A stretch of 64,000 nt of DNA, from the NCBI GenBank assembly GCA_903867885.1, contig CAIPTD010000041.1, positions 1 through 64,000 on the forward strand. Reading direction: 5' to 3'. Position 1 is the stretch's first letter. The number at the start of each line of letters is the position of its first letter. Below the pieces are notes generated by a model. It saw only the letters and a program-made list of their open reading frames with translations. It was not told where the DNA came from and did no database searches. Positions 1 through 64,000 of the stretch are shown in pieces. Origin of the DNA: an uncultured Ferrovum sp. GTDB lineage: Bacteria > Pseudomonadota > Gammaproteobacteria > Burkholderiales > Ferrovaceae. Both the position numbers and the translations under genes were made by a program.

Positions 1-556
1 GATAATCCAAGGAATTAGTTTGACTAATACCACCCACCGCATAGAGGCTTTCTCCCCAGTTTTGCACTTGATTACCAAAACGCCAGCGCGCTTTATTGCC
101 GTCTAGCTCAAAATCTTTACTGACCCAAAGATCAAGTATTCGAGTATCGCGCGCAATTTGATTTCGACCCGCATCGTTAAAATCTACGTAGCTGATATTT
201 TTTTCAGCAGCAGGGTCATACATATAAGTCCCTCGAAGCATGCTCTTATAACCACCAGAGTAATCCGTCAGAACCTCATGCGTTCCTTTGATTTGAGCCG
301 AAAACAACTGATGCTGTCCGTAGTTTTTATCACCGTAATAACCATCAGCCCACTGAGTCTCGTTAGGCGATCCGGGTTCACCATTCAACGCCGAATCCAT
401 TCCCTTCAAACGATAGCCAAAACCTATACCAACTGTTGAAACAATATCCGTCTTGATACTACCGTCATCGCTTTTGAATTCAATTAAGGCTTGACTGGTC
501 AGAGGAATCGTCAACAGGCCCACAGCGGCCAGTGCTGTAATCAGTTTTTTGTTCAT
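1..556 (-). CDS. DUF1302 family protein, N-terminal part (runs off window start)
   Basis: Reverse-strand reading from ATG at 556 gives MNKKLITALAAVGLLTIPLTSQALIEFKSDDGSIKTDIVSTVGIGFGYRLKG..., signal peptide plus DUF1302-like sequence; followed directly by a DUF1329 gene, a common pairing. Confidence 0.75.
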   Translation of the reverse strand, partial: MNKKLITALAAVGLLTIPLTSQALIEFKSDDGSIKTDIVSTVGIGFGYRLKGMDSALNGEPGSPNETQWADGYYGDKNYGQHQLFSAQIKGTHEVLTDYSGGYKSMLRGTYMYDPAAEKNISYVDFNDAGRNQIARDTRILDLWVSKDFELDGNKARWRFGNQVQNWGESLYAVGGISQTNSLDY

Positions 557-619
557 ATTTTAAGACCCCTAGTAAGAATGAGGTGAGCCCTTCTGAGGCT
601 CACCCATTATTGTCAGAAA

Positions 620-2020
620 TTAACGCTCGCTGATTTCGCGTAAATTATCAGGTGTGTAGAAACCACCTTTGAAGGTAGGATCACTAGGTTCAGTAAAGAA
701 CTGCATGTCTACGCCCTGTGTGGCAACTTGGTAGTCAGCGGTATAGCGGCCGGTTGCCAGGTCATACATCACGAAGGGGCCAATGGTACAAGTTCCGCCC
801 AATTCCCAAACAGGAATCTGATTGGCCATACGGGTCTGCCAGATGCCGCCTTTGGAGTCATACGCATCCACCAACAACACGTTCCATGAGTCTTCATCGA
901 TATAAAAGGTCTGATGGGGCAAGCTATGGCGATTACCGGGTTTGATCACAGCATCAATCACCCAAGTACGATGCAACTCCCAACGCACATAATCCGGGTT
1001 AATAGTTGTGTCTTTGTAGTAATCATCTTTCTTGGCATTGAAGTTGTAGGACTTAAAGCTGTCGTGAGAAACATAGATCTCTTTCTTGCCGACAATTTTG
1101 TAGTCGAACTGATCCAAGGTCGTCCACAACATGTTTTGCATCTCAACTGGGTATTCGTTTTCGAAACCGATGAGCGGAGCATCAAACACGTAAGTAGGCA
1201 AACGACGAACACGGCGTTGACCCGGGAAATAGTAATAGTTATCGGGATATTTGTTATCCAAATAGCTTATTGATACCAGTGCCTGTCCTGCTAGCGCAGC
1301 AGGAGAGAAGTACTTGTAGTAGGTGTAGAACTCGACACCCGAAGTGTCTTCAATATTCTTACTGTCTTTTTGTCCCATGGGCCAGAACTGGGTCAAGATC
1401 CAATCGTAGAACACGAAGTCTTTGCTGCCGGGGCGAGGCGCTACCGCACTTCCACCTTTCTTGTAAATGAATCCCACGCCAGAGGGGCGCAGTTTCATGT
1501 TCCACATCGCTTCAACACCATTCTTGGGAATGGGGAATGGCACGCCTCCTGATTTAGCGTGAGCAATACCCCAGCCATTGGCTGCGAGTTTGGCTTCGGT
1601 CGCATTGGCTTTGGTGCGCTCTTCTACACTCTTAGGTACCACGCAATCACGGTGAGCGGGATACACATCCATGTGAAATGCTTTGCGTTGCTTAAGCAGT
1701 GCTTGTAGGCCTGGGGTGAGATGCTCGGCATATTTGTCCATATTGCCAGCATCAATGGATACCACCGGCTTCTCATCTTTGAGCTTGGTGAATTCAGAGC
1801 GCTGCTTGCCCCAAGCCCAACCGGCCATAGGCGTATCTGCCTGGCCCGACCATGCAGGAATGCTGCCGTCTTTGCTGGCCGCTTTTTCTGCGCCGATGGG
1901 GGTAAGGTCTTGTCCTAGCCGCGCAGCTTCTTCTGCTGTCGCAGTTGCAAACGCTAAATCTGCTGAACACGCCAGCAGGCCAAGAATAACTGCATAAGAT
2001 CGTAAGCCGTGATGTCGCAT
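620..2020 (-). CDS. DUF1329 domain-containing protein (exported)
   Basis: 466 aa ORF with signal peptide; the 'Y.FPGQRRVRRLPTYVFDAP', 'YVSHDSFKSYNF' and 'FYIDEDSWNVLLVDAYDSKGGIWQ' motifs fit DUF1329. Confidence 0.85.
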   Translation of the reverse strand: MRHHGLRSYAVILGLLACSADLAFATATAEEAARLGQDLTPIGAEKAASKDGSIPAWSGQADTPMAGWAWGKQRSEFTKLKDEKPVVSIDAGNMDKYAEHLTPGLQALLKQRKAFHMDVYPAHRDCVVPKSVEERTKANATEAKLAANGWGIAHAKSGGVPFPIPKNGVEAMWNMKLRPSGVGFIYKKGGSAVAPRPGSKDFVFYDWILTQFWPMGQKDSKNIEDTSGVEFYTYYKYFSPAALAGQALVSISYLDNKYPDNYYYFPGQRRVRRLPTYVFDAPLIGFENEYPVEMQNMLWTTLDQFDYKIVGKKEIYVSHDSFKSYNFNAKKDDYYKDTTINPDYVRWELHRTWVIDAVIKPGNRHSLPHQTFYIDEDSWNVLLVDAYDSKGGIWQTRMANQIPVWELGGTCTIGPFVMYDLATGRYTADYQVATQGVDMQFFTEPSDPTFKGGFYTPDNLREISER

Positions 2021-2250
2021 GTAACCCCCCGTGAACCCAACGCTGCCCTTAAGATGAACAGACCGAAGGCAATAAAGTTTGACTGAATGAGTTCCTGATT
2101 CTGTTTAAGCAAGAATCCATCAGCACCCAATTGTTGGAACTAAAAATGCGTTCAATAGTCCCAGTAACTTGTTTGTAACCTTGATCGTGCCAATCGCCTG
2201 AGTGGGCGTCTATTCATCCTTGTGGCTACCCCCTTAGGACGCCACATGAT

Positions 2251-2266
2251 TACCTACTTAGGGGTA
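2251..2266. promoter_or_regulatory. NarL-like 7-2-7 dyad TACCTAC-TT-AGGGGTA upstream of DUF1329 gene
   Basis: Inverted heptamers matching TACYYMT at 6/7 and 7/7; a second, weaker copy (TACCCCC-TT-AGGACGC) at 2227-2242. Confidence 0.45.
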
Positions 2267-2304
2267 TGAAAACCATGCACCATGTTGTGGCGCAGCAAGG
2301 GTTT

Positions 2305-2967
2305 TCAGGTGGTTTTGGTACGTTGTTCATGTGCCCAAACTACCACCTCAAGCCTTGAACGCAAACGAAGTTTTCGAAGCATATGTTTGATGTGCACCTT
2401 AACAGTGCTGTCAGAGATTCCCATCGCACGGGCAATCTCCTTGTTATTTCGTCCGGCAGTCAAATGCTCCAGAATTTCCTGCTCACGGTCAGTAAGCCCC
2501 GGATGCCCCAATCCTTTCTCTTCAGGTTCAGTCAGCAGAGAGTGCATCACTTCTTCGGTCAGATTCTCACCGAGCACTAAACCACCCTGTGCGATTTTGC
2601 GAATGCTGGCACACAAATCCTCGGGCTCCATATCCTTCAATAAATACCCACTTGCACCTGCCCTCAATGCGGCAATCGCATCTTGGCGCCGATCGGATAC
2701 CGTTAAAATCGCTATGCGCGCACGCGTGCCCTCTGCCTTAAGAGCATCTAATACCTCTAGGCCGTGCATGTCACGCATATTTAAGTCCAACAGAATCACA
2801 TCTGGGTCTAACTCCTTCACGCGCTCAAGGCCTTCGGTACCAGAACTTGCTTCTCCCACAAACGCTAGACTGGGATCCGCCTCAATCAGTTGGCTCACAC
2901 CACGACGAAATAAGGCGTGATCGTCAATAATCACTACGCGGATCGGGTCTTGTTGTAATTCACTCAT
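2305..2967 (-). CDS. NarL/FixJ-type LuxR-family response regulator
   Basis: Receiver domain (VVIIDDHALFRRG, DVILLDLNM) and LuxR HTH (LTDREQEILEHLTAGRNNKEIARAMGISDSTVKVHIKHMLRKL). Confidence 0.93.
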   Translation of the reverse strand: MSELQQDPIRVVIIDDHALFRRGVSQLIEADPSLAFVGEASSGTEGLERVKELDPDVILLDLNMRDMHGLEVLDALKAEGTRARIAILTVSDRRQDAIAALRAGASGYLLKDMEPEDLCASIRKIAQGGLVLGENLTEEVMHSLLTEPEEKGLGHPGLTDREQEILEHLTAGRNNKEIARAMGISDSTVKVHIKHMLRKLRLRSRLEVVVWAHEQRTKTT

Positions 2968-2994
2968 CGCTATTTTTTTACCTACTTAATCCAT

Positions 2995-4683
2995 TCATTG
3001 TTGTTCTGCCAATAAGTCACGGCTGCCACTCCACGAGGGCGTGAACCGAAAACGTACTCGCGTTCCCCCTCCCGGCCGCGCATCCATCACCAGAGTTCCA
3101 CCCAAACTTGCCACGCGGTCTTCCATAATTGAAATACCGTGATGAAAGCGGCGATCGGCATGATCCTCAAAACCGCGACCATCATCATCAATCGTTCCCG
3201 TAAGGTAACGATTGTGATCGTATTCTAGTGTGATGGTGGCATGATCCGCATCTGCATGACGCATTACATTAGAGAGCGCTTCACGCACAACATGCAAGAC
3301 ATGAATTTCTTCGTTACTCGAAAGACGACAACTTCCCATTCTAAAATCAAGGGTCACCGCCAGCGCGCTGCGTTGCATAACCTCCTGCACGGTCTCTTCT
3401 AAGCCGGTTTGCAAGCCCCCAACCCCGATGTTCACGCGGAAAGTAGTGAGTAGTTCGCGAAGCTTGCGATACGCACTATTTAGTCCATCACGTAACTCAG
3501 CAAGCACAGCAGAGGTATCCTCAACCGGCTTGTGCGCATCAATCGCAACCTGCAAACGGGCAATTTGAATTTTCATATAGGCAAGTGATTGCGCCAAGGA
3601 ATCATGCAACTCACGCGCGATCGCTGCACGCTCCTCAAACAGGGCCACCCGTCGCAAGTCTTGAGCAAGATGGAAGGCACCAATTTTGCTGGAGATTTGT
3701 CGAGCAATCGCCACGGCCATTTTTGTTTGTCCTTCTGTTAAGCGAACACCTGGCAAAGCCTCAAAGGCAAGTTGCCCAATATGGCGCCCTTGCTCTTGCA
3801 AGGGAAAGAACATCAAAGCCATATCGCGTTCTTCGCCACCATGACTAAACTGAATATCTTCTTGAAGCACAGATTGAATATGTTCCGCCCGAACAGCCCA
3901 AGGCTGAAAATCAAATAGCGCCTGCAAAATCCCTGTTGTGCTGAGTGTCCCCGTTAGTCCTGGCATCGAAACCATATTTTCATCGAGCACATGAATCGCA
4001 GCTGAGCGGACTTCAAAAGCACTGACGAGTCGACGCAGCACATTCTCAAAAGCAGATTCCCCGAGCGGAACTTCATCCAAAAGAGAATTGACCTCCAAAA
4101 TCAAATCTACTGCTGCCTGAGAAGATTCAGGGCGCTGAAGCGAAAGCGAAGGAACTGAAAGTCCATTGGCTTGTTCTTCTGGCGGTAATGCAATGACGGA
4201 GGCACGACGAAGACTGAACCAAGCTATCGTCAGTCCCATTAAGATTATGATGAGGTTAGTGGCAATAAACCACTCGCGCTGATTACTTAACTCTTGCTGC
4301 AATGCACTTTGTAATTTCTGATTCGCTTCAATTAATGTATCAGCGCGATCAACATGATTAAGAGAAATTGAGGCGGCCTGATCGAGTAGTGTTAGCGCCT
4401 CTTTAGCCTTGAATTGACTGGGCATTCCGCGTAAGCGTTCAAGCTGGGGGGTCTTTAATAGGGCCTCGAGTTGCACACCATGTTCCGCAGCGACTAAGCT
4501 CTCAATACGAAGCGAATAGCTCAGCCATGTTTCTAATTCTTGGCTCGCCCATACAAACTTTAAAGCTCCCAACGCACCTAGCAACAGCAGCAAAAGTAAA
4601 AGCAGCACACCGTCTCGAAATGACCAACGCGATTTAAAAATCTTTGAGGTGCCTTGAACGTCTTGCAGTATTTCCTGAGACAT
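2995..4683 (-). CDS. NarX-like sensor histidine kinase (HisKA_3, GAF-like region, two TM segments)
   Basis: H-box 'ERAAIARELHDSLAQSLAYMKIQIARLQ', HATPase 'VVREALSNVMRHADADHATITL...DDDGRGF'; directly upstream of the response regulator. Confidence 0.9.
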   Translation of the reverse strand: MSQEILQDVQGTSKIFKSRWSFRDGVLLLLLLLLLGALGALKFVWASQELETWLSYSLRIESLVAAEHGVQLEALLKTPQLERLRGMPSQFKAKEALTLLDQAASISLNHVDRADTLIEANQKLQSALQQELSNQREWFIATNLIIILMGLTIAWFSLRRASVIALPPEEQANGLSVPSLSLQRPESSQAAVDLILEVNSLLDEVPLGESAFENVLRRLVSAFEVRSAAIHVLDENMVSMPGLTGTLSTTGILQALFDFQPWAVRAEHIQSVLQEDIQFSHGGEERDMALMFFPLQEQGRHIGQLAFEALPGVRLTEGQTKMAVAIARQISSKIGAFHLAQDLRRVALFEERAAIARELHDSLAQSLAYMKIQIARLQVAIDAHKPVEDTSAVLAELRDGLNSAYRKLRELLTTFRVNIGVGGLQTGLEETVQEVMQRSALAVTLDFRMGSCRLSSNEEIHVLHVVREALSNVMRHADADHATITLEYDHNRYLTGTIDDDGRGFEDHADRRFHHGISIMEDRVASLGGTLVMDARPGGGTRVRFRFTPSWSGSRDLLAEQQ

Positions 4684-4704
4684 TACTTCTATGCTCTTTG
4701 AAGT

Positions 4705-7218
4705 TTGATAAGGTTTCGACTATGGTTTCATTTTAAGCTACCCAGAGCAACCCAAAACCCCACACTTAAAATACGAGAGCCATCAAAAACACGCTTCACT
4801 CAAAATCCTTCTAAGGATGTGAGACTATTAGAAATGATGCAATTTGCCTCAATGACTAACGCCATAAAATCTTCTCTCAGAGAGTTAGCCCTCATTGCTG
4901 TTATGTTTGCAGTAATGACAACGCTTGTTTGGCTGAATACACAAACGCGTTTAACAGTTGGTATCCCCCCTTGGCTATGGCTGTTTGCTCACATTTGCTT
5001 TGTTCTGACTACGTTAGTCTTAATGCGTGGATGGTTACATCCCCTAAATTCTGCATCAAATAAACACCCCCCTTCTGGCGTATCTGAATTGCTCATCGAA
5101 CAGGAGATTACCCCCTCTGCCAATAGGCTTTTGGTTTCTTCTGAAGCAACTTCTATTTTGAACGAAGTGAGCGATATTATTTTTCAGGTGGATGGGGAAG
5201 GCTGTTGGTCTTATCTGAATGAAGCTTGGGAGCGCATCACTGGCCAATCCGTATCAGAATCTATTGGAAGGCCATGCTTGCAATCTTTCCATCAGGATGA
5301 TCGAACCCCTATTCAAGATCGCTTCAACACACTCAGTTACGATCCATCTACCTGTACTTGCGAAGGTCGTTTAAGGAGCAATCAGGGCCGATACGTTCGG
5401 GTAGAAATTCGTGCAAGACGCACCTCAGATAGCCAAAGTCTGAGCTACTTAAGCGGTACCCTATCCGATATCAGTTCACGGTGGGCCGTAGAGGAATCAC
5501 TTCGTCAAAAGCGCCACATGCTCAACACCTTACTCAGTAACGTACCCGGCATGGCCTATCGCTGCCGTTTGGCGAGGGACTGGCGAATGGAGTACGTCAG
5601 CGATGGCTGTTTTGAGCTCACCGGTTACGAAGCGGCGGATCTCATCAATAATCGTAAAGTGACTTACGCCAACCTGATCCATCCTGCAGACCGCGATAGC
5701 GTATGGCAGCTATGTCAATCTGAACTCAGTCAACGCAAAGTCAGTAGCTTGGAATACCGCATACAAACGCGAAATGATGAAACTAAATGGGTTTGGGAAC
5801 AGATGCGTGGTGTGTTTTCTGCAACGGGAGAACTACTTGCACTTGAAGGATTCATTTCAGACATCACCGAACGTAAGCTCACTGAAGAGCGTGTGCGGCG
5901 CGAGTTTATTTGGGATGAGTTAACGGGCCTACAAAATAACATCGTATTCCTTGAGTGGTTGGGTTATGCCTTAAGCCATGCTCAGATAAACCAGCACCCC
6001 TTCGCGGTCATCGTACTCGATCTCGATGATTTTGGTCGCTGGAATCGCCATAACGGGCAAGAATGGGGAGATCGTATACTGGAGGAAATAGGGCGAAGAT
6101 TGGCCAATATGGTCACTGCATGCAATGTCGCCGCACGATTAGAAGGGGATGAGTTTGCAGTGTTGTTGAGCGATTTCTCAGTCTGTGGTTTCAATGATGA
6201 TGTCCCGTTTGATGTAGTTGAAGGGGCGGGGCAATTCGGCAAAATACTTCAAGATGTCATTCGCAAGCCCATGACTTTTGATGGCATTGCGGTTCAAGTC
6301 TCAGCCAGCATTGGCGTTGCTGTAAGTGAAACTCATTATGAGAATGGTGAAGCCATGCTTCGTGAGGCCAAGAATGCTTGTGTGCGTGCCAAGTTCCTGC
6401 GCCCTACACGTCTAGTCTTTGCAGACCCCAATCAAGATAATACAGACGAAGATGGCAAACATATGCGCTCACTGCTGGCCGGAGCGCTGGGGGCAAACGC
6501 CTTGGAAATTTGCTATCAACCTGTATTTGATCTCAGCACGCGTGCACTAGTTTGGTGGGAGCCCTCACTCATTTGGCAGCACCCGCGACGCGGCAGACTT
6601 GACCTACTTGAAGGCTATCCTGCCCTGCAAACGCATCCAGAGTTTTTAAGTTTAATTACTTCTTGGTTGATTCGCGAAGTCACTCAAGAGGGCCATGTGT
6701 TGCAATCCACTCTGCATCAAGAGGATGCAGAATCAAAATTTTGCATCGCCATACCAGCGGGGGCTTTGCTGGAGCAGTCGATAATAGATGAGCTGTTAAG
6801 TTGCTTATCGAAACACGATCTCAATCCTGATCAATGCATTATCAGTGTAGGGCAAATTACCTACGCCATTGATCAGAAAAAACTGGAGGAAGCTCTGCAG
6901 CATTTGCGCCGCAAAGGGCTTTCGCTGCTTTTGGAGTTGAGTGATAGCGCTGTGTCTAAAAGCTTTCCTGATGGCGCATCTCAAGCTGATCATCCGTACG
7001 AATTGCGCAAAATGAGAATAGACGATCCAATTCTTACTCTTGCGCGCATTCAAGAGAATCCCGGTTGCAGCTTTGTTGCATGTGACTTAGCAACTGAAGA
7101 GGCCCTTGAGTTTGCGCTTCAGTCCGGCTGCACCTATGGCCAAGGAGATGTGCTTGGGGAAAAGCAAGACCGGCGCACGATTGCCGAACGCTGGCTCACC
7201 AAGTCGAAACTTAGTTAA
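4705..7218 (+). CDS. PAS-PAS-GGDEF-EAL membrane protein with degenerate EAL
   Basis: PAS motifs (DVIFQVDGEGCWSYLNEAWERITG), diguanylate cyclase motif LEGDEFAVLL, EAL-like region WWEPSLIWQHP. Start may be the Met at 4834 (MMQFASM). Confidence 0.85.
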   Translation: MIRFRLWFHFKLPRATQNPTLKIREPSKTRFTQNPSKDVRLLEMMQFASMTNAIKSSLRELALIAVMFAVMTTLVWLNTQTRLTVGIPPWLWLFAHICFVLTTLVLMRGWLHPLNSASNKHPPSGVSELLIEQEITPSANRLLVSSEATSILNEVSDIIFQVDGEGCWSYLNEAWERITGQSVSESIGRPCLQSFHQDDRTPIQDRFNTLSYDPSTCTCEGRLRSNQGRYVRVEIRARRTSDSQSLSYLSGTLSDISSRWAVEESLRQKRHMLNTLLSNVPGMAYRCRLARDWRMEYVSDGCFELTGYEAADLINNRKVTYANLIHPADRDSVWQLCQSELSQRKVSSLEYRIQTRNDETKWVWEQMRGVFSATGELLALEGFISDITERKLTEERVRREFIWDELTGLQNNIVFLEWLGYALSHAQINQHPFAVIVLDLDDFGRWNRHNGQEWGDRILEEIGRRLANMVTACNVAARLEGDEFAVLLSDFSVCGFNDDVPFDVVEGAGQFGKILQDVIRKPMTFDGIAVQVSASIGVAVSETHYENGEAMLREAKNACVRAKFLRPTRLVFADPNQDNTDEDGKHMRSLLAGALGANALEICYQPVFDLSTRALVWWEPSLIWQHPRRGRLDLLEGYPALQTHPEFLSLITSWLIREVTQEGHVLQSTLHQEDAESKFCIAIPAGALLEQSIIDELLSCLSKHDLNPDQCIISVGQITYAIDQKKLEEALQHLRRKGLSLLLELSDSAVSKSFPDGASQADHPYELRKMRIDDPILTLARIQENPGCSFVACDLATEEALEFALQSGCTYGQGDVLGEKQDRRTIAERWLTKSKLS

Positions 7219-7220
7219 TA

Positions 7221-7342
7221 CCTGTTTCTGGAATTCAGCTTTTTGCTCCGCTAGCTGATCCTGTTTTTTGGAATTCAGCTTTTTGCTCCGCTAGCTGATC
7301 CGATTTTCTGGAATTCAGCTTTTTGCTCCGCTAGCTGAATTC
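7221..7342. repeat. Three tandem 40-bp units with hairpin potential; the last unit overlaps the etfA 3' end
   Basis: GGAATTCAGCTTTTTGCTCCGCTAGCTGA recurs with GAATTCAGCT starting at 7231, 7271 and 7311. GAATTCAGCT (7311-7320) / AGCTGAATTC (7333-7342) is a perfect 10-bp inverted repeat; T-runs follow the first two copies. Confidence 0.97.
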
Positions 7343-8293
7343 TTGCTCCAAAGCATCTGCAACTTCGAAAATATCACCAACGATGCCGTATTTTGCAACG
7401 TTGAAAATCGAAGCCTGGGGATCAGTATTAACAGCAATAATGGTTTCAACATGCTTCATGCCGGCCAAATGCTGTATTGCCCCTGATATGCCCATGGCAA
7501 TGTACAGCTTGCAAGCAGAAGCTGTTTTACCCGATTGACCCACCTGACGTGATTTAGGCAACCACCCCGAATCCGCAATGGGGCGAGAGCAGCACAACGT
7601 GGCGCCCACTTGTTCAGCGAGTTCTTTGAATCTGGGCAGATTGGCTTCATCACCCAAACCACGTCCCACTGACATAATGAACGGTACCGTAGTGATATCT
7701 ACATCACCACCTGCCGAAACTTCAATGTAATCAAGTGGTGTGCTTCTAGCCTGAAGTGCGGGCACATCCACGGCCGTTACCGTAGGTGAAGCAGCCGCTT
7801 CGTTGGGCTTATAGCTCCCTGAACGGACTGCTAAACATACACAACTACGCCCCGGGAAATCCAGTTCGACGGCAACCTTCTGGCCATATCCACCTCGGGT
7901 GGCGACCCAGCCACCCTCTTCACGGGCGATTTTGTAGACGTCGGTGGCAAGCCCCAATTGATCCTTGGCCGCCAGCACCGCCACATAACCATAAGAATCT
8001 ACGCTATGAGGGATGAGCACCAAGGAAGGAGAATATTGTGCGATCAGTGCCCGCACTGCCTCCTCGCTCACATCAGGATCAAAATCCTCGACAGGAGCCG
8101 TCACCGTAGCAATTTCATCCACACCTTCTTTAGACACAGCAGCAACAAAGGCATGGGCGTTTTTACCAATCAGCCCTACTACCACTTGTTCACCTGCTGC
8201 ACGAAGTTCATTGGCAGCAGCCACAAGTTCAAGACTCACTGGGCGTAATTCACCACGGCGATGTTCAGCGATTACTAAAATTGAAGACATCAT
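7331..8293 (-). CDS. etfA: Electron transfer flavoprotein alpha subunit
   Basis: EtfA FAD-binding C-terminus (SRPIADSGWLPKSRQVGQSGKTASACKLYIAMGISGAIQHLAGM...IIAVNTDPQASIFNVAKYGIVGD). Confidence 0.95.
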   Translation of the reverse strand: MMSSILVIAEHRRGELRPVSLELVAAANELRAAGEQVVVGLIGKNAHAFVAAVSKEGVDEIATVTAPVEDFDPDVSEEAVRALIAQYSPSLVLIPHSVDSYGYVAVLAAKDQLGLATDVYKIAREEGGWVATRGGYGQKVAVELDFPGRSCVCLAVRSGSYKPNEAAASPTVTAVDVPALQARSTPLDYIEVSAGGDVDITTVPFIMSVGRGLGDEANLPRFKELAEQVGATLCCSRPIADSGWLPKSRQVGQSGKTASACKLYIAMGISGAIQHLAGMKHVETIIAVNTDPQASIFNVAKYGIVGDIFEVADALEQEFS

Positions 8294-9090
8294 TAACTCC
8301 CTGTAGCTTCGCGAATGATGGCAGCAAGCGCTTTAGCTTGAGCGGCGACATCACCAGCAAGAATTTGTGCACGTTGTTTTTCCGGAACATACATACGGCG
8401 AACACGGGCCAGTGAACCGGATTCCCCACAATCGTTCGTGGCTAGGCCGATATCACCCGGGGCTAAGGTTTCAATAGGTTTCGCTGCAGCCAATTTCATC
8501 CCGCGCAATGAGGCGTAACGAGGTTTATTGATGCCAAGCTGAATCGTCAGCACTGCAGGGCAGGGTAAACGTAGCTCTTGCGATAAGCCACCTTCTAACT
8601 CGCGCTTTAACGCGACCTCTTTAGCACCCGGCGTATAGTCCAATCTAGCTACCACCGCACTGTGCGCCCAGCCTAAAAAGCCAGCTACGGCAATACCCGT
8701 TGCACCATGGGCGTGATCAGAAGACTGCACCCCAGCAAAGAACAAATCTGGCGCTTCTTTTTTTGCGACCGCTGCTAAAGCACGTGCAATCGCAACCGGG
8801 TCTGAACCTTCCATCGACTCATCCCAAACGCGAATCGCGCGGTCAGCGCCTTTAGCTAGACATTTACGCAGCGCTTCATCCGCACTATCTGGCGCGATGG
8901 TCACGCACACCACTTCAACAGGGGTATCAGCGTGGCGCTCTTTAATCAGCATTGCTTCTTCTAGCGAATACTCGTCCCATTCATTTAAGTCAGGCAGGAA
9001 AAAATCTTCTTCAATATCGCGGCCGTCTGCGCGAATCTCAAAATCTTCATCTAGAGCGATCGCCTGTTTAATGGCAATTAATATCTTCAC
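8293..9090 (-). CDS. etfB: Electron transfer flavoprotein beta subunit
   Basis: EtfB-like sequence (KILIAIKQAIA... LFFAGVQSSDHAHGATGIAVAGFLGWAHSAVVA...; LPCPAVLTIQLGINKPRYASLRGMKLA); overlaps etfA start. Confidence 0.93.
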   Translation of the reverse strand: MKILIAIKQAIALDEDFEIRADGRDIEEDFFLPDLNEWDEYSLEEAMLIKERHADTPVEVVCVTIAPDSADEALRKCLAKGADRAIRVWDESMEGSDPVAIARALAAVAKKEAPDLFFAGVQSSDHAHGATGIAVAGFLGWAHSAVVARLDYTPGAKEVALKRELEGGLSQELRLPCPAVLTIQLGINKPRYASLRGMKLAAAKPIETLAPGDIGLATNDCGESGSLARVRRMYVPEKQRAQILAGDVAAQAKALAAIIREATGS

Positions 9091-9098
9091 ATCTTCTC

Positions 9099-13443
<4,345 letters not shown>

Positions 13444-13546
13444 TTATTGGAGTTGATTGTGTTCGGATTATCTTGACGAGGCCGAAGCCCCGCCAATTAC
13501 AACGAGGGATTACTCTCTTGGTATTAGTAAATAAAACGCATAATAA

Positions 13547-14932
13547 TCAGCGCTGTCCGAACTCTTGACCCGGAATCCACTGCGTTCCCGCCAAGGGAAT
13601 ACGTGCCATTGCAGCAGCTTCTACCGTCAGCGCAACTAAATCTTCACGCTCAAGATGGTGCACGTTCTGCTTACCGCATGCACGCGCAATGGTGGTGAGT
13701 TCCATATTCACGGTCTTCAGATAATTACGCACACGTTTGGAACCCACATCGGGCTCCAGACGTTTCTCAAGAATAGGATCTTGTGTGGTGACCCCGACGG
13801 GGCACTTACCGGTATGACAGTTATGGCAATAACCAGGACGCGTGCCTAACTTTTCATAATCCGCCAGCGCCGAATGATGCTCGCCACCCTGCACATAGGT
13901 TTCGCTATTGCAACCTAAGGCAAACAGAATACCTTGGCCAATGGCAACGGCATCTGCACCCATCGCTAAAGCTTTAGCCACATCTGCACCCGAACGAATG
14001 CCGCCCGAGACAATCAGTTGCACCTTACCGATCATATCCAGATCTTCGAGCGCATCAACGGCCTGGCGCACCGCTGCAAGAGTCGGGATACCCACGTTTT
14101 CAATAAAGCACGTTTGCGTGGCTGCGGTTCCACCCTGCATCCCATCTACCACCACCACATCCGCCCCTGCATGCACAGCCAGCTTCACGTCATTAAAGGT
14201 TCGTGTTGCACCCACTTTGACGTAAATGGGTTTTTCCCAGTTGGTGATTTCGCGCAGTTCCTGAATTTTGATGGTCAGATCGTCAGGGCCCGTCCAATCA
14301 GGATGACGGGAAGCCGAACGCTGGTCCACGCCTTCAGGCAAGGTCCGCATCTTCGCGACACGTGGATTAATCTTTTGTCCAAGTAACATCCCACCTCCGC
14401 CTGGTTTAGCGCCCTGACCAATCACCACTTCAATCGCATCGGCGCGACGAAGATCATCGGGGTTAAAGCCATAGCGTGAAGGCAGGCACTGATACACCAG
14501 AATCTTAGAAGATTCACGCTCTTCATTGGTCATACCCCCATCACCGGTGGTCGTAGAGGTCCCCACCGCTGTCGCTGCTCGACCCAGAGACTCTTTAACG
14601 TTTGCTGAGAGCGCACCAAAGCTCATCCCTGCAATCGTAATGGGAATATCTAATTCAACCGGCTTACTGGCATAGCGAGTACCCAATATGGTCTTGGTGA
14701 CACAACGCTCGCGATATCCCTCTAATGGGTAGCGCGATAAAGACGCACCGAGAAATAACAAATCATCAAAGTGAGGCAGTGCGCGTTTAGCGCCCAGTCC
14801 ACGAATTTCATACAAGCCATGGGCAGCGGCATTTTGGATGTAATCAATTGTCTTACGGTCATATCCTGCTGAAGGCTCCAGCGAGAGATGTTTACCCTGT
14901 GTATTTTTCGGATCCATCAAACTTCTCCTCAA
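13547..14932 (-). CDS. mgsC: N-methylglutamate synthase subunit C (FMN-binding glutamate-synthase-like)
   Basis: GltB FMN-domain motifs (GMSFGALSANVKESLGRAA, KPGGGGMLLGQKI, GMQGGTAATQ, GADAVAIGQGILFALGC); in an mgsA-B-C order. Confidence 0.9.
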   Translation of the reverse strand: MRRSLMDPKNTQGKHLSLEPSAGYDRKTIDYIQNAAAHGLYEIRGLGAKRALPHFDDLLFLGASLSRYPLEGYRERCVTKTILGTRYASKPVELDIPITIAGMSFGALSANVKESLGRAATAVGTSTTTGDGGMTNEERESSKILVYQCLPSRYGFNPDDLRRADAIEVVIGQGAKPGGGGMLLGQKINPRVAKMRTLPEGVDQRSASRHPDWTGPDDLTIKIQELREITNWEKPIYVKVGATRTFNDVKLAVHAGADVVVVDGMQGGTAATQTCFIENVGIPTLAAVRQAVDALEDLDMIGKVQLIVSGGIRSGADVAKALAMGADAVAIGQGILFALGCNSETYVQGGEHHSALADYEKLGTRPGYCHNCHTGKCPVGVTTQDPILEKRLEPDVGSKRVRNYLKTVNMELTTIARACGKQNVHHLEREDLVALTVEAAAMARIPLAGTQWIPGQEFGQR

Positions 14933-15612
14933 TATTCCTGATCAGCGTCAGCGTTCCAGTGGTACAAAGACCGCGCTGACGCGATCCGCTTAAAGCTCTT
15001 GGGGTCATGCTTTAGACCTGCTTTGGCGAGTAATTCTGCAACGCCAGTAAAGTCTGCTTCTGTCATGGGTTCTTCCTGTGCATCTGCGCCCAAGGACTTG
15101 ATCTTGCCCTTCACATACAGTACGGCTTCATAAAGAGAATCGCCTAATGCATCGCCAGCATCTCCACAGACGACTAAGCGCCCTGCTTGTGCCATGAAAG
15201 CAGAAAAGCTACCCACATTGCCATCAACTACGATATCGCCGCCCTTAAGAGAAACGGCACAGCGCAAACCAGCGTCTCCTTCAATGACAAGCAAGCCACC
15301 GTGTGCAGATGCACCTGCGGCATTAGAGGCAAAACCTTTCACGCGAATGCTACCGCTCATCATGTTCTCGCCAACCCCCGTGCCCGCACTGCCATGAATC
15401 ACGATATCAGCGAACTTATTCATTCCACCAGCGTAGTAACCTGCGTTGCCATGAATCTCAACCTTCACAGCCTCATTCACCCCAACCGCAATATTGTGGG
15501 CGCCGTCGGGGTTCAGCACATTCACAGTTGTCACCCCATTCAAAGGGTCGTGCAAGAGTCGATTGACTTCACGAACTGGCTTGCCAGCCAAATCGACAGT
15601 AATTTCACTCAT
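14929..15612 (-). CDS. mgsB: N-methylglutamate synthase subunit B (GXGXG domain)
   Basis: GXGXG-type beta-helix repeats (NAGYYAGGMNKFADIVIHGSAGTGVGENMMSGSIRVKGFASN); ATGA-type overlap with mgsC. Confidence 0.9.
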   Translation of the reverse strand: MSEITVDLAGKPVREVNRLLHDPLNGVTTVNVLNPDGAHNIAVGVNEAVKVEIHGNAGYYAGGMNKFADIVIHGSAGTGVGENMMSGSIRVKGFASNAAGASAHGGLLVIEGDAGLRCAVSLKGGDIVVDGNVGSFSAFMAQAGRLVVCGDAGDALGDSLYEAVLYVKGKIKSLGADAQEEPMTEADFTGVAELLAKAGLKHDPKSFKRIASARSLYHWNADADQEY

Positions 15613-15647
15613 GTTGTATATCTCCGCTTATATTTTGATCCAGTGAT

Positions 15648-16556
15648 TCAGGTGCGCCACACATACATTTCTTCAGGCGCAGGCTCGAACACGTGGGCAT
15701 TTTTAATATCGGGCAAGTGGGCTAAAGAACGAAATTCTGAAGCAATCGCCACGTAGTCATCGGTCTCAGCCACAACAGCAGGTTTACATGCAAAAGGATC
15801 ACGAATGAGCGCTAACTCATCTTTGGTTCCCATTAAAAAGGTAAAGAAACCATCCAGTTCATCGAAACCTTTTTGCAGCGCGTTTTCTAAGGTGTCACCT
15901 TCACGCAGTCGCCATTCCAAAAAACGACAAGCGGCTTCAGTGTCATTGTCGGTATCAAAGTGAATGCCGCGTGGCTCGAGCATGCGACGAATCCCGTTGG
16001 GATTGGATAGAGAACCGTTATGTACCAGACAAAAATCTTCACCGGCCGTAAAAGGATGGGCACGATCAGGTGTCACAGCAGATTCTGTTGCCATCCGGGT
16101 GTGACCTACCAAGTGGGTTCCTTGTAGATGTGAGAAATCGTAGCGATCCGATACTTCTGTAGGCGTTCCGATGTCCTTGTACAAGTCCATGCTTCGACCA
16201 GTAGAGAGGATATGTAGCTTGGGGTGATGCTCATGAATCCAATGCTTGATGGGAGCAGCTGCTGAGCCTACTGTCAGAATCGCATGGTTACCCGAAGTCG
16301 CTATTTCCGCATCCGTTCCAAACTCCTCTCGAATGGCATGCGCCAATCCATGCCAATTGAAATCAGCACCCGCTTCAGTCATGCCGGAATACAGATTAAT
16401 TTTGCGATGCGCTTCATTCACGGGCGTTCCAAAGACAGCCAAACCTGCCGAATCAGGGCCGCGCTCCGTCATACCAATCAGCATCGGCACCATCAAACTT
16501 CCGAGTTGAGGCCGAAGCTCGGGCTTCTTTACTAATAGGCCAACAATTCCACACAT
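15648..16556 (-). CDS. mgsA: N-methylglutamate synthase subunit A (class II glutamine amidotransferase)
   Basis: MCGIVGLL N-terminal nucleophile Cys; GHTRMATESAVTPDRAHPF, LVHNGSLSN. Confidence 0.9.
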   Translation of the reverse strand: MCGIVGLLVKKPELRPQLGSLMVPMLIGMTERGPDSAGLAVFGTPVNEAHRKINLYSGMTEAGADFNWHGLAHAIREEFGTDAEIATSGNHAILTVGSAAAPIKHWIHEHHPKLHILSTGRSMDLYKDIGTPTEVSDRYDFSHLQGTHLVGHTRMATESAVTPDRAHPFTAGEDFCLVHNGSLSNPNGIRRMLEPRGIHFDTDNDTEAACRFLEWRLREGDTLENALQKGFDELDGFFTFLMGTKDELALIRDPFACKPAVVAETDDYVAIASEFRSLAHLPDIKNAHVFEPAPEEMYVWRT

Positions 16557-16584
16557 ACGTTTCTCCTTGCGGGTACTTCAGGTC

Positions 16585-17919
16585 TTAGAAATATTCTAGG
16601 TAGCTTTTGATTTCCCAATCGGAAACATGGCGCATATATTCCAACCACTCCATCCGCTTGAGATTCACAAATTCTTTTCCTGCGGGGCCCATTGATCCGA
16701 GGATCAGCGGGTCAGCTTCAAGCGCATCCAAGGCTAGGGATAGGTTTTGGGGGAGTAAATCAATGCCCCGCGCCTTAAGCTCATCCATGCTTAAGTCATA
16801 CAGGTTGACGTTATTGGGTTCGCCCGGATCAATCTTGTTATCGATACCATCTAAGCCTGCAGCAATCACAGCAGCTGTAGCGAAATAAGGATTACATGCA
16901 CCATCGGGCAAGCGAAGTTCAATCCGACCACCCGGTCCACGCACCATGCAAGAACGGTTGTTTTCACCATAGCTAATATACGCCGGAGCCCAAGTCGCCC
17001 CCGTCAGCGATCGGCCTACGACCAAACGCTTATAAGAATTCACAGTCGGGGCACAAATAGCAGTTAATGCAGCAGCGTGTTTAAGCAAGCCACCGATAAA
17101 GTAATAGCCCAACTGTGAAAGATCTAGACCGCGTTTATCCGACTTATCTTCAAACAGATTGTTACCGTGTTCATCCCCAATTGAAGCATGCATATGCATC
17201 CCATTACCGGGTCGATTCGCATAGGGTTTAGGCATAAAGGAGCAGATTAAGCCGAGATCATTGGCAATCTCAGAAGCCGCCATTTTGAAAAAGGTATAGT
17301 GATCACACGAGGTTAAGCAGTCGGTATAGGTATAGTTAATTTCAAATTGGCCATTGGCATCCTCGTGGTCAATTTGATACACATCAATACCCACATGTCG
17401 CAGGCTGTCAGTTAGTTTTTCAAGGAAAGCACGCGCACGTGACAAACCCTTGTAGTCATAGCAAGGCTTGGCCAGGGTATCGGTATCATCACAAGGCACA
17501 ATCTGGCCTTGTATGTTTTTCTTAAGCAAAGAAAACTCTGGCTCTAGTCCCGTATAAAAAGTCCATCCCCGCTGACTAAGCCTTGCAATCTGTGCTTTTA
17601 AATTCACACGTGGGTCATGTCCCCAGGGCTTCTTATGCACATGACCATCACACACCACGCGTGCATACCCAGGCTGCCAAGGCACCACGCTCAAGGTGGC
17701 GTGATCGCCCACAGCCATGTAATCAGGACCATGGGGCTCAATGCCTGTTCCCCAAATCGCAAAACCAGCAAAGCCCGCACCCGCCTTCAAAATTTCATCG
17801 TAATGACTGGCAGGGACGGCCTTTGTCTTGGCAACACCGTGAATATCCACGAACTGGGCCAACACATACTTGACGTTATTGTCGGCAAAGAATTGCTGCG
17901 GGTCTTTAATACTCATCAA
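16585..17919 (-). CDS. gmaS: Gamma-glutamylmethylamide synthetase (GlnT-type glutamine synthetase family)
   Basis: GS-family catalytic motifs ([33 protein letters not shown]) and position between mgdD and mgsA. Symbol rests largely on gene context. Confidence 0.85.
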
Positions 17920-17937
17920 TTGTTCTCCCTTATTTTT

Positions 17938-18609
17938 TTAATTCAAGATCGCGATACCAACCGGCCCGCCATCCAATTCCCCTGCAATTTCACAAAGCGT
18001 TGACCACATATAGTCTGCATAACTGCTATCAAACCAAAACCGAAGAGCGAAACCTTCAATTTTTCTCGGCGCAGGCACGACCACTGCGGTGATTCCAACG
18101 CCAACCATAGTCGTCATAATGGCTGGCATCATGGAATGATCTACGCCAGCAAAATCAAAACTACAGGTCTGAAGAAGCAAATGATTCAGGTGCGAACCCG
18201 TCAGCATGAGCTCTGCATCTTGCCGCAAAACTGCGTAAGCACCCACAGGCGCTGCAGTCTCATTCAAGCGGCGGGTCATGATTGCATCGGCTGCATCTTC
18301 AATGAGAAACTCATTGCGTCCCAAACGCGCAATCACCGCACCTTCTTGGGTTTGAATGCAGGAATTAGGTTGCCCAGGCACAGGAATCCCAGCGGCCTCT
18401 AACCAAGCTGCACTGCCGGGGCCTTTGCATCCTGCGCGTAAGCGCCAAGACAAATCAATCATGCCAAGCTTTGCGGCAATCTCAATGTCTTTCGGACTAA
18501 ATTGAGCCACCACGGGCATCTCACATTGCTCAGACCATGTGGCAGAAGTGCCTGCAAGGACATCGGTAAATGGGTTCACGCGCTTGGGTGCACATTGCAT
18601 GGTACTCAT
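17938..18609 (-). CDS. mgdD: Sarcosine-oxidase gamma-like / N-methylglutamate dehydrogenase subunit D
   Basis: SoxG-like sequence following SoxA-like gene with overlap at 18606-18609. Confidence 0.82.
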   Translation of the reverse strand: MSTMQCAPKRVNPFTDVLAGTSATWSEQCEMPVVAQFSPKDIEIAAKLGMIDLSWRLRAGCKGPGSAAWLEAAGIPVPGQPNSCIQTQEGAVIARLGRNEFLIEDAADAIMTRRLNETAAPVGAYAVLRQDAELMLTGSHLNHLLLQTCSFDFAGVDHSMMPAIMTTMVGVGITAVVVPAPRKIEGFALRFWFDSSYADYMWSTLCEIAGELDGGPVGIAILN

Positions 18610-21515
18610 GCTGCTGCCTCCGAGGATTCTTCTTTTTGGCGAAGATCTTTAGGGTCATAGAATGGACGGGTGACGACTTCGGCCTGAACCACACTACCGT
18701 CTGAACGTCGAATACTCAGTATCTGTCCTGGCTCAGTATGGGTCGGCGGAACAAAAGCCAAACCAATGTGAGCACCTACTGCAGCACTAAAACCAATACT
18801 GGTGATCCGCCCAATGATTTCGCCAGCCTCAATAATCAGATGACATTCTTGCGGCGCTGCTCCAGTAAACCCAGATTGAAGCTTGAAACCAATTAAGCGC
18901 TGACGGGCCGGTTTCTCAGTGATCATTTTGAGAGATCGCTTACCCACAAAATAGGGCTTATCAAATTTAACAGCCCAGTCTGCACCAATATCAAAGGGAT
19001 TAGTCAGGCCATCGGTATCTTGCCCCACAATCACATGGCCTTTTTCAAGGCGAAGTAAACGCTGAGCTTCAACACCAAAAGGAACAATACTAGGTTCAGT
19101 TTCCATGATGGCATCCCATAAACGGGCGCCGTATTCCGCAGGAACGTGAATCTCATAGCTCCATTCGCCCACAAAACCCACGCGCATCAAGCGGGCAGGG
19201 ATCCCAGCTACTAGCCCTTCTCGCACAGCAAGATAAGGAAAACCTTCTATAGAGAAATCGAGATCACACAGTTTGCTCAATACCTCACGACAACGGGCAC
19301 CGGCGATATTCACAGCAGACCGCGCTCCGGTTACGTTAACCAATCCTACATTCAATTTCCAAATCGTATTCAGGCGTGAAAGCTCCCGATACACCGTTGC
19401 AGCCCCAGAAGTTGTGGTGGTGAAGTAAAAGAGTTCAGGCGTTAGACGGGCAACCACTCCATCGTCAATCACCACTCCAGATTCATCACACATAATTGCG
19501 TAACGGGTCGCACCCACATTTAATTTCGCATAGCGCATGGTATAAACGCGCTCTAAAAACTCTCCAGCATCAGGACCTCGAACTTCGAGCTTGCCTAAGG
19601 TACCAACATCAATCAAACCCAAACCACTCCGAACTGCTGCCACTTCTGCAGCAATACATTCGGTACGTGTTTTACCAGGTTTCGCGTAATACTCAGGACG
19701 CTGCCAAACACCTGCAGCCATCCATACCGCACCCAATGCTTCATGACGTGCATGAAGCGGTGTACGGCGATCAGGAGAGAACCCACGCCCGGCCAAGATC
19801 GACATAGGCACAGGATGAAAAAATGGACGTGCAGTCGTAGTTCCCACCTGTTGAGGTGACTTACCCATTAACCTCGCCAGAATACGTAGGGCATTCATGT
19901 TGGAATGCTTACCCTGCGAGGGCCCCATTCCATTTGTTGAGAATCGTTTCAGCAATTCGATATTGTCAAAACCCTCCAATACTGCGGTCTCAAAATCTTT
20001 TAGCTGAAGGTCTTCATCAAAGTCGATGAAATTTTTACCCGATGGATGAGAAATAATAGGCCATGGGTGACTGGGCGAAAACCGCTCAGCGGCAGGGGCA
20101 TGCCCCAACTCAGCTGACAAACTCAAGAACGCTGCGGCCTGTCGTCCCGCATACTGACCATCCTCGATTTTCTTATCCAAAGCATACAAACCATTGACGC
20201 GACCCGCCGCAAAAACACCTTGCGGAAGGCGCTCTGGAATGAATTGCTGGGTTGAATCCTGAAAGCTCATGCTTGTTCCTGCCTGATACAACAGGTTCAG
20301 TGCGGGCGCCCACCCCACACTCATCGCTAAGCCATCACAAGATAAAAAGCGCTGCTGCGCTAAAATGGGTTCACCATCCGCGTTTAAGGGACAGCACGTA
20401 ACACCGGAGAGCGTACCTTCTTGTCCCGCATGCGCTTCATACACGCAGCAGCTTAATAAACATTCCACACCCTGAGAGCGCAGAGACTGTAAGAGATTGG
20501 CATCGGTATCCTGCGCGCGTAAATCAACAATGGCTGCAAGATTTACCCCCGCAGCAATCATATCTAGCGCTACGCGATAACCATCATCATTCGCTGTCAA
20601 TACCACCATTGTTTTGGCGGGCTGCACAGCATAGCGATACACCAAACGTTGAGCCGCACTACCCATCATCACGCCAGGCAAATCATTGTTACGGAATACC
20701 GCAGGCTGCTCATAGGCACCCGCCGCAACAATGACAGATCGTGCACGCACCTTAATCATTTTGTTGCCATCGACCAAGGGCACCCAGTAATCAGCGTAAT
20801 AGGCTGCAGCATAAGAACCTAGACGTACTTCGATATTGGCATGGCTAGTGACTCGATCCACCAAGGACTTCACCACAGCTCGCCTTGCAGGATCATTTCC
20901 CAGTTGGTAAAAACCACTTCCACCTAGACGAGGGTTTTCTTCGGCCAACATCACCGAGGCTCCAGCCTCTGCCGCTGAAAGTGCAGCGGCCAATCCAGAC
21001 GGGCCTCCTCCTATGACGAGAACATCACAAAAGGCATAGCGCTTTGCAGTCTTCACGACAGGACGATCAAAATGAATGACGCCCAAGCCACTCATGTTTC
21101 GAATCAAAGCTTCCCAAAAAGGAAATAGCCAACGCGAATTCGCAACTTTGTAGTAAAAGCCAACAGGCAAGAAACGAGAGAAAAAACCTATAAGGCTAGC
21201 GCGATCCTTAGCCACACCTCCATGCGTATTGACTGCGGTATAGGAACCCCCGGCAGCAATTTCTTCAATATCAGCGCGAACATTCGGGCGATCACCCGCT
21301 TGCACCAACGTATTCACGTCATGATTGGCTAATGAAAGGACACCCCGCCGACGGTGATATTTGAAGCTACGTCCAAGGGTTCGCAAACCCCGCGCCCACA
21401 ACGCAGCACTAATCGAATCTCCAGCAAAACCTTTATGTTGCTGACCTTCAAAGGTGAAGCTGATTTCTTGGGTGCGGTCTATCCATTCACCCGGTATATG
21501 CGCTAATCGACTCAC
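18606..21515 (-). CDS. mgdC: Sarcosine-oxidase alpha-like / N-methylglutamate dehydrogenase subunit C
   Basis: 969 aa; N-terminal 2Fe-2S-like domain, FAD-binding GGGPSGLAAALSAAEAG, C-terminal GcvT domain. Confidence 0.9.
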   Translation of the reverse strand: MSRLAHIPGEWIDRTQEISFTFEGQQHKGFAGDSISAALWARGLRTLGRSFKYHRRRGVLSLANHDVNTLVQAGDRPNVRADIEEIAAGGSYTAVNTHGGVAKDRASLIGFFSRFLPVGFYYKVANSRWLFPFWEALIRNMSGLGVIHFDRPVVKTAKRYAFCDVLVIGGGPSGLAAALSAAEAGASVMLAEENPRLGGSGFYQLGNDPARRAVVKSLVDRVTSHANIEVRLGSYAAAYYADYWVPLVDGNKMIKVRARSVIVAAGAYEQPAVFRNNDLPGVMMGSAAQRLVYRYAVQPAKTMVVLTANDDGYRVALDMIAAGVNLAAIVDLRAQDTDANLLQSLRSQGVECLLSCCVYEAHAGQEGTLSGVTCCPLNADGEPILAQQRFLSCDGLAMSVGWAPALNLLYQAGTSMSFQDSTQQFIPERLPQGVFAAGRVNGLYALDKKIEDGQYAGRQAAAFLSLSAELGHAPAAERFSPSHPWPIISHPSGKNFIDFDEDLQLKDFETAVLEGFDNIELLKRFSTNGMGPSQGKHSNMNALRILARLMGKSPQQVGTTTARPFFHPVPMSILAGRGFSPDRRTPLHARHEALGAVWMAAGVWQRPEYYAKPGKTRTECIAAEVAAVRSGLGLIDVGTLGKLEVRGPDAGEFLERVYTMRYAKLNVGATRYAIMCDESGVVIDDGVVARLTPELFYFTTTTSGAATVYRELSRLNTIWKLNVGLVNVTGARSAVNIAGARCREVLSKLCDLDFSIEGFPYLAVREGLVAGIPARLMRVGFVGEWSYEIHVPAEYGARLWDAIMETEPSIVPFGVEAQRLLRLEKGHVIVGQDTDGLTNPFDIGADWAVKFDKPYFVGKRSLKMITEKPARQRLIGFKLQSGFTGAAPQECHLIIEAGEIIGRITSIGFSAAVGAHIGLAFVPPTHTEPGQILSIRRSDGSVVQAEVVTRPFYDPKDLRQKEESSEAAA

Positions 21516-21769
21516 GATCCCTCTCCATACAAATAGGTGCGCAGCACATGATCCTTGGCCGTATCGCGCTCAGCGATAAACCAGATATTGGAGGGGGTAT
21601 GACACCACCATTCTTTTTTCACTGCGGGAATACCACTGCGGTTAAAAACATAATCTGTCCATTCACTATCTGAACAGGTTTCTGAATCAGGTTCATTCCT
21701 GACTTCACCGTGATACACAAACTCACTCACGGGACGCGGTCCATTGATTGGGCAAACAAGAATTTTCAT
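21512..21769 (-). CDS. mgdB: Sarcosine-oxidase delta-like / N-methylglutamate dehydrogenase subunit B
   Basis: 85 aa SoxD-like (MKILVCPINGPRPVSEFVYHGE... YVFNRSG... EWWCHTPSN.WFIAERDT). Confidence 0.88.
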   Translation of the reverse strand: MKILVCPINGPRPVSEFVYHGEVRNEPDSETCSDSEWTDYVFNRSGIPAVKKEWWCHTPSNIWFIAERDTAKDHVLRTYLYGEGS

Positions 21770-21771
21770 GA

Positions 21772-23013
21772 TTAATGCCCCACAGAAGCTGCGCCTTTTT
21801 CACCCGTTAAGGCGAAGTCGGCAAAACGTTGTAGAGAAAAACCAGTAATGAGTGGGTGAGGTTCATCTTTAGCAACAGTGTGCGCCATGGTTTTGCCGCT
21901 GATGGGCGTGGCCTTAAAGCCCCAAGTACCCCAACCCGCATCGAGGTATAAACCTTCAACTGGAGTTTTACCCATGATCGGTGCAAAGTCTGGAGTCATA
22001 TCCGCCATACCCGACCACTGCCGAACTACTTTGACATGGGAAAGAAAAGGGAACATCTCTAGCATGTGTGCACTCAAGCTTTCGGTGAAATCCAAAGTGG
22101 ATCTTGTCGAATGTAGTTCATAGGGATCCAAAGAGGCTCCCATCACCAACTCCCCACGGGCAGTTTGGCTAATGTAAATATGCAAACTGCCAGAAACCAA
22201 AATAGGATCTAACCAGGGCTTAATGGGTTCGCTGACCATTGCCTGCAAGGGATGCACAAATATCGGGGTACGAAAGCCTGCCATCTCGGTCACCCGTGGC
22301 GTAAATCCAGCCACCGCAGATAAAACTTTTTCAGTAGAAATATAACCGCGCGAAGTATTCACCCCTACAATTTTTCCACCCTGAATATCTAGGCCCTGCA
22401 CTTCGGTTTGCTGATGAATCTCTACACCACGCATGTCAGCGCCCTTGCCATAACCCCAAGCCACAGCATCGTGACGTGCGATTGCTCCAGGGGCGTGATA
22501 GAGCGCACCAAGAATAGGTGCATGGCCCGCACAGGAAAGATCAATTTGAGGGCAGGCTTTTTTCACATGATCTGGACCAACGAGCTCTGAATCTACGCCA
22601 TAGTGTTTATTGACTTCTGCTCGCCAACGCATGGTGCGCACGGCGGAATCGGTATGCGCCAAAGTATAGTGACCACGTGTAGAGTAGAACAAATTAAGAT
22701 CAAATTCTGCACTCAGATCTTTCCATAAGTTCACACTGGCGTCGTAGAACTTCACCCCTTCTGGAGTCAGATAATTGGAGCGAATAATGGTCGTATTACG
22801 GCCGGTATTTCCCCCGCCTATATAACCTCTTTCCAACACGGCGACATTGGTAATGCCATGATCACGGGCGAGATAGTAAGCCGCGGCGAGACCATGGCCT
22901 CCTGCACCAATAATCACGACGTCATAACTAGATTTCATACGATCATGGGTGGTAAACATCCTAGGTTCATGATGCTTACTGGATAAGGCGTATCGAATTA
23001 AACGCAAAGGCAC
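21772..23013 (-). CDS. mgdA: Sarcosine-oxidase beta-like / N-methylglutamate dehydrogenase subunit A
   Basis: DAO-family FAD protein (YDVVIIGAGGHGLAAAYYLARDHG, GNTGRNTTIIRSNYL). Start may be an internal Met. Confidence 0.9.
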   Translation of the reverse strand: MPLRLIRYALSSKHHEPRMFTTHDRMKSSYDVVIIGAGGHGLAAAYYLARDHGITNVAVLERGYIGGGNTGRNTTIIRSNYLTPEGVKFYDASVNLWKDLSAEFDLNLFYSTRGHYTLAHTDSAVRTMRWRAEVNKHYGVDSELVGPDHVKKACPQIDLSCAGHAPILGALYHAPGAIARHDAVAWGYGKGADMRGVEIHQQTEVQGLDIQGGKIVGVNTSRGYISTEKVLSAVAGFTPRVTEMAGFRTPIFVHPLQAMVSEPIKPWLDPILVSGSLHIYISQTARGELVMGASLDPYELHSTRSTLDFTESLSAHMLEMFPFLSHVKVVRQWSGMADMTPDFAPIMGKTPVEGLYLDAGWGTWGFKATPISGKTMAHTVAKDEPHPLITGFSLQRFADFALTGEKGAASVGH

Positions 23014-23054
23014 GGCATATCCTCAATCTCATTAATAAAAATTGCATTCATCAT

Positions 23055-24746
23055 CTATCTCACCGCTAACTGGTAACACACCAACACAACAGCCACGCCA
23101 CACGCTAAGGTTAGATAGGGCAAAACTCCCGCCCTTGCTTGCGCGCCTTCCCCGGCGATTTGCGGCATATCTTCCACAGCGTCCTTAGGGAACACACCAC
23201 GATCTTGCACATAGTGTCTGTAAATAAAGACAGGAATAATGAGTGCGCTGAATACTGCCCCAGTCAGCAAAGTGCCTGGCCCCCAGAGATCAGCGCCAAA
23301 CCCCATTAACACTAAGTTGAAGAAGGCCAAAAACGTACCTATCGCAAGCAATGGTTTTGAGACCTTAAAAGGTCGATTACGTTCCGCCCTATCAATACGA
23401 TGGATCCAACACGCATTCAAATTTAGAAAATTAAAAATAAAGTAGCTCACATTCGACGCGGCCAAGACAAAAACGTAATCAGACATCAAAAGCAGCAAGA
23501 GATTAAAAACCAAATCCGTGACCATTGCTCCAACAGGGGCGCCGTGTGGGTTCACGCGAGAAAGATAATGAGGCAGCCAGCCATCTACCGAAGCTTGATA
23601 CAAGGTACGGGATGAGCCAGACATGGCTGTCATAATGGTGAGCGATAAGGTTAAAGCCAAGAGTAACAAAATGATTCTTTGCACCCAAACCCCACCTGCG
23701 ACCATTGCAGTTAAGACAACAGGTACGCCGGTACCATTGTAAATTTCAGGTGCCAAAAAGCTACGATGATTCACTGCCATAAATGTTGCACCATGATCAG
23801 CTTCTGAAAGCTGTTTTATATCTGCTAATTCCAAATAGGATTGAAAAGCAATGGGCAGCATCACGAAGACAAATAAGCAAAGTAGCCCTATATACAATGC
23901 GGCCTTAAAAGTATCGCGTTGGGGGTCTTCAAATTCTCTAGTGTAGGAAACAGCTGTTTCCATGCTGTAGGTAGACCAGGCAGCCACAAACAAGCCGCCT
24001 GCCAAAACCGTCCATCCCGCCATATTCCAATGACCATCAGAAACAAACCCATCTGCATCGCGCATCATTGGCACGAAAGGCAGAAAGTGATCAAGGTTTA
24101 AACCTTGTTTAAATAGCGGGATGAGGGCCAAAACCATCAATGGCAGCAAGCCAAGAGCAGCCAGTGCCATGGTTGCTCGGGCTGAACGCAATATCCCTCC
24201 GTGCTGGATTGCGAAAGAAGAAACCAGAATCGAGGCACCCAATAAGAATGTCGCATTGACACGTAAGGTGAGACCGGATTTGAGTCCATTCAAATCCAAT
24301 AATGTCCACTGCCAAGTATTCATCCAAGAATCCGGAGGAAAGAGCGCTGAGAGGACATAGCCAGCCAACAAACCTGATCCGATTGCTAACACTGGCGACC
24401 AAGCCAACCAGTGGCACCAAACCGATACAGGAGCGACGAGCTTACTATAGCGTACCCAAGCTAAAGCACCGTACACAGATGCACCACCAGCCTTATTGGG
24501 AAACAAACCGGCCATTTCAGCATAGATGAGGGATTGTATAAATCCGATGATGATAGAAGCAGTCCAGACGAACCATGCAGGTCGCCCTACAGTCGCTGCC
24601 ACCGCCCCCATAGAGAACAAAACCAGGGCTGGAACCCCACTTGCCACCCAGAACGCACCCGTCCAATCGATCTTGCGATGCAAGCTCGTACTGGATGTAC
24701 TGCGTTGTTTTCCCTCAAAATTCCATGCGAGGAGCTGGGTTTGCAT
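23055..24746 (-). CDS. APC-family amino acid/amine permease
   Basis: Multi-TM APC protein, paralogous to 31798..33495. The ORF opens to 24806, but Met at 24746 (MQTQLLAWN...) matches the paralog's start (MQSQ...). Confidence 0.85.
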   Translation of the reverse strand: MQTQLLAWNFEGKQRSTSSTSLHRKIDWTGAFWVASGVPALVLFSMGAVAATVGRPAWFVWTASIIIGFIQSLIYAEMAGLFPNKAGGASVYGALAWVRYSKLVAPVSVWCHWLAWSPVLAIGSGLLAGYVLSALFPPDSWMNTWQWTLLDLNGLKSGLTLRVNATFLLGASILVSSFAIQHGGILRSARATMALAALGLLPLMVLALIPLFKQGLNLDHFLPFVPMMRDADGFVSDGHWNMAGWTVLAGGLFVAAWSTYSMETAVSYTREFEDPQRDTFKAALYIGLLCLFVFVMLPIAFQSYLELADIKQLSEADHGATFMAVNHRSFLAPEIYNGTGVPVVLTAMVAGGVWVQRIILLLLALTLSLTIMTAMSGSSRTLYQASVDGWLPHYLSRVNPHGAPVGAMVTDLVFNLLLLLMSDYVFVLAASNVSYFIFNFLNLNACWIHRIDRAERNRPFKVSKPLLAIGTFLAFFNLVLMGFGADLWGPGTLLTGAVFSALIIPVFIYRHYVQDRGVFPKDAVEDMPQIAGEGAQARAGVLPYLTLACGVAVVLVCYQLAVR

Positions 24747-24776
24747 TACTTTATAATTCCATTGAATATCCTGAGT

Positions 24777-24839
24777 ATTTGACCGCACCCCAAACTTCAG
24801 CCACAAGTCAGCATTGGGGGTAGCTCAAAGGTGGTAAGG
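24777..24839 (-). promoter_or_regulatory. Conserved 63-nt leader/operator element upstream of permease 1
   Basis: Sense strand CCTTACCACCTTTGAGCTACCCCCAATGCTGACTTGT...GGTGCGGTCAAAT aligns without gaps to 31701..31763 (50/63 identical by hand, 33/37 in the first block). Confidence 0.7.
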
Positions 24840-24862
24840 ATTTAGACGGATTCTAATGTTAT

Positions 24863-24880
24863 GTTTAAGGCGACTTAAAC
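24863..24880. promoter_or_regulatory. Inverted repeat GTTTAAG-gcga-CTTAAAC in divergent intergenic region
   Basis: Perfect 7-bp arms, 4-nt spacer, 12 nt before the ATG at 24893. Confidence 0.45.
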
Positions 24881-24892
24881 GAGCACACTTGT

Positions 24893-25369
24893 ATGAATGT
24901 TCAGGATTACCAGCAAACTTTAATCGATATGTATCAAGGGGAGGTATTGGGGGAAGCGCTTTTTTCTAGGCTGCTTGAAACCGAAACCAACCCTGAAATG
25001 GGTTATGCCTATAGTTGCTTGCTCCAACTCGAAACCGAGACCAAGGCACGCGTTCGATCTATTCTGATGCGTCACGGACTTCCGCTCGCTGAAACAGAAT
25101 CCAGTCGAATCCAAGGGACCGCTTGGGCAAATTCACTTCGCACATTAGATCCTCAGGCGTTTCTAAATACATTTGCAGAAGAGATCGCACCTTACGCTAA
25201 GCGGTATTCTGATATTGCTCAGCAAGCTGTCTCTGAAGATGCTGAGTGCCTGCGATATGTGGCAGCACATGAGCAGGCTATTCATCATTTTCTGATCCAT
25301 TTACAAACACACTCACCTCGCGAATCTATAAGCATAGCAAGGGGTTTACTCAGTTTTCCTATCGATTAA
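24893..25369 (+). CDS. Uncharacterised helical 158-aa protein, possibly ferritin-like fold
   Basis: Complete ORF; helical sequence with E/H-rich segments (YQGEVLGEALFSRLLE; AHEQAIHHFL); first plus-strand gene of the divergent set. Confidence 0.6.
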   Translation: MNVQDYQQTLIDMYQGEVLGEALFSRLLETETNPEMGYAYSCLLQLETETKARVRSILMRHGLPLAETESSRIQGTAWANSLRTLDPQAFLNTFAEEIAPYAKRYSDIAQQAVSEDAECLRYVAAHEQAIHHFLIHLQTHSPRESISIARGLLSFPID

Positions 25370-25375
25370 ATGCTT

Positions 25376-25391
25376 TACCTCCTAAGGGGTA
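25376..25391. promoter_or_regulatory. NarL-like 7-2-7 dyad TACCTCC-TA-AGGGGTA
   Basis: Two heptamers resembling TACYYMT in inverted 7-2-7 arrangement; the right half could instead be a Shine-Dalgarno for the small ORF at 25399. Confidence 0.4.
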
Positions 25392-25398
25392 TTACCTC

Positions 25399-25509
25399 AT
25401 GAGCATTGTCCGCACACTGCGCGCGCCAGAGAATCGGCTTGATGAAAAATGCGCTTTGTGCGCTTTGCCGAAAACCATGAGGGTGTTATGCAACGCAATT
25501 CGATTTTAA
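25399..25509 (+). CDS. Putative 36-aa leader ORF overlapping the start of dmmD
   Basis: MSIVRTLRAPENRLDEKCALCALPKTMRVLCNAIRF*; preceded by AAGGGG at SD-like spacing; overlaps ATG at 25488 in another frame. Confidence 0.35.
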   Translation: MSIVRTLRAPENRLDEKCALCALPKTMRVLCNAIRF

Positions 25510-26600
25510 ATGAACGTCATCGTCAGTTAGGTTCTTTACTTGACGGAGAAACTTGGAACAACATGCCGCTCCCATGGCGCTACAGCACAGATGCGCATGA
25601 AGAAGTCATTGCCACGCGCACCCGCGCAGGTCTTTATGATGTAACCGCACTGAATCTGATCAACGTTTCAGGCAAAGACGCTGCCTCAGTCTTAGACCAA
25701 CTCGTCAGTATTGATATTGCTCGCTTGAAACCAGGTTGCTCTCGCCTTGCTGCTGAAGTCAATGATGATGGCGCATTAGTCGATGACATCATGGTCATTC
25801 GCGATGGGCCTGACGCTTTTCGCTTATCACACGGAAGTGGCAAAACCAAAGAACACTTGGATCGCGTCGCTCAGGGTCGAGAAATAACTATTCAGGCTGA
25901 CCTCGATACACATATCCTTTCACTCCAAGGCCCTAAGTCTTTGCAAATATTGGCCCCCCATGCTGCCCTTGGTCTTGAAACCCTCCCCTACTTTCAGCAC
26001 ACCACCACCACACTATTCGGCGTCTCCGTCATCATTGCGCGCGGTGGCTACTCGGGAGAATTAGGCTACGAAGTCTATTGCGCATCCAAAAATGCCGTAT
26101 CGCTATGGGATCAAATTTTGGAAGCCGGAAAGCCTTATGGTGCGATAGCAGCTTCATGGAATGCGCTTGAATTAACCCGTATTGAAGGTGCTTTATTATT
26201 CTTCCCATTTGAAATGCCAGAAGGCGATACCACCCCATGGGAAGTCAACATGTCTTGGGCGGTAGACCTAGACAAAAAAGGCCCTTATATCGGCAAAGAT
26301 GCCCTACTGAAACTACGTGGGCGCGAGCGCGTGAAACAGGCTGGACTCATCTGCGATGCGTCCTATGCGGTTGAAGCGGGATCCAAGATATTCAAAGACT
26401 CGCTTGAGGTTGGTGTTGTTACGAGTTCCAGCTACAGTCACTATTTAATGCAATCGTTAGCGTTAGTGCATTTACTTCCCACTCATACAGCATTAGGCAC
26501 ACGAGTGGTGGTAAAAGGATTAAAAGGGGAATGCACTGCATGCGTTGTTAAAACACCGTTTTATGATCCTCTGCGCCAAAGAACGCATGGGACACCTTGA
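25488..26600 (+). CDS. dmmD: GcvT-family folate-binding subunit of dimethylamine monooxygenase cluster
   Basis: GcvT-like (GLYDVTALNLINVSGKDAASVLDQL; LSLQGPKSLQIL; GGYSGELGYEVYC). ORF opens at 25449; the Met at 25488 (MQRNSILNERHRQLGS) fits family starts better. Confidence 0.75.
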   Translation: MQRNSILNERHRQLGSLLDGETWNNMPLPWRYSTDAHEEVIATRTRAGLYDVTALNLINVSGKDAASVLDQLVSIDIARLKPGCSRLAAEVNDDGALVDDIMVIRDGPDAFRLSHGSGKTKEHLDRVAQGREITIQADLDTHILSLQGPKSLQILAPHAALGLETLPYFQHTTTTLFGVSVIIARGGYSGELGYEVYCASKNAVSLWDQILEAGKPYGAIAASWNALELTRIEGALLFFPFEMPEGDTTPWEVNMSWAVDLDKKGPYIGKDALLKLRGRERVKQAGLICDASYAVEAGSKIFKDSLEVGVVTSSSYSHYLMQSLALVHLLPTHTALGTRVVVKGLKGECTACVVKTPFYDPLRQRTHGTP

Positions 26601-26661
26601 ATAAATCATCGATGTCTTTAAGCTAAGGGAAATCTTAACCACTATGAGAAAGGTGCGCTGA

Positions 26662-27255
26662 ATGTCCGCTTACACCTATCGTGTTCGCAGCCAACCTAAC
26701 TATCCCAGTCTTAAATGGGATGTATCAGGGGCTAGGCATCTTCTCGTTATTTTAGATCTAGACACAAATTCTATTGCTGAATTATGCCGCTCGCCTTGCC
26801 CTGGCCCACTTGAGATTTTAGTGCGAGGAGAAGCGACCCACCCTGCTCTCATTCCTTTCAACAAAGCGAATATCCTCATTCATTCCTTTGCTTCGATGGA
26901 TACACTGATTGTGGCCCTAGAAAACGCTCTCGATCAGACTACAATGGGGTTGCGACTCTATGCCTTGGGGCATGAAGATGGCCTCTGGAAATGCAATAAA
27001 GCCGGACAAAAAGTGGGGATGAGCCGCGATGAAATTCAACTCGCTCAAGCAAGCACAACAGGGCGGCCGGTATACTGTGTGCATTGTGGCCACCACATGA
27101 ATTTGATTCATACCAACATCACTGTTTGCACGGGCTGTAAACGCCATCTCTTAGTTCGTGATCATTTCTCGCGTTTACTCGGGGCCTATATGGGCTTTCA
27201 GATTGATGCCGAATCCCCGGGCTTGATTCCAGCAGTTGAAGAGGTGTTCCCATGA
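26662..27255 (+). CDS. dmmA: DmmA-like subunit with C-terminal zinc-ribbon-like motif
   Basis: CVHCGHHMNLIHTNITVCTGC (CX2C-X13-CX2C) C-terminal domain; gene order with reductase and DUF3445. Confidence 0.72.
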   Translation: MSAYTYRVRSQPNYPSLKWDVSGARHLLVILDLDTNSIAELCRSPCPGPLEILVRGEATHPALIPFNKANILIHSFASMDTLIVALENALDQTTMGLRLYALGHEDGLWKCNKAGQKVGMSRDEIQLAQASTTGRPVYCVHCGHHMNLIHTNITVCTGCKRHLLVRDHFSRLLGAYMGFQIDAESPGLIPAVEEVFP

Positions 27256-28205
27256 GCGCCATGAGAAATGTAGTCGTAAGCCGAATTCAATCCTTAGCGC
27301 CAGGTATTAAAGAATTTACTTTTGTTGCACCACCGGGAGAAGAATTATCGCGATTTTCGGCTGGCAGCCACATCGTCATTCACAGTGTGCTGAAGGGGAA
27401 ACCCCATCACAACCCTTATTCACTTCTGGGTAGTCCCGACGATCCCCATTGGCGCATTGCTGTGCGAAGACAAGAAGTTTCAAGGGGGGGCACGGCTTAC
27501 ATGCATGAGGAGTTGAAAGAAGGGGATACCCTGCGTGTCAGCGAGCCAATCAACCTTTTCCCTCTCGTGCGATTAGGCCGCAAATATATTCTGGTGGCAG
27601 GAGGGATTGGCGTTACCCCCATCCTTTCTCATGCCCGAGAAATGTCGCGACTCAAAATGGATTTCGAAGTGCACTATGCAGTGCGTAGTGCAGAGTTTTT
27701 AGTATTGAGCGATGAACTTCGTGCACTCGCCCCAGGACGCTTTTATACCTACTTCGATTCAGAACAAGAGCGCCCAGATTTTAAACAATTATTTGGTAAC
27801 CAACCCCTCGGTACGCACATCTATGTATGCGGTCCTTCAGGGATGATTGATGCCTGTCTAAACGCAGGACGCGCTGCAGGCTGGCCCGAAAGCCATCTTC
27901 ATAGTGAAAAGTTTTTAGCTGCAGAGCATGGTGAAGAATTTACCGTCGTTGCAGCGCAATCAAATGTCACGATTACTGTGGCCTCAGATACCTCTCTTCT
28001 CGATGCGCTCGAAGAAGCAGGGTTAAACCCACCCTGTCTATGCCGAGGGGGTGCGTGTGGTCAGTGTGAAGCCGAGGTCGTATCTTGCGATAGTGAATTT
28101 GAACATCGTGACATTTTCCTCACTGATGCAGAAAAATCATCTAGAAAAAAAATTATGCCATGCGTGTCTCGTGTCAAGGGCGGTACCTTGATACTCAATA
28201 TTTGA
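27252..28205 (+). CDS. dmmB: PDR/VanB-type ferredoxin reductase subunit (FMN/2Fe-2S)
   Basis: NAD/FMN reductase domain (GGIGVTPILSHAREM; YVCGPSGMIDA) and C-terminal 2Fe-2S motif CLCRGGACGQC...C. The letter follows gene order; naming varies between organisms. Confidence 0.8.
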   Translation: MSAMRNVVVSRIQSLAPGIKEFTFVAPPGEELSRFSAGSHIVIHSVLKGKPHHNPYSLLGSPDDPHWRIAVRRQEVSRGGTAYMHEELKEGDTLRVSEPINLFPLVRLGRKYILVAGGIGVTPILSHAREMSRLKMDFEVHYAVRSAEFLVLSDELRALAPGRFYTYFDSEQERPDFKQLFGNQPLGTHIYVCGPSGMIDACLNAGRAAGWPESHLHSEKFLAAEHGEEFTVVAAQSNVTITVASDTSLLDALEEAGLNPPCLCRGGACGQCEAEVVSCDSEFEHRDIFLTDAEKSSRKKIMPCVSRVKGGTLILNI

Positions 28206-28218
28206 ACTGGAGCAAACC

Positions 28219-29235
28219 GTGAGCATTCCCTTTCGCCAAGAAACCTTTAGAGACGACTTCACTTATCGGAATTCAGCCGAAGCAGTAAGGAGATTTCCTT
28301 TCCCCTTTCCGCAAGATGCTTACATGTACTCGGTGAATATTGAGCCCCATGTTTCAGTTGATCCAGGCTCTGTCTATGAGCATACCTTTGATATCGATGA
28401 GCACTATATCGCTGAATGCGAAGACCGTGCGATCACGCTAGGTAAAACCAAGAATCGTTTCTTAGCCCTACCCCACATGATGGATGCGCAATGGGATACC
28501 TTGGAATTACTGATGACTTCCATGGCGCGGGATTACCCAGATTTATTTGCCCTCAGCCGCGATGGCGCAAAATGGCACTGGATGAATAAGCCACTGAATA
28601 TCGATCAACATTTTGTATTTGGCGATACCCGCACCCTACCCTATGCGCCCTTGGAATATATTTCGCGCCAAGGCCAGGGTGACTTCATTTTGTTGGATCA
28701 ACGTGAAGGAAATTTATGGGTGGATGCCGGCGTGGTGACCACACAAGCAGATTGGTCACTCGCCTTTGATGTGGGAATGTCGTTCAATGAATGGCATGGT
28801 CCTGTTCCCATGGCTGCAGAAATTGGGGTCTTTGATCGTGCACTCAAATTCTTGTTGATGTTGCAGCATGGCGCGCCAGTGCGGCGCTTGAATTGGACCA
28901 TGACCATCAACCCTCGTCTTGATACCTCTCCCGAACACTATGACCAATGGGGTCCTGATCGTGCCTCAGTGACACCTGAAAACGTGGGCGCAAAAGTACA
29001 TCTGCGCGTAGAGGTTCAAACATTGTTCCGCTTACCACGGAGCAATGGCGTACTTTTTGGTGTGCGTTGTTACCTTGCCAGCTTGAATGATCTGGTGACC
29101 AACCCTGCATGGGGACAGCGTTTGCATCGTGTATTGCGTGATCTTCCTCAGCCCTTAGCGGAATACAAAGGCCTCGTGCGTTATCGCCAGACTGCAGTAG
29201 ATTGGCTAAAGCAATTTGATCAAAGTCATTCATGA
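28219..29235 (+). CDS. dmmC: DUF3445 haem-dependent oxidative N-demethylase (dimethylamine monooxygenase) catalytic subunit
   Basis: 338 aa; DUF3445-type sequence in dmm gene context. The letter follows gene order. Confidence 0.78.
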   Translation: MSIPFRQETFRDDFTYRNSAEAVRRFPFPFPQDAYMYSVNIEPHVSVDPGSVYEHTFDIDEHYIAECEDRAITLGKTKNRFLALPHMMDAQWDTLELLMTSMARDYPDLFALSRDGAKWHWMNKPLNIDQHFVFGDTRTLPYAPLEYISRQGQGDFILLDQREGNLWVDAGVVTTQADWSLAFDVGMSFNEWHGPVPMAAEIGVFDRALKFLLMLQHGAPVRRLNWTMTINPRLDTSPEHYDQWGPDRASVTPENVGAKVHLRVEVQTLFRLPRSNGVLFGVRCYLASLNDLVTNPAWGQRLHRVLRDLPQPLAEYKGLVRYRQTAVDWLKQFDQSHS

Positions 29236-29288
29236 TCCTATCTACTCAATGCGCTTTGCTCTATGTATAAGGTCTCCTCACAAAACCT

Positions 29289-30383
29289 ATGGGCCTAGTC
29301 ACTGCATCAAGTGATGCCAATCCAGCTCTTTCCTCTGCACTTGCCCAGCATTTCGCGCGCAATCAAAGATGGGGCTTTGTATGGGCGTTATGGACAGCAA
29401 TTCTATGGGGCGCTTGGTATGTACCCGGTACTGCTCTCTGGTTTGAACATCCCTTTTCTGATATTCCTACAGATGCTCAAACTTTAAAACTCGCTGCTAC
29501 AGCCGTGATGACTTGGGTGCATGCTATCGCGGTATTCGTATTCCTCATGCTTTGGAATGGCGTACTGGGTAAGGTCAAAGATTACGGTCGCACCATGGTG
29601 CGCTTCAAAAAAATCTCCAAGTGGTATGCCTTGGCCTCACTGTGCGGTGGCCCCATGGCGATCTTTGGTTCGTATATGGCCATGGGATTTGTAGGCCCAG
29701 TATTCGCTGCAGTGACTTCACTATTTTATCCAGTGATAGGCGCACTGGTCGCACGTCTTTGGTACAACGAAAAAATATCCGGACGAGCCGCAATTGGCAT
29801 GGCAGTGATTATCTTTGGAGGCATGGTGATCTATGGCCCCGGTCTCTTCGGTGAAGTCAGCAAAGACGCCAATCCCATGGCATGGCTGGGCTATCTAGGC
29901 GGTGTCATGTCAGCTATTGGCTGGGGCACAGAAGGCGCAGTGGCAGGGCGGGCTATGGATGTCTCGGATCCTGATGTGGGTATACAGTGCCGCTTCACCT
30001 TTGAGATTTTTTTCTGGGGCTTCATCATTCTTCCAATCTTGGCACTATTCACTGATCTGCCTATTCTCGCTTTGATCAAAGACACCGTGTTTGAACCCAA
30101 AGCCATGATCTGGATTTTTCTGGCCGCCTCCTGCCATGCATATTGCTATACCTCTTGGTACAAAAGCTTCAGCCTCATTGGGGTGGCACGCGGCGAAGCT
30201 ATCGGAAATTTGTATGCCATCTTTGCTCTGATTTTCATTGCAGCATTTACCCTACAGTTCCCTCAGTGGTATTTCATCTTAGGGCTCATTCTCACGGTGT
30301 CAGGGAGCTTCATCATGTTCAGTGAACCTGCGGCATCAATCGAAAACTTGCGCGACCACAGCAGCGCTGAGTGTGAAGTATGA
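29289..30383 (+). CDS. DMT-superfamily-like membrane transporter
   Basis: About 10 TM segments with EamA-like features (WTAILWGAWYVPGTALWF... FAAVTSLFYPVIGALVARLWYNEKISGRAAIGMAVIIFGGMVI). Confidence 0.75.
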   Translation: MGLVTASSDANPALSSALAQHFARNQRWGFVWALWTAILWGAWYVPGTALWFEHPFSDIPTDAQTLKLAATAVMTWVHAIAVFVFLMLWNGVLGKVKDYGRTMVRFKKISKWYALASLCGGPMAIFGSYMAMGFVGPVFAAVTSLFYPVIGALVARLWYNEKISGRAAIGMAVIIFGGMVIYGPGLFGEVSKDANPMAWLGYLGGVMSAIGWGTEGAVAGRAMDVSDPDVGIQCRFTFEIFFWGFIILPILALFTDLPILALIKDTVFEPKAMIWIFLAASCHAYCYTSWYKSFSLIGVARGEAIGNLYAIFALIFIAAFTLQFPQWYFILGLILTVSGSFIMFSEPAASIENLRDHSSAECEV

Positions 30384-30661
30384 AGCTCCATCAAAAAGGC
30401 TTTTTGCTTGTATATTTAAAACGGGCAGACAGCCTGTGGGATGAACAGATCATTTCTGCCACACTCAAGGAATATGCCTTGCAGGGAGTCTATTGGGAAA
30501 ACCATATTCGCGTATCGCTCGACGAGCTCGCTGCAGGCGGCCTAATCACTCGACTTGAAGAAAAACTCAGCGAGAAAAACGGCAAAGCTATTTTGCAATT
30601 TCGCTATCAAGTCTCGCCCTTCGGCAAAAACCGCATTGTCGATGCCGGACTTGAAGATTAA
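30380..30661 (+). CDS. Uncharacterised 93-aa soluble protein
   Basis: ATGA overlap with the transporter stop; coherent small-protein composition. Confidence 0.7.
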   Translation: MKLHQKGFLLVYLKRADSLWDEQIISATLKEYALQGVYWENHIRVSLDELAAGGLITRLEEKLSEKNGKAILQFRYQVSPFGKNRIVDAGLED

Positions 30662-30688
30662 AACAGAGCCATCAACTAGGACAATGCC

Positions 30689-30805
30689 ATGAATAGCTTT
30701 TGGGGTTATGCAGGTGCGGATCTCTTCGCCATCGTCGTGATTGGGGGTGTCAGCGCACTGAGCTTATTCAGCGCTTATTTGTTCGTCAAAAACTACGGGC
30801 ACTAA
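30689..30805 (+). CDS. 38-aa single-TM small protein
   Basis: MNSFWGYAGADLFAIVVIGGVSALSLFSAYLFVKNYGH*; AGGA SD-like sequence about 7 nt upstream; missed by the ORF-length cutoff. Confidence 0.6.
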   Translation: MNSFWGYAGADLFAIVVIGGVSALSLFSAYLFVKNYGH

Positions 30806-30888
30806 AGAGTCAAATACGTGCCCTCATCAAGCACCGTATCAAGCCCTGTCCCACACAGTAAGCCTAAGGTCTCTTACGAAACGCAGAC

Positions 30889-31656
30889 TCAAGTCTTGCC
30901 TCGAGACGCTAGCCGCGCGTTGCATGCCTCAGCAAACGCACCAAATAAAGCCATCGAAACAGGATTCTCTAAAGCCTTGTACTCAGGGTGCCACTGAACC
31001 GCCAAAGCAAATGCAGGCGCCCCCATCACACTCACTGCTTCTACCAAACCATCTTCAGCAAAAGCCTCAACACTCAATGCTGGCGATAAATCCTTCACAC
31101 CCTGCCAGTGCAGACTATTCACTTGAATGGTTTCTTTTCCACCTAGTATGTTTTGCAGAATACCGCCAGGGGCGAGAGCCACCGAATGTGCCATTCGGTA
31201 CTGCACCTCAAGGGGATCCGTATCGTGCCATCGGTGATCCATCATCCCGGCTTGCAGATGAACAAACTGATGCAAGGACCCCCCTAGTGCAACATTCAAT
31301 TCCTGAAAGCCACGACAGATTCCAAATAGAGGTACACCCTTGGCAAGCGCTTGGTGTATTAATGGAAAGGTGGTGGCATCACGATCAAGGTCAAGTGCCA
31401 GATCAGCAGCCTCTGGAACTGATCCATATCGCGCGGGATCGACGTTTGAAGGCGAACCTGTCAGTAAGATGCCATCCAAGCGTTCTAACAGGCCAGCAAT
31501 ATCGAGATCAGATCCCAAAGCGGGGATAAGAACGGGCAGTGCATTACAAGCCGAAGCAATCGCCCCAATGTATTCTGCACCCACCCTGTGCTTAGGAAAA
31601 TCTTGAGTATGCTGAGTACAAGATGTAATGCCGATCAGTGGTGCCATGTTTTTCAT
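30889..31656 (-). CDS. Class I GATase-like gamma-glutamyl-amine hydrolase (PuuD family)
   Basis: GVPLFGICRGFQELNVALGGSLHQ nucleophile motif; VQWHPEY His/Glu motif. Confidence 0.85.
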   Translation of the reverse strand: MKNMAPLIGITSCTQHTQDFPKHRVGAEYIGAIASACNALPVLIPALGSDLDIAGLLERLDGILLTGSPSNVDPARYGSVPEAADLALDLDRDATTFPLIHQALAKGVPLFGICRGFQELNVALGGSLHQFVHLQAGMMDHRWHDTDPLEVQYRMAHSVALAPGGILQNILGGKETIQVNSLHWQGVKDLSPALSVEAFAEDGLVEAVSVMGAPAFALAVQWHPEYKALENPVSMALFGAFAEACNARLASRGKT

Positions 31657-31700
31657 CCTTAAGAATAAGCTGCATCATACGATGTACATGATTACGCATG

Positions 31701-31763
31701 CTTTACCACCTTTGAGCTACCTCCAACGCCGACTTGTCGTAGATGAAGTGGGTGAGGTCAAAT
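31701..31763 (+). promoter_or_regulatory. Conserved 63-nt leader/operator element upstream of permease 2
   Basis: CTTTACCACCTTTGAGCTACCTCCAACGCCGACTTGT...GGTGAGGTCAAAT; gapless match to 24839..24777 on the minus strand. Confidence 0.7.
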
Positions 31764-31797
31764 GCAATAAGTACCAATACTATGGGGAAATTTCGTA

Positions 31798-33495
31798 ATG
31801 CAGAGCCAGACCGCAGAAACACACGCCAACACCGCCGCCACGCATAGCGGGGACGATGCTTCATTACAAAGAAAAATTGATTGGACCGGTGCATTTTGGG
31901 TTGCCAGTGGTGTTCCGGCGCTTGCCCTATTCAATATTGGAGCCGTGGCTGCAACCGTAGGTCGGCCTGCCTGGATTGTTTGGATTGTCTCAATCCTAAT
32001 GGGCTTTATCCAATCCTTTACCTATGCCGAGATTGCGGGTTTATTCCCTAACAAGTCTGGTGGCGCATCCGTTTATGGCGCAGTGGCTTGGGTGCGTTAC
32101 AGCAAACTCATCGCCCCGGTATCCGTTTGGGCTAACTGGTTTGCTTGGTCACCCGTCATCGCGATTGGTTGTGGTTTAACAGCAGGCTTTATTCTCAGCG
32201 CAACATTCCCGGCGGATGCTGCCATCAACACCTGGCAAATCACTTTGCTGGATTTAAGTTTCATTAAGTCTGAACTCTGCCTCAGGATCAATGCGACTTT
32301 CTTATTAGGTTTGGTGATTCTGCTCATCACCTTTGCCATTCAGCATGGCGGAATTCTGCGCTCGGCCAAAACCACGATGATTTTAGGCATTGCAGGTATG
32401 TTGCCGTTAACGGTGATTTCGGTGATTCCCATCGTCACCGGTGATTTGCCTGCTGCACATTTTTGGCCCTTTTTACCCATCGCACATGATGCAGCGGGCC
32501 AAGTGGTGGATGGCAAATGGGACATGGCGGGTTTTACAGTGCTGATGGGTGGCTTATTCATGGCGGCTTGGTCTACCTACGGCTTCGAAACAGCCGTCTG
32601 CTACACCCGTGAATTTCGCGATCCGAAGAAGGATACTTTCAAAGCCATTTTCTACTCTGGTTTGTTATGTCTGTTTGTTTTCACCTTCCTGCCTTTAGCA
32701 TTCCAAGCCTATTTGGGTTTAGGTGATTTAGTTACCCCTCCAGTTCTTGATGCAGCGGGTAAAGTCATCACACCCGCAGTGTATGGCGGGATGTTGGCTC
32801 CTGATATCTACAGCGGTACAGGTGTTGGCAATGTCTTGGCCGCGATCGTGCATGGTGGCCCCTTGGTAAGTCATGTCGTGATTGCAATGTTGGTTTTAGC
32901 CTTAGCGCTCGCCATCATGACCTCTATGGCCGGCTCCTCTCGCACGCTATACCAAGCCTCGGTAGATGGCTGGTTGCCGCGCTACCTTGGCAAGGTGAAC
33001 CAACACGGTGCACCTACCGCAGCCATGTGGACGGATATGATCTTTAACTTGGTCCTACTCTTAATGTCGGATTATGTGTTTGTACTTGCAGCATCAAATG
33101 TGGGTTACTTGATCTTTAACTTCCTGAACTTGAACTCAGGCTGGATTCACCGTATTGATCGTCCAGATTGGGCGCGACCCTTCCGCACTCCAACCTGGTT
33201 ACTGGCTTTAGGTGGCGTATTCTCTTTCGTCAATCTGAGCTTCATGGGATTTGGTGCCGATATTTGGGGACCGAACACACTGCTGATCGGAGTAGGCTTC
33301 TGCGCCCTGATCGTGCCGGTGTTCTGCTATCGGCATTACATTCAGGATAAGGGCGTGTTCCCTCAAGATATGCTTGAAGACATGCATCTTTCGGATGAAT
33401 CTGCCACAGTAAATCGTGCAGGGATTCTGCCTTACCTGACCCTAGCCGCTGGTGTGACGGTTGTATTAGTGAGCTATCACTTTGCGGTGTACTGA
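31798..33495 (+). CDS. APC-family amino acid/amine permease (paralog of 23055..24746)
   Basis: Shared RKIDWTGAFWVASGVPAL.LF..GAVAATVGRPAW...YAE.AGLFPNK.GGASVYGA.AWVRYSKL.APVSVW blocks. Confidence 0.88.
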   Translation: MQSQTAETHANTAATHSGDDASLQRKIDWTGAFWVASGVPALALFNIGAVAATVGRPAWIVWIVSILMGFIQSFTYAEIAGLFPNKSGGASVYGAVAWVRYSKLIAPVSVWANWFAWSPVIAIGCGLTAGFILSATFPADAAINTWQITLLDLSFIKSELCLRINATFLLGLVILLITFAIQHGGILRSAKTTMILGIAGMLPLTVISVIPIVTGDLPAAHFWPFLPIAHDAAGQVVDGKWDMAGFTVLMGGLFMAAWSTYGFETAVCYTREFRDPKKDTFKAIFYSGLLCLFVFTFLPLAFQAYLGLGDLVTPPVLDAAGKVITPAVYGGMLAPDIYSGTGVGNVLAAIVHGGPLVSHVVIAMLVLALALAIMTSMAGSSRTLYQASVDGWLPRYLGKVNQHGAPTAAMWTDMIFNLVLLLMSDYVFVLAASNVGYLIFNFLNLNSGWIHRIDRPDWARPFRTPTWLLALGGVFSFVNLSFMGFGADIWGPNTLLIGVGFCALIVPVFCYRHYIQDKGVFPQDMLEDMHLSDESATVNRAGILPYLTLAAGVTVVLVSYHFAVY

Positions 33496-33510
33496 GTAAT
33501 TGGGGGTGAC

Positions 33511-33544
33511 GCACTGCGGGACGCCAGCCCGGGTCTCGCAGTGC
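33511..33544. repeat. GC-rich inverted repeat (stem-loop)
   Basis: GCACTGCGGGAC / GTCTCGCAGTGC 12-bp arms with one mismatch, 10-nt loop. Confidence 0.7.
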
Positions 33545-33562
33545 CGTCATTTCTGAGGATAT

Positions 33563-33597
33563 AAAAAATGCCATCGAATTTCGATGGCATTTTGTTT
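33563..33597. terminator. Bidirectional intrinsic terminator between convergent genes
   Basis: AAAATGCCATCGA-ATT-TCGATGGCATTTT perfect stem with flanking A/T tracts. Confidence 0.9.
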
Positions 33598-33626
33598 AAT
33601 ACTGTGTAAAAACTGACTCGTGAAAA

Positions 33627-34760
33627 TCAGCCCTTCGCAGTGCGCTTGATTTTCTCAGGATCATCGAACGGCAGGGTATGCGTGCTCGCAGCACACTTAA
33701 GTTGTGCCCCTCGCAGTTCAAGCTTGCGCCCTGCAACAGCATAAGCCGGATCCATGCGTGCAATCGCCATCGAACGGTTGGTTAAACGCGAATACATTCC
33801 GCATGTCACCACACCTACCTGCTTGTCGCCATCAAACAAACCATCACCGCCTAATGCCGCTTCTTTAGTGCCATGAAACTCCACACCAAAAATCTTAAAG
33901 CGCTCTTTACCTTGCATACGATAATGTTCAGCCGCACCTCTGAAATCACGCTTACCAGGCGAAACAGTGAAATCCAAACCTAATTCCCATAATGAGTCAC
34001 CAATCGGCTGACCATCCATCGGATAGAACTCGGAGTTATCGAAGGGATAGAACAGTAGACTACTTTCTACACGCAGCCAATCGAGCGTAGTGAAGGAGCA
34101 AGGAATAATGCCCATGGATTTTCCTTCACCCAGAATACTGTCCCACAGGTGCGCCACATCCAGAGCCTTACAGAAAATTTCATAGCCACGCTCACCGGTA
34201 TAACCCGTGCGCGATATGGTCACTGGTTTACCCAACAAGGTCGTGTGCATGTGGTGGAAGTAAGGCAGATCTCGAATACCTGGAACATGTTTAGCCAGGA
34301 AATCGATTGCGACGGGACCTTGTAAGGAAATGTCATGCAAATCATCATCGAACAATACCGCAACATTTCGCCCCACTGCACCCATTGAAAGAACGTCCTG
34401 CGCCTTTCCGCCGCCATGCACCAAGAGGAAGGCGTTTGGCCCATTGCGATAAATCACGCAATCGTCGATGAATAGTCCTTCTTCATTCAGCATCGAGGCG
34501 TACACCGATTTACCGGGATACAGCTTGTGAACGCTTCGGGTAGTGACATAGTCAATCAGTGACTCTGCGTGGGGGCCCACAATGTGCAATTTCTTAAGGC
34601 CAGAGACATCCATCAAACCTGCTTTGGTACGAATGGCTTCGTGATGATCAGCAATATCGGTACTGTAAGTCCACGCCATCCCCATACCATTCCAGTCACC
34701 TAGGTCAGAACCTAAGGCGCGATGTCGGTCAGCGAGGGCAGATTGTCTCCAAGAGGGCAT
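33627..34760 (-). CDS. GcvT-family aminomethyltransferase-like protein
   Basis: Aligns with the dmmD-like protein across GLMDVSGLKKLHIVGPHAESLIDY, ISLQGPVAIDFL, TGYTGERGYEIFCKALDVAHLWDSIL. ORF opens at 34922; Met at 34760 preferred. Confidence 0.8.
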   Translation of the reverse strand: MPSWRQSALADRHRALGSDLGDWNGMGMAWTYSTDIADHHEAIRTKAGLMDVSGLKKLHIVGPHAESLIDYVTTRSVHKLYPGKSVYASMLNEEGLFIDDCVIYRNGPNAFLLVHGGGKAQDVLSMGAVGRNVAVLFDDDLHDISLQGPVAIDFLAKHVPGIRDLPYFHHMHTTLLGKPVTISRTGYTGERGYEIFCKALDVAHLWDSILGEGKSMGIIPCSFTTLDWLRVESSLLFYPFDNSEFYPMDGQPIGDSLWELGLDFTVSPGKRDFRGAAEHYRMQGKERFKIFGVEFHGTKEAALGGDGLFDGDKQVGVVTCGMYSRLTNRSMAIARMDPAYAVAGRKLELRGAQLKCAASTHTLPFDDPEKIKRTAKG

Positions 34761-35070
34761 GGTTTTGCTCCATTTTTGTTTAAGATAAATGAAGTAGACC
34801 GTGGCCAGACAAGGCAAACAATACCCCTCTGGAATTACTCCTGAAGGAGTGCGCCCAAAATCAATATGGCTTGTTTGTGACACATTCCGCAAGGCTTGTT
34901 GCGGTGTCACAGGACAGCCCACTCGCTCATCATGAAAACCAGTAGGGGTTTATTCGATGTCAGAAACGATTAAGGGGTATTTGCACACATTGCGTGTTAA
35001 TTGATCACTGACTTCAAGTATCTGATTGGATAATCCTCAGTTAAATTTTGAATCATTGGCGATCACTGGT

Positions 35071-35361
35071 TCAGGATAGCTTTGATGGTTCGATTAATTT
35101 TCCAGTTACATACTTGTGAAGCACACTGGCAATAAGCGTTTGGTAAGGAATCCCCTCTTCCAAAGCCTTAACTTGGATATCATTTAAATCTCCTTTTGAG
35201 AGCCGAATATTGACCCTGCGATCTTTAATTCCAGTGGCCCGCGCGGCAGCTTTAATCTTTTCTAGCTCACTCTTCGTCGCAATCGACTGCAGTTGCCCTG
35301 CTTCATAAGCCTCAAGAATTTCTTTCTCGTCATCCTCTAACTTAATCATTTTTTTCACCAT
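35071..35361 (-). CDS. CopG/BrnA-like antitoxin
   Basis: Small basic/acidic protein with 'RRVNIRLSKGDLNDIQVKALEEGIPYQTLIASVLHKYVTGKL' RHH-like motif; overlaps the upstream gene. Confidence 0.7.
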   Translation of the reverse strand: MVKKMIKLEDDEKEILEAYEAGQLQSIATKSELEKIKAAARATGIKDRRVNIRLSKGDLNDIQVKALEEGIPYQTLIASVLHKYVTGKLIEPSKLS

Positions 35362-35629
35362 GCTTTAAGTACTCCTTTGTTGCCTTGCGACTAGGAATAA
35401 TCGTTTTCATAAACAAATACTCATCTTCTTCAATGTAAGGAACCAAGAAAACGTAGTCATCGCAAGCCACAACCATCAAAAACTGTTTTGGATATTGATC
35501 CCGATTGGGGTGCTTCAATATGTCTAAGAGGCCACCAGAATCTATTGCGATTACGATTCGCTCAAACGAGACCCCTCGCTCAATAACGAGCAACTCATTT
35601 TTTATGCAATTCCATCTAAATAGCTTCAT
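35342..35629 (-). CDS. Putative toxin partner (BrnT-like)
   Basis: 95 aa; 'FRWNCIKNELLVIERGVSFERIV' resembles the BrnT N-terminus; 20-bp overlap with the antitoxin-like gene. Confidence 0.6.
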   Translation of the reverse strand: MKLFRWNCIKNELLVIERGVSFERIVIAIDSGGLLDILKHPNRDQYPKQFLMVVACDDYVFLVPYIEEDEYLFMKTIIPSRKATKEYLKHGEKND

Positions 35630-35776
35630 CGATTGATCCTATATACATGTGTGCCTTTTGTCACCAAAAAGTATGTTTTTGTTACACCTTAAGTATCAAC
35701 GAGAGCAAGCCACCAGACCGTCACGAAAAATGAAACAAATTTGAGCGATGCGGCGCAGTAAGGGATAATCCCGGGA

Positions 35777-36565
35777 ATGGGAACTCATATCAAATCTGCT
35801 GCCGATATCGCAGCCATGCGCGTAGCCGGGAAACTGGCCTCTGAAGTACTCGACTACATCACCCCTTTTGTATTGCCGGGCGTGACAACGGGCAAACTTG
35901 ACGAGCTGTGCCACAACTATATGGTGGATGTGCAAAGCACCATCCCTGCCCCACTCAACTACAGTCCCGGTGGGCACTCACCCTACCCCAAGTCTATTTG
36001 TACTTCGGTGAACCATCAGGTTTGCCATGGCATTCCAGGTGACCGCGTGCTGAAATCAGGCGATATCGTGAACCTTGATATAACCGTCATTAAAGACGGC
36101 TACCACGGCGATACCAGCCGGATGTTCGAAGTCGGAAACGTTCCCAAGCACATCCAACGGCTCTGTAAGGTCACCTATGAATGTATGTGGCGCGGTATCC
36201 GTGCGGTGAAAGCGGGCGCTCACTTAGGGGATATCGGCCATGCCATACAGGTCTACGCAGAATCCTCAGGCTACTCAGTGGTGCGGGAATTCTGCGGCCA
36301 TGGCATCGGTACGGTCTTTCATGAAGACCCCCAGGTTTTGCACTACGGTCGCCCCGGCACCGGCCTCAAACTGAAGGCGGGGATGATCTTTACGATTGAA
36401 CCCATGATCAACGCAGGCCAGGCCAAAATACGTCAATTGGCTGATGGCTGGACCATTGTCACTGCCGACCATAGCCCCTCAGCACAATGGGAGCATACGA
36501 TACTGGTGACTGAAGAAGGATTTGAAGTACTCACGGTTTCAGACGGCACCCCCGCCCCTGCATGA
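35777..36565 (+). CDS. map: Methionine aminopeptidase type I
   Basis: VCHGIPGDRVLKSGDIVNLDITVIKDGYHGDTSRMF; FCGHGIGTVFHEDPQVLHYG; TIEPMIN. Confidence 0.97.
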   Translation: MGTHIKSAADIAAMRVAGKLASEVLDYITPFVLPGVTTGKLDELCHNYMVDVQSTIPAPLNYSPGGHSPYPKSICTSVNHQVCHGIPGDRVLKSGDIVNLDITVIKDGYHGDTSRMFEVGNVPKHIQRLCKVTYECMWRGIRAVKAGAHLGDIGHAIQVYAESSGYSVVREFCGHGIGTVFHEDPQVLHYGRPGTGLKLKAGMIFTIEPMINAGQAKIRQLADGWTIVTADHSPSAQWEHTILVTEEGFEVLTVSDGTPAPA

Positions 36566-36586
36566 AACCCCTTTTTCATCACTGAA

Positions 36587-39172
36587 ATGAAATCAGCGGT
36601 AAACCCCTCACAAGAAAAGACTTTATTGGCAGAATGCCGCAAACTTCTAAAAGAAGAGCGGCACACTCTGCACGAACGCTACCTACAGCGCCCACAACCT
36701 GAACGCATGTTGCAGGCCCAATCCAAGCTGGTAGATAAAGTTTTGCGCAAAATCTGGCTCGCACTCAATCCTCCCGAAGGCGCCGTGCTTGCTGCGGTAG
36801 GGGGATATGGTCGCGGCGAGCTTTACCCCTGTTCCGATATTGATGTCTTAATTCTTCTTGCTCAGCATGACGAGATGGGGCAAGCCTTTGCAGAACGTCT
36901 AGTGGGGCTATTGTGGGATATCGGACTGGAAATTGGCCATAGCGTGCGCACTGTCGATCAGACCTTAGAAGAAGCCACCAAAGATCTCACCGTACTCACA
37001 AACTTGGCTGAAGGCCGCGCCTTAGTTGATCCACATAAAGAATTTGAACGCTTAAAGCAGCGCTTGGTTAAGCAAACCTCGCGCAAGCAATTCATTCTTG
37101 GCAAAGTAGAAGAACAACGGCAGCGCTACCTGCGGCATAACGACACTGCATTTAATCTTGAACCCAATATCAAAGAAAGCCCCGGGGGACTTCGTGATCT
37201 GCAAACCTTGATCTGGCTAGCTTGGGGTGCAGGTATTGGTAGCGATTGGGATGCACTGGTCGCGCAAGAAATCATTAGCGACGAGGAATTACGCAGAATC
37301 AAACGCGATCAGCGGGTGCTGCAAGACTTACGCATACGACTACATCTCTTAGCAGGTCGCCGCGAAGATAGATTATTGTTTGACTATCAACATGGGCTTG
37401 CGCAGCAGTTTGGTTTCAAGGATGTAGGGACGCATCGTGCCAGTGAATTTCTGATGCAGCGTTTTTTTAGAACTGCAAAATCAGTTGAGTTGCTCAACAC
37501 TATTCTCACCAGTCAAATCCGTAATTGGCAACCTACCCCTCTTAAACAGAAGGGCATCAAACTGGATGCACATTTTGCTCGCTGGAACAGGCTGCTGGGT
37601 AACCTTAAAGAAGATGCTTTCGAGCAAGACCCTTCACTTATTTTTAAGGCATTGATTGCCTTTCAACAGCACCCAGAACTGAAAGGTTTTACTCCCACCG
37701 CGTTACGAGGTTTGTGGCGCGCAAGAAGATTGATAGACCGCCAATTCAGAGCCTCACCTCGCAATCAAGAATTGTTCATGCAGATTCTGCGCGAACCGCG
37801 TCGTGTGACAGATGTGTTGAGAAGAATGAATCGCTACGGACTGTTAGGACGCTACATCCCTGCTTTTGGTCGTATTGAAGGCCAGATGCAACATGATCTG
37901 TTTCATGTTTACACGGTGGATGAGCACATCTTGCGTGTATTAAGAAATGTTAGGCGCTTTGCCGTTGCAGAATTTGATCATGAGTTCCCCTTGTGCTCTC
38001 AACTTATGCAAGCCTTCGACCGTCCTGAGGTCTTGTACCTTGCCGCACTGTTTCACGATATCGCCAAAGGGCGAGGCGGAGATCACTCCACCTTAGGATG
38101 TGTTGATGCTCGCACATTTTGCAAGCAGCATGGGCTATCAACCGAAGACGTCAATCTCGTTGTGTGGCTCGTAGAGCAACACTTACAAATGTCTGCAACA
38201 GCCCAGAAACAAGATCTCTCTGACCCAGAGGTAGTACAAGCCTTTACGGCTAAAGTAGGCAACGAACGCTATCTCATCGCCCTGTATTTGTTGACTGTTG
38301 CCGATGTGCGCGGAACCAGCCCTAAGGTATGGAATGCTTGGAAGGGCAAATTGTTAGAGGATTTGTTCCGCGCTTCGCGCCGTCAATTACAGGGGCGTGC
38401 TGGGTCGCTGAGTGAAGTGCTAGAAATCAAGCGTCAAAAAGCCGCAAAAACCTTACTACAGTATGGACTAGACCCATCCCGCTTCTCGGTATTTTGGGAG
38501 CGTCTGGATGAAGCCTATTTTCAACGTCATGAAGTTCAAGAAATTACCTGGCATACCCGCAGTTTATGCGACCGTCACCTGATCAATAAACCCGTTGTGC
38601 GCGCAAGACTTTCTCCCCACGGAGAGGGAATTCAAGTACTGGTTTACGCAGCCGATGAGTTGGCTTTATTTGCCAGAATTTGCAGTTATTTTGAGCAGAT
38701 GGCATTCACCATCGAACTGGCCAAAATCCACACCACCCGAGACGGTTATGCCTTAGACAGTTTTCAAGTCATGCAGCGTGGTGAGGCTGAGGGGCATTAT
38801 CGTGATGTCTTAGCGTATATTGAAAAAACACTCTCAGTCGAACTGGAGAGCGCTAAAGAATTGCTCAAGCCCCGCATGGGTAGAGTATCGCGACATGCCA
38901 AACACTTTCCTATTCCAGCCAAAGCAGGATTAAGCGAGCCCGATAGAGCGGGGATCAGAGTTTTAACTTTAAGCGCAAATGATCAACCCGGATTGCTCTA
39001 TCGCGTAGCTAGAGTGCTGCTGAATCATAAGGTGGCTTTGCATGGTGCCAAAATCAGCACCTTAGGAGAGCGCGCAGAAGATAGCCTGCTGATTTCAAGT
39101 GGCGACCTGGATTCACCAGAGTCAGAACAAAGACTCAAAGACGAACTGATTTCGGCGCTCTCTGCAGCTTAA
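36587..39172 (+). CDS. glnD: [Protein-PII] uridylyltransferase
   Basis: GGYGRGELYPCSDIDVLIL nucleotidyltransferase motif, HD domain (ALFHDIAKGRGGDHS), two C-terminal ACT domains. Confidence 0.96.
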   Translation: MKSAVNPSQEKTLLAECRKLLKEERHTLHERYLQRPQPERMLQAQSKLVDKVLRKIWLALNPPEGAVLAAVGGYGRGELYPCSDIDVLILLAQHDEMGQAFAERLVGLLWDIGLEIGHSVRTVDQTLEEATKDLTVLTNLAEGRALVDPHKEFERLKQRLVKQTSRKQFILGKVEEQRQRYLRHNDTAFNLEPNIKESPGGLRDLQTLIWLAWGAGIGSDWDALVAQEIISDEELRRIKRDQRVLQDLRIRLHLLAGRREDRLLFDYQHGLAQQFGFKDVGTHRASEFLMQRFFRTAKSVELLNTILTSQIRNWQPTPLKQKGIKLDAHFARWNRLLGNLKEDAFEQDPSLIFKALIAFQQHPELKGFTPTALRGLWRARRLIDRQFRASPRNQELFMQILREPRRVTDVLRRMNRYGLLGRYIPAFGRIEGQMQHDLFHVYTVDEHILRVLRNVRRFAVAEFDHEFPLCSQLMQAFDRPEVLYLAALFHDIAKGRGGDHSTLGCVDARTFCKQHGLSTEDVNLVVWLVEQHLQMSATAQKQDLSDPEVVQAFTAKVGNERYLIALYLLTVADVRGTSPKVWNAWKGKLLEDLFRASRRQLQGRAGSLSEVLEIKRQKAAKTLLQYGLDPSRFSVFWERLDEAYFQRHEVQEITWHTRSLCDRHLINKPVVRARLSPHGEGIQVLVYAADELALFARICSYFEQMAFTIELAKIHTTRDGYALDSFQVMQRGEAEGHYRDVLAYIEKTLSVELESAKELLKPRMGRVSRHAKHFPIPAKAGLSEPDRAGIRVLTLSANDQPGLLYRVARVLLNHKVALHGAKISTLGERAEDSLLISSGDLDSPESEQRLKDELISALSAA

Positions 39173-39175
39173 AAA

Positions 39176-39712
39176 TCAATCGTCTTCGAGCTCGTCTCGG
39201 TCAGGAAATAAGACTGAGGTATACCCGAGTTGACGTAAATCTCGCATTCGCATGGGATACAACACCCCGATAAGATGATCGCATTCATGTTGCACAACCC
39301 GTGCATGAAAGCCTTGAACCGTGCGATCGATGGCAGTACCTTGGGGATCAAAACCGGTATAGCGAATGTGGGAATAACGGGGCACGACTCCGCGCAATCC
39401 AGGCACGGACAAACAGCCTTCCCAACCATCCTCTATTTCTTCTTTAAGTGGAGTGATCAGAGGATTGATCAGAATGGTATAGGGCACTTGATCTGCATCA
39501 GGGTAGCGCGGATTGTCTTTTACACCAAATACCACCACTTGAAGACTCACTCCAATTTGCGGAGCCGCAAGACCCGCACCATTGGCGGCGATCATGGTGT
39601 CATGCATGTCTTCCAACAGTTGAGCCAGTTCGGGCGTGTTAAATTGGATAACAGGCTCAGCTTGTTGTAACAAGACAGGATGGCCCATCCTTAAAATTTC
39701 TCTGACTGCCAT
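39176..39712 (-). CDS. def: Peptide deformylase
   Basis: [27 protein letters not shown]. Confidence 0.96.
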
Positions 39713-39739
39713 GGTTTTATCCCTAATTACTGAACTGAA

Positions 39740-40486
39740 CTATGCTGCTAGGCGACTGGCGCGATGCTCGATAATGCGCCGTACCTTAATCAAACCCGCA
39801 TCCAAAATGGCAACGATATCTTCCAACACGATTTGCTGTGCACTATCGCCTTTTCCTGCTGCCCAGTTAGCAACCACCGCTAACATGGCATAGGGCAACG
39901 ATAGCTCGCGGGCCAGGGAGGCTTCTGGCATCCCTGTCATCCCCACCAATGTGCCTCCATCACGCTCAATGCGTGCGATTTCTGCGGCAGATTCCAGCCT
40001 GGGGCCATTGGTCGCTGCATACACACCCCCGTCTTCCACTGACTGACCCGCAGCATCCGCTGACTCCAGCAAGGCCTCACGGGTGGCGCGATCGAAGGGC
40101 CAGGTAAAATCAATATGTACGACTGGCTGCCCCGCTCCTTCATGAAAAGTATGCCTACGCCCATGGGTGTAATCAATGATTTGATCAGGAACGATTAACT
40201 GACCGGGTCCTGCATTCGCAGAAATCCCGCCCACAGAATTCACAGCGATCACTTCTTTTACACCCAGATCTTTCAGTGCCCAGATATTAGCGCGATAGTT
40301 AATTTCATGCGGCGCCAGGGTATGGCCATTGCCATGCCGGGCGAGAAAAACAATTTCAACGCCCCCCAACTGTCCAAAGGTCGCAGGGCTTGAGGGCTCG
40401 CCATAGGGCGTGCGCAAAACTTGGCGGCGCGTAATGTGCAAGTTTTCAAGGTTTGATAATCCAGATCCACCAATAATGGCCAGCAT
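39740..40486 (-). CDS. S-methyl-5'-thioadenosine/thioinosine phosphorylase
   Basis: MTAP-family: IIGGSGLSN, FLARHGNGHTLAPHEINYRANIWALKDLG, GPRLESAAEI. Confidence 0.9.
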   Translation of the reverse strand: MLAIIGGSGLSNLENLHITRRQVLRTPYGEPSSPATFGQLGGVEIVFLARHGNGHTLAPHEINYRANIWALKDLGVKEVIAVNSVGGISANAGPGQLIVPDQIIDYTHGRRHTFHEGAGQPVVHIDFTWPFDRATREALLESADAAGQSVEDGGVYAATNGPRLESAAEIARIERDGGTLVGMTGMPEASLARELSLPYAMLAVVANWAAGKGDSAQQIVLEDIVAILDAGLIKVRRIIEHRASRLAA

Positions 40487-40523
40487 GCAAAGACTCCAGG
40501 AAACAACTCAATCAAAAAAGGAC

Positions 40524-41093
40524 TTAGGCGGTTGGTGCGTCATCATTTAACGCGTAAATATCAGGCAGGTTTCGCCACAAACCATAGGCATCCATGCCAC
40601 ATCCAAATACATAGCGATCAGGCAATGGCAAGCCAATGTAATCAGCTGTGATGGGCTTGGGCCGACCATGCTCTTTATCAGTGAGCACCGCAGTGAGCAC
40701 TGTATGCGCCCCATCTTGCAACATTACCTGACGAATCACAGCCAGGGTTTCGCCTTCATCCAATATATCGTCGAGCAATAAAACAACACGACCTTGAACT
40801 GAAGTCTTGGGTTTAAGAGACCAGCGCATCTCCCCCCCTCCCGTTGTATCGCCATATCGGGATGCTTTCAGCACATCGAATTCCAAAGGAAAGTGTAACA
40901 AAGGCAATAGGTATCCTGTGAATACAACTGCCCCGCCCATCACAGATAATACCAACGGGAAGCGATCAGCAAGATCGCGCGAAATCTCAGAGGCCATGCG
41001 CTCAACCGCTGCATGTACTTGTCCTGCGGTGACAATGCGCTCAGCATGATTTAATAGTTTCTGTGCAAATTCAGCCCGCTCTAAAATGCTCAT
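40524..41093 (-). CDS. hpt: Hypoxanthine-guanine phosphoribosyltransferase
   Basis: PRPP motif VVLLLDDILDEGETL and purine PRTase composition. Confidence 0.88.
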   Translation of the reverse strand: MSILERAEFAQKLLNHAERIVTAGQVHAAVERMASEISRDLADRFPLVLSVMGGAVVFTGYLLPLLHFPLEFDVLKASRYGDTTGGGEMRWSLKPKTSVQGRVVLLLDDILDEGETLAVIRQVMLQDGAHTVLTAVLTDKEHGRPKPITADYIGLPLPDRYVFGCGMDAYGLWRNLPDIYALNDDAPTA

Positions 41094-41096
41094 GAA

Positions 41097-41996
41097 TTAA
41101 GCACCGTTCTGAATGAATTGATTCAAGTATGCTTGGAATTCAGCTCCCACTTCAGGGTGCTTCACCCCGAGCGCCAAGGTGGCCTTGAGCAAGCCTATCT
41201 TGCTACCGCAGTCGTAACGCGTGCCCTCAAATTCCCAAGCCAGAACCGGCTCCTCACGCATCATCGCGGCAATCCCATCAGTGAGCTGAATCTCGCCGCC
41301 TTTCCCTGGCTGGAGTGCCTCAAGGTGCCGAAAAATAGAAGGCGACAGGATATACCGCCCCACTACACCCAAGTCAGAAGGCGCATCTTCGGGTTTGGGT
41401 TTTTCGACAATGCCAGTGACGCGATGGGTGCGGGGTCCCATCTCTTCGCTAGCGATCATTCCGTATTGCGGACTCTGTGATCGGGGCACTTTTTGCACAC
41501 CCAATACAGAGGCATAACTGCGCTGATATAGCGCTGCCATCTGTCCCAAGACAGGATGTTCGGCATCAATAAGATCATCTGCAAGCAGAACGGCAAAGGG
41601 TTCTTGCCCTACCAACTGGCGCGCACACAAGACGGCATGCCCCAAACCTAAAGCCTGAGCTTGGCGAATATAAACACAGTTCACATTTGCGGGTAGCAGA
41701 GATCGAACTTGCTGCAAGAGTTCATCTTTACCGCGCGAAGCCAACTCTGCCTCCAGCTCATAGGCTTTATCAAAATGATCCTCAATGGCCCGCTTTCCGC
41801 GTCCCGTCACAAAGATAAGTTCTGTAATGCCGGCTTCAATCGCCTCTTCAACAGCGTACTGAATAAGCGGTTTATCAACTACTGGTAGCATTTCTTTCGG
41901 ACTAGCCTTGGTAGCAGGCAAGAATCGAGTCCCCATACCAGCAACAGGGAAAACAGCTTTAGTGACTTTAAGCATCGTGTTGTTCTTTGTGTTCAT
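41097..41996 (-). CDS. galU: UTP-glucose-1-phosphate uridylyltransferase
   Basis: [40 protein letters not shown]. Confidence 0.96.
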
Positions 41997-42012
41997 TAAA
42001 AATTCTCTTTTT

Positions 42013-45426
<3,414 letters not shown>

Positions 45427-45430
<4 letters not shown>

Positions 45431-48400
45431 GCGCTCTTACTCTCCTCGCGGGTGTCATCACCCATCATACGAACGGCTTCTTCCAGATCCACCGCAACCA
45501 TGCGTGATACCCCCGATTCTGCCATGGTAATTCCAACCAAGTGCTGCGCCATCTCCATTGCAATGCGGTTATGCGAAATAAACAGGAACTGCGTGGTCTC
45601 TGCCATCTTTTTAACCAGCCGAGCATAGCGCTCGGTATTTGCGTCATCGAGTGGCGCATCCACCTCATCTAGCAAACAGAAAGGGGCAGGATTGAGCTGG
45701 AACAGTGAGAATACCAGTGCCAGTGCCGAAAGCGCTTTCTCACCGCCGGAAAGCAAATGAATAGAGCTGGTTTTTTTACCGGGTGGCTGGGCAATGACAA
45801 GCACCCCTGCATCCAGAATTTCTTCACCGGTCAGTTCAATCCTCGCCTGCCCTCCACCGAATAAGGTGGGGAATAATTCGCTGAAACTGGCATTGACACG
45901 ATCAAAAGTATTGCGCAAGAGTTCGCGTGTTTCTCGATCAATCTTACGCATCGCGCTTTCAAGTGTCTCGGTGGCTTCTTTTAAATCGGCGACTTGGGCA
46001 TCGAGGAAATTCTTTCGCTCTTGCGAAGTTTCAAGTTCTGCAAGAGCGGCAAGATTAACGGGCCCGAGTGCAGTCATTGATTTTTCGAGTTGAGAAATTT
46101 CAGTTGCCAATCCTGTGGTCTTGCCGCGCGCTTCAAGTTGTTCTTTTAGCTTAAGCTCATCGGCTTCGCGGTCCAACAAGGCTTGTGCTGCAGTCTCAAA
46201 ATGTATGCGCGCTTCTTGCTCTTTCAATCGCAAATCTTGCATGCGATCCCGCAAAGGGATCAGCGTCTGTTCAGCACCGGCTCTGGTTTTGTCATGCTCA
46301 TGTACGGCCGCAGCCAGACCATCAGATTCTGCACGCGCAGCCAGCAAAACCGCTTCTCGCTCAGAACGTAATAGCAATAAGCCTTGTAGCTTATCTTCTA
46401 GTTCAGCCGGATTAATAGCCTGAATCTCTTGATATAACGAGAGCTGTTGGGGATCACGCTGTTGCAAGCGCTGTTCTATTTGCTGTCGTGACTGGCGTGA
46501 ATTACTCAAACGCTCTTGTGCTGTTCTTTCCAAAAACGAGGCTTCTTGTTGGGCCTTCTCATCTGACTGCACGGCCAAACGCACCATCTCGAGGGCTTGG
46601 CTTGCTTCCCGCCATGCGATTTCTCGGGCTTGCAATGCACGTTGCTGATCCTGAATAGACTGTTCAAGTTGCTGCAGTTGCTCTGTTTGTTCTAAACGAC
46701 GCTGATGTTCTGCTTTCTGAGCGCTTTGAATTTCTTCGAGATCTCTATCGAGTTCACGCTTACGTTGCTGATAGCGATCTGCAAGCCCATTTAATCGTGT
46801 GCGCTCCACTTCAAATTGATGCTGTTGATTTCGGATAGCACTCAAAGAAGCTTGAGCTGCTTCCAACTGATTTCGTAAAGATCTTGCACTGTTTTCTAAG
46901 TCAACCAAATGCTGACGACTGGCCTTGGCGATTTCTTCAAGAGGGCCCTGACGCATTTCGCAATCTTCAATTTCACGCGCGCGTGCGAGCGCTCCATGCA
47001 CTTCGGTTCGGGGTGAAAAAAAACGTAATAGCGTTGTAGTGAGGGCATGACCAGATTGGGTCACCATCACCTGTCCCGGAACCAAGCAGGAACGCCCCGC
47101 CATTGCAGCATCCAGATCGGGGACACAAATGGCATCTCGCATCCACTGATCCAGAACCGCATTGAGTTGTGGATTGAGCGCCCTCACTTTCGTACGTAAA
47201 GTAGGCCCGATCTCAGAAGCGTTCGATGCGCTTGGGGCTTGTACCTGACTGACCGCATCACCTGAATAAAAGCTTTGCCCACCAGCAGCAGGTTCGTCAC
47301 CCCAAACCCTTGCTTGATCTAAGCGCGCAAGTTCTACGGAGTTTAAACGCGCACCTAAGACGGCTTCTACCGCATCTTCCCAGCCGGCATCTACGCTGAT
47401 CCCTTGCCAAAAACGCGGGGCATCCATCAATCCTTGGCGCGACAAGAATGCCTGCGCATCACCGCGTTGAATGGCACGCGCTTGTAAAGCGGCTAGCGCT
47501 TCCATCTCAGCCACACAGCGTCGCAAAGCCCCTTCAGCATCTGTCACTTCAGCTCTAGCTGAAACAAGCTGAGCCTCAATGTGCTTGAGCGCAGAGCGGC
47601 GATGATCCACCTGACAATCCAAGATGTTGCCTTGGATTTCAGTATCCCTAACCAATACCGTTAAATGGCTTAACTTGCCAAGATCCGGCGCTTGTAAATT
47701 GCTACTCTCTTGCAGCGCCCGCGCAGCGCGTTCCTGCAATTGCTGGATCATGCGCTCGCTGTTGCGCAACTCACTTCGTGCTACCCCGGCACCTTGTTCT
47801 ATCCGGGCCAATTCTGCGCGAAGCGCGTTTAATTCTGTTTGCAAATCCTGACTACGACGCTCTGCAGGGGGCAGCGCTTCCTGATCCATCATCAGCCGCG
47901 CGCGCACATCTTGAACGCGCTGCGTAGCATCGGCTAGCGCTGTAATCAGCGAACGTTCACGGTCTTCTTCCTGGTTCAGGCTTTGCTTATCCTGCTCTAC
48001 TTCTTGCTGGATCTGACTGCGTTGTGCCTCCAGTCGTGCACGTGTTGAGCGCATATTTTCCAAACGCTGGCGCAATTGACCCAATTCTGAGTCAACTTCA
48101 TACATGCGCCCCGCATGATGTTGCATGGCGTCGTTAGAAACTTGCTGAGCTTGGCGAGACTGTTCGGTGAGTCGCTCGGCCTCGCGAAGTTGGGCTGTGA
48201 CGCCCTCGATGTCTGTCTGATTGCGTTCAATATCCAGTTGAGCCCGCTGACGCGACGCTTCGGCTTCAGTGCGCTTTACGAGGAGCTGCAAGTCTTGCAG
48301 CAAAGTACTGTGTTGGCGTAACGCATTAAACTGTGCGGCCACTTCCGCTTGGCTTTGTAGGGTTTGAATGCGATTTTCGAGTTCTTTTTGCACATCCTCT

Positions 48401-48981
48401 GTGCGGGCCAAATGTTGACGGCTATCCGCCAAGCGCGATTCTGTTTCACGCCTTCTTTCACGGTATTTTGAGATCCCTGCAGCTTCTTCCAGAAAAACGC
48501 GAATTTCTTCGGGCTTGGATTCGATGATCCGCGAGATCATTCCTTGTTCAACAATGGCATAGGCTCTGGGCCCTAGGCCTGTCCCTAGGAAAATATCCTG
48601 CACATCGCGACGGCGCACATGCAGATTATTAATGAAGTACTGAGAATCTCCGTCCCGCGTGAGAACCCTGCGCACCGAGAGCTCAGCGTATTGGCTCCAT
48701 TGCCCAGGGGCGCGCCCTTCAGCGTTATCAAACAACAGCTCTACACTGGCTCGGCCTTGAGGCTTTCTTGTGGTTGTTCCACCAAAGATCACGTCCTGCA
48801 TGGTTTCACCGCGCAGATGCTTGGCCGATGATTCGCCCAGCACCCAGCGAACGGCATCAATCACATTGGATTTACCGCAACCGTTCGGACCCACGACACC
48901 AACCAAACGGCCGGCAACCGGGATCACCGTTGGCTCTGCGAAGGACTTAAAACCAGCAAGTTTGATGGACTTTAGATGCAA
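45427..48981 (-). CDS. smc: Chromosome segregation protein SMC
   Basis: Walker A VGPNGCGKSNVIDAVRWVLGE; LSGGEKALSALALVFSLFQLNPAPFCLLDEVDAPLDDAN; coiled coils and hinge. Confidence 0.98.
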
Positions 48982-49039
48982 TTTAACCAGCTAAGACTAG
49001 AATAGTAGGATTTTACCCGATTCTTAGGACGCCTTCCCA

Positions 49040-49498
49040 ATGAGTACACGTAAGCCTGCCCCTGTTAAAGCAAAACCAAGCAAAAAGCTAGACACCTTTC
49101 CGAGCCCAAGTCCAGAAAGGGATTTTGTGATTCATATGGAAATGCCGGAGTTCACCTGCCTGTGCCCCCTAACAGGACAACCCGACTTTGCTCACTTCAC
49201 ACTGGATTACATTCCCAACAAGAAATGTGTAGAACTCAAGAGCTTAAAAATGTACATGTGGTCCTATAGAGACGAAGGCGCGTTTCATGAAGCCGTGACG
49301 AACCGAATTCTAGATGATCTCGTAGCAGCAACCGCTCCTCGCTATATGCGCTTAACAGCACGTTGGTATGTGCGTGGCGGAATTTTCACCAACGTAGTCG
49401 TAGATCACCGCGCTAAAGGATGGAATCCTGCACCTGTTGTTGATCTCCCTGCTTTTCCCTCAGAATCTCCTATTCGAGCCCACGCCTCCTCGCTATGA
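49040..49498 (+). CDS. queF: NADPH-dependent 7-cyano-7-deazaguanine reductase
   Basis: [48 protein letters not shown]. Confidence 0.96.
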
Positions 49499-50691
49499 AC
49501 CCGCGTCTTGATCTATTGCAACCCTATCCCTTTGAGCGCCTTCGTGCTCTTTTAAAGGTTTGCCAAGCCCCCTCCAATCTGAAAGGGATCCAACTATCCA
49601 TTGGTGAACCGCGTCATGCCGCTCCCGGATTTGTGCGTCAAGCACTATGCGATCACCTTGATGGGCTTTCCAATTATCCGGCTACCATCGGACGCGAGGA
49701 TCTGAGGCAAACAATCAGTCAATGGCTAGAATCGCGCTTTCGTTTGTCAGGCTTAGATGCCGCTACACAGGTCATCCCTACTTTAGGAAGCCGAGAAGCA
49801 TTATTTTCTTTGGCCCAATCCGTATTAAACCCCGAAGAACAAGACGCACTGGTTCTGTGCCCTAATCCCTTCTATCAAATCTATGAAGGCGCTGCATTGC
49901 TGGCAGGTGCCAAGCCTTGGTTTATCAATGCAGATCCCCAACAAGGCTATACCCTTCCATGGCAAACCATCCCCAATGCGATTTGGGAGCGGGTGCGTAT
50001 GGTGTATACCTGCTCGCCTGGCAACCCCACCGGCGTGGTGATGACGCTTGAAGAATGGCGCTATTTGTTTCAGCAATCGGACCGTTATGGATTTGTGATT
50101 GCAGCAGATGAGTGCTACAGCGAAATTTACAGCGATGCAGCGCAGCCTCCTTTGGGGGCACTAGAAGCAGCCCACCGCCTAGGCCGCCGTGACTTTAAGA
50201 ATCTAGTCATACTCGGGAGCTTATCCAAACGCTCTAATCTTCCCGGTCTGCGCTCAGGTTACGCTGCAGGCGACGTCGACATCATGCGCCGCTTTACCTT
50301 GTACAGAACCTATCACGGCAGCGCCATGAGTCCCTCAGTGCAGATGGCGAGCATGGCTGCTTGGCAAGATGAGATTCATGTCATTGAGAATAGGCGGCAA
50401 TACCGCGAGAAATTCATTGCTTTTCGCGATATTCTTGCAGATGTTTTACCCTTGGAAATGCCTGCTGCAGGCTTTTACTACTGGGCCAAAACACCCATCG
50501 ATGACCAAGCTTTTGTACAAAAACTATTCTCTGAACAGCATGTAACCCTACTCCCAGGGAGTCTGCTTGCCCGAGAGGCGCATGGAACCAATCCTGGCTT
50601 GAATCATGTTCGGATTGCCCTTGTGGGTTCAATAGAAGAAACCTGCGAAGCAGCAGCAAGAATCAAAACCTGCTTACTCAGTCTCAAATAA
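49495..50691 (+). CDS. dapC: Succinyldiaminopimelate transaminase
   Basis: Class I/II aminotransferase; [25 protein letters not shown]-lysine motif; adjacent to dapD. Confidence 0.92.
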
Positions 50692-50751
50692 AAATGTAAT
50701 TCACAATTTTAATCACTACCCACTGACCGCTTTTAAAGAGGAATACAAGCC

Positions 50752-51573
50752 ATGCAGAACCTTCAAAATACCATCGATGAAGCATTTGAACACCGCCAAG
50801 ATTTTTCACCTTTAAATGCCCCCAAAGATTTATTAGAGGCTGTTGAAACAGTGATCGCGGGCTTAGATGCGGGCACCCTGAGAGTTGCCGAAAAAACCAA
50901 TGGCGAATGGCATACCCACCAGTGGATTAAAAAAGCGGTATTGCTGTCGTTCCGTCTGCGCGATAACGGCTTGATGGAAGGGGGCGAAACCCGCTATTGG
51001 GACAAAGTTGAGAGTAAATTTGCGCGGTACAGCCCTGAAGATTTCAAAGCAGGTGGGTTCCGCGTTGTTCCTCCTGCAGCGGCACGTCGTGGCGCTTTTA
51101 TTGCCCGCAATGCAGTGCTGATGCCTTCTTACGTCAATATTGGCGCCTATGTAGATGAAGGGACCATGGTGGATACGTGGGCTACAGTGGGTTCCTGTGC
51201 GCAAATTGGTAAGAACGTACACTTATCAGGTGGAGTGGGGATTGGCGGGGTGTTAGAACCTGTTCAAGCCAACCCTACCATAATTGAAGATAATTGCTTT
51301 ATTGGCGCCCGCTCTGAAGTGGTAGAAGGCGTCATTGTGGGTGAAGGCTCAGTGATTTCAATGGGTGTGTATATCGGTGTGAGCACCAAGATTTATGATC
51401 GCGAAACGGGCTCGGTCACCTATGGCCATATTCCTCCTGGTTCGGTGGTGGTGTCGGGTAACTTACCGGCAGCGGATGGCAGCCATAGTCTGTACTGCGC
51501 CGTCATCGTTAAAAAAGTAGATGCAAAGACCCGCGCCAAAACAAGCATCAATGAATTGTTACGCGGTGACTAA
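50752..51573 (+). CDS. dapD: Tetrahydrodipicolinate N-succinyltransferase
   Basis: Left-handed beta-helix hexapeptide repeats; [25 protein letters not shown]. Confidence 0.96.
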
Positions 51574-51593
51574 ACTGCTTTCAAGCGCTGCGC

Positions 51594-53333
51594 TTAGGGC
51601 AATCGATACGCCCTGAGCGCAGAACGGGTGGGACGATCGGTATAAAACGGAGCGCCAAATAATTTGGTATAGGCGGGATGGCGCCTAGCATCCCAACCCG
51701 AAACCAATACAATATATTGATGCCCGGCTGCTTCAAAGCACATCACACCGCCGGCATAGCCTGAGGCGGAAGAATCACTCCAAAGTTTGCGGCCTGTCCC
51801 AGCATGCAGTGCTTGCAGGGTGCCGCGCCCATCGGCAACAAACACCAGATCACCCGATGTGGCCAAGATACTTGCAAGTGGAGGCTCAGGAAAATCGACT
51901 GACCAAACTTTAGACCCCGTGATCGGATCACGGGCATCAAGATGCCCGCGAGCACGCTCATTAGGAGGGGGAACTGGAGTCACCTTACCCCCCAGAAAAG
52001 CATCTTTTGTAGAAGGATCTGTGTTTGCAGGATCATCCAACGAAACATCCATACACCATTCTGCTGCTACTTTATAAAGCAGACCAGTCTTGGGGCTAAA
52101 CGCCCCCGGAAGACCAGGAAAAGCGCCGTCAACGTAGGGACACAAGCCTTTTTGCTCTCCCATATTAAAGTCTTTACGCTCTTTTAAAGCCCCACTAGTT
52201 CGATCAATGCCCCGCACAAAATTGATATTTTTACTGGCCTCCCAAATGCGCAATAGATGCAGGTCGGTTCCGTATACAAAAACATATCCAGTGCGATTGG
52301 GATGAACAATGTAACGCACTCCTTTGCGCTCTATCAGCAAGGCCTCGCTTTGCGCACTATCCCGCACCCAAGCTTCATGCGGCATTTCTTGATGCCAAAA
52401 GCGTATTTCTCCGTTGACAGGATCGATACCTATCAGACCAGCCGAATAAAGATTGTTACCTGGTCGTAAACCATGAGTTTTAAAATTAGAACCCGCAGAA
52501 TCAAAGAGCGGATAGGGACTCCCCGTTCCCCAATACAATGTCCCCGTTCTTTCGTCATAAGCGCCAGGCATCGCTGCTGGAACGCCTGCTCCTTCACTCT
52601 GCTGAGAGGCAGAATGCGTTGAGGTCCATGTATCGATAGCGTTCCATCTTCCCTGTAACCCCTCCGCATGTGGGCCTCCTACCAAATCTAAACGCCATAC
52701 TTCAGCACCCGTTTTAGTATCCAGGCCGATCAGTTCACCCTGTTCGCCACTTGATGGGGTAGTTCCCATCACCAGGCGATCTCGTGCAATCAAAGGCGGC
52801 CCATTTAAGCTACTTTTACGCGATCCTTTTGGCCATACGCGCACATCCCATCGAACACTGCCGTCTTTAAGATTGAAGGCGATCACACGGCCACTCGCGC
52901 CTGCAAAAAATAGCACACCTTGATCAATGGCCAGGCCTCGACAGCCGCTATTGAGCTGCACGATTGATTCGCCTATTTCAGACACTTTAGTGCGCCATTT
53001 CACTTTTCCGCTGGCCCCATCCAACACCCAGATGTGTTCCGCCTCGGTGCAATAGGCCAGCAAACCGCCGGCAGCAACCGGAAACCCGGTAATTTCTTGA
53101 GTAGAATTATCTGGCTCATGTGACCAAGCGCTACGCAATTGACCCACGTTAGTCAAATTAATCTCATTTAACGCACTGAAATGCCAGCCTGACAGCCCAC
53201 CATGCAGGCTCAACCAATCCTGTTGCGCGGCCAAGGAACTGAGTGGCACCAAGGCCATCAAGATCAAAGCAAGAATGGCGTGCCTCATGGAGAGGGTTAT
53301 CCCGAGACGCTGTGATGAGAAAAAATAATTCAT
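51594..53333 (-). CDS. PQQ-binding-like beta-propeller dehydrogenase-related exported protein
   Basis: Signal peptide; repeated propeller blades (IWVLDGASGKVKWRTKV; LIGLDTKTGAEVWRLDLV; LQALHAGTGRKLWSDSSASGYAGGVMCFEAAGHQYIVLVSG). Alternative start at 53288. Confidence 0.85.
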   Translation of the reverse strand: MNYFFSSQRLGITLSMRHAILALILMALVPLSSLAAQQDWLSLHGGLSGWHFSALNEINLTNVGQLRSAWSHEPDNSTQEITGFPVAAGGLLAYCTEAEHIWVLDGASGKVKWRTKVSEIGESIVQLNSGCRGLAIDQGVLFFAGASGRVIAFNLKDGSVRWDVRVWPKGSRKSSLNGPPLIARDRLVMGTTPSSGEQGELIGLDTKTGAEVWRLDLVGGPHAEGLQGRWNAIDTWTSTHSASQQSEGAGVPAAMPGAYDERTGTLYWGTGSPYPLFDSAGSNFKTHGLRPGNNLYSAGLIGIDPVNGEIRFWHQEMPHEAWVRDSAQSEALLIERKGVRYIVHPNRTGYVFVYGTDLHLLRIWEASKNINFVRGIDRTSGALKERKDFNMGEQKGLCPYVDGAFPGLPGAFSPKTGLLYKVAAEWCMDVSLDDPANTDPSTKDAFLGGKVTPVPPPNERARGHLDARDPITGSKVWSVDFPEPPLASILATSGDLVFVADGRGTLQALHAGTGRKLWSDSSASGYAGGVMCFEAAGHQYIVLVSGWDARRHPAYTKLFGAPFYTDRPTRSALRAYRLP

Positions 53334-53385
53334 GATGTTTTAGAAACTAACAGACAGAACACGAAGGCAGCAACCCCATAAACGA

Positions 53386-54582
53386 ATGAATCCTCTACAA
53401 TCTCGGGCTATGACCTTCTATCACCCTACTGTTGAACTCGCGATGGAGTTGATCCGTCGGCCCTCTGTCACCCCAGATGATGGGGGCTGTCAGGACTATA
53501 TTTCGCAGCGGCTTGCCCCGCTGGGTTTCATTGCAGAAACCATCGAAACAGGGGGCGTCAAAAATGTCTGGCTTCGACGGGGTCATGAGGCTCCTCTTTT
53601 GGTGTTTGCGGGTCATACCGATGTTGTGCCCACTGGCCCCGAATCCGCTTGGCTTAGCCCCCCCTTCGAACCCACGATCAAAGATGGCTTGTTGTATGGT
53701 CGCGGAAGTGCAGATATGAAATCCTCCTTGGCCGCATTTGTGGTGGCCATTGAAGAGGCGTTGCATGAGCAAGCTGACTTACCCGGATCGATTGCGTTGT
53801 TGCTGACCTCTGACGAAGAAGGCCCGGCAAGAGATGGCACGGTGCGGGTGATAGAAAAACTGCAAGCCCGCCATGAAACCATTGACTACTGCGTGGTAGG
53901 GGAACCTACTTGTGTGAGTCGTCTAGGCGATACCATCAAAAACGGACGCCGAGGTTCATTGAGTGGTCGGTTAACAGTGAAAGGGATACAAGGCCATGTG
54001 GCTTACCCGCATCTTGCACGCAACCCCATTCACGACATGGCCCCAGCTTTAAGCGAACTCGCCTCGATACAGTGGGATGAAGCAAACGAACACTTTCCAG
54101 CCACGACTTTTCAGGTATCCAATATTCATGGCGGAACAGGAGCAGGAAATGTTATTCCAGGTACGGTAGAACTCCTGTTTAATTTCCGCTATTCCACTGC
54201 AAGCCCTGCCGAACAACTGCAAACCCAAACTGCAGATATTTTAAAACGCCACGGGCTGGAGTTTGATTTGGATTGGGATCACGGCGCACAGCCTTTCCTG
54301 ACAGAGCGCGGTGCATTAGTCGACGCCCTGCGCGATAGTATTCGCACTGTCACCGGACTAAAAGCCGAAGTATCCACAACGGGCGGAACATCTGATGGGC
54401 GCTTCATTTCGCGCTGGTGTCGCGAAGTGGTGGAGTTTGGCCCGATCAACGCCACGATTCATCAAATCAATGAACACGTTCGCGCTCAGGACTTGGCGCC
54501 GCTTACAGAAATTTATGTCGGGCTGATTGAGCGTCTGCTTGGGAAACCACTGGAGGATGAGGAACAGGATGACGAAGAGTGA
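53386..54582 (+). CDS. dapE: Succinyl-diaminopimelate desuccinylase
   Basis: [42 protein letters not shown]; start may be 53410. Confidence 0.95.
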
Positions 54583-55483
54583 ACCTCTAATCTGGGAAGA
54601 GGCCATTGAAACGCTTCAAACCGCGCGCGATTTCATCCGCTTTGGTGCTACACGCTTTATGCGCGCAGACCTGTTTTTTGGTCACGGCTTTCCTGATGCA
54701 TTAAGCGAAAGCCGCTATCTCGTGTCGTATGCCTTGCAACTCAATGTAAGCCAATCTGAACAATGGTTGGATGCCAAACTGACTGCCTCAGAATGTGCTC
54801 AAGTTCTCGATTTGCTTAAACTTCGCTGCAATAGCCGTCAGCCTGCAGCTTATTTAACCGGCGAAGCATGGATTGCAGGCTTTCGCTTTCGCGTAGACCC
54901 GCGCACGATTGTGCCTCGCTCTTTGATTGCTGAGTTACTCGAGGACGAAGCACTCGCTCCGTGGCTGGACATTGCCAGCACGCAGCGCATCGCCGATATT
55001 TGTACGGGTGGTGCTTCACTCGCCATTCTCTTAGCCTTGCTTGCTCCCGACGCTGAGGTCGATGCTGTTGATCTTTCTACCGAAGCATTAGAGGTGGCAG
55101 AACTCAATGTCTCCGACTACCACATGCAATCTCGTGTGCATTTATTGCATGGCGACTTGCTGCATCCCTTATCCGGAAACTATGACTTGATCATTTCTAA
55201 TCCACCGTATGTGGATGCAGATGCAATGGCAAGCCTGCCAGCCGAATATCGCACCGAGCCCGTGATGTCATTGGAAAGCGGGGAGGATGGTTTAGATCAC
55301 GCCCGAGCATTAATTACGGGGGCAGCAGACTACCTCAGTAGCAACGGCATTTTGATGGTGGAAATCGGCCACCAACGTGCTAACCTGGAACTCTGTTTTC
55401 CCGACCTGCCCTTTACTTGGCTCGAGTCGCGGGACGGGGGGACCTACGTTTTTGTGCTCCGCCAGCAGGATTTGGGGGCTTGA
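54569..55483 (+). CDS. prmB: Ribosomal protein uL3 glutamine methyltransferase
   Basis: [17 protein letters not shown] and NPPY motif ([25 protein letters not shown]). ORF opens at 54527; start adjusted to MTKSEP. Confidence 0.92.
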
Positions 55484-56243
55484 TCAAGCCAGCCCACTGC
55501 ATGACTCGAGTGGTTTCAGTCACATCCAATTCTATCGTCTGACCACGTTTTAAACGGGGAGGCAGAGCAATAATGCCAAAGCGAACCCGCATCAGGCGGC
55601 TCACCGTAAAACCTATTGCTTCGAACATACGGCGTACCTCGCGATTACGCCCCTCACGCAAAATCACCTCATACCAATGATTTGCCCCCTCTCCACCGCG
55701 ATCTTCAATACGCTCAAACCATGCAGGGCCATCTTCTAACATGATCTCGCGGGTAGAGGCCACCATCTGCTCTTCGGTCAACTCTCCTAACACCCTCACC
55801 GCGTATTCACGCTCTACCTCAAAGCGAGGATGGGCAATTTGATTAGCCAACTCACCGCTTGTGGTGAAGACAAGCAAACCACTGGTATTAAAATCTAAAC
55901 GTCCAATCGCAATCCAACGCTGCCCGCGCAGTCTCGGAAGCTTTTGAAATACACTGGGGCGGCCCTCAGGATCATCGCGACTGACAATCTCACCCTCAGG
56001 TTTGTGATAAAGCAAAACACGGGGGAGCTTCACTTCTTCTGGTGCTTGCACACGCAAGCGACGATTACCGCTCTGGATCAAATCATTTTCTTGAACACGC
56101 GTTCCGGGCAACGCCACAACGCCATTCACCATTACCGCACCCGATTCCACCAAGGCATCCATTTCACGACGTGACCCCATCCCAGAGTCAGCCATAAATT
56201 TCTGCAGACGTATCCCTTCATTGGCCATATAGGGACTCTTCAT
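55413..56243 (-). CDS. rluB: 23S rRNA pseudouridine synthase RluB-like
   Basis: S4 domain; IGRLDFNTSGLLVFTTSGELANQIAHPRFEVEREY; REGRNREVRRMFEAIG. Confidence 0.93.
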   Translation of the reverse strand: MKSPYMANEGIRLQKFMADSGMGSRREMDALVESGAVMVNGVVALPGTRVQENDLIQSGNRRLRVQAPEEVKLPRVLLYHKPEGEIVSRDDPEGRPSVFQKLPRLRGQRWIAIGRLDFNTSGLLVFTTSGELANQIAHPRFEVEREYAVRVLGELTEEQMVASTREIMLEDGPAWFERIEDRGGEGANHWYEVILREGRNREVRRMFEAIGFTVSRLMRVRFGIIALPPRLKRGQTIELDVTETTRVMQWAGLIKPPNPAGGAQKRRSPRPATRAK

Positions 56244-56967
56244 TCATAGTGGTTTCCGATGTTTGCGGCGCATCTGTATGAGGCGCATCCGTTATTTCAG
56301 GCAAAGCGCCCTGTTCTATTTCAAGCGGACCCAATGCATCTTCCAGCACAGGGAGCGATTGAGGATCCGCCTCCAAGTCCGCAAGGGGAGGCAGTTCTTG
56401 TAAAGATCTGAGGCCCAAATCATCTAGCATACGTCGTGTTGTGCCAAATAGTTCAGGGCGCCCAGGTACTTCTCGATGGCCAATCACATCAATCCAACCC
56501 CTGGCCTCTAGAGCACGCAAAATTTGCGTAGAGACAGCCACCCCTCGAATATCTTCAATATCGCCGCGTGATACGGGCTGGCGATAAGCAATAATCGCCA
56601 AGGTCTCCATCACAGCACGTGAATAACGCGGAGGACGCTCTGGATGAAGCCGTGCAAGACGGGTTTGAACATCGGGTCGAGTTTGAAACCGCCAACCTGA
56701 GGCGACTTGAACGAGTACTAATCCTCGGTCATTCCACAACTCTCGCAATTCATCCAATAATCGCCGCAATACATCAGAAGGAATCTCTTCATCAAATAAT
56801 TTGCGCAACTGGCTCATGCTTAAAGGCTCTTGCGTTGCAAGCAAGGCGCCTTCGATCAGTCTCAAAGCTTGCTTGAGATCAATCACAGGCTCTGCGGTCT
56901 CGCTTGGAGAAGCGCTCTGCGTATCGCTGTGAGAATTCACCGACAAATCGGATTCGAGTGTACTCAT
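56218..56967 (-). CDS. scpB: Segregation and condensation protein B
   Basis: YSRAVMETLAIIAYRQPVSRGDIEDIRGVAVSTQILRALEARGWI...GRPELFGTT. Confidence 0.96.
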   Translation of the reverse strand: MSTLESDLSVNSHSDTQSASPSETAEPVIDLKQALRLIEGALLATQEPLSMSQLRKLFDEEIPSDVLRRLLDELRELWNDRGLVLVQVASGWRFQTRPDVQTRLARLHPERPPRYSRAVMETLAIIAYRQPVSRGDIEDIRGVAVSTQILRALEARGWIDVIGHREVPGRPELFGTTRRMLDDLGLRSLQELPPLADLEADPQSLPVLEDALGPLEIEQGALPEITDAPHTDAPQTSETTMNEESLYGQ

Positions 56968-57800
56968 GTTTTTTCAGCTAAACGAATATAAATGGGCGCG
57001 AAAACTTGATCCTGCATTAACTGCACCAACCCTTCTTTCACTAACTCCAGAAGAGCCACAAAATGCACCACCACGATGGGCACTGTAGCGCTCTTATCAA
57101 ACAAATGAACAAATTCAACAAATTGATGATCGGATAATTTCCGCAAAATAATCGTCATGTGCTCACGCACCGAGAGTTGCTCGCGGGTGATCTGATGATG
57201 ACGGTTCATGCGGGCACGTGCGAGTACGGCATACCATGCATCACGCAGTTCATCGGGATCAACTTCAGGCAATCGCGGCGATAAGTCTTCAATCATCTCT
57301 GCCGCAGCTGGCTGAAAATCGCGATGCAATCTTGGAATAGTATCCAAGGCCCGAGCAGCCAATTTGATGCGCTCGTACTCCAACAGTCGGCGCATGAGTT
57401 CTGCGCGAGGGTCTTCCCCTTCTTCATTACGCGCTGAAGGCGGGCGGGGAAGCAGCATACGCGATTTAATTTCTATCATGACCGCAGCCATCACTAAATA
57501 TTCAGCAGCCAATTCAAGACGGACGGTGCGCATGGCTTCAACGTACACCATGTACTGACGCGTGAGTTCTGCCATGGGGATATCTAAAATATCCAAGGCA
57601 TTCTTGCGGATTAAATACAACAGCAAGTCCAGCGGCCCCTCAAAACTCTCCAGAAAGATCTCTAGCGCCTCAGGGGGAATATATAAATCAGTTGGCAGCT
57701 CCAGCAAGGGCTGCCCACGAATCAAGGCTAGGCGCGGCGGCGCAGGGCTTTCTGTAACTTGAGACGGAAGAGCGACCTCATCGGTCAGCGCTGCACTCAC
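56964..57800 (-). CDS. scpA: Segregation and condensation protein A
   Basis: FEGPLDLLLYLIRKNALDILDIPMAELTRQYMVYVEAM. Confidence 0.96.
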   Translation of the reverse strand: MSAALTDEVALPSQVTESPAPPRLALIRGQPLLELPTDLYIPPEALEIFLESFEGPLDLLLYLIRKNALDILDIPMAELTRQYMVYVEAMRTVRLELAAEYLVMAAVMIEIKSRMLLPRPPSARNEEGEDPRAELMRRLLEYERIKLAARALDTIPRLHRDFQPAAAEMIEDLSPRLPEVDPDELRDAWYAVLARARMNRHHQITREQLSVREHMTIILRKLSDHQFVEFVHLFDKSATVPIVVVHFVALLELVKEGLVQLMQDQVFAPIYIRLAEKT

Positions 57801-58999
57801 GAGTAACTTAAGCCCATGGCATCCCGAACGTCACGCATCGTATCCTGTGCCAGTTTACGCGCGCGCTCACAACCATCTGCAAGTACATTTCTAACCGCTG
57901 TTGGGTCTTCTTGCAACATCAAAGCACGCTCACGAATCGGCGCCAGTTCATTCAGCATGGCATCTACCACCGGTTGTTTGCAGTCAAGGCAACCTATACC
58001 GGCTGTTGTACAACCTTCACGTACCCAGCGGCGCGTATCGTCATTGCTATACACCTCGTGTAAGGACCAAACAGGGCAGCGCGCAGGATCTCCCGGATCT
58101 GTTCGTCTGATACGCGCAGGATCAGTAGGCATGGTGCGTACTTTGCGGGTGATCTGCTCAGGGTCCTCACGCAACGAAATGGTATTGCCATAGGATTTAG
58201 ACATTTTCTGTCCATCTAATCCTTGCAAGCGTGAGGCTTCGGTTAATTTGGCTTGCGGTTCAACCAGAATCATCTTTCCGGAACCTTCCAAATAGCCAAA
58301 TACCCTCTCACGATCGGCTACAGTCAGGTTTTGACTGTCTGCTAACAATGCACGCGCGGCCTCAAGTGCTTCTTCATCACCCTGTTCGGTGTAGCGATTA
58401 CGCAATTCCATATACAGCTTGGCTTTCTTATTCCCCAGACGCTTCACGGCCATCTGCGCTTTTTCTTCAAAACCAGGCTCGCGGCCATAAAGGTGATTGA
58501 ATCGTCTCGCAATCTCTCGCGTGATTTCAATATGCGGAACTTGATCCTCGCCAACCGGAACGAGGTTTCCACGGTAAATCAAAATATCAGCGGCTTGAAG
58601 TAAGGGATAGCCTAAAAAGCCATACGTTGATAAATCGCGATCAGACAATTTCTCTTGCTGATCTTTATAGCTAGGCATGCGTTCCAACCAACCCAACGGC
58701 GTCATCATTGATAACAATAGATGCAGCTCGGCGTGCTCGGGTACTTTGGACTGAATAAAAAGTGTGGCTTGATTGGGATCCACGCCAACGGCTAACCAAT
58801 CGATCACCATATCCCAAATGCTCTGCTCAATCATTTGAGGATCATCGTAGTGCGTAGTCAAGGCATGCCAGTCGGCCACCATGAACAAGCACTCGTGCTC
58901 ATGCTGTAAGTGAATCCAATTCTTAAGCACACCGTAATAGTGGCCAAGGTGAAGTGCGCCCGTAGGACGCATGCCGGACAGAACCCGATCAGGATACAT
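57797..58999 (-). CDS. trpS: Tryptophan-tRNA ligase
   Basis: SGMRPTGALHLGHYYGVLKNW; KMSKSYGNTI. Confidence 0.98.
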   Translation of the reverse strand: MYPDRVLSGMRPTGALHLGHYYGVLKNWIHLQHEHECLFMVADWHALTTHYDDPQMIEQSIWDMVIDWLAVGVDPNQATLFIQSKVPEHAELHLLLSMMTPLGWLERMPSYKDQQEKLSDRDLSTYGFLGYPLLQAADILIYRGNLVPVGEDQVPHIEITREIARRFNHLYGREPGFEEKAQMAVKRLGNKKAKLYMELRNRYTEQGDEEALEAARALLADSQNLTVADRERVFGYLEGSGKMILVEPQAKLTEASRLQGLDGQKMSKSYGNTISLREDPEQITRKVRTMPTDPARIRRTDPGDPARCPVWSLHEVYSNDDTRRWVREGCTTAGIGCLDCKQPVVDAMLNELAPIRERALMLQEDPTAVRNVLADGCERARKLAQDTMRDVRDAMGLSYS

Positions 59000-59036
59000 G
59001 GCGAATCATGACTCCAAATTTCAAAAAAGTGTGTTT

Positions 59037-59699
59037 TCAGAGACCTACAATTAATGCAGCCAGATACAAAGTAGCGTAAAGCAATGGTCGCATCAACGTC
59101 TCTAATACATTGCCTGACAGCGCCAGAAGTAAAATAATAATCATGCTATAGCGCTCCAAGCCTTCCAACTGCATGGCCCATCGCACGGGCAAGGTACTGA
59201 CCAATATGCGGCCTCCATCCAGAGGAGGAATAGGCAAGAGATTAAACACCATCAAAATGGCGTTGATCTGCATGCCGGCTTCTGCCATTTGCTCGGCATA
59301 TAAACTCGCCGAGCCTGCCTCAGAAACCGAAACCAGACGCAGTACAATAGCCCATAAGAGCAACATCACAAAATTAGAGGCAGGGCCAGCTGCGGCAACC
59401 CAGGCCATACTGCTGCGCTTGTTCTTTAGACGACGAACATCAATAGGGACAGGCTTTGCCCAACCAATCAGGGTAAGAGGAGTATTGGTGATTCGACTGA
59501 AAACGAACAAAGCAAATGGAACGGCAAGCGTTCCGATAGGATCAACATGTTTGATAGGGTTAAGAGAAATACGACCCAACATACGTGCGGTGGGATCCCC
59601 CAAGAAATTAGCCACATAACCATGCGCTGCTTCATGTAAGGTGATGGCAAAAATGACAGGGATAGCCACCATTAAAATATCGATTAAAATTTCGATCAT
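59037..59699 (-). CDS. Site-2 protease (M50) family protein
   Basis: HEAAHGYVA; NLLPIPPLDGGRI. Confidence 0.93.
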   Translation of the reverse strand: MIEILIDILMVAIPVIFAITLHEAAHGYVANFLGDPTARMLGRISLNPIKHVDPIGTLAVPFALFVFSRITNTPLTLIGWAKPVPIDVRRLKNKRSSMAWVAAAGPASNFVMLLLWAIVLRLVSVSEAGSASLYAEQMAEAGMQINAILMVFNLLPIPPLDGGRILVSTLPVRWAMQLEGLERYSMIIILLLALSGNVLETLMRPLLYATLYLAALIVGL

Positions 59700-60328
59700 G
59701 CTGCCTCAAATCCAAAACTTGATAGGGTCCCGCGCCCTTCCCTCACGAGTATGGGTGCATCGCCAGACAAATCAACCACGGTGGTTAAACCAAAACCACA
59801 CGCACCGGAATCAATCACTAAATCCACTTTCCTTTCCAGTCTCTCTCGAATTTCTTCACCGTCCGATAGCGCCTGATCATCACCAGGAAGAAGCAAGCTG
59901 GTGCTCACCATAGGTTCACCCAACTCTTCCAATAAGGCCAAGGTCACTGCATGATCGGGCACACGTAATCCGATTGTGGCGCGCTTGGGGTGTTGCAAGC
60001 GCTTGGGGACTTCTTTGGTCGCTTCTAGCAAAAAGGTGTAACTACCCGGAGTATGAGCTTTCAGTGTTCGGTAGGTTTGATTATCCACTTTCGCATAACG
60101 TGAAATTTCGGCCAAGTCACGGCACATTAAAGTCATGTGGTGCTGCTCATCAAGCTCACGAATAGAACGCATCCGCGCCACAGCGTCTTTATCATCAAGA
60201 TGACAACCCAAGGCATAGCAGGAGTCGGTTGGATAGGCCACTACCCCACCTTGTCGCAAAATATCCGCCGCTTGGCGTATCAACCTTGCCTGAGGGTTTT
60301 GGGGGTGAATGGAAAAATACTGTGACAT
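59696..60328 (-). CDS. L-threonylcarbamoyladenylate synthase family (YciO/Sua5)
   Basis: GGVVAYPTDSCYALGCHLDDKDAV; PGSYTFLLEATKEVPKRLQHPKRATIGLRVPDH. ORF opens at 60346; MSQYFSIHPQNPQ start gives a TAATG junction with the upstream gene. Confidence 0.92.
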   Translation of the reverse strand: MSQYFSIHPQNPQARLIRQAADILRQGGVVAYPTDSCYALGCHLDDKDAVARMRSIRELDEQHHMTLMCRDLAEISRYAKVDNQTYRTLKAHTPGSYTFLLEATKEVPKRLQHPKRATIGLRVPDHAVTLALLEELGEPMVSTSLLLPGDDQALSDGEEIRERLERKVDLVIDSGACGFGLTTVVDLSGDAPILVREGRGTLSSFGFEAA

Positions 60329-61161
60329 TAAGTCCAGGCCTGCCAAACCGGCTTACAGATTGAGGGTAACGCAGCCAACCGCCCGGGTAAGGTAAAGCTT
60401 TCACCCGGGCCGTGATAATCCGATCCGCGCGAAGCCAGAAAGCCATAGTGCTGAGCATAATCAGCAAAGCGGTGCACTTGAACCTGAGTGTGATTACTGG
60501 TGACGACCTCTATTGCCTCGCCTCCCAGATTTTTAAAATCATCCATCAGGGCACGCAAACCAGCCGAACCGACCTTATAACGTCCAGGATGCGCCAGAAC
60601 AGCTATGCCGCCTGCTGCACGAATCCAAGCAATGGCATCTCCTAGCGCTGCCCAACGATGAGATACATAGCCGGGTTTACCTTTAACCAGATAGCGTTTA
60701 AATACCGCAGAGACATTCCTTGCTTTACCCTGGGCCACTAAAAAGCGCGCGAAGTGGGTACGCCCCACCATTTCATCTGAGCTGGCATAAGTTAGGGCGC
60801 CTTCAAAAGCCCCCGGAATCCCTGCTGCCGCCAGACTATCCCCCATTTTTTGTGCGCGTTCTAAGCGGCCGCCTCTGACCGCATTCAATCCTTGCACCAA
60901 ATCGGATTGCTTGGAATCAATATTCAGTCCTACGATGTGAACCGTGAGGCGATCCCAAGTGACTGAAATCTCTACTCCTGGGATCAAGCGGATACCACTG
61001 GCTTCGGCAGCGCATCGCGCTTCATCCAAGCCAGCCACGTCATCGTGGTCAGTCAGCGCCAATACATCTACCCCGCCCTTTATTGCCAGCGAAACAAGCT
61101 CAGAGGGAGAGAGAAGACCGTCTGAGACGGTGGAATGACAATGCAAATCAACGTTGCGCAT
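60328..61161 (-). CDS. PHP-domain phosphoesterase (YciV/RNase AM-like)
   Basis: VDLHCHSTVSDGLLSPSELV; LALTDHDDVAGLDEA; SDYHGPGE. Confidence 0.92.
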   Translation of the reverse strand: MRNVDLHCHSTVSDGLLSPSELVSLAIKGGVDVLALTDHDDVAGLDEARCAAEASGIRLIPGVEISVTWDRLTVHIVGLNIDSKQSDLVQGLNAVRGGRLERAQKMGDSLAAAGIPGAFEGALTYASSDEMVGRTHFARFLVAQGKARNVSAVFKRYLVKGKPGYVSHRWAALGDAIAWIRAAGGIAVLAHPGRYKVGSAGLRALMDDFKNLGGEAIEVVTSNHTQVQVHRFADYAQHYGFLASRGSDYHGPGESFTLPGRLAALPSICKPVWQAWT

Positions 61162-61276
61162 GGAAGTTCTACAAGAATGATTTCCTATTTTACCAGAGCG
61201 CTTGCCTTATCACTTGCCCCACTGCTTGATCGAGAGTTGTTGGACATCCTCTCGATTGGTACCGGATAATAGAAAG

Positions 61277-61819
61277 ATGACAACTTTTTTTATTGATTTC
61301 CTGCCTTTATTAGCCTTCTATGGCGCCTTTTGGCTAGGTGGAATCTACATCGCTACCGGGGTAGGCATTCTCACCTCCGCAATGTCGATTGCCTGGGCAC
61401 TTGGGCGACGCCATCCCATACGCCCTATGGCTTGGATCAGTTTTGCGCTGATCGTTGTATTTGGTGGCGCAACACTGATTTTGCATGATGAAACCTTCAT
61501 CAAATGGAAACCCACTGTTCTGTATTGGTTGTTTGCTACGGTTTTGATCTTGGGACCAAGGTTAATGGGTAAAAACCCTATCGCGATGCTTTTGGGCAAA
61601 GAATTAGAGTTGAGCGAATCCATTTGGGCCAAGGTCAATAATAGTTGGGCGTTTTTTTTTGCTGGCTTGGGCGTGATGAATCTAGTGATTGCTTACAATT
61701 TCGACACCACAACCTGGGCCACCTTTAAGGTATTTGGAACAATGGCTATGATATTGGTGTTTGTGATTATTCAAGGCATTTTTCTTGCCCCACATATGAA
61801 GAATGGCAAGGAAGACTAA
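61277..61819 (+). CDS. Inner membrane septation protein YciB/IspZ
   Basis: MTTFFIDFLPLLAFYGAFWLGGIYIATGV; NNSWAFFFAGLGVMNLVIAY. Confidence 0.92.
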   Translation: MTTFFIDFLPLLAFYGAFWLGGIYIATGVGILTSAMSIAWALGRRHPIRPMAWISFALIVVFGGATLILHDETFIKWKPTVLYWLFATVLILGPRLMGKNPIAMLLGKELELSESIWAKVNNSWAFFFAGLGVMNLVIAYNFDTTTWATFKVFGTMAMILVFVIIQGIFLAPHMKNGKED

Positions 61820-61823
61820 AATC

Positions 61824-62129
61824 ATGCAGCTCACGACAAATACTGTGTCCCTAATCGAATCTGCTCTACAAGCCGCACTTCAGCCGGTGCTGCTCGAAAT
61901 CCATGACGACAGCGCAAAACATACCGGGCACGCTGGAGCAAGAGACGGCGGAGGTCACTATCATATTGTCATCGAATCTTCGATGTTTGTAGGCCAAACT
62001 TTAGTGCGCCGGCATCGTCAGATATATACTGCCCTAAAGCCGCTGATGGGCGGTGCAATTCACGCTTTGGCCATTGAGGCCTTGGCACCTGGAGAGGCGC
62101 TAGAACAAACCGGTGATTCTTCGTCCTGA
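61824..62129 (+). CDS. BolA family protein
   Basis: HTGHAGARDGGGHYHIVIESSMFVGQTLVRRHRQIYTALKPLM...IHALAIEALAPGE. Confidence 0.92.
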   Translation: MQLTTNTVSLIESALQAALQPVLLEIHDDSAKHTGHAGARDGGGHYHIVIESSMFVGQTLVRRHRQIYTALKPLMGGAIHALAIEALAPGEALEQTGDSSS

Positions 62130-62165
62130 AATTAAGTAGCCCCTTTCAATACCAAAGGAAAATAA

Positions 62166-63023
62166 ATGAACGCAAAGCAAGCCCTGGCCTCTTTGGCCTT
62201 GATTGGAAGCACCCTTAGCTTGACGCTAATGTTTGCTCAACAAACCAACGCCCAAACCGGTGATCCCGCTCCTAGCGCATCCAGTTCAGCGGGTGCAAGC
62301 CTAGGGAACGATATCACCGTGAACGGCCATGTGATTTCAGCATCCTTGATCGATATGATTGCTAAATCGCAGACTGCGGGCGGCACACCCGATACCCCAG
62401 CCATGCGCTCTGATATCCGCGACCAATTGATCAATTTAACTCTGATTGCTGATGAAGCCGTTCGCCAGGGAATTGATAAGCAGCCCGATGTAGCGATGCA
62501 GCTTGAAGTACAACGTCAGCAAATTTTGGTGCGGGCTTTCCAGCAACACTATGCCAAAACCACCCAAGTAGACGATGCAGCCTTACGTGCCGAATATGAA
62601 AAAGTACGGAGCGAAATGGGTGAGAACGAGTACAAAGCACAACACGTACTCGTAAAAACCGAAGATGAAGCCAAGAAGATCATCGCTGATCTGAGTAAAG
62701 GTGGAGATTTTGACAAAATCGCAGCAGCACAATCATTAGATACCGGCTCCAAAGAAAGTGGTGGACATCTGGATTGGGCTGTTCCTCAGGCGTACGTCAA
62801 ACCGTTCAGTGATGCAATGACAGCGTTGAAGAAAGGCGAGTTTACCAAGACCCCTGTGCAATCACAGTTTGGATACCACGTCATTAAGTTAGAAGATATG
62901 CGTGCAGTCAAAGCGCCTTCTTTTGATGAAGTGAAAGAAAACTTACGTCAGCAGCACGTTCAACAAGACTTTGGCAGTGTAGTTCATGCCTTGCGTGAGA
63001 AGGCCAAGATCACCGGCATGTAA
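62166..63023 (+). CDS. Periplasmic parvulin-type peptidyl-prolyl isomerase
   Basis: Signal peptide; rotamase KAQHVLVKTEDEAKKIIADLSKGGDFDKIAAAQSLDTGSKESGGHLDWA...FGYHVIKLE. Confidence 0.95.
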   Translation: MNAKQALASLALIGSTLSLTLMFAQQTNAQTGDPAPSASSSAGASLGNDITVNGHVISASLIDMIAKSQTAGGTPDTPAMRSDIRDQLINLTLIADEAVRQGIDKQPDVAMQLEVQRQQILVRAFQQHYAKTTQVDDAALRAEYEKVRSEMGENEYKAQHVLVKTEDEAKKIIADLSKGGDFDKIAAAQSLDTGSKESGGHLDWAVPQAYVKPFSDAMTALKKGEFTKTPVQSQFGYHVIKLEDMRAVKAPSFDEVKENLRQQHVQQDFGSVVHALREKAKITGM

Positions 63024-63043
63024 TGTTCCTCTAAGACCTGCAC

Positions 63044-63059
63044 TACACGCTAGCGTGTA
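63044..63059. repeat. 16-bp perfect palindrome TACACGCTAGCGTGTA
   Basis: Direct reading; flanked by GACCT (63035-63039) and AGGTC (63066-63070). Confidence 0.9.
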
Positions 63060-63079
63060 TTGTTGAGGTCAGTCCGTAC

Positions 63080-63114
63080 AAAAAAGAGGCAGCGAATGGG
63101 CTGCCTCTTTTTTC
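63080..63114. terminator. Bidirectional intrinsic terminator
   Basis: AAAAAAGAGGCAGC-GAATGG-GCTGCCTCTTTTTT stem-loop between convergent genes. Confidence 0.93.
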
Positions 63115-63115
63115 T

Positions 63116-63979
63116 TTAGTAGTAATAAGGATCAGAGGGGGTGGGGCGCGTTTTAAATCTTTTATGACCCCAGAAGTATTGATCAGGTCGGGCACGGGCC
63201 TGAGCTTCAACGAAGGCATTCATGCGGCGCACATCCGCCTCTAAATTGTCAGTAGGAAAATGTTCCCATGCCGGGTGAAAGGCCACGGTATACCCTATGC
63301 AACCCGGCTCTTGCCACATCGTCACCGGAACCACTTTGGCCTTGGTTAAGCTCACAAGCCTTGGCAGAGTAGTGACTGTCGCTGCGGGGATATCAAAGAA
63401 CGGTACAAAGATGGAATCGCGATCACCAAAGTCCATGTCGGGTAAAAAATAGAGCCTTCTTCCCTCACGAATAGCGCGCACCATAGGCCGTAAACCCTCG
63501 CGTCGATCCAACATAATCACATCGCCTAAACGATCTCGAGAGTCTTGGATCACTTGATCGAGGATAGGGTTTTTATGCGGGGTAAAAAAACCTACCCCTT
63601 TAAATTCCATACCCATACGCGCCCCACCAATCTCCAAGCCCAACACATGCATGGCCAGAAAAATCACAGGCCCGTCTTTCACAGCTTCGTAATGATGCAC
63701 ATCTTTTAGCTGAACTCTTTTCTTAATGACTTCCGCAGGCGCAAACCACACCAGACCGAGCTCAAGAAAGCTTCGCACCAATGCCCGAAAATAATTGAGT
63801 TCAATCTTTTGGCGCTCAGCAACGCTCAGATGAGGAAAACAAAGACGGATATTGGTCTTAGCGGTGTGGGCTGCACGGGTTTGCATCACAATAGGACCGA
63901 TCAAATAGGCCAATCCATTCATCACACTTTGTGGCAAAAAATGAATGAGCCAGAGAAGAGTGATCCCAATGCGCATCAT
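63116..63979 (-). CDS. LpxL/HtrB-type lipid A acyltransferase
   Basis: LAMHVLGLEIGG; GLRPMVRAIREGRRLYFLPDMDFG; family composition. Confidence 0.9.
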   Translation of the reverse strand: MMRIGITLLWLIHFLPQSVMNGLAYLIGPIVMQTRAAHTAKTNIRLCFPHLSVAERQKIELNYFRALVRSFLELGLVWFAPAEVIKKRVQLKDVHHYEAVKDGPVIFLAMHVLGLEIGGARMGMEFKGVGFFTPHKNPILDQVIQDSRDRLGDVIMLDRREGLRPMVRAIREGRRLYFLPDMDFGDRDSIFVPFFDIPAATVTTLPRLVSLTKAKVVPVTMWQEPGCIGYTVAFHPAWEHFPTDNLEADVRRMNAFVEAQARARPDQYFWGHKRFKTRPTPSDPYYY

Positions 63980-64000
63980 GATGATTTAGGTTCGACCAGA

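Follow-up and report, generated by a model that had tools for sequence, protein, structure and literature searches.

KdpF is a small transporter-associated membrane protein of the same kind as AcrZ, MgtS and MgtU, and FeoC is a winged-helix protein whose gene adjoins feoB. Small membrane proteins of the AcrZ/MgtS/MgtU type bind a transporter and change its specificity or stability (PMC10710835). The review describing them lists no small partner for a DMT/EamA permease, and the term "DMT" is absent from its text. The uptake of trimethylamine and dimethylamine by methylotrophs is poorly defined, and both compounds are important to the chemistry of marine nitrogen and of aerosols. The cassette described here names a candidate importer family that is related to a choline importer, lies beside several methylamine-oxidising routes and comes with two small companions. 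In the window (the whole stretch of 64,000 nucleotides that was analysed, from an uncultured Ferrovum sp.), it is found downstream of a set of dmm genes on the same strand:

25449 to 26600, plus strand: GcvT-type, DmmD-like protein (PF01571, 205 bits)
26662 to 27255, plus strand: DmmA-family protein (NF041259, 103.9 bits against a cut-off of 60)
27252 to 28205, plus strand: FAD/NAD and 2Fe-2S reductase (ferredoxin reductase), component of the dmm cluster (PF00111, PF00175)
28219 to 29235, plus strand: haem-dependent oxidative N-demethylase alpha-like protein, dmm component (PF11927, 236 bits)
29289 to 30383, plus strand: EamA/DMT permease of 364 aa (PF00892, 45.6 bits; relation to LicB)
30380 to 30661, plus strand: 93-aa protein, predicted winged helix of PadR/LmrR/RTP-like fold (AlphaFold2, Foldseek)
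30678 to 30681, plus strand: SD-like AGGA, 7 nt 5' of the microprotein ATG
30689 to 30805, plus strand: single-TM microprotein of 38 aa (translation and HMM A3 matches, selection, topology)

The naming of this region as a dmm/transporter operon is borne out by the matches to NF041259 and PF11927 and by those of the ferredoxin reductase, GcvT-type and EamA genes; DmmD itself has been described as a GcvT-domain protein (PMC5520151). Two TMAO-permease-like APC transporters that are 65% identical to each other flank the dmm operon (23055 to 24806, minus strand, and 31798 to 33495, plus strand, the latter with 832 bits to NF053774). A 158-aa protein encoded upstream of the GcvT-type gene (24893 to 25369, plus strand) has weak family matches, none of them convincing. 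Convergent with the microprotein gene is a Peptidase C26 / gamma-glutamyl hydrolase-like gene (30889 to 31656, minus strand) whose substrate could be gamma-glutamylmethylamide, which arises as an intermediate when methylamine is used, and a small gene pair at 35071 to 35629 (minus strand) combines a BrnT toxin-like gene (below cut-off) with a CopG-type antitoxin-like gene.

Translation of positions 30689 to 30805 on the plus strand gives MNSFWGYAGADLFAIVVIGGVSALSLFSAYLFVKNYGH followed by a stop codon, identical to the peptide of the original prediction, which had further proposed an upstream SD-like AGGA, one hydrophobic helix and a position after a DMT-like transporter and a 93-aa protein. 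All of these features are present: the AGGA lies as listed above, the protein has a single hydrophobic segment (best 19-residue Kyte-Doolittle mean 2.21), and its ATG is found 27 nt downstream of the stop of the 93-aa ORF at 30661, in a gene order that is the same in the window and in relatives. Taken alone, a 38-aa ORF would be no evidence, because 151 ORFs of at least 30 aa overlap the surrounding 12-kb stretch. What raises the microprotein above chance is that 24 distinct loci conserve its reading frame and start codon, its SD-like site, and its length and position, so that the outcome named beforehand as a refutation—a reading frame not conserved in orthologous loci—is the opposite of what we find. 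An overlapping 53-aa ORF in another frame (30700 to 30861) is not the conserved frame.

A scan of GTDB genomes with the neighbouring transporter as query returned 12 loci, and profile searches (HMM A3) enlarged this set to the 24 distinct coding sequences. Among loci readable downstream, the order of transporter, 93-aa gene and an ORF of 36 to 39 aa is seen in Methylotenera, Methylobacillus, other Methylophilaceae and a Hyphomicrobium, and it recurs in gamma genomes and on plasmids of Cupriavidus and Azoarcus. The microprotein relatives share the core FWG(Y/F)xxA(D/H)xxAxxxIxxxSxxxLxxAR; all 24 start with ATG and 23 of them are preceded by an SD-like site. Purifying selection is clear, with pN below pS in 275 of 276 pairs and a dN/dS of about 0.04 to 0.16 in close pairs, and codon variability is highest at position 3 (0.63 versus 0.35 and 0.23). 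By these sequence criteria, the microprotein is almost certainly a genuine protein-coding gene. It clearly illustrates how a conserved gene can be absent from the annotations examined, probably owing to its shortness.

The Cupriavidus and Azoarcus plasmids carry clear microproteins. On a Paracoccus aminovorans plasmid the microprotein is divergent (MIEFFAWGMPGVIAATVVCIGLPLLALYHARTFVTKI) and was recognised by its position and C-terminus; the profile touches this region weakly and in another frame. The gene tables of the Azoarcus and Paracoccus plasmids hold no gene at the microprotein site, PLSDB tables being incomplete. Weak matches of the A1 profile (E 0.0007 to 0.009; L020-L025 and L029-L033) lie mostly within longer open frames or cover just a part of the model and were dropped. 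Searches of Pfam, NCBIfam and the PDB yielded no family for the microprotein: the window protein has no match in Pfam or NCBIfam, and the best E value of any member against these models is 0.025, to an unrelated sortase signal. A pMMO supernumerary helix was a chance match (E 0.48), and NF052408 (NOVXTKCP), the one suggestive name, did not match at this locus and nowhere exceeded its cut-off.

The microproteins are strikingly uniform in their anatomy, with F4, W5, G6, A10, A14, I18, L26 and A29 (window numbering) invariant in 24/24 and with little variation at Y7 (Y/F), D11 (D/H), S22, R30 and F32, of which S22 and F32 are nearly fixed. Each has a single hydrophobic segment within its 36 to 39 aa, as is typical of small transporter-associated membrane proteins, which have one TM helix and fewer than about 50 aa. 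Conservation along the TM segment is periodic at about 95 degrees, a signal equalled by 30 of 10,000 shuffles, which places the conserved positions on one helix face as expected for packing against a partner. Across all 24 proteins the N-terminal flank contains no K or R (and 37 D or E in total) while the C-terminal flank contains 46 K or R, and an N-out/C-in topology is therefore predicted for every one of them, with a cytoplasmic tail of about 5 to 9 residues.

The linkage of the three genes was followed through 150 Methylophilaceae genomes with permease, microprotein and 93-aa protein as three separate, independent queries. The permease occurs in 17 genomes, which are exactly those with the microprotein, and 16 of them also have the 93-aa gene. 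The 17/17 co-occurrence of permease and microprotein includes shared ancestry and does not represent 17 independent events. In the locus without a 93-aa match (G1161), the microprotein is present only as its C-terminal half; this is apparently the locus that has an assembly gap in L014. On plasmids, the 93-aa query and the transporter query recover the same Paracoccus, Cupriavidus and Azoarcus records. Such stable genetic linkage with one transporter is characteristic of small transporter-associated proteins.

The enzymes beside the trio vary. Most Methylophilaceae loci have it near a trimethylamine dehydrogenase (TMADH; 1547 bits to 1djn) and a TMAO-permease-like APC gene, G835 has it near the trimethylamine monooxygenase Tmm (NF058570, 824 bits versus 675), and in P. 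aminovorans GcvT/ETF-type demethylation genes are nearby. Since the adjoining enzymes differ between loci, it is the transporter and the 93-aa gene that the microprotein accompanies, the common setting being methylated-amine use. G002, Azoarcus, Cupriavidus and G835 carry the trio away from dmm. In G002, which belongs to the window's own genus, it lies downstream of a proC-like region (L056, 10938 to 12429) on a 13-kb contig without any dmm gene, which hints at a cassette that is transferred in one piece. The original prediction of a transporter-associated protein is thus supported in that the presence of the microprotein tracks the permease and the 93-aa gene rather than the dmm genes, and we are highly confident that it is a member of a transporter cassette.

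Additional transporters are found at some of these loci. In Methylophaga sp. OBS4, whose locus comprises the same genes, a guanidine-II (mini-ykkC) riboswitch (47.4 bits) and, after it, an SMR transporter lie between the 93-aa gene and the microprotein (L015, 5381 to 5760), and the 93-aa gene is present a second time as a partial copy (L015, 5911 to 6126). In Methylobacillus sp. MM3 (L011/L061), an SMR transporter follows the microprotein at around 9348 to 9665 of L061. Together, these two cases suggest a recurring link of guanidinium/quaternary-amine export with the cassette.

The permease belongs to the EamA family, its score to PF00892 exceeding the gathering threshold of 28.2 bits over two stretches. 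The sole sequence relative of its subfamily profile in the PDB is the choline importer LicB (7b0k/7paf, E 1.8e-8), and its predicted structure (pLDDT 77.9) also has LicB as top Foldseek match (E 2e-7, TM 0.81 by target length) in a list led by DMT folds. LicB is thus the closest solved relative by both sequence and predicted fold, and the HMM alignment keeps WGxE and YxxxY-type positions, but the relationship is remote with 17-18% identity in the fold alignment. The head of choline is a trimethylammonium group, which together with the relation to LicB makes it reasonable to propose that the permease imports tri- or dimethylamine (or TMAO). No paper that places an EamA permease in a dmm/TMADH cluster was found in a literature search; the "eamA" of a Methylotenera paper is a phosphonate-cluster gene. 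At one locus (L082, G496:C5:1-1504), the gene directly after a subfamily permease begins as a second such permease and runs off the contig end, a tandem duplication whose downstream genes lie outside the assembled sequence. A permease relative of 40% identity in Methanohalobium has neither partner gene adjoining, indicating that the permease fold does not need the microprotein or the 93-aa protein, and, judging from its PDB entry, the solved structure of LicB, a permease of like fold, contains no subunit of this kind.

Because the microprotein of methylamine-using bacteria almost always adjoins the same choline-importer-like transporter, it is probably an accessory part or a regulator of this transporter. 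The linkage is observed, the interaction and the function—translation of the microprotein, binding to the permease, an effect on transport and the substrate itself—are inferred, and with moderate confidence we favour a direct accessory or regulator of a methylated-amine permease. Its original description as a small subunit is plausible, with "subunit" as opposed to "regulator" being a matter of interpretation. As third gene of a mobile three-gene cassette with the EamA/DMT permease, a putative methylated-amine importer, and the predicted winged-helix protein of about 93 aa, the microprotein would most likely insert so that its acidic FWGY N-terminus faces out and its short basic C-terminus faces in, and one conserved helix face would pack along the permease. 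It may then stabilise the permease or tune its activity, as AcrZ, MgtS/MgtU and KdpF do for their own transporters. Should it bind the permease, the DMT superfamily would thereby have a small TM accessory, a kind of partner that we did not encounter for it in the literature searched.

The nature of the 93-aa protein bears on how else the cassette might work. Its ATG overlaps the permease stop by 4 nt, and its AlphaFold2 model is a confident winged helix (H-H-H-E-E-H, pLDDT 93.6) for which Foldseek finds PadR, LmrR, RosR and RTP (replication terminator proteins) at a TM of 0.5-0.69. Plasmid-derived rows were left out of structure prediction. The model therefore has the winged helix of a PadR-type regulator, but the protein matches no family in Pfam/NCBIfam, neither PadR nor FeoC. 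The 93-aa proteins are near neutral or acidic with net charges of -3 to +4, so the partner may be DNA or protein. Given this similarity to PadR/LmrR regulators, the microprotein could instead be mainly the membrane partner of the 93-aa protein, holding this regulator at the membrane and releasing or capturing it by the transport state of the permease as a transport-coupled one-component sensor. In every locus carrying all three genes the 93-aa gene indeed intervenes between permease and microprotein, mostly at a gap of 13-62 nt to the latter (seven loci were left out of this measurement), and the basic C-terminus of the microprotein is predicted to be cytoplasmic. However, the cytoplasmic tail is very short, DNA binding is itself putative at such net charges, and natural variants separate the two small proteins: in G1254 the permease and the microprotein are intact and the 93-aa frame is broken, whereas G531 (99% complete) has an intact 93-aa gene, no detectable permease and a broken microprotein frame. 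Both associate the microprotein with the permease as partner, each being one case and possibly an assembly error. We therefore regard the sensor function as unlikely. Doubtful to a greater degree is a new type of transport-sensing module in which the microprotein would read the state of a LicB-like methylated-amine importer and hold or release the winged-helix protein, so that uptake would directly control methylamine genes.

Both small proteins might also be post-translational accessories of the permease, with the winged-helix one guarding it from FtsH in the manner of FeoC and the microprotein serving as a membrane co-factor. FeoC is a small accessory of FeoB that guards it from FtsH (PMC10710835), and the overlap of the 93-aa gene with the permease gene as well as the lack of a strongly basic charge would fit. 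We nevertheless judge this arrangement improbable because, besides the absent FeoC match, the best folds are of PadR/RTP types and FeoC falls outside the Foldseek top 50. It is very improbable that the microprotein serves the methylamine enzymes or the adjoining APC (TMAO-permease-like) transporter instead of the EamA permease. This idea has in its favour that most Methylophilaceae loci place TMADH and the APC gene near the trio and that the window has dmm next to it, but the enzyme differs between loci with none beside the trio in G002, and the APC gene is absent from the read flanks of G002, Azoarcus, Cupriavidus, G674, G835 and L061. Finally, short hydrophobic ORFs are common, but the probability that this one encodes no functional protein, being instead a random ORF, a leader or a toxic hydrophobic peptide, is negligible, and this is refuted at sequence level by the strong purifying selection and the conserved start, SD-like site and length, by its place as last gene of the unit, which leaves no leader position, and by a profile with a single match in the genome.

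Read as an accessory or regulator of the permease, the microprotein can be set beside several described systems. CcmD of the CcmABC haem exporter likewise adjoins a transporter and is a tiny protein whose single TM helix is oriented N-out/C-in (PMC10903887), but no sequence relation to it was found, and transporter and process are different. FeoB-FeoC resembles the cassette as a compact unit of a transporter and a small partner protein, but the transporter families are unrelated, FeoC has no match here and the cassette has a TM microprotein in addition. Compared to AcrZ, MgtS, MgtU and KdpF, the microprotein shows no sequence match and its partner would be a DMT/EamA permease in a cassette with a winged-helix protein, but it shares with them a length below 50 aa, one TM helix and the link with a larger transporter.
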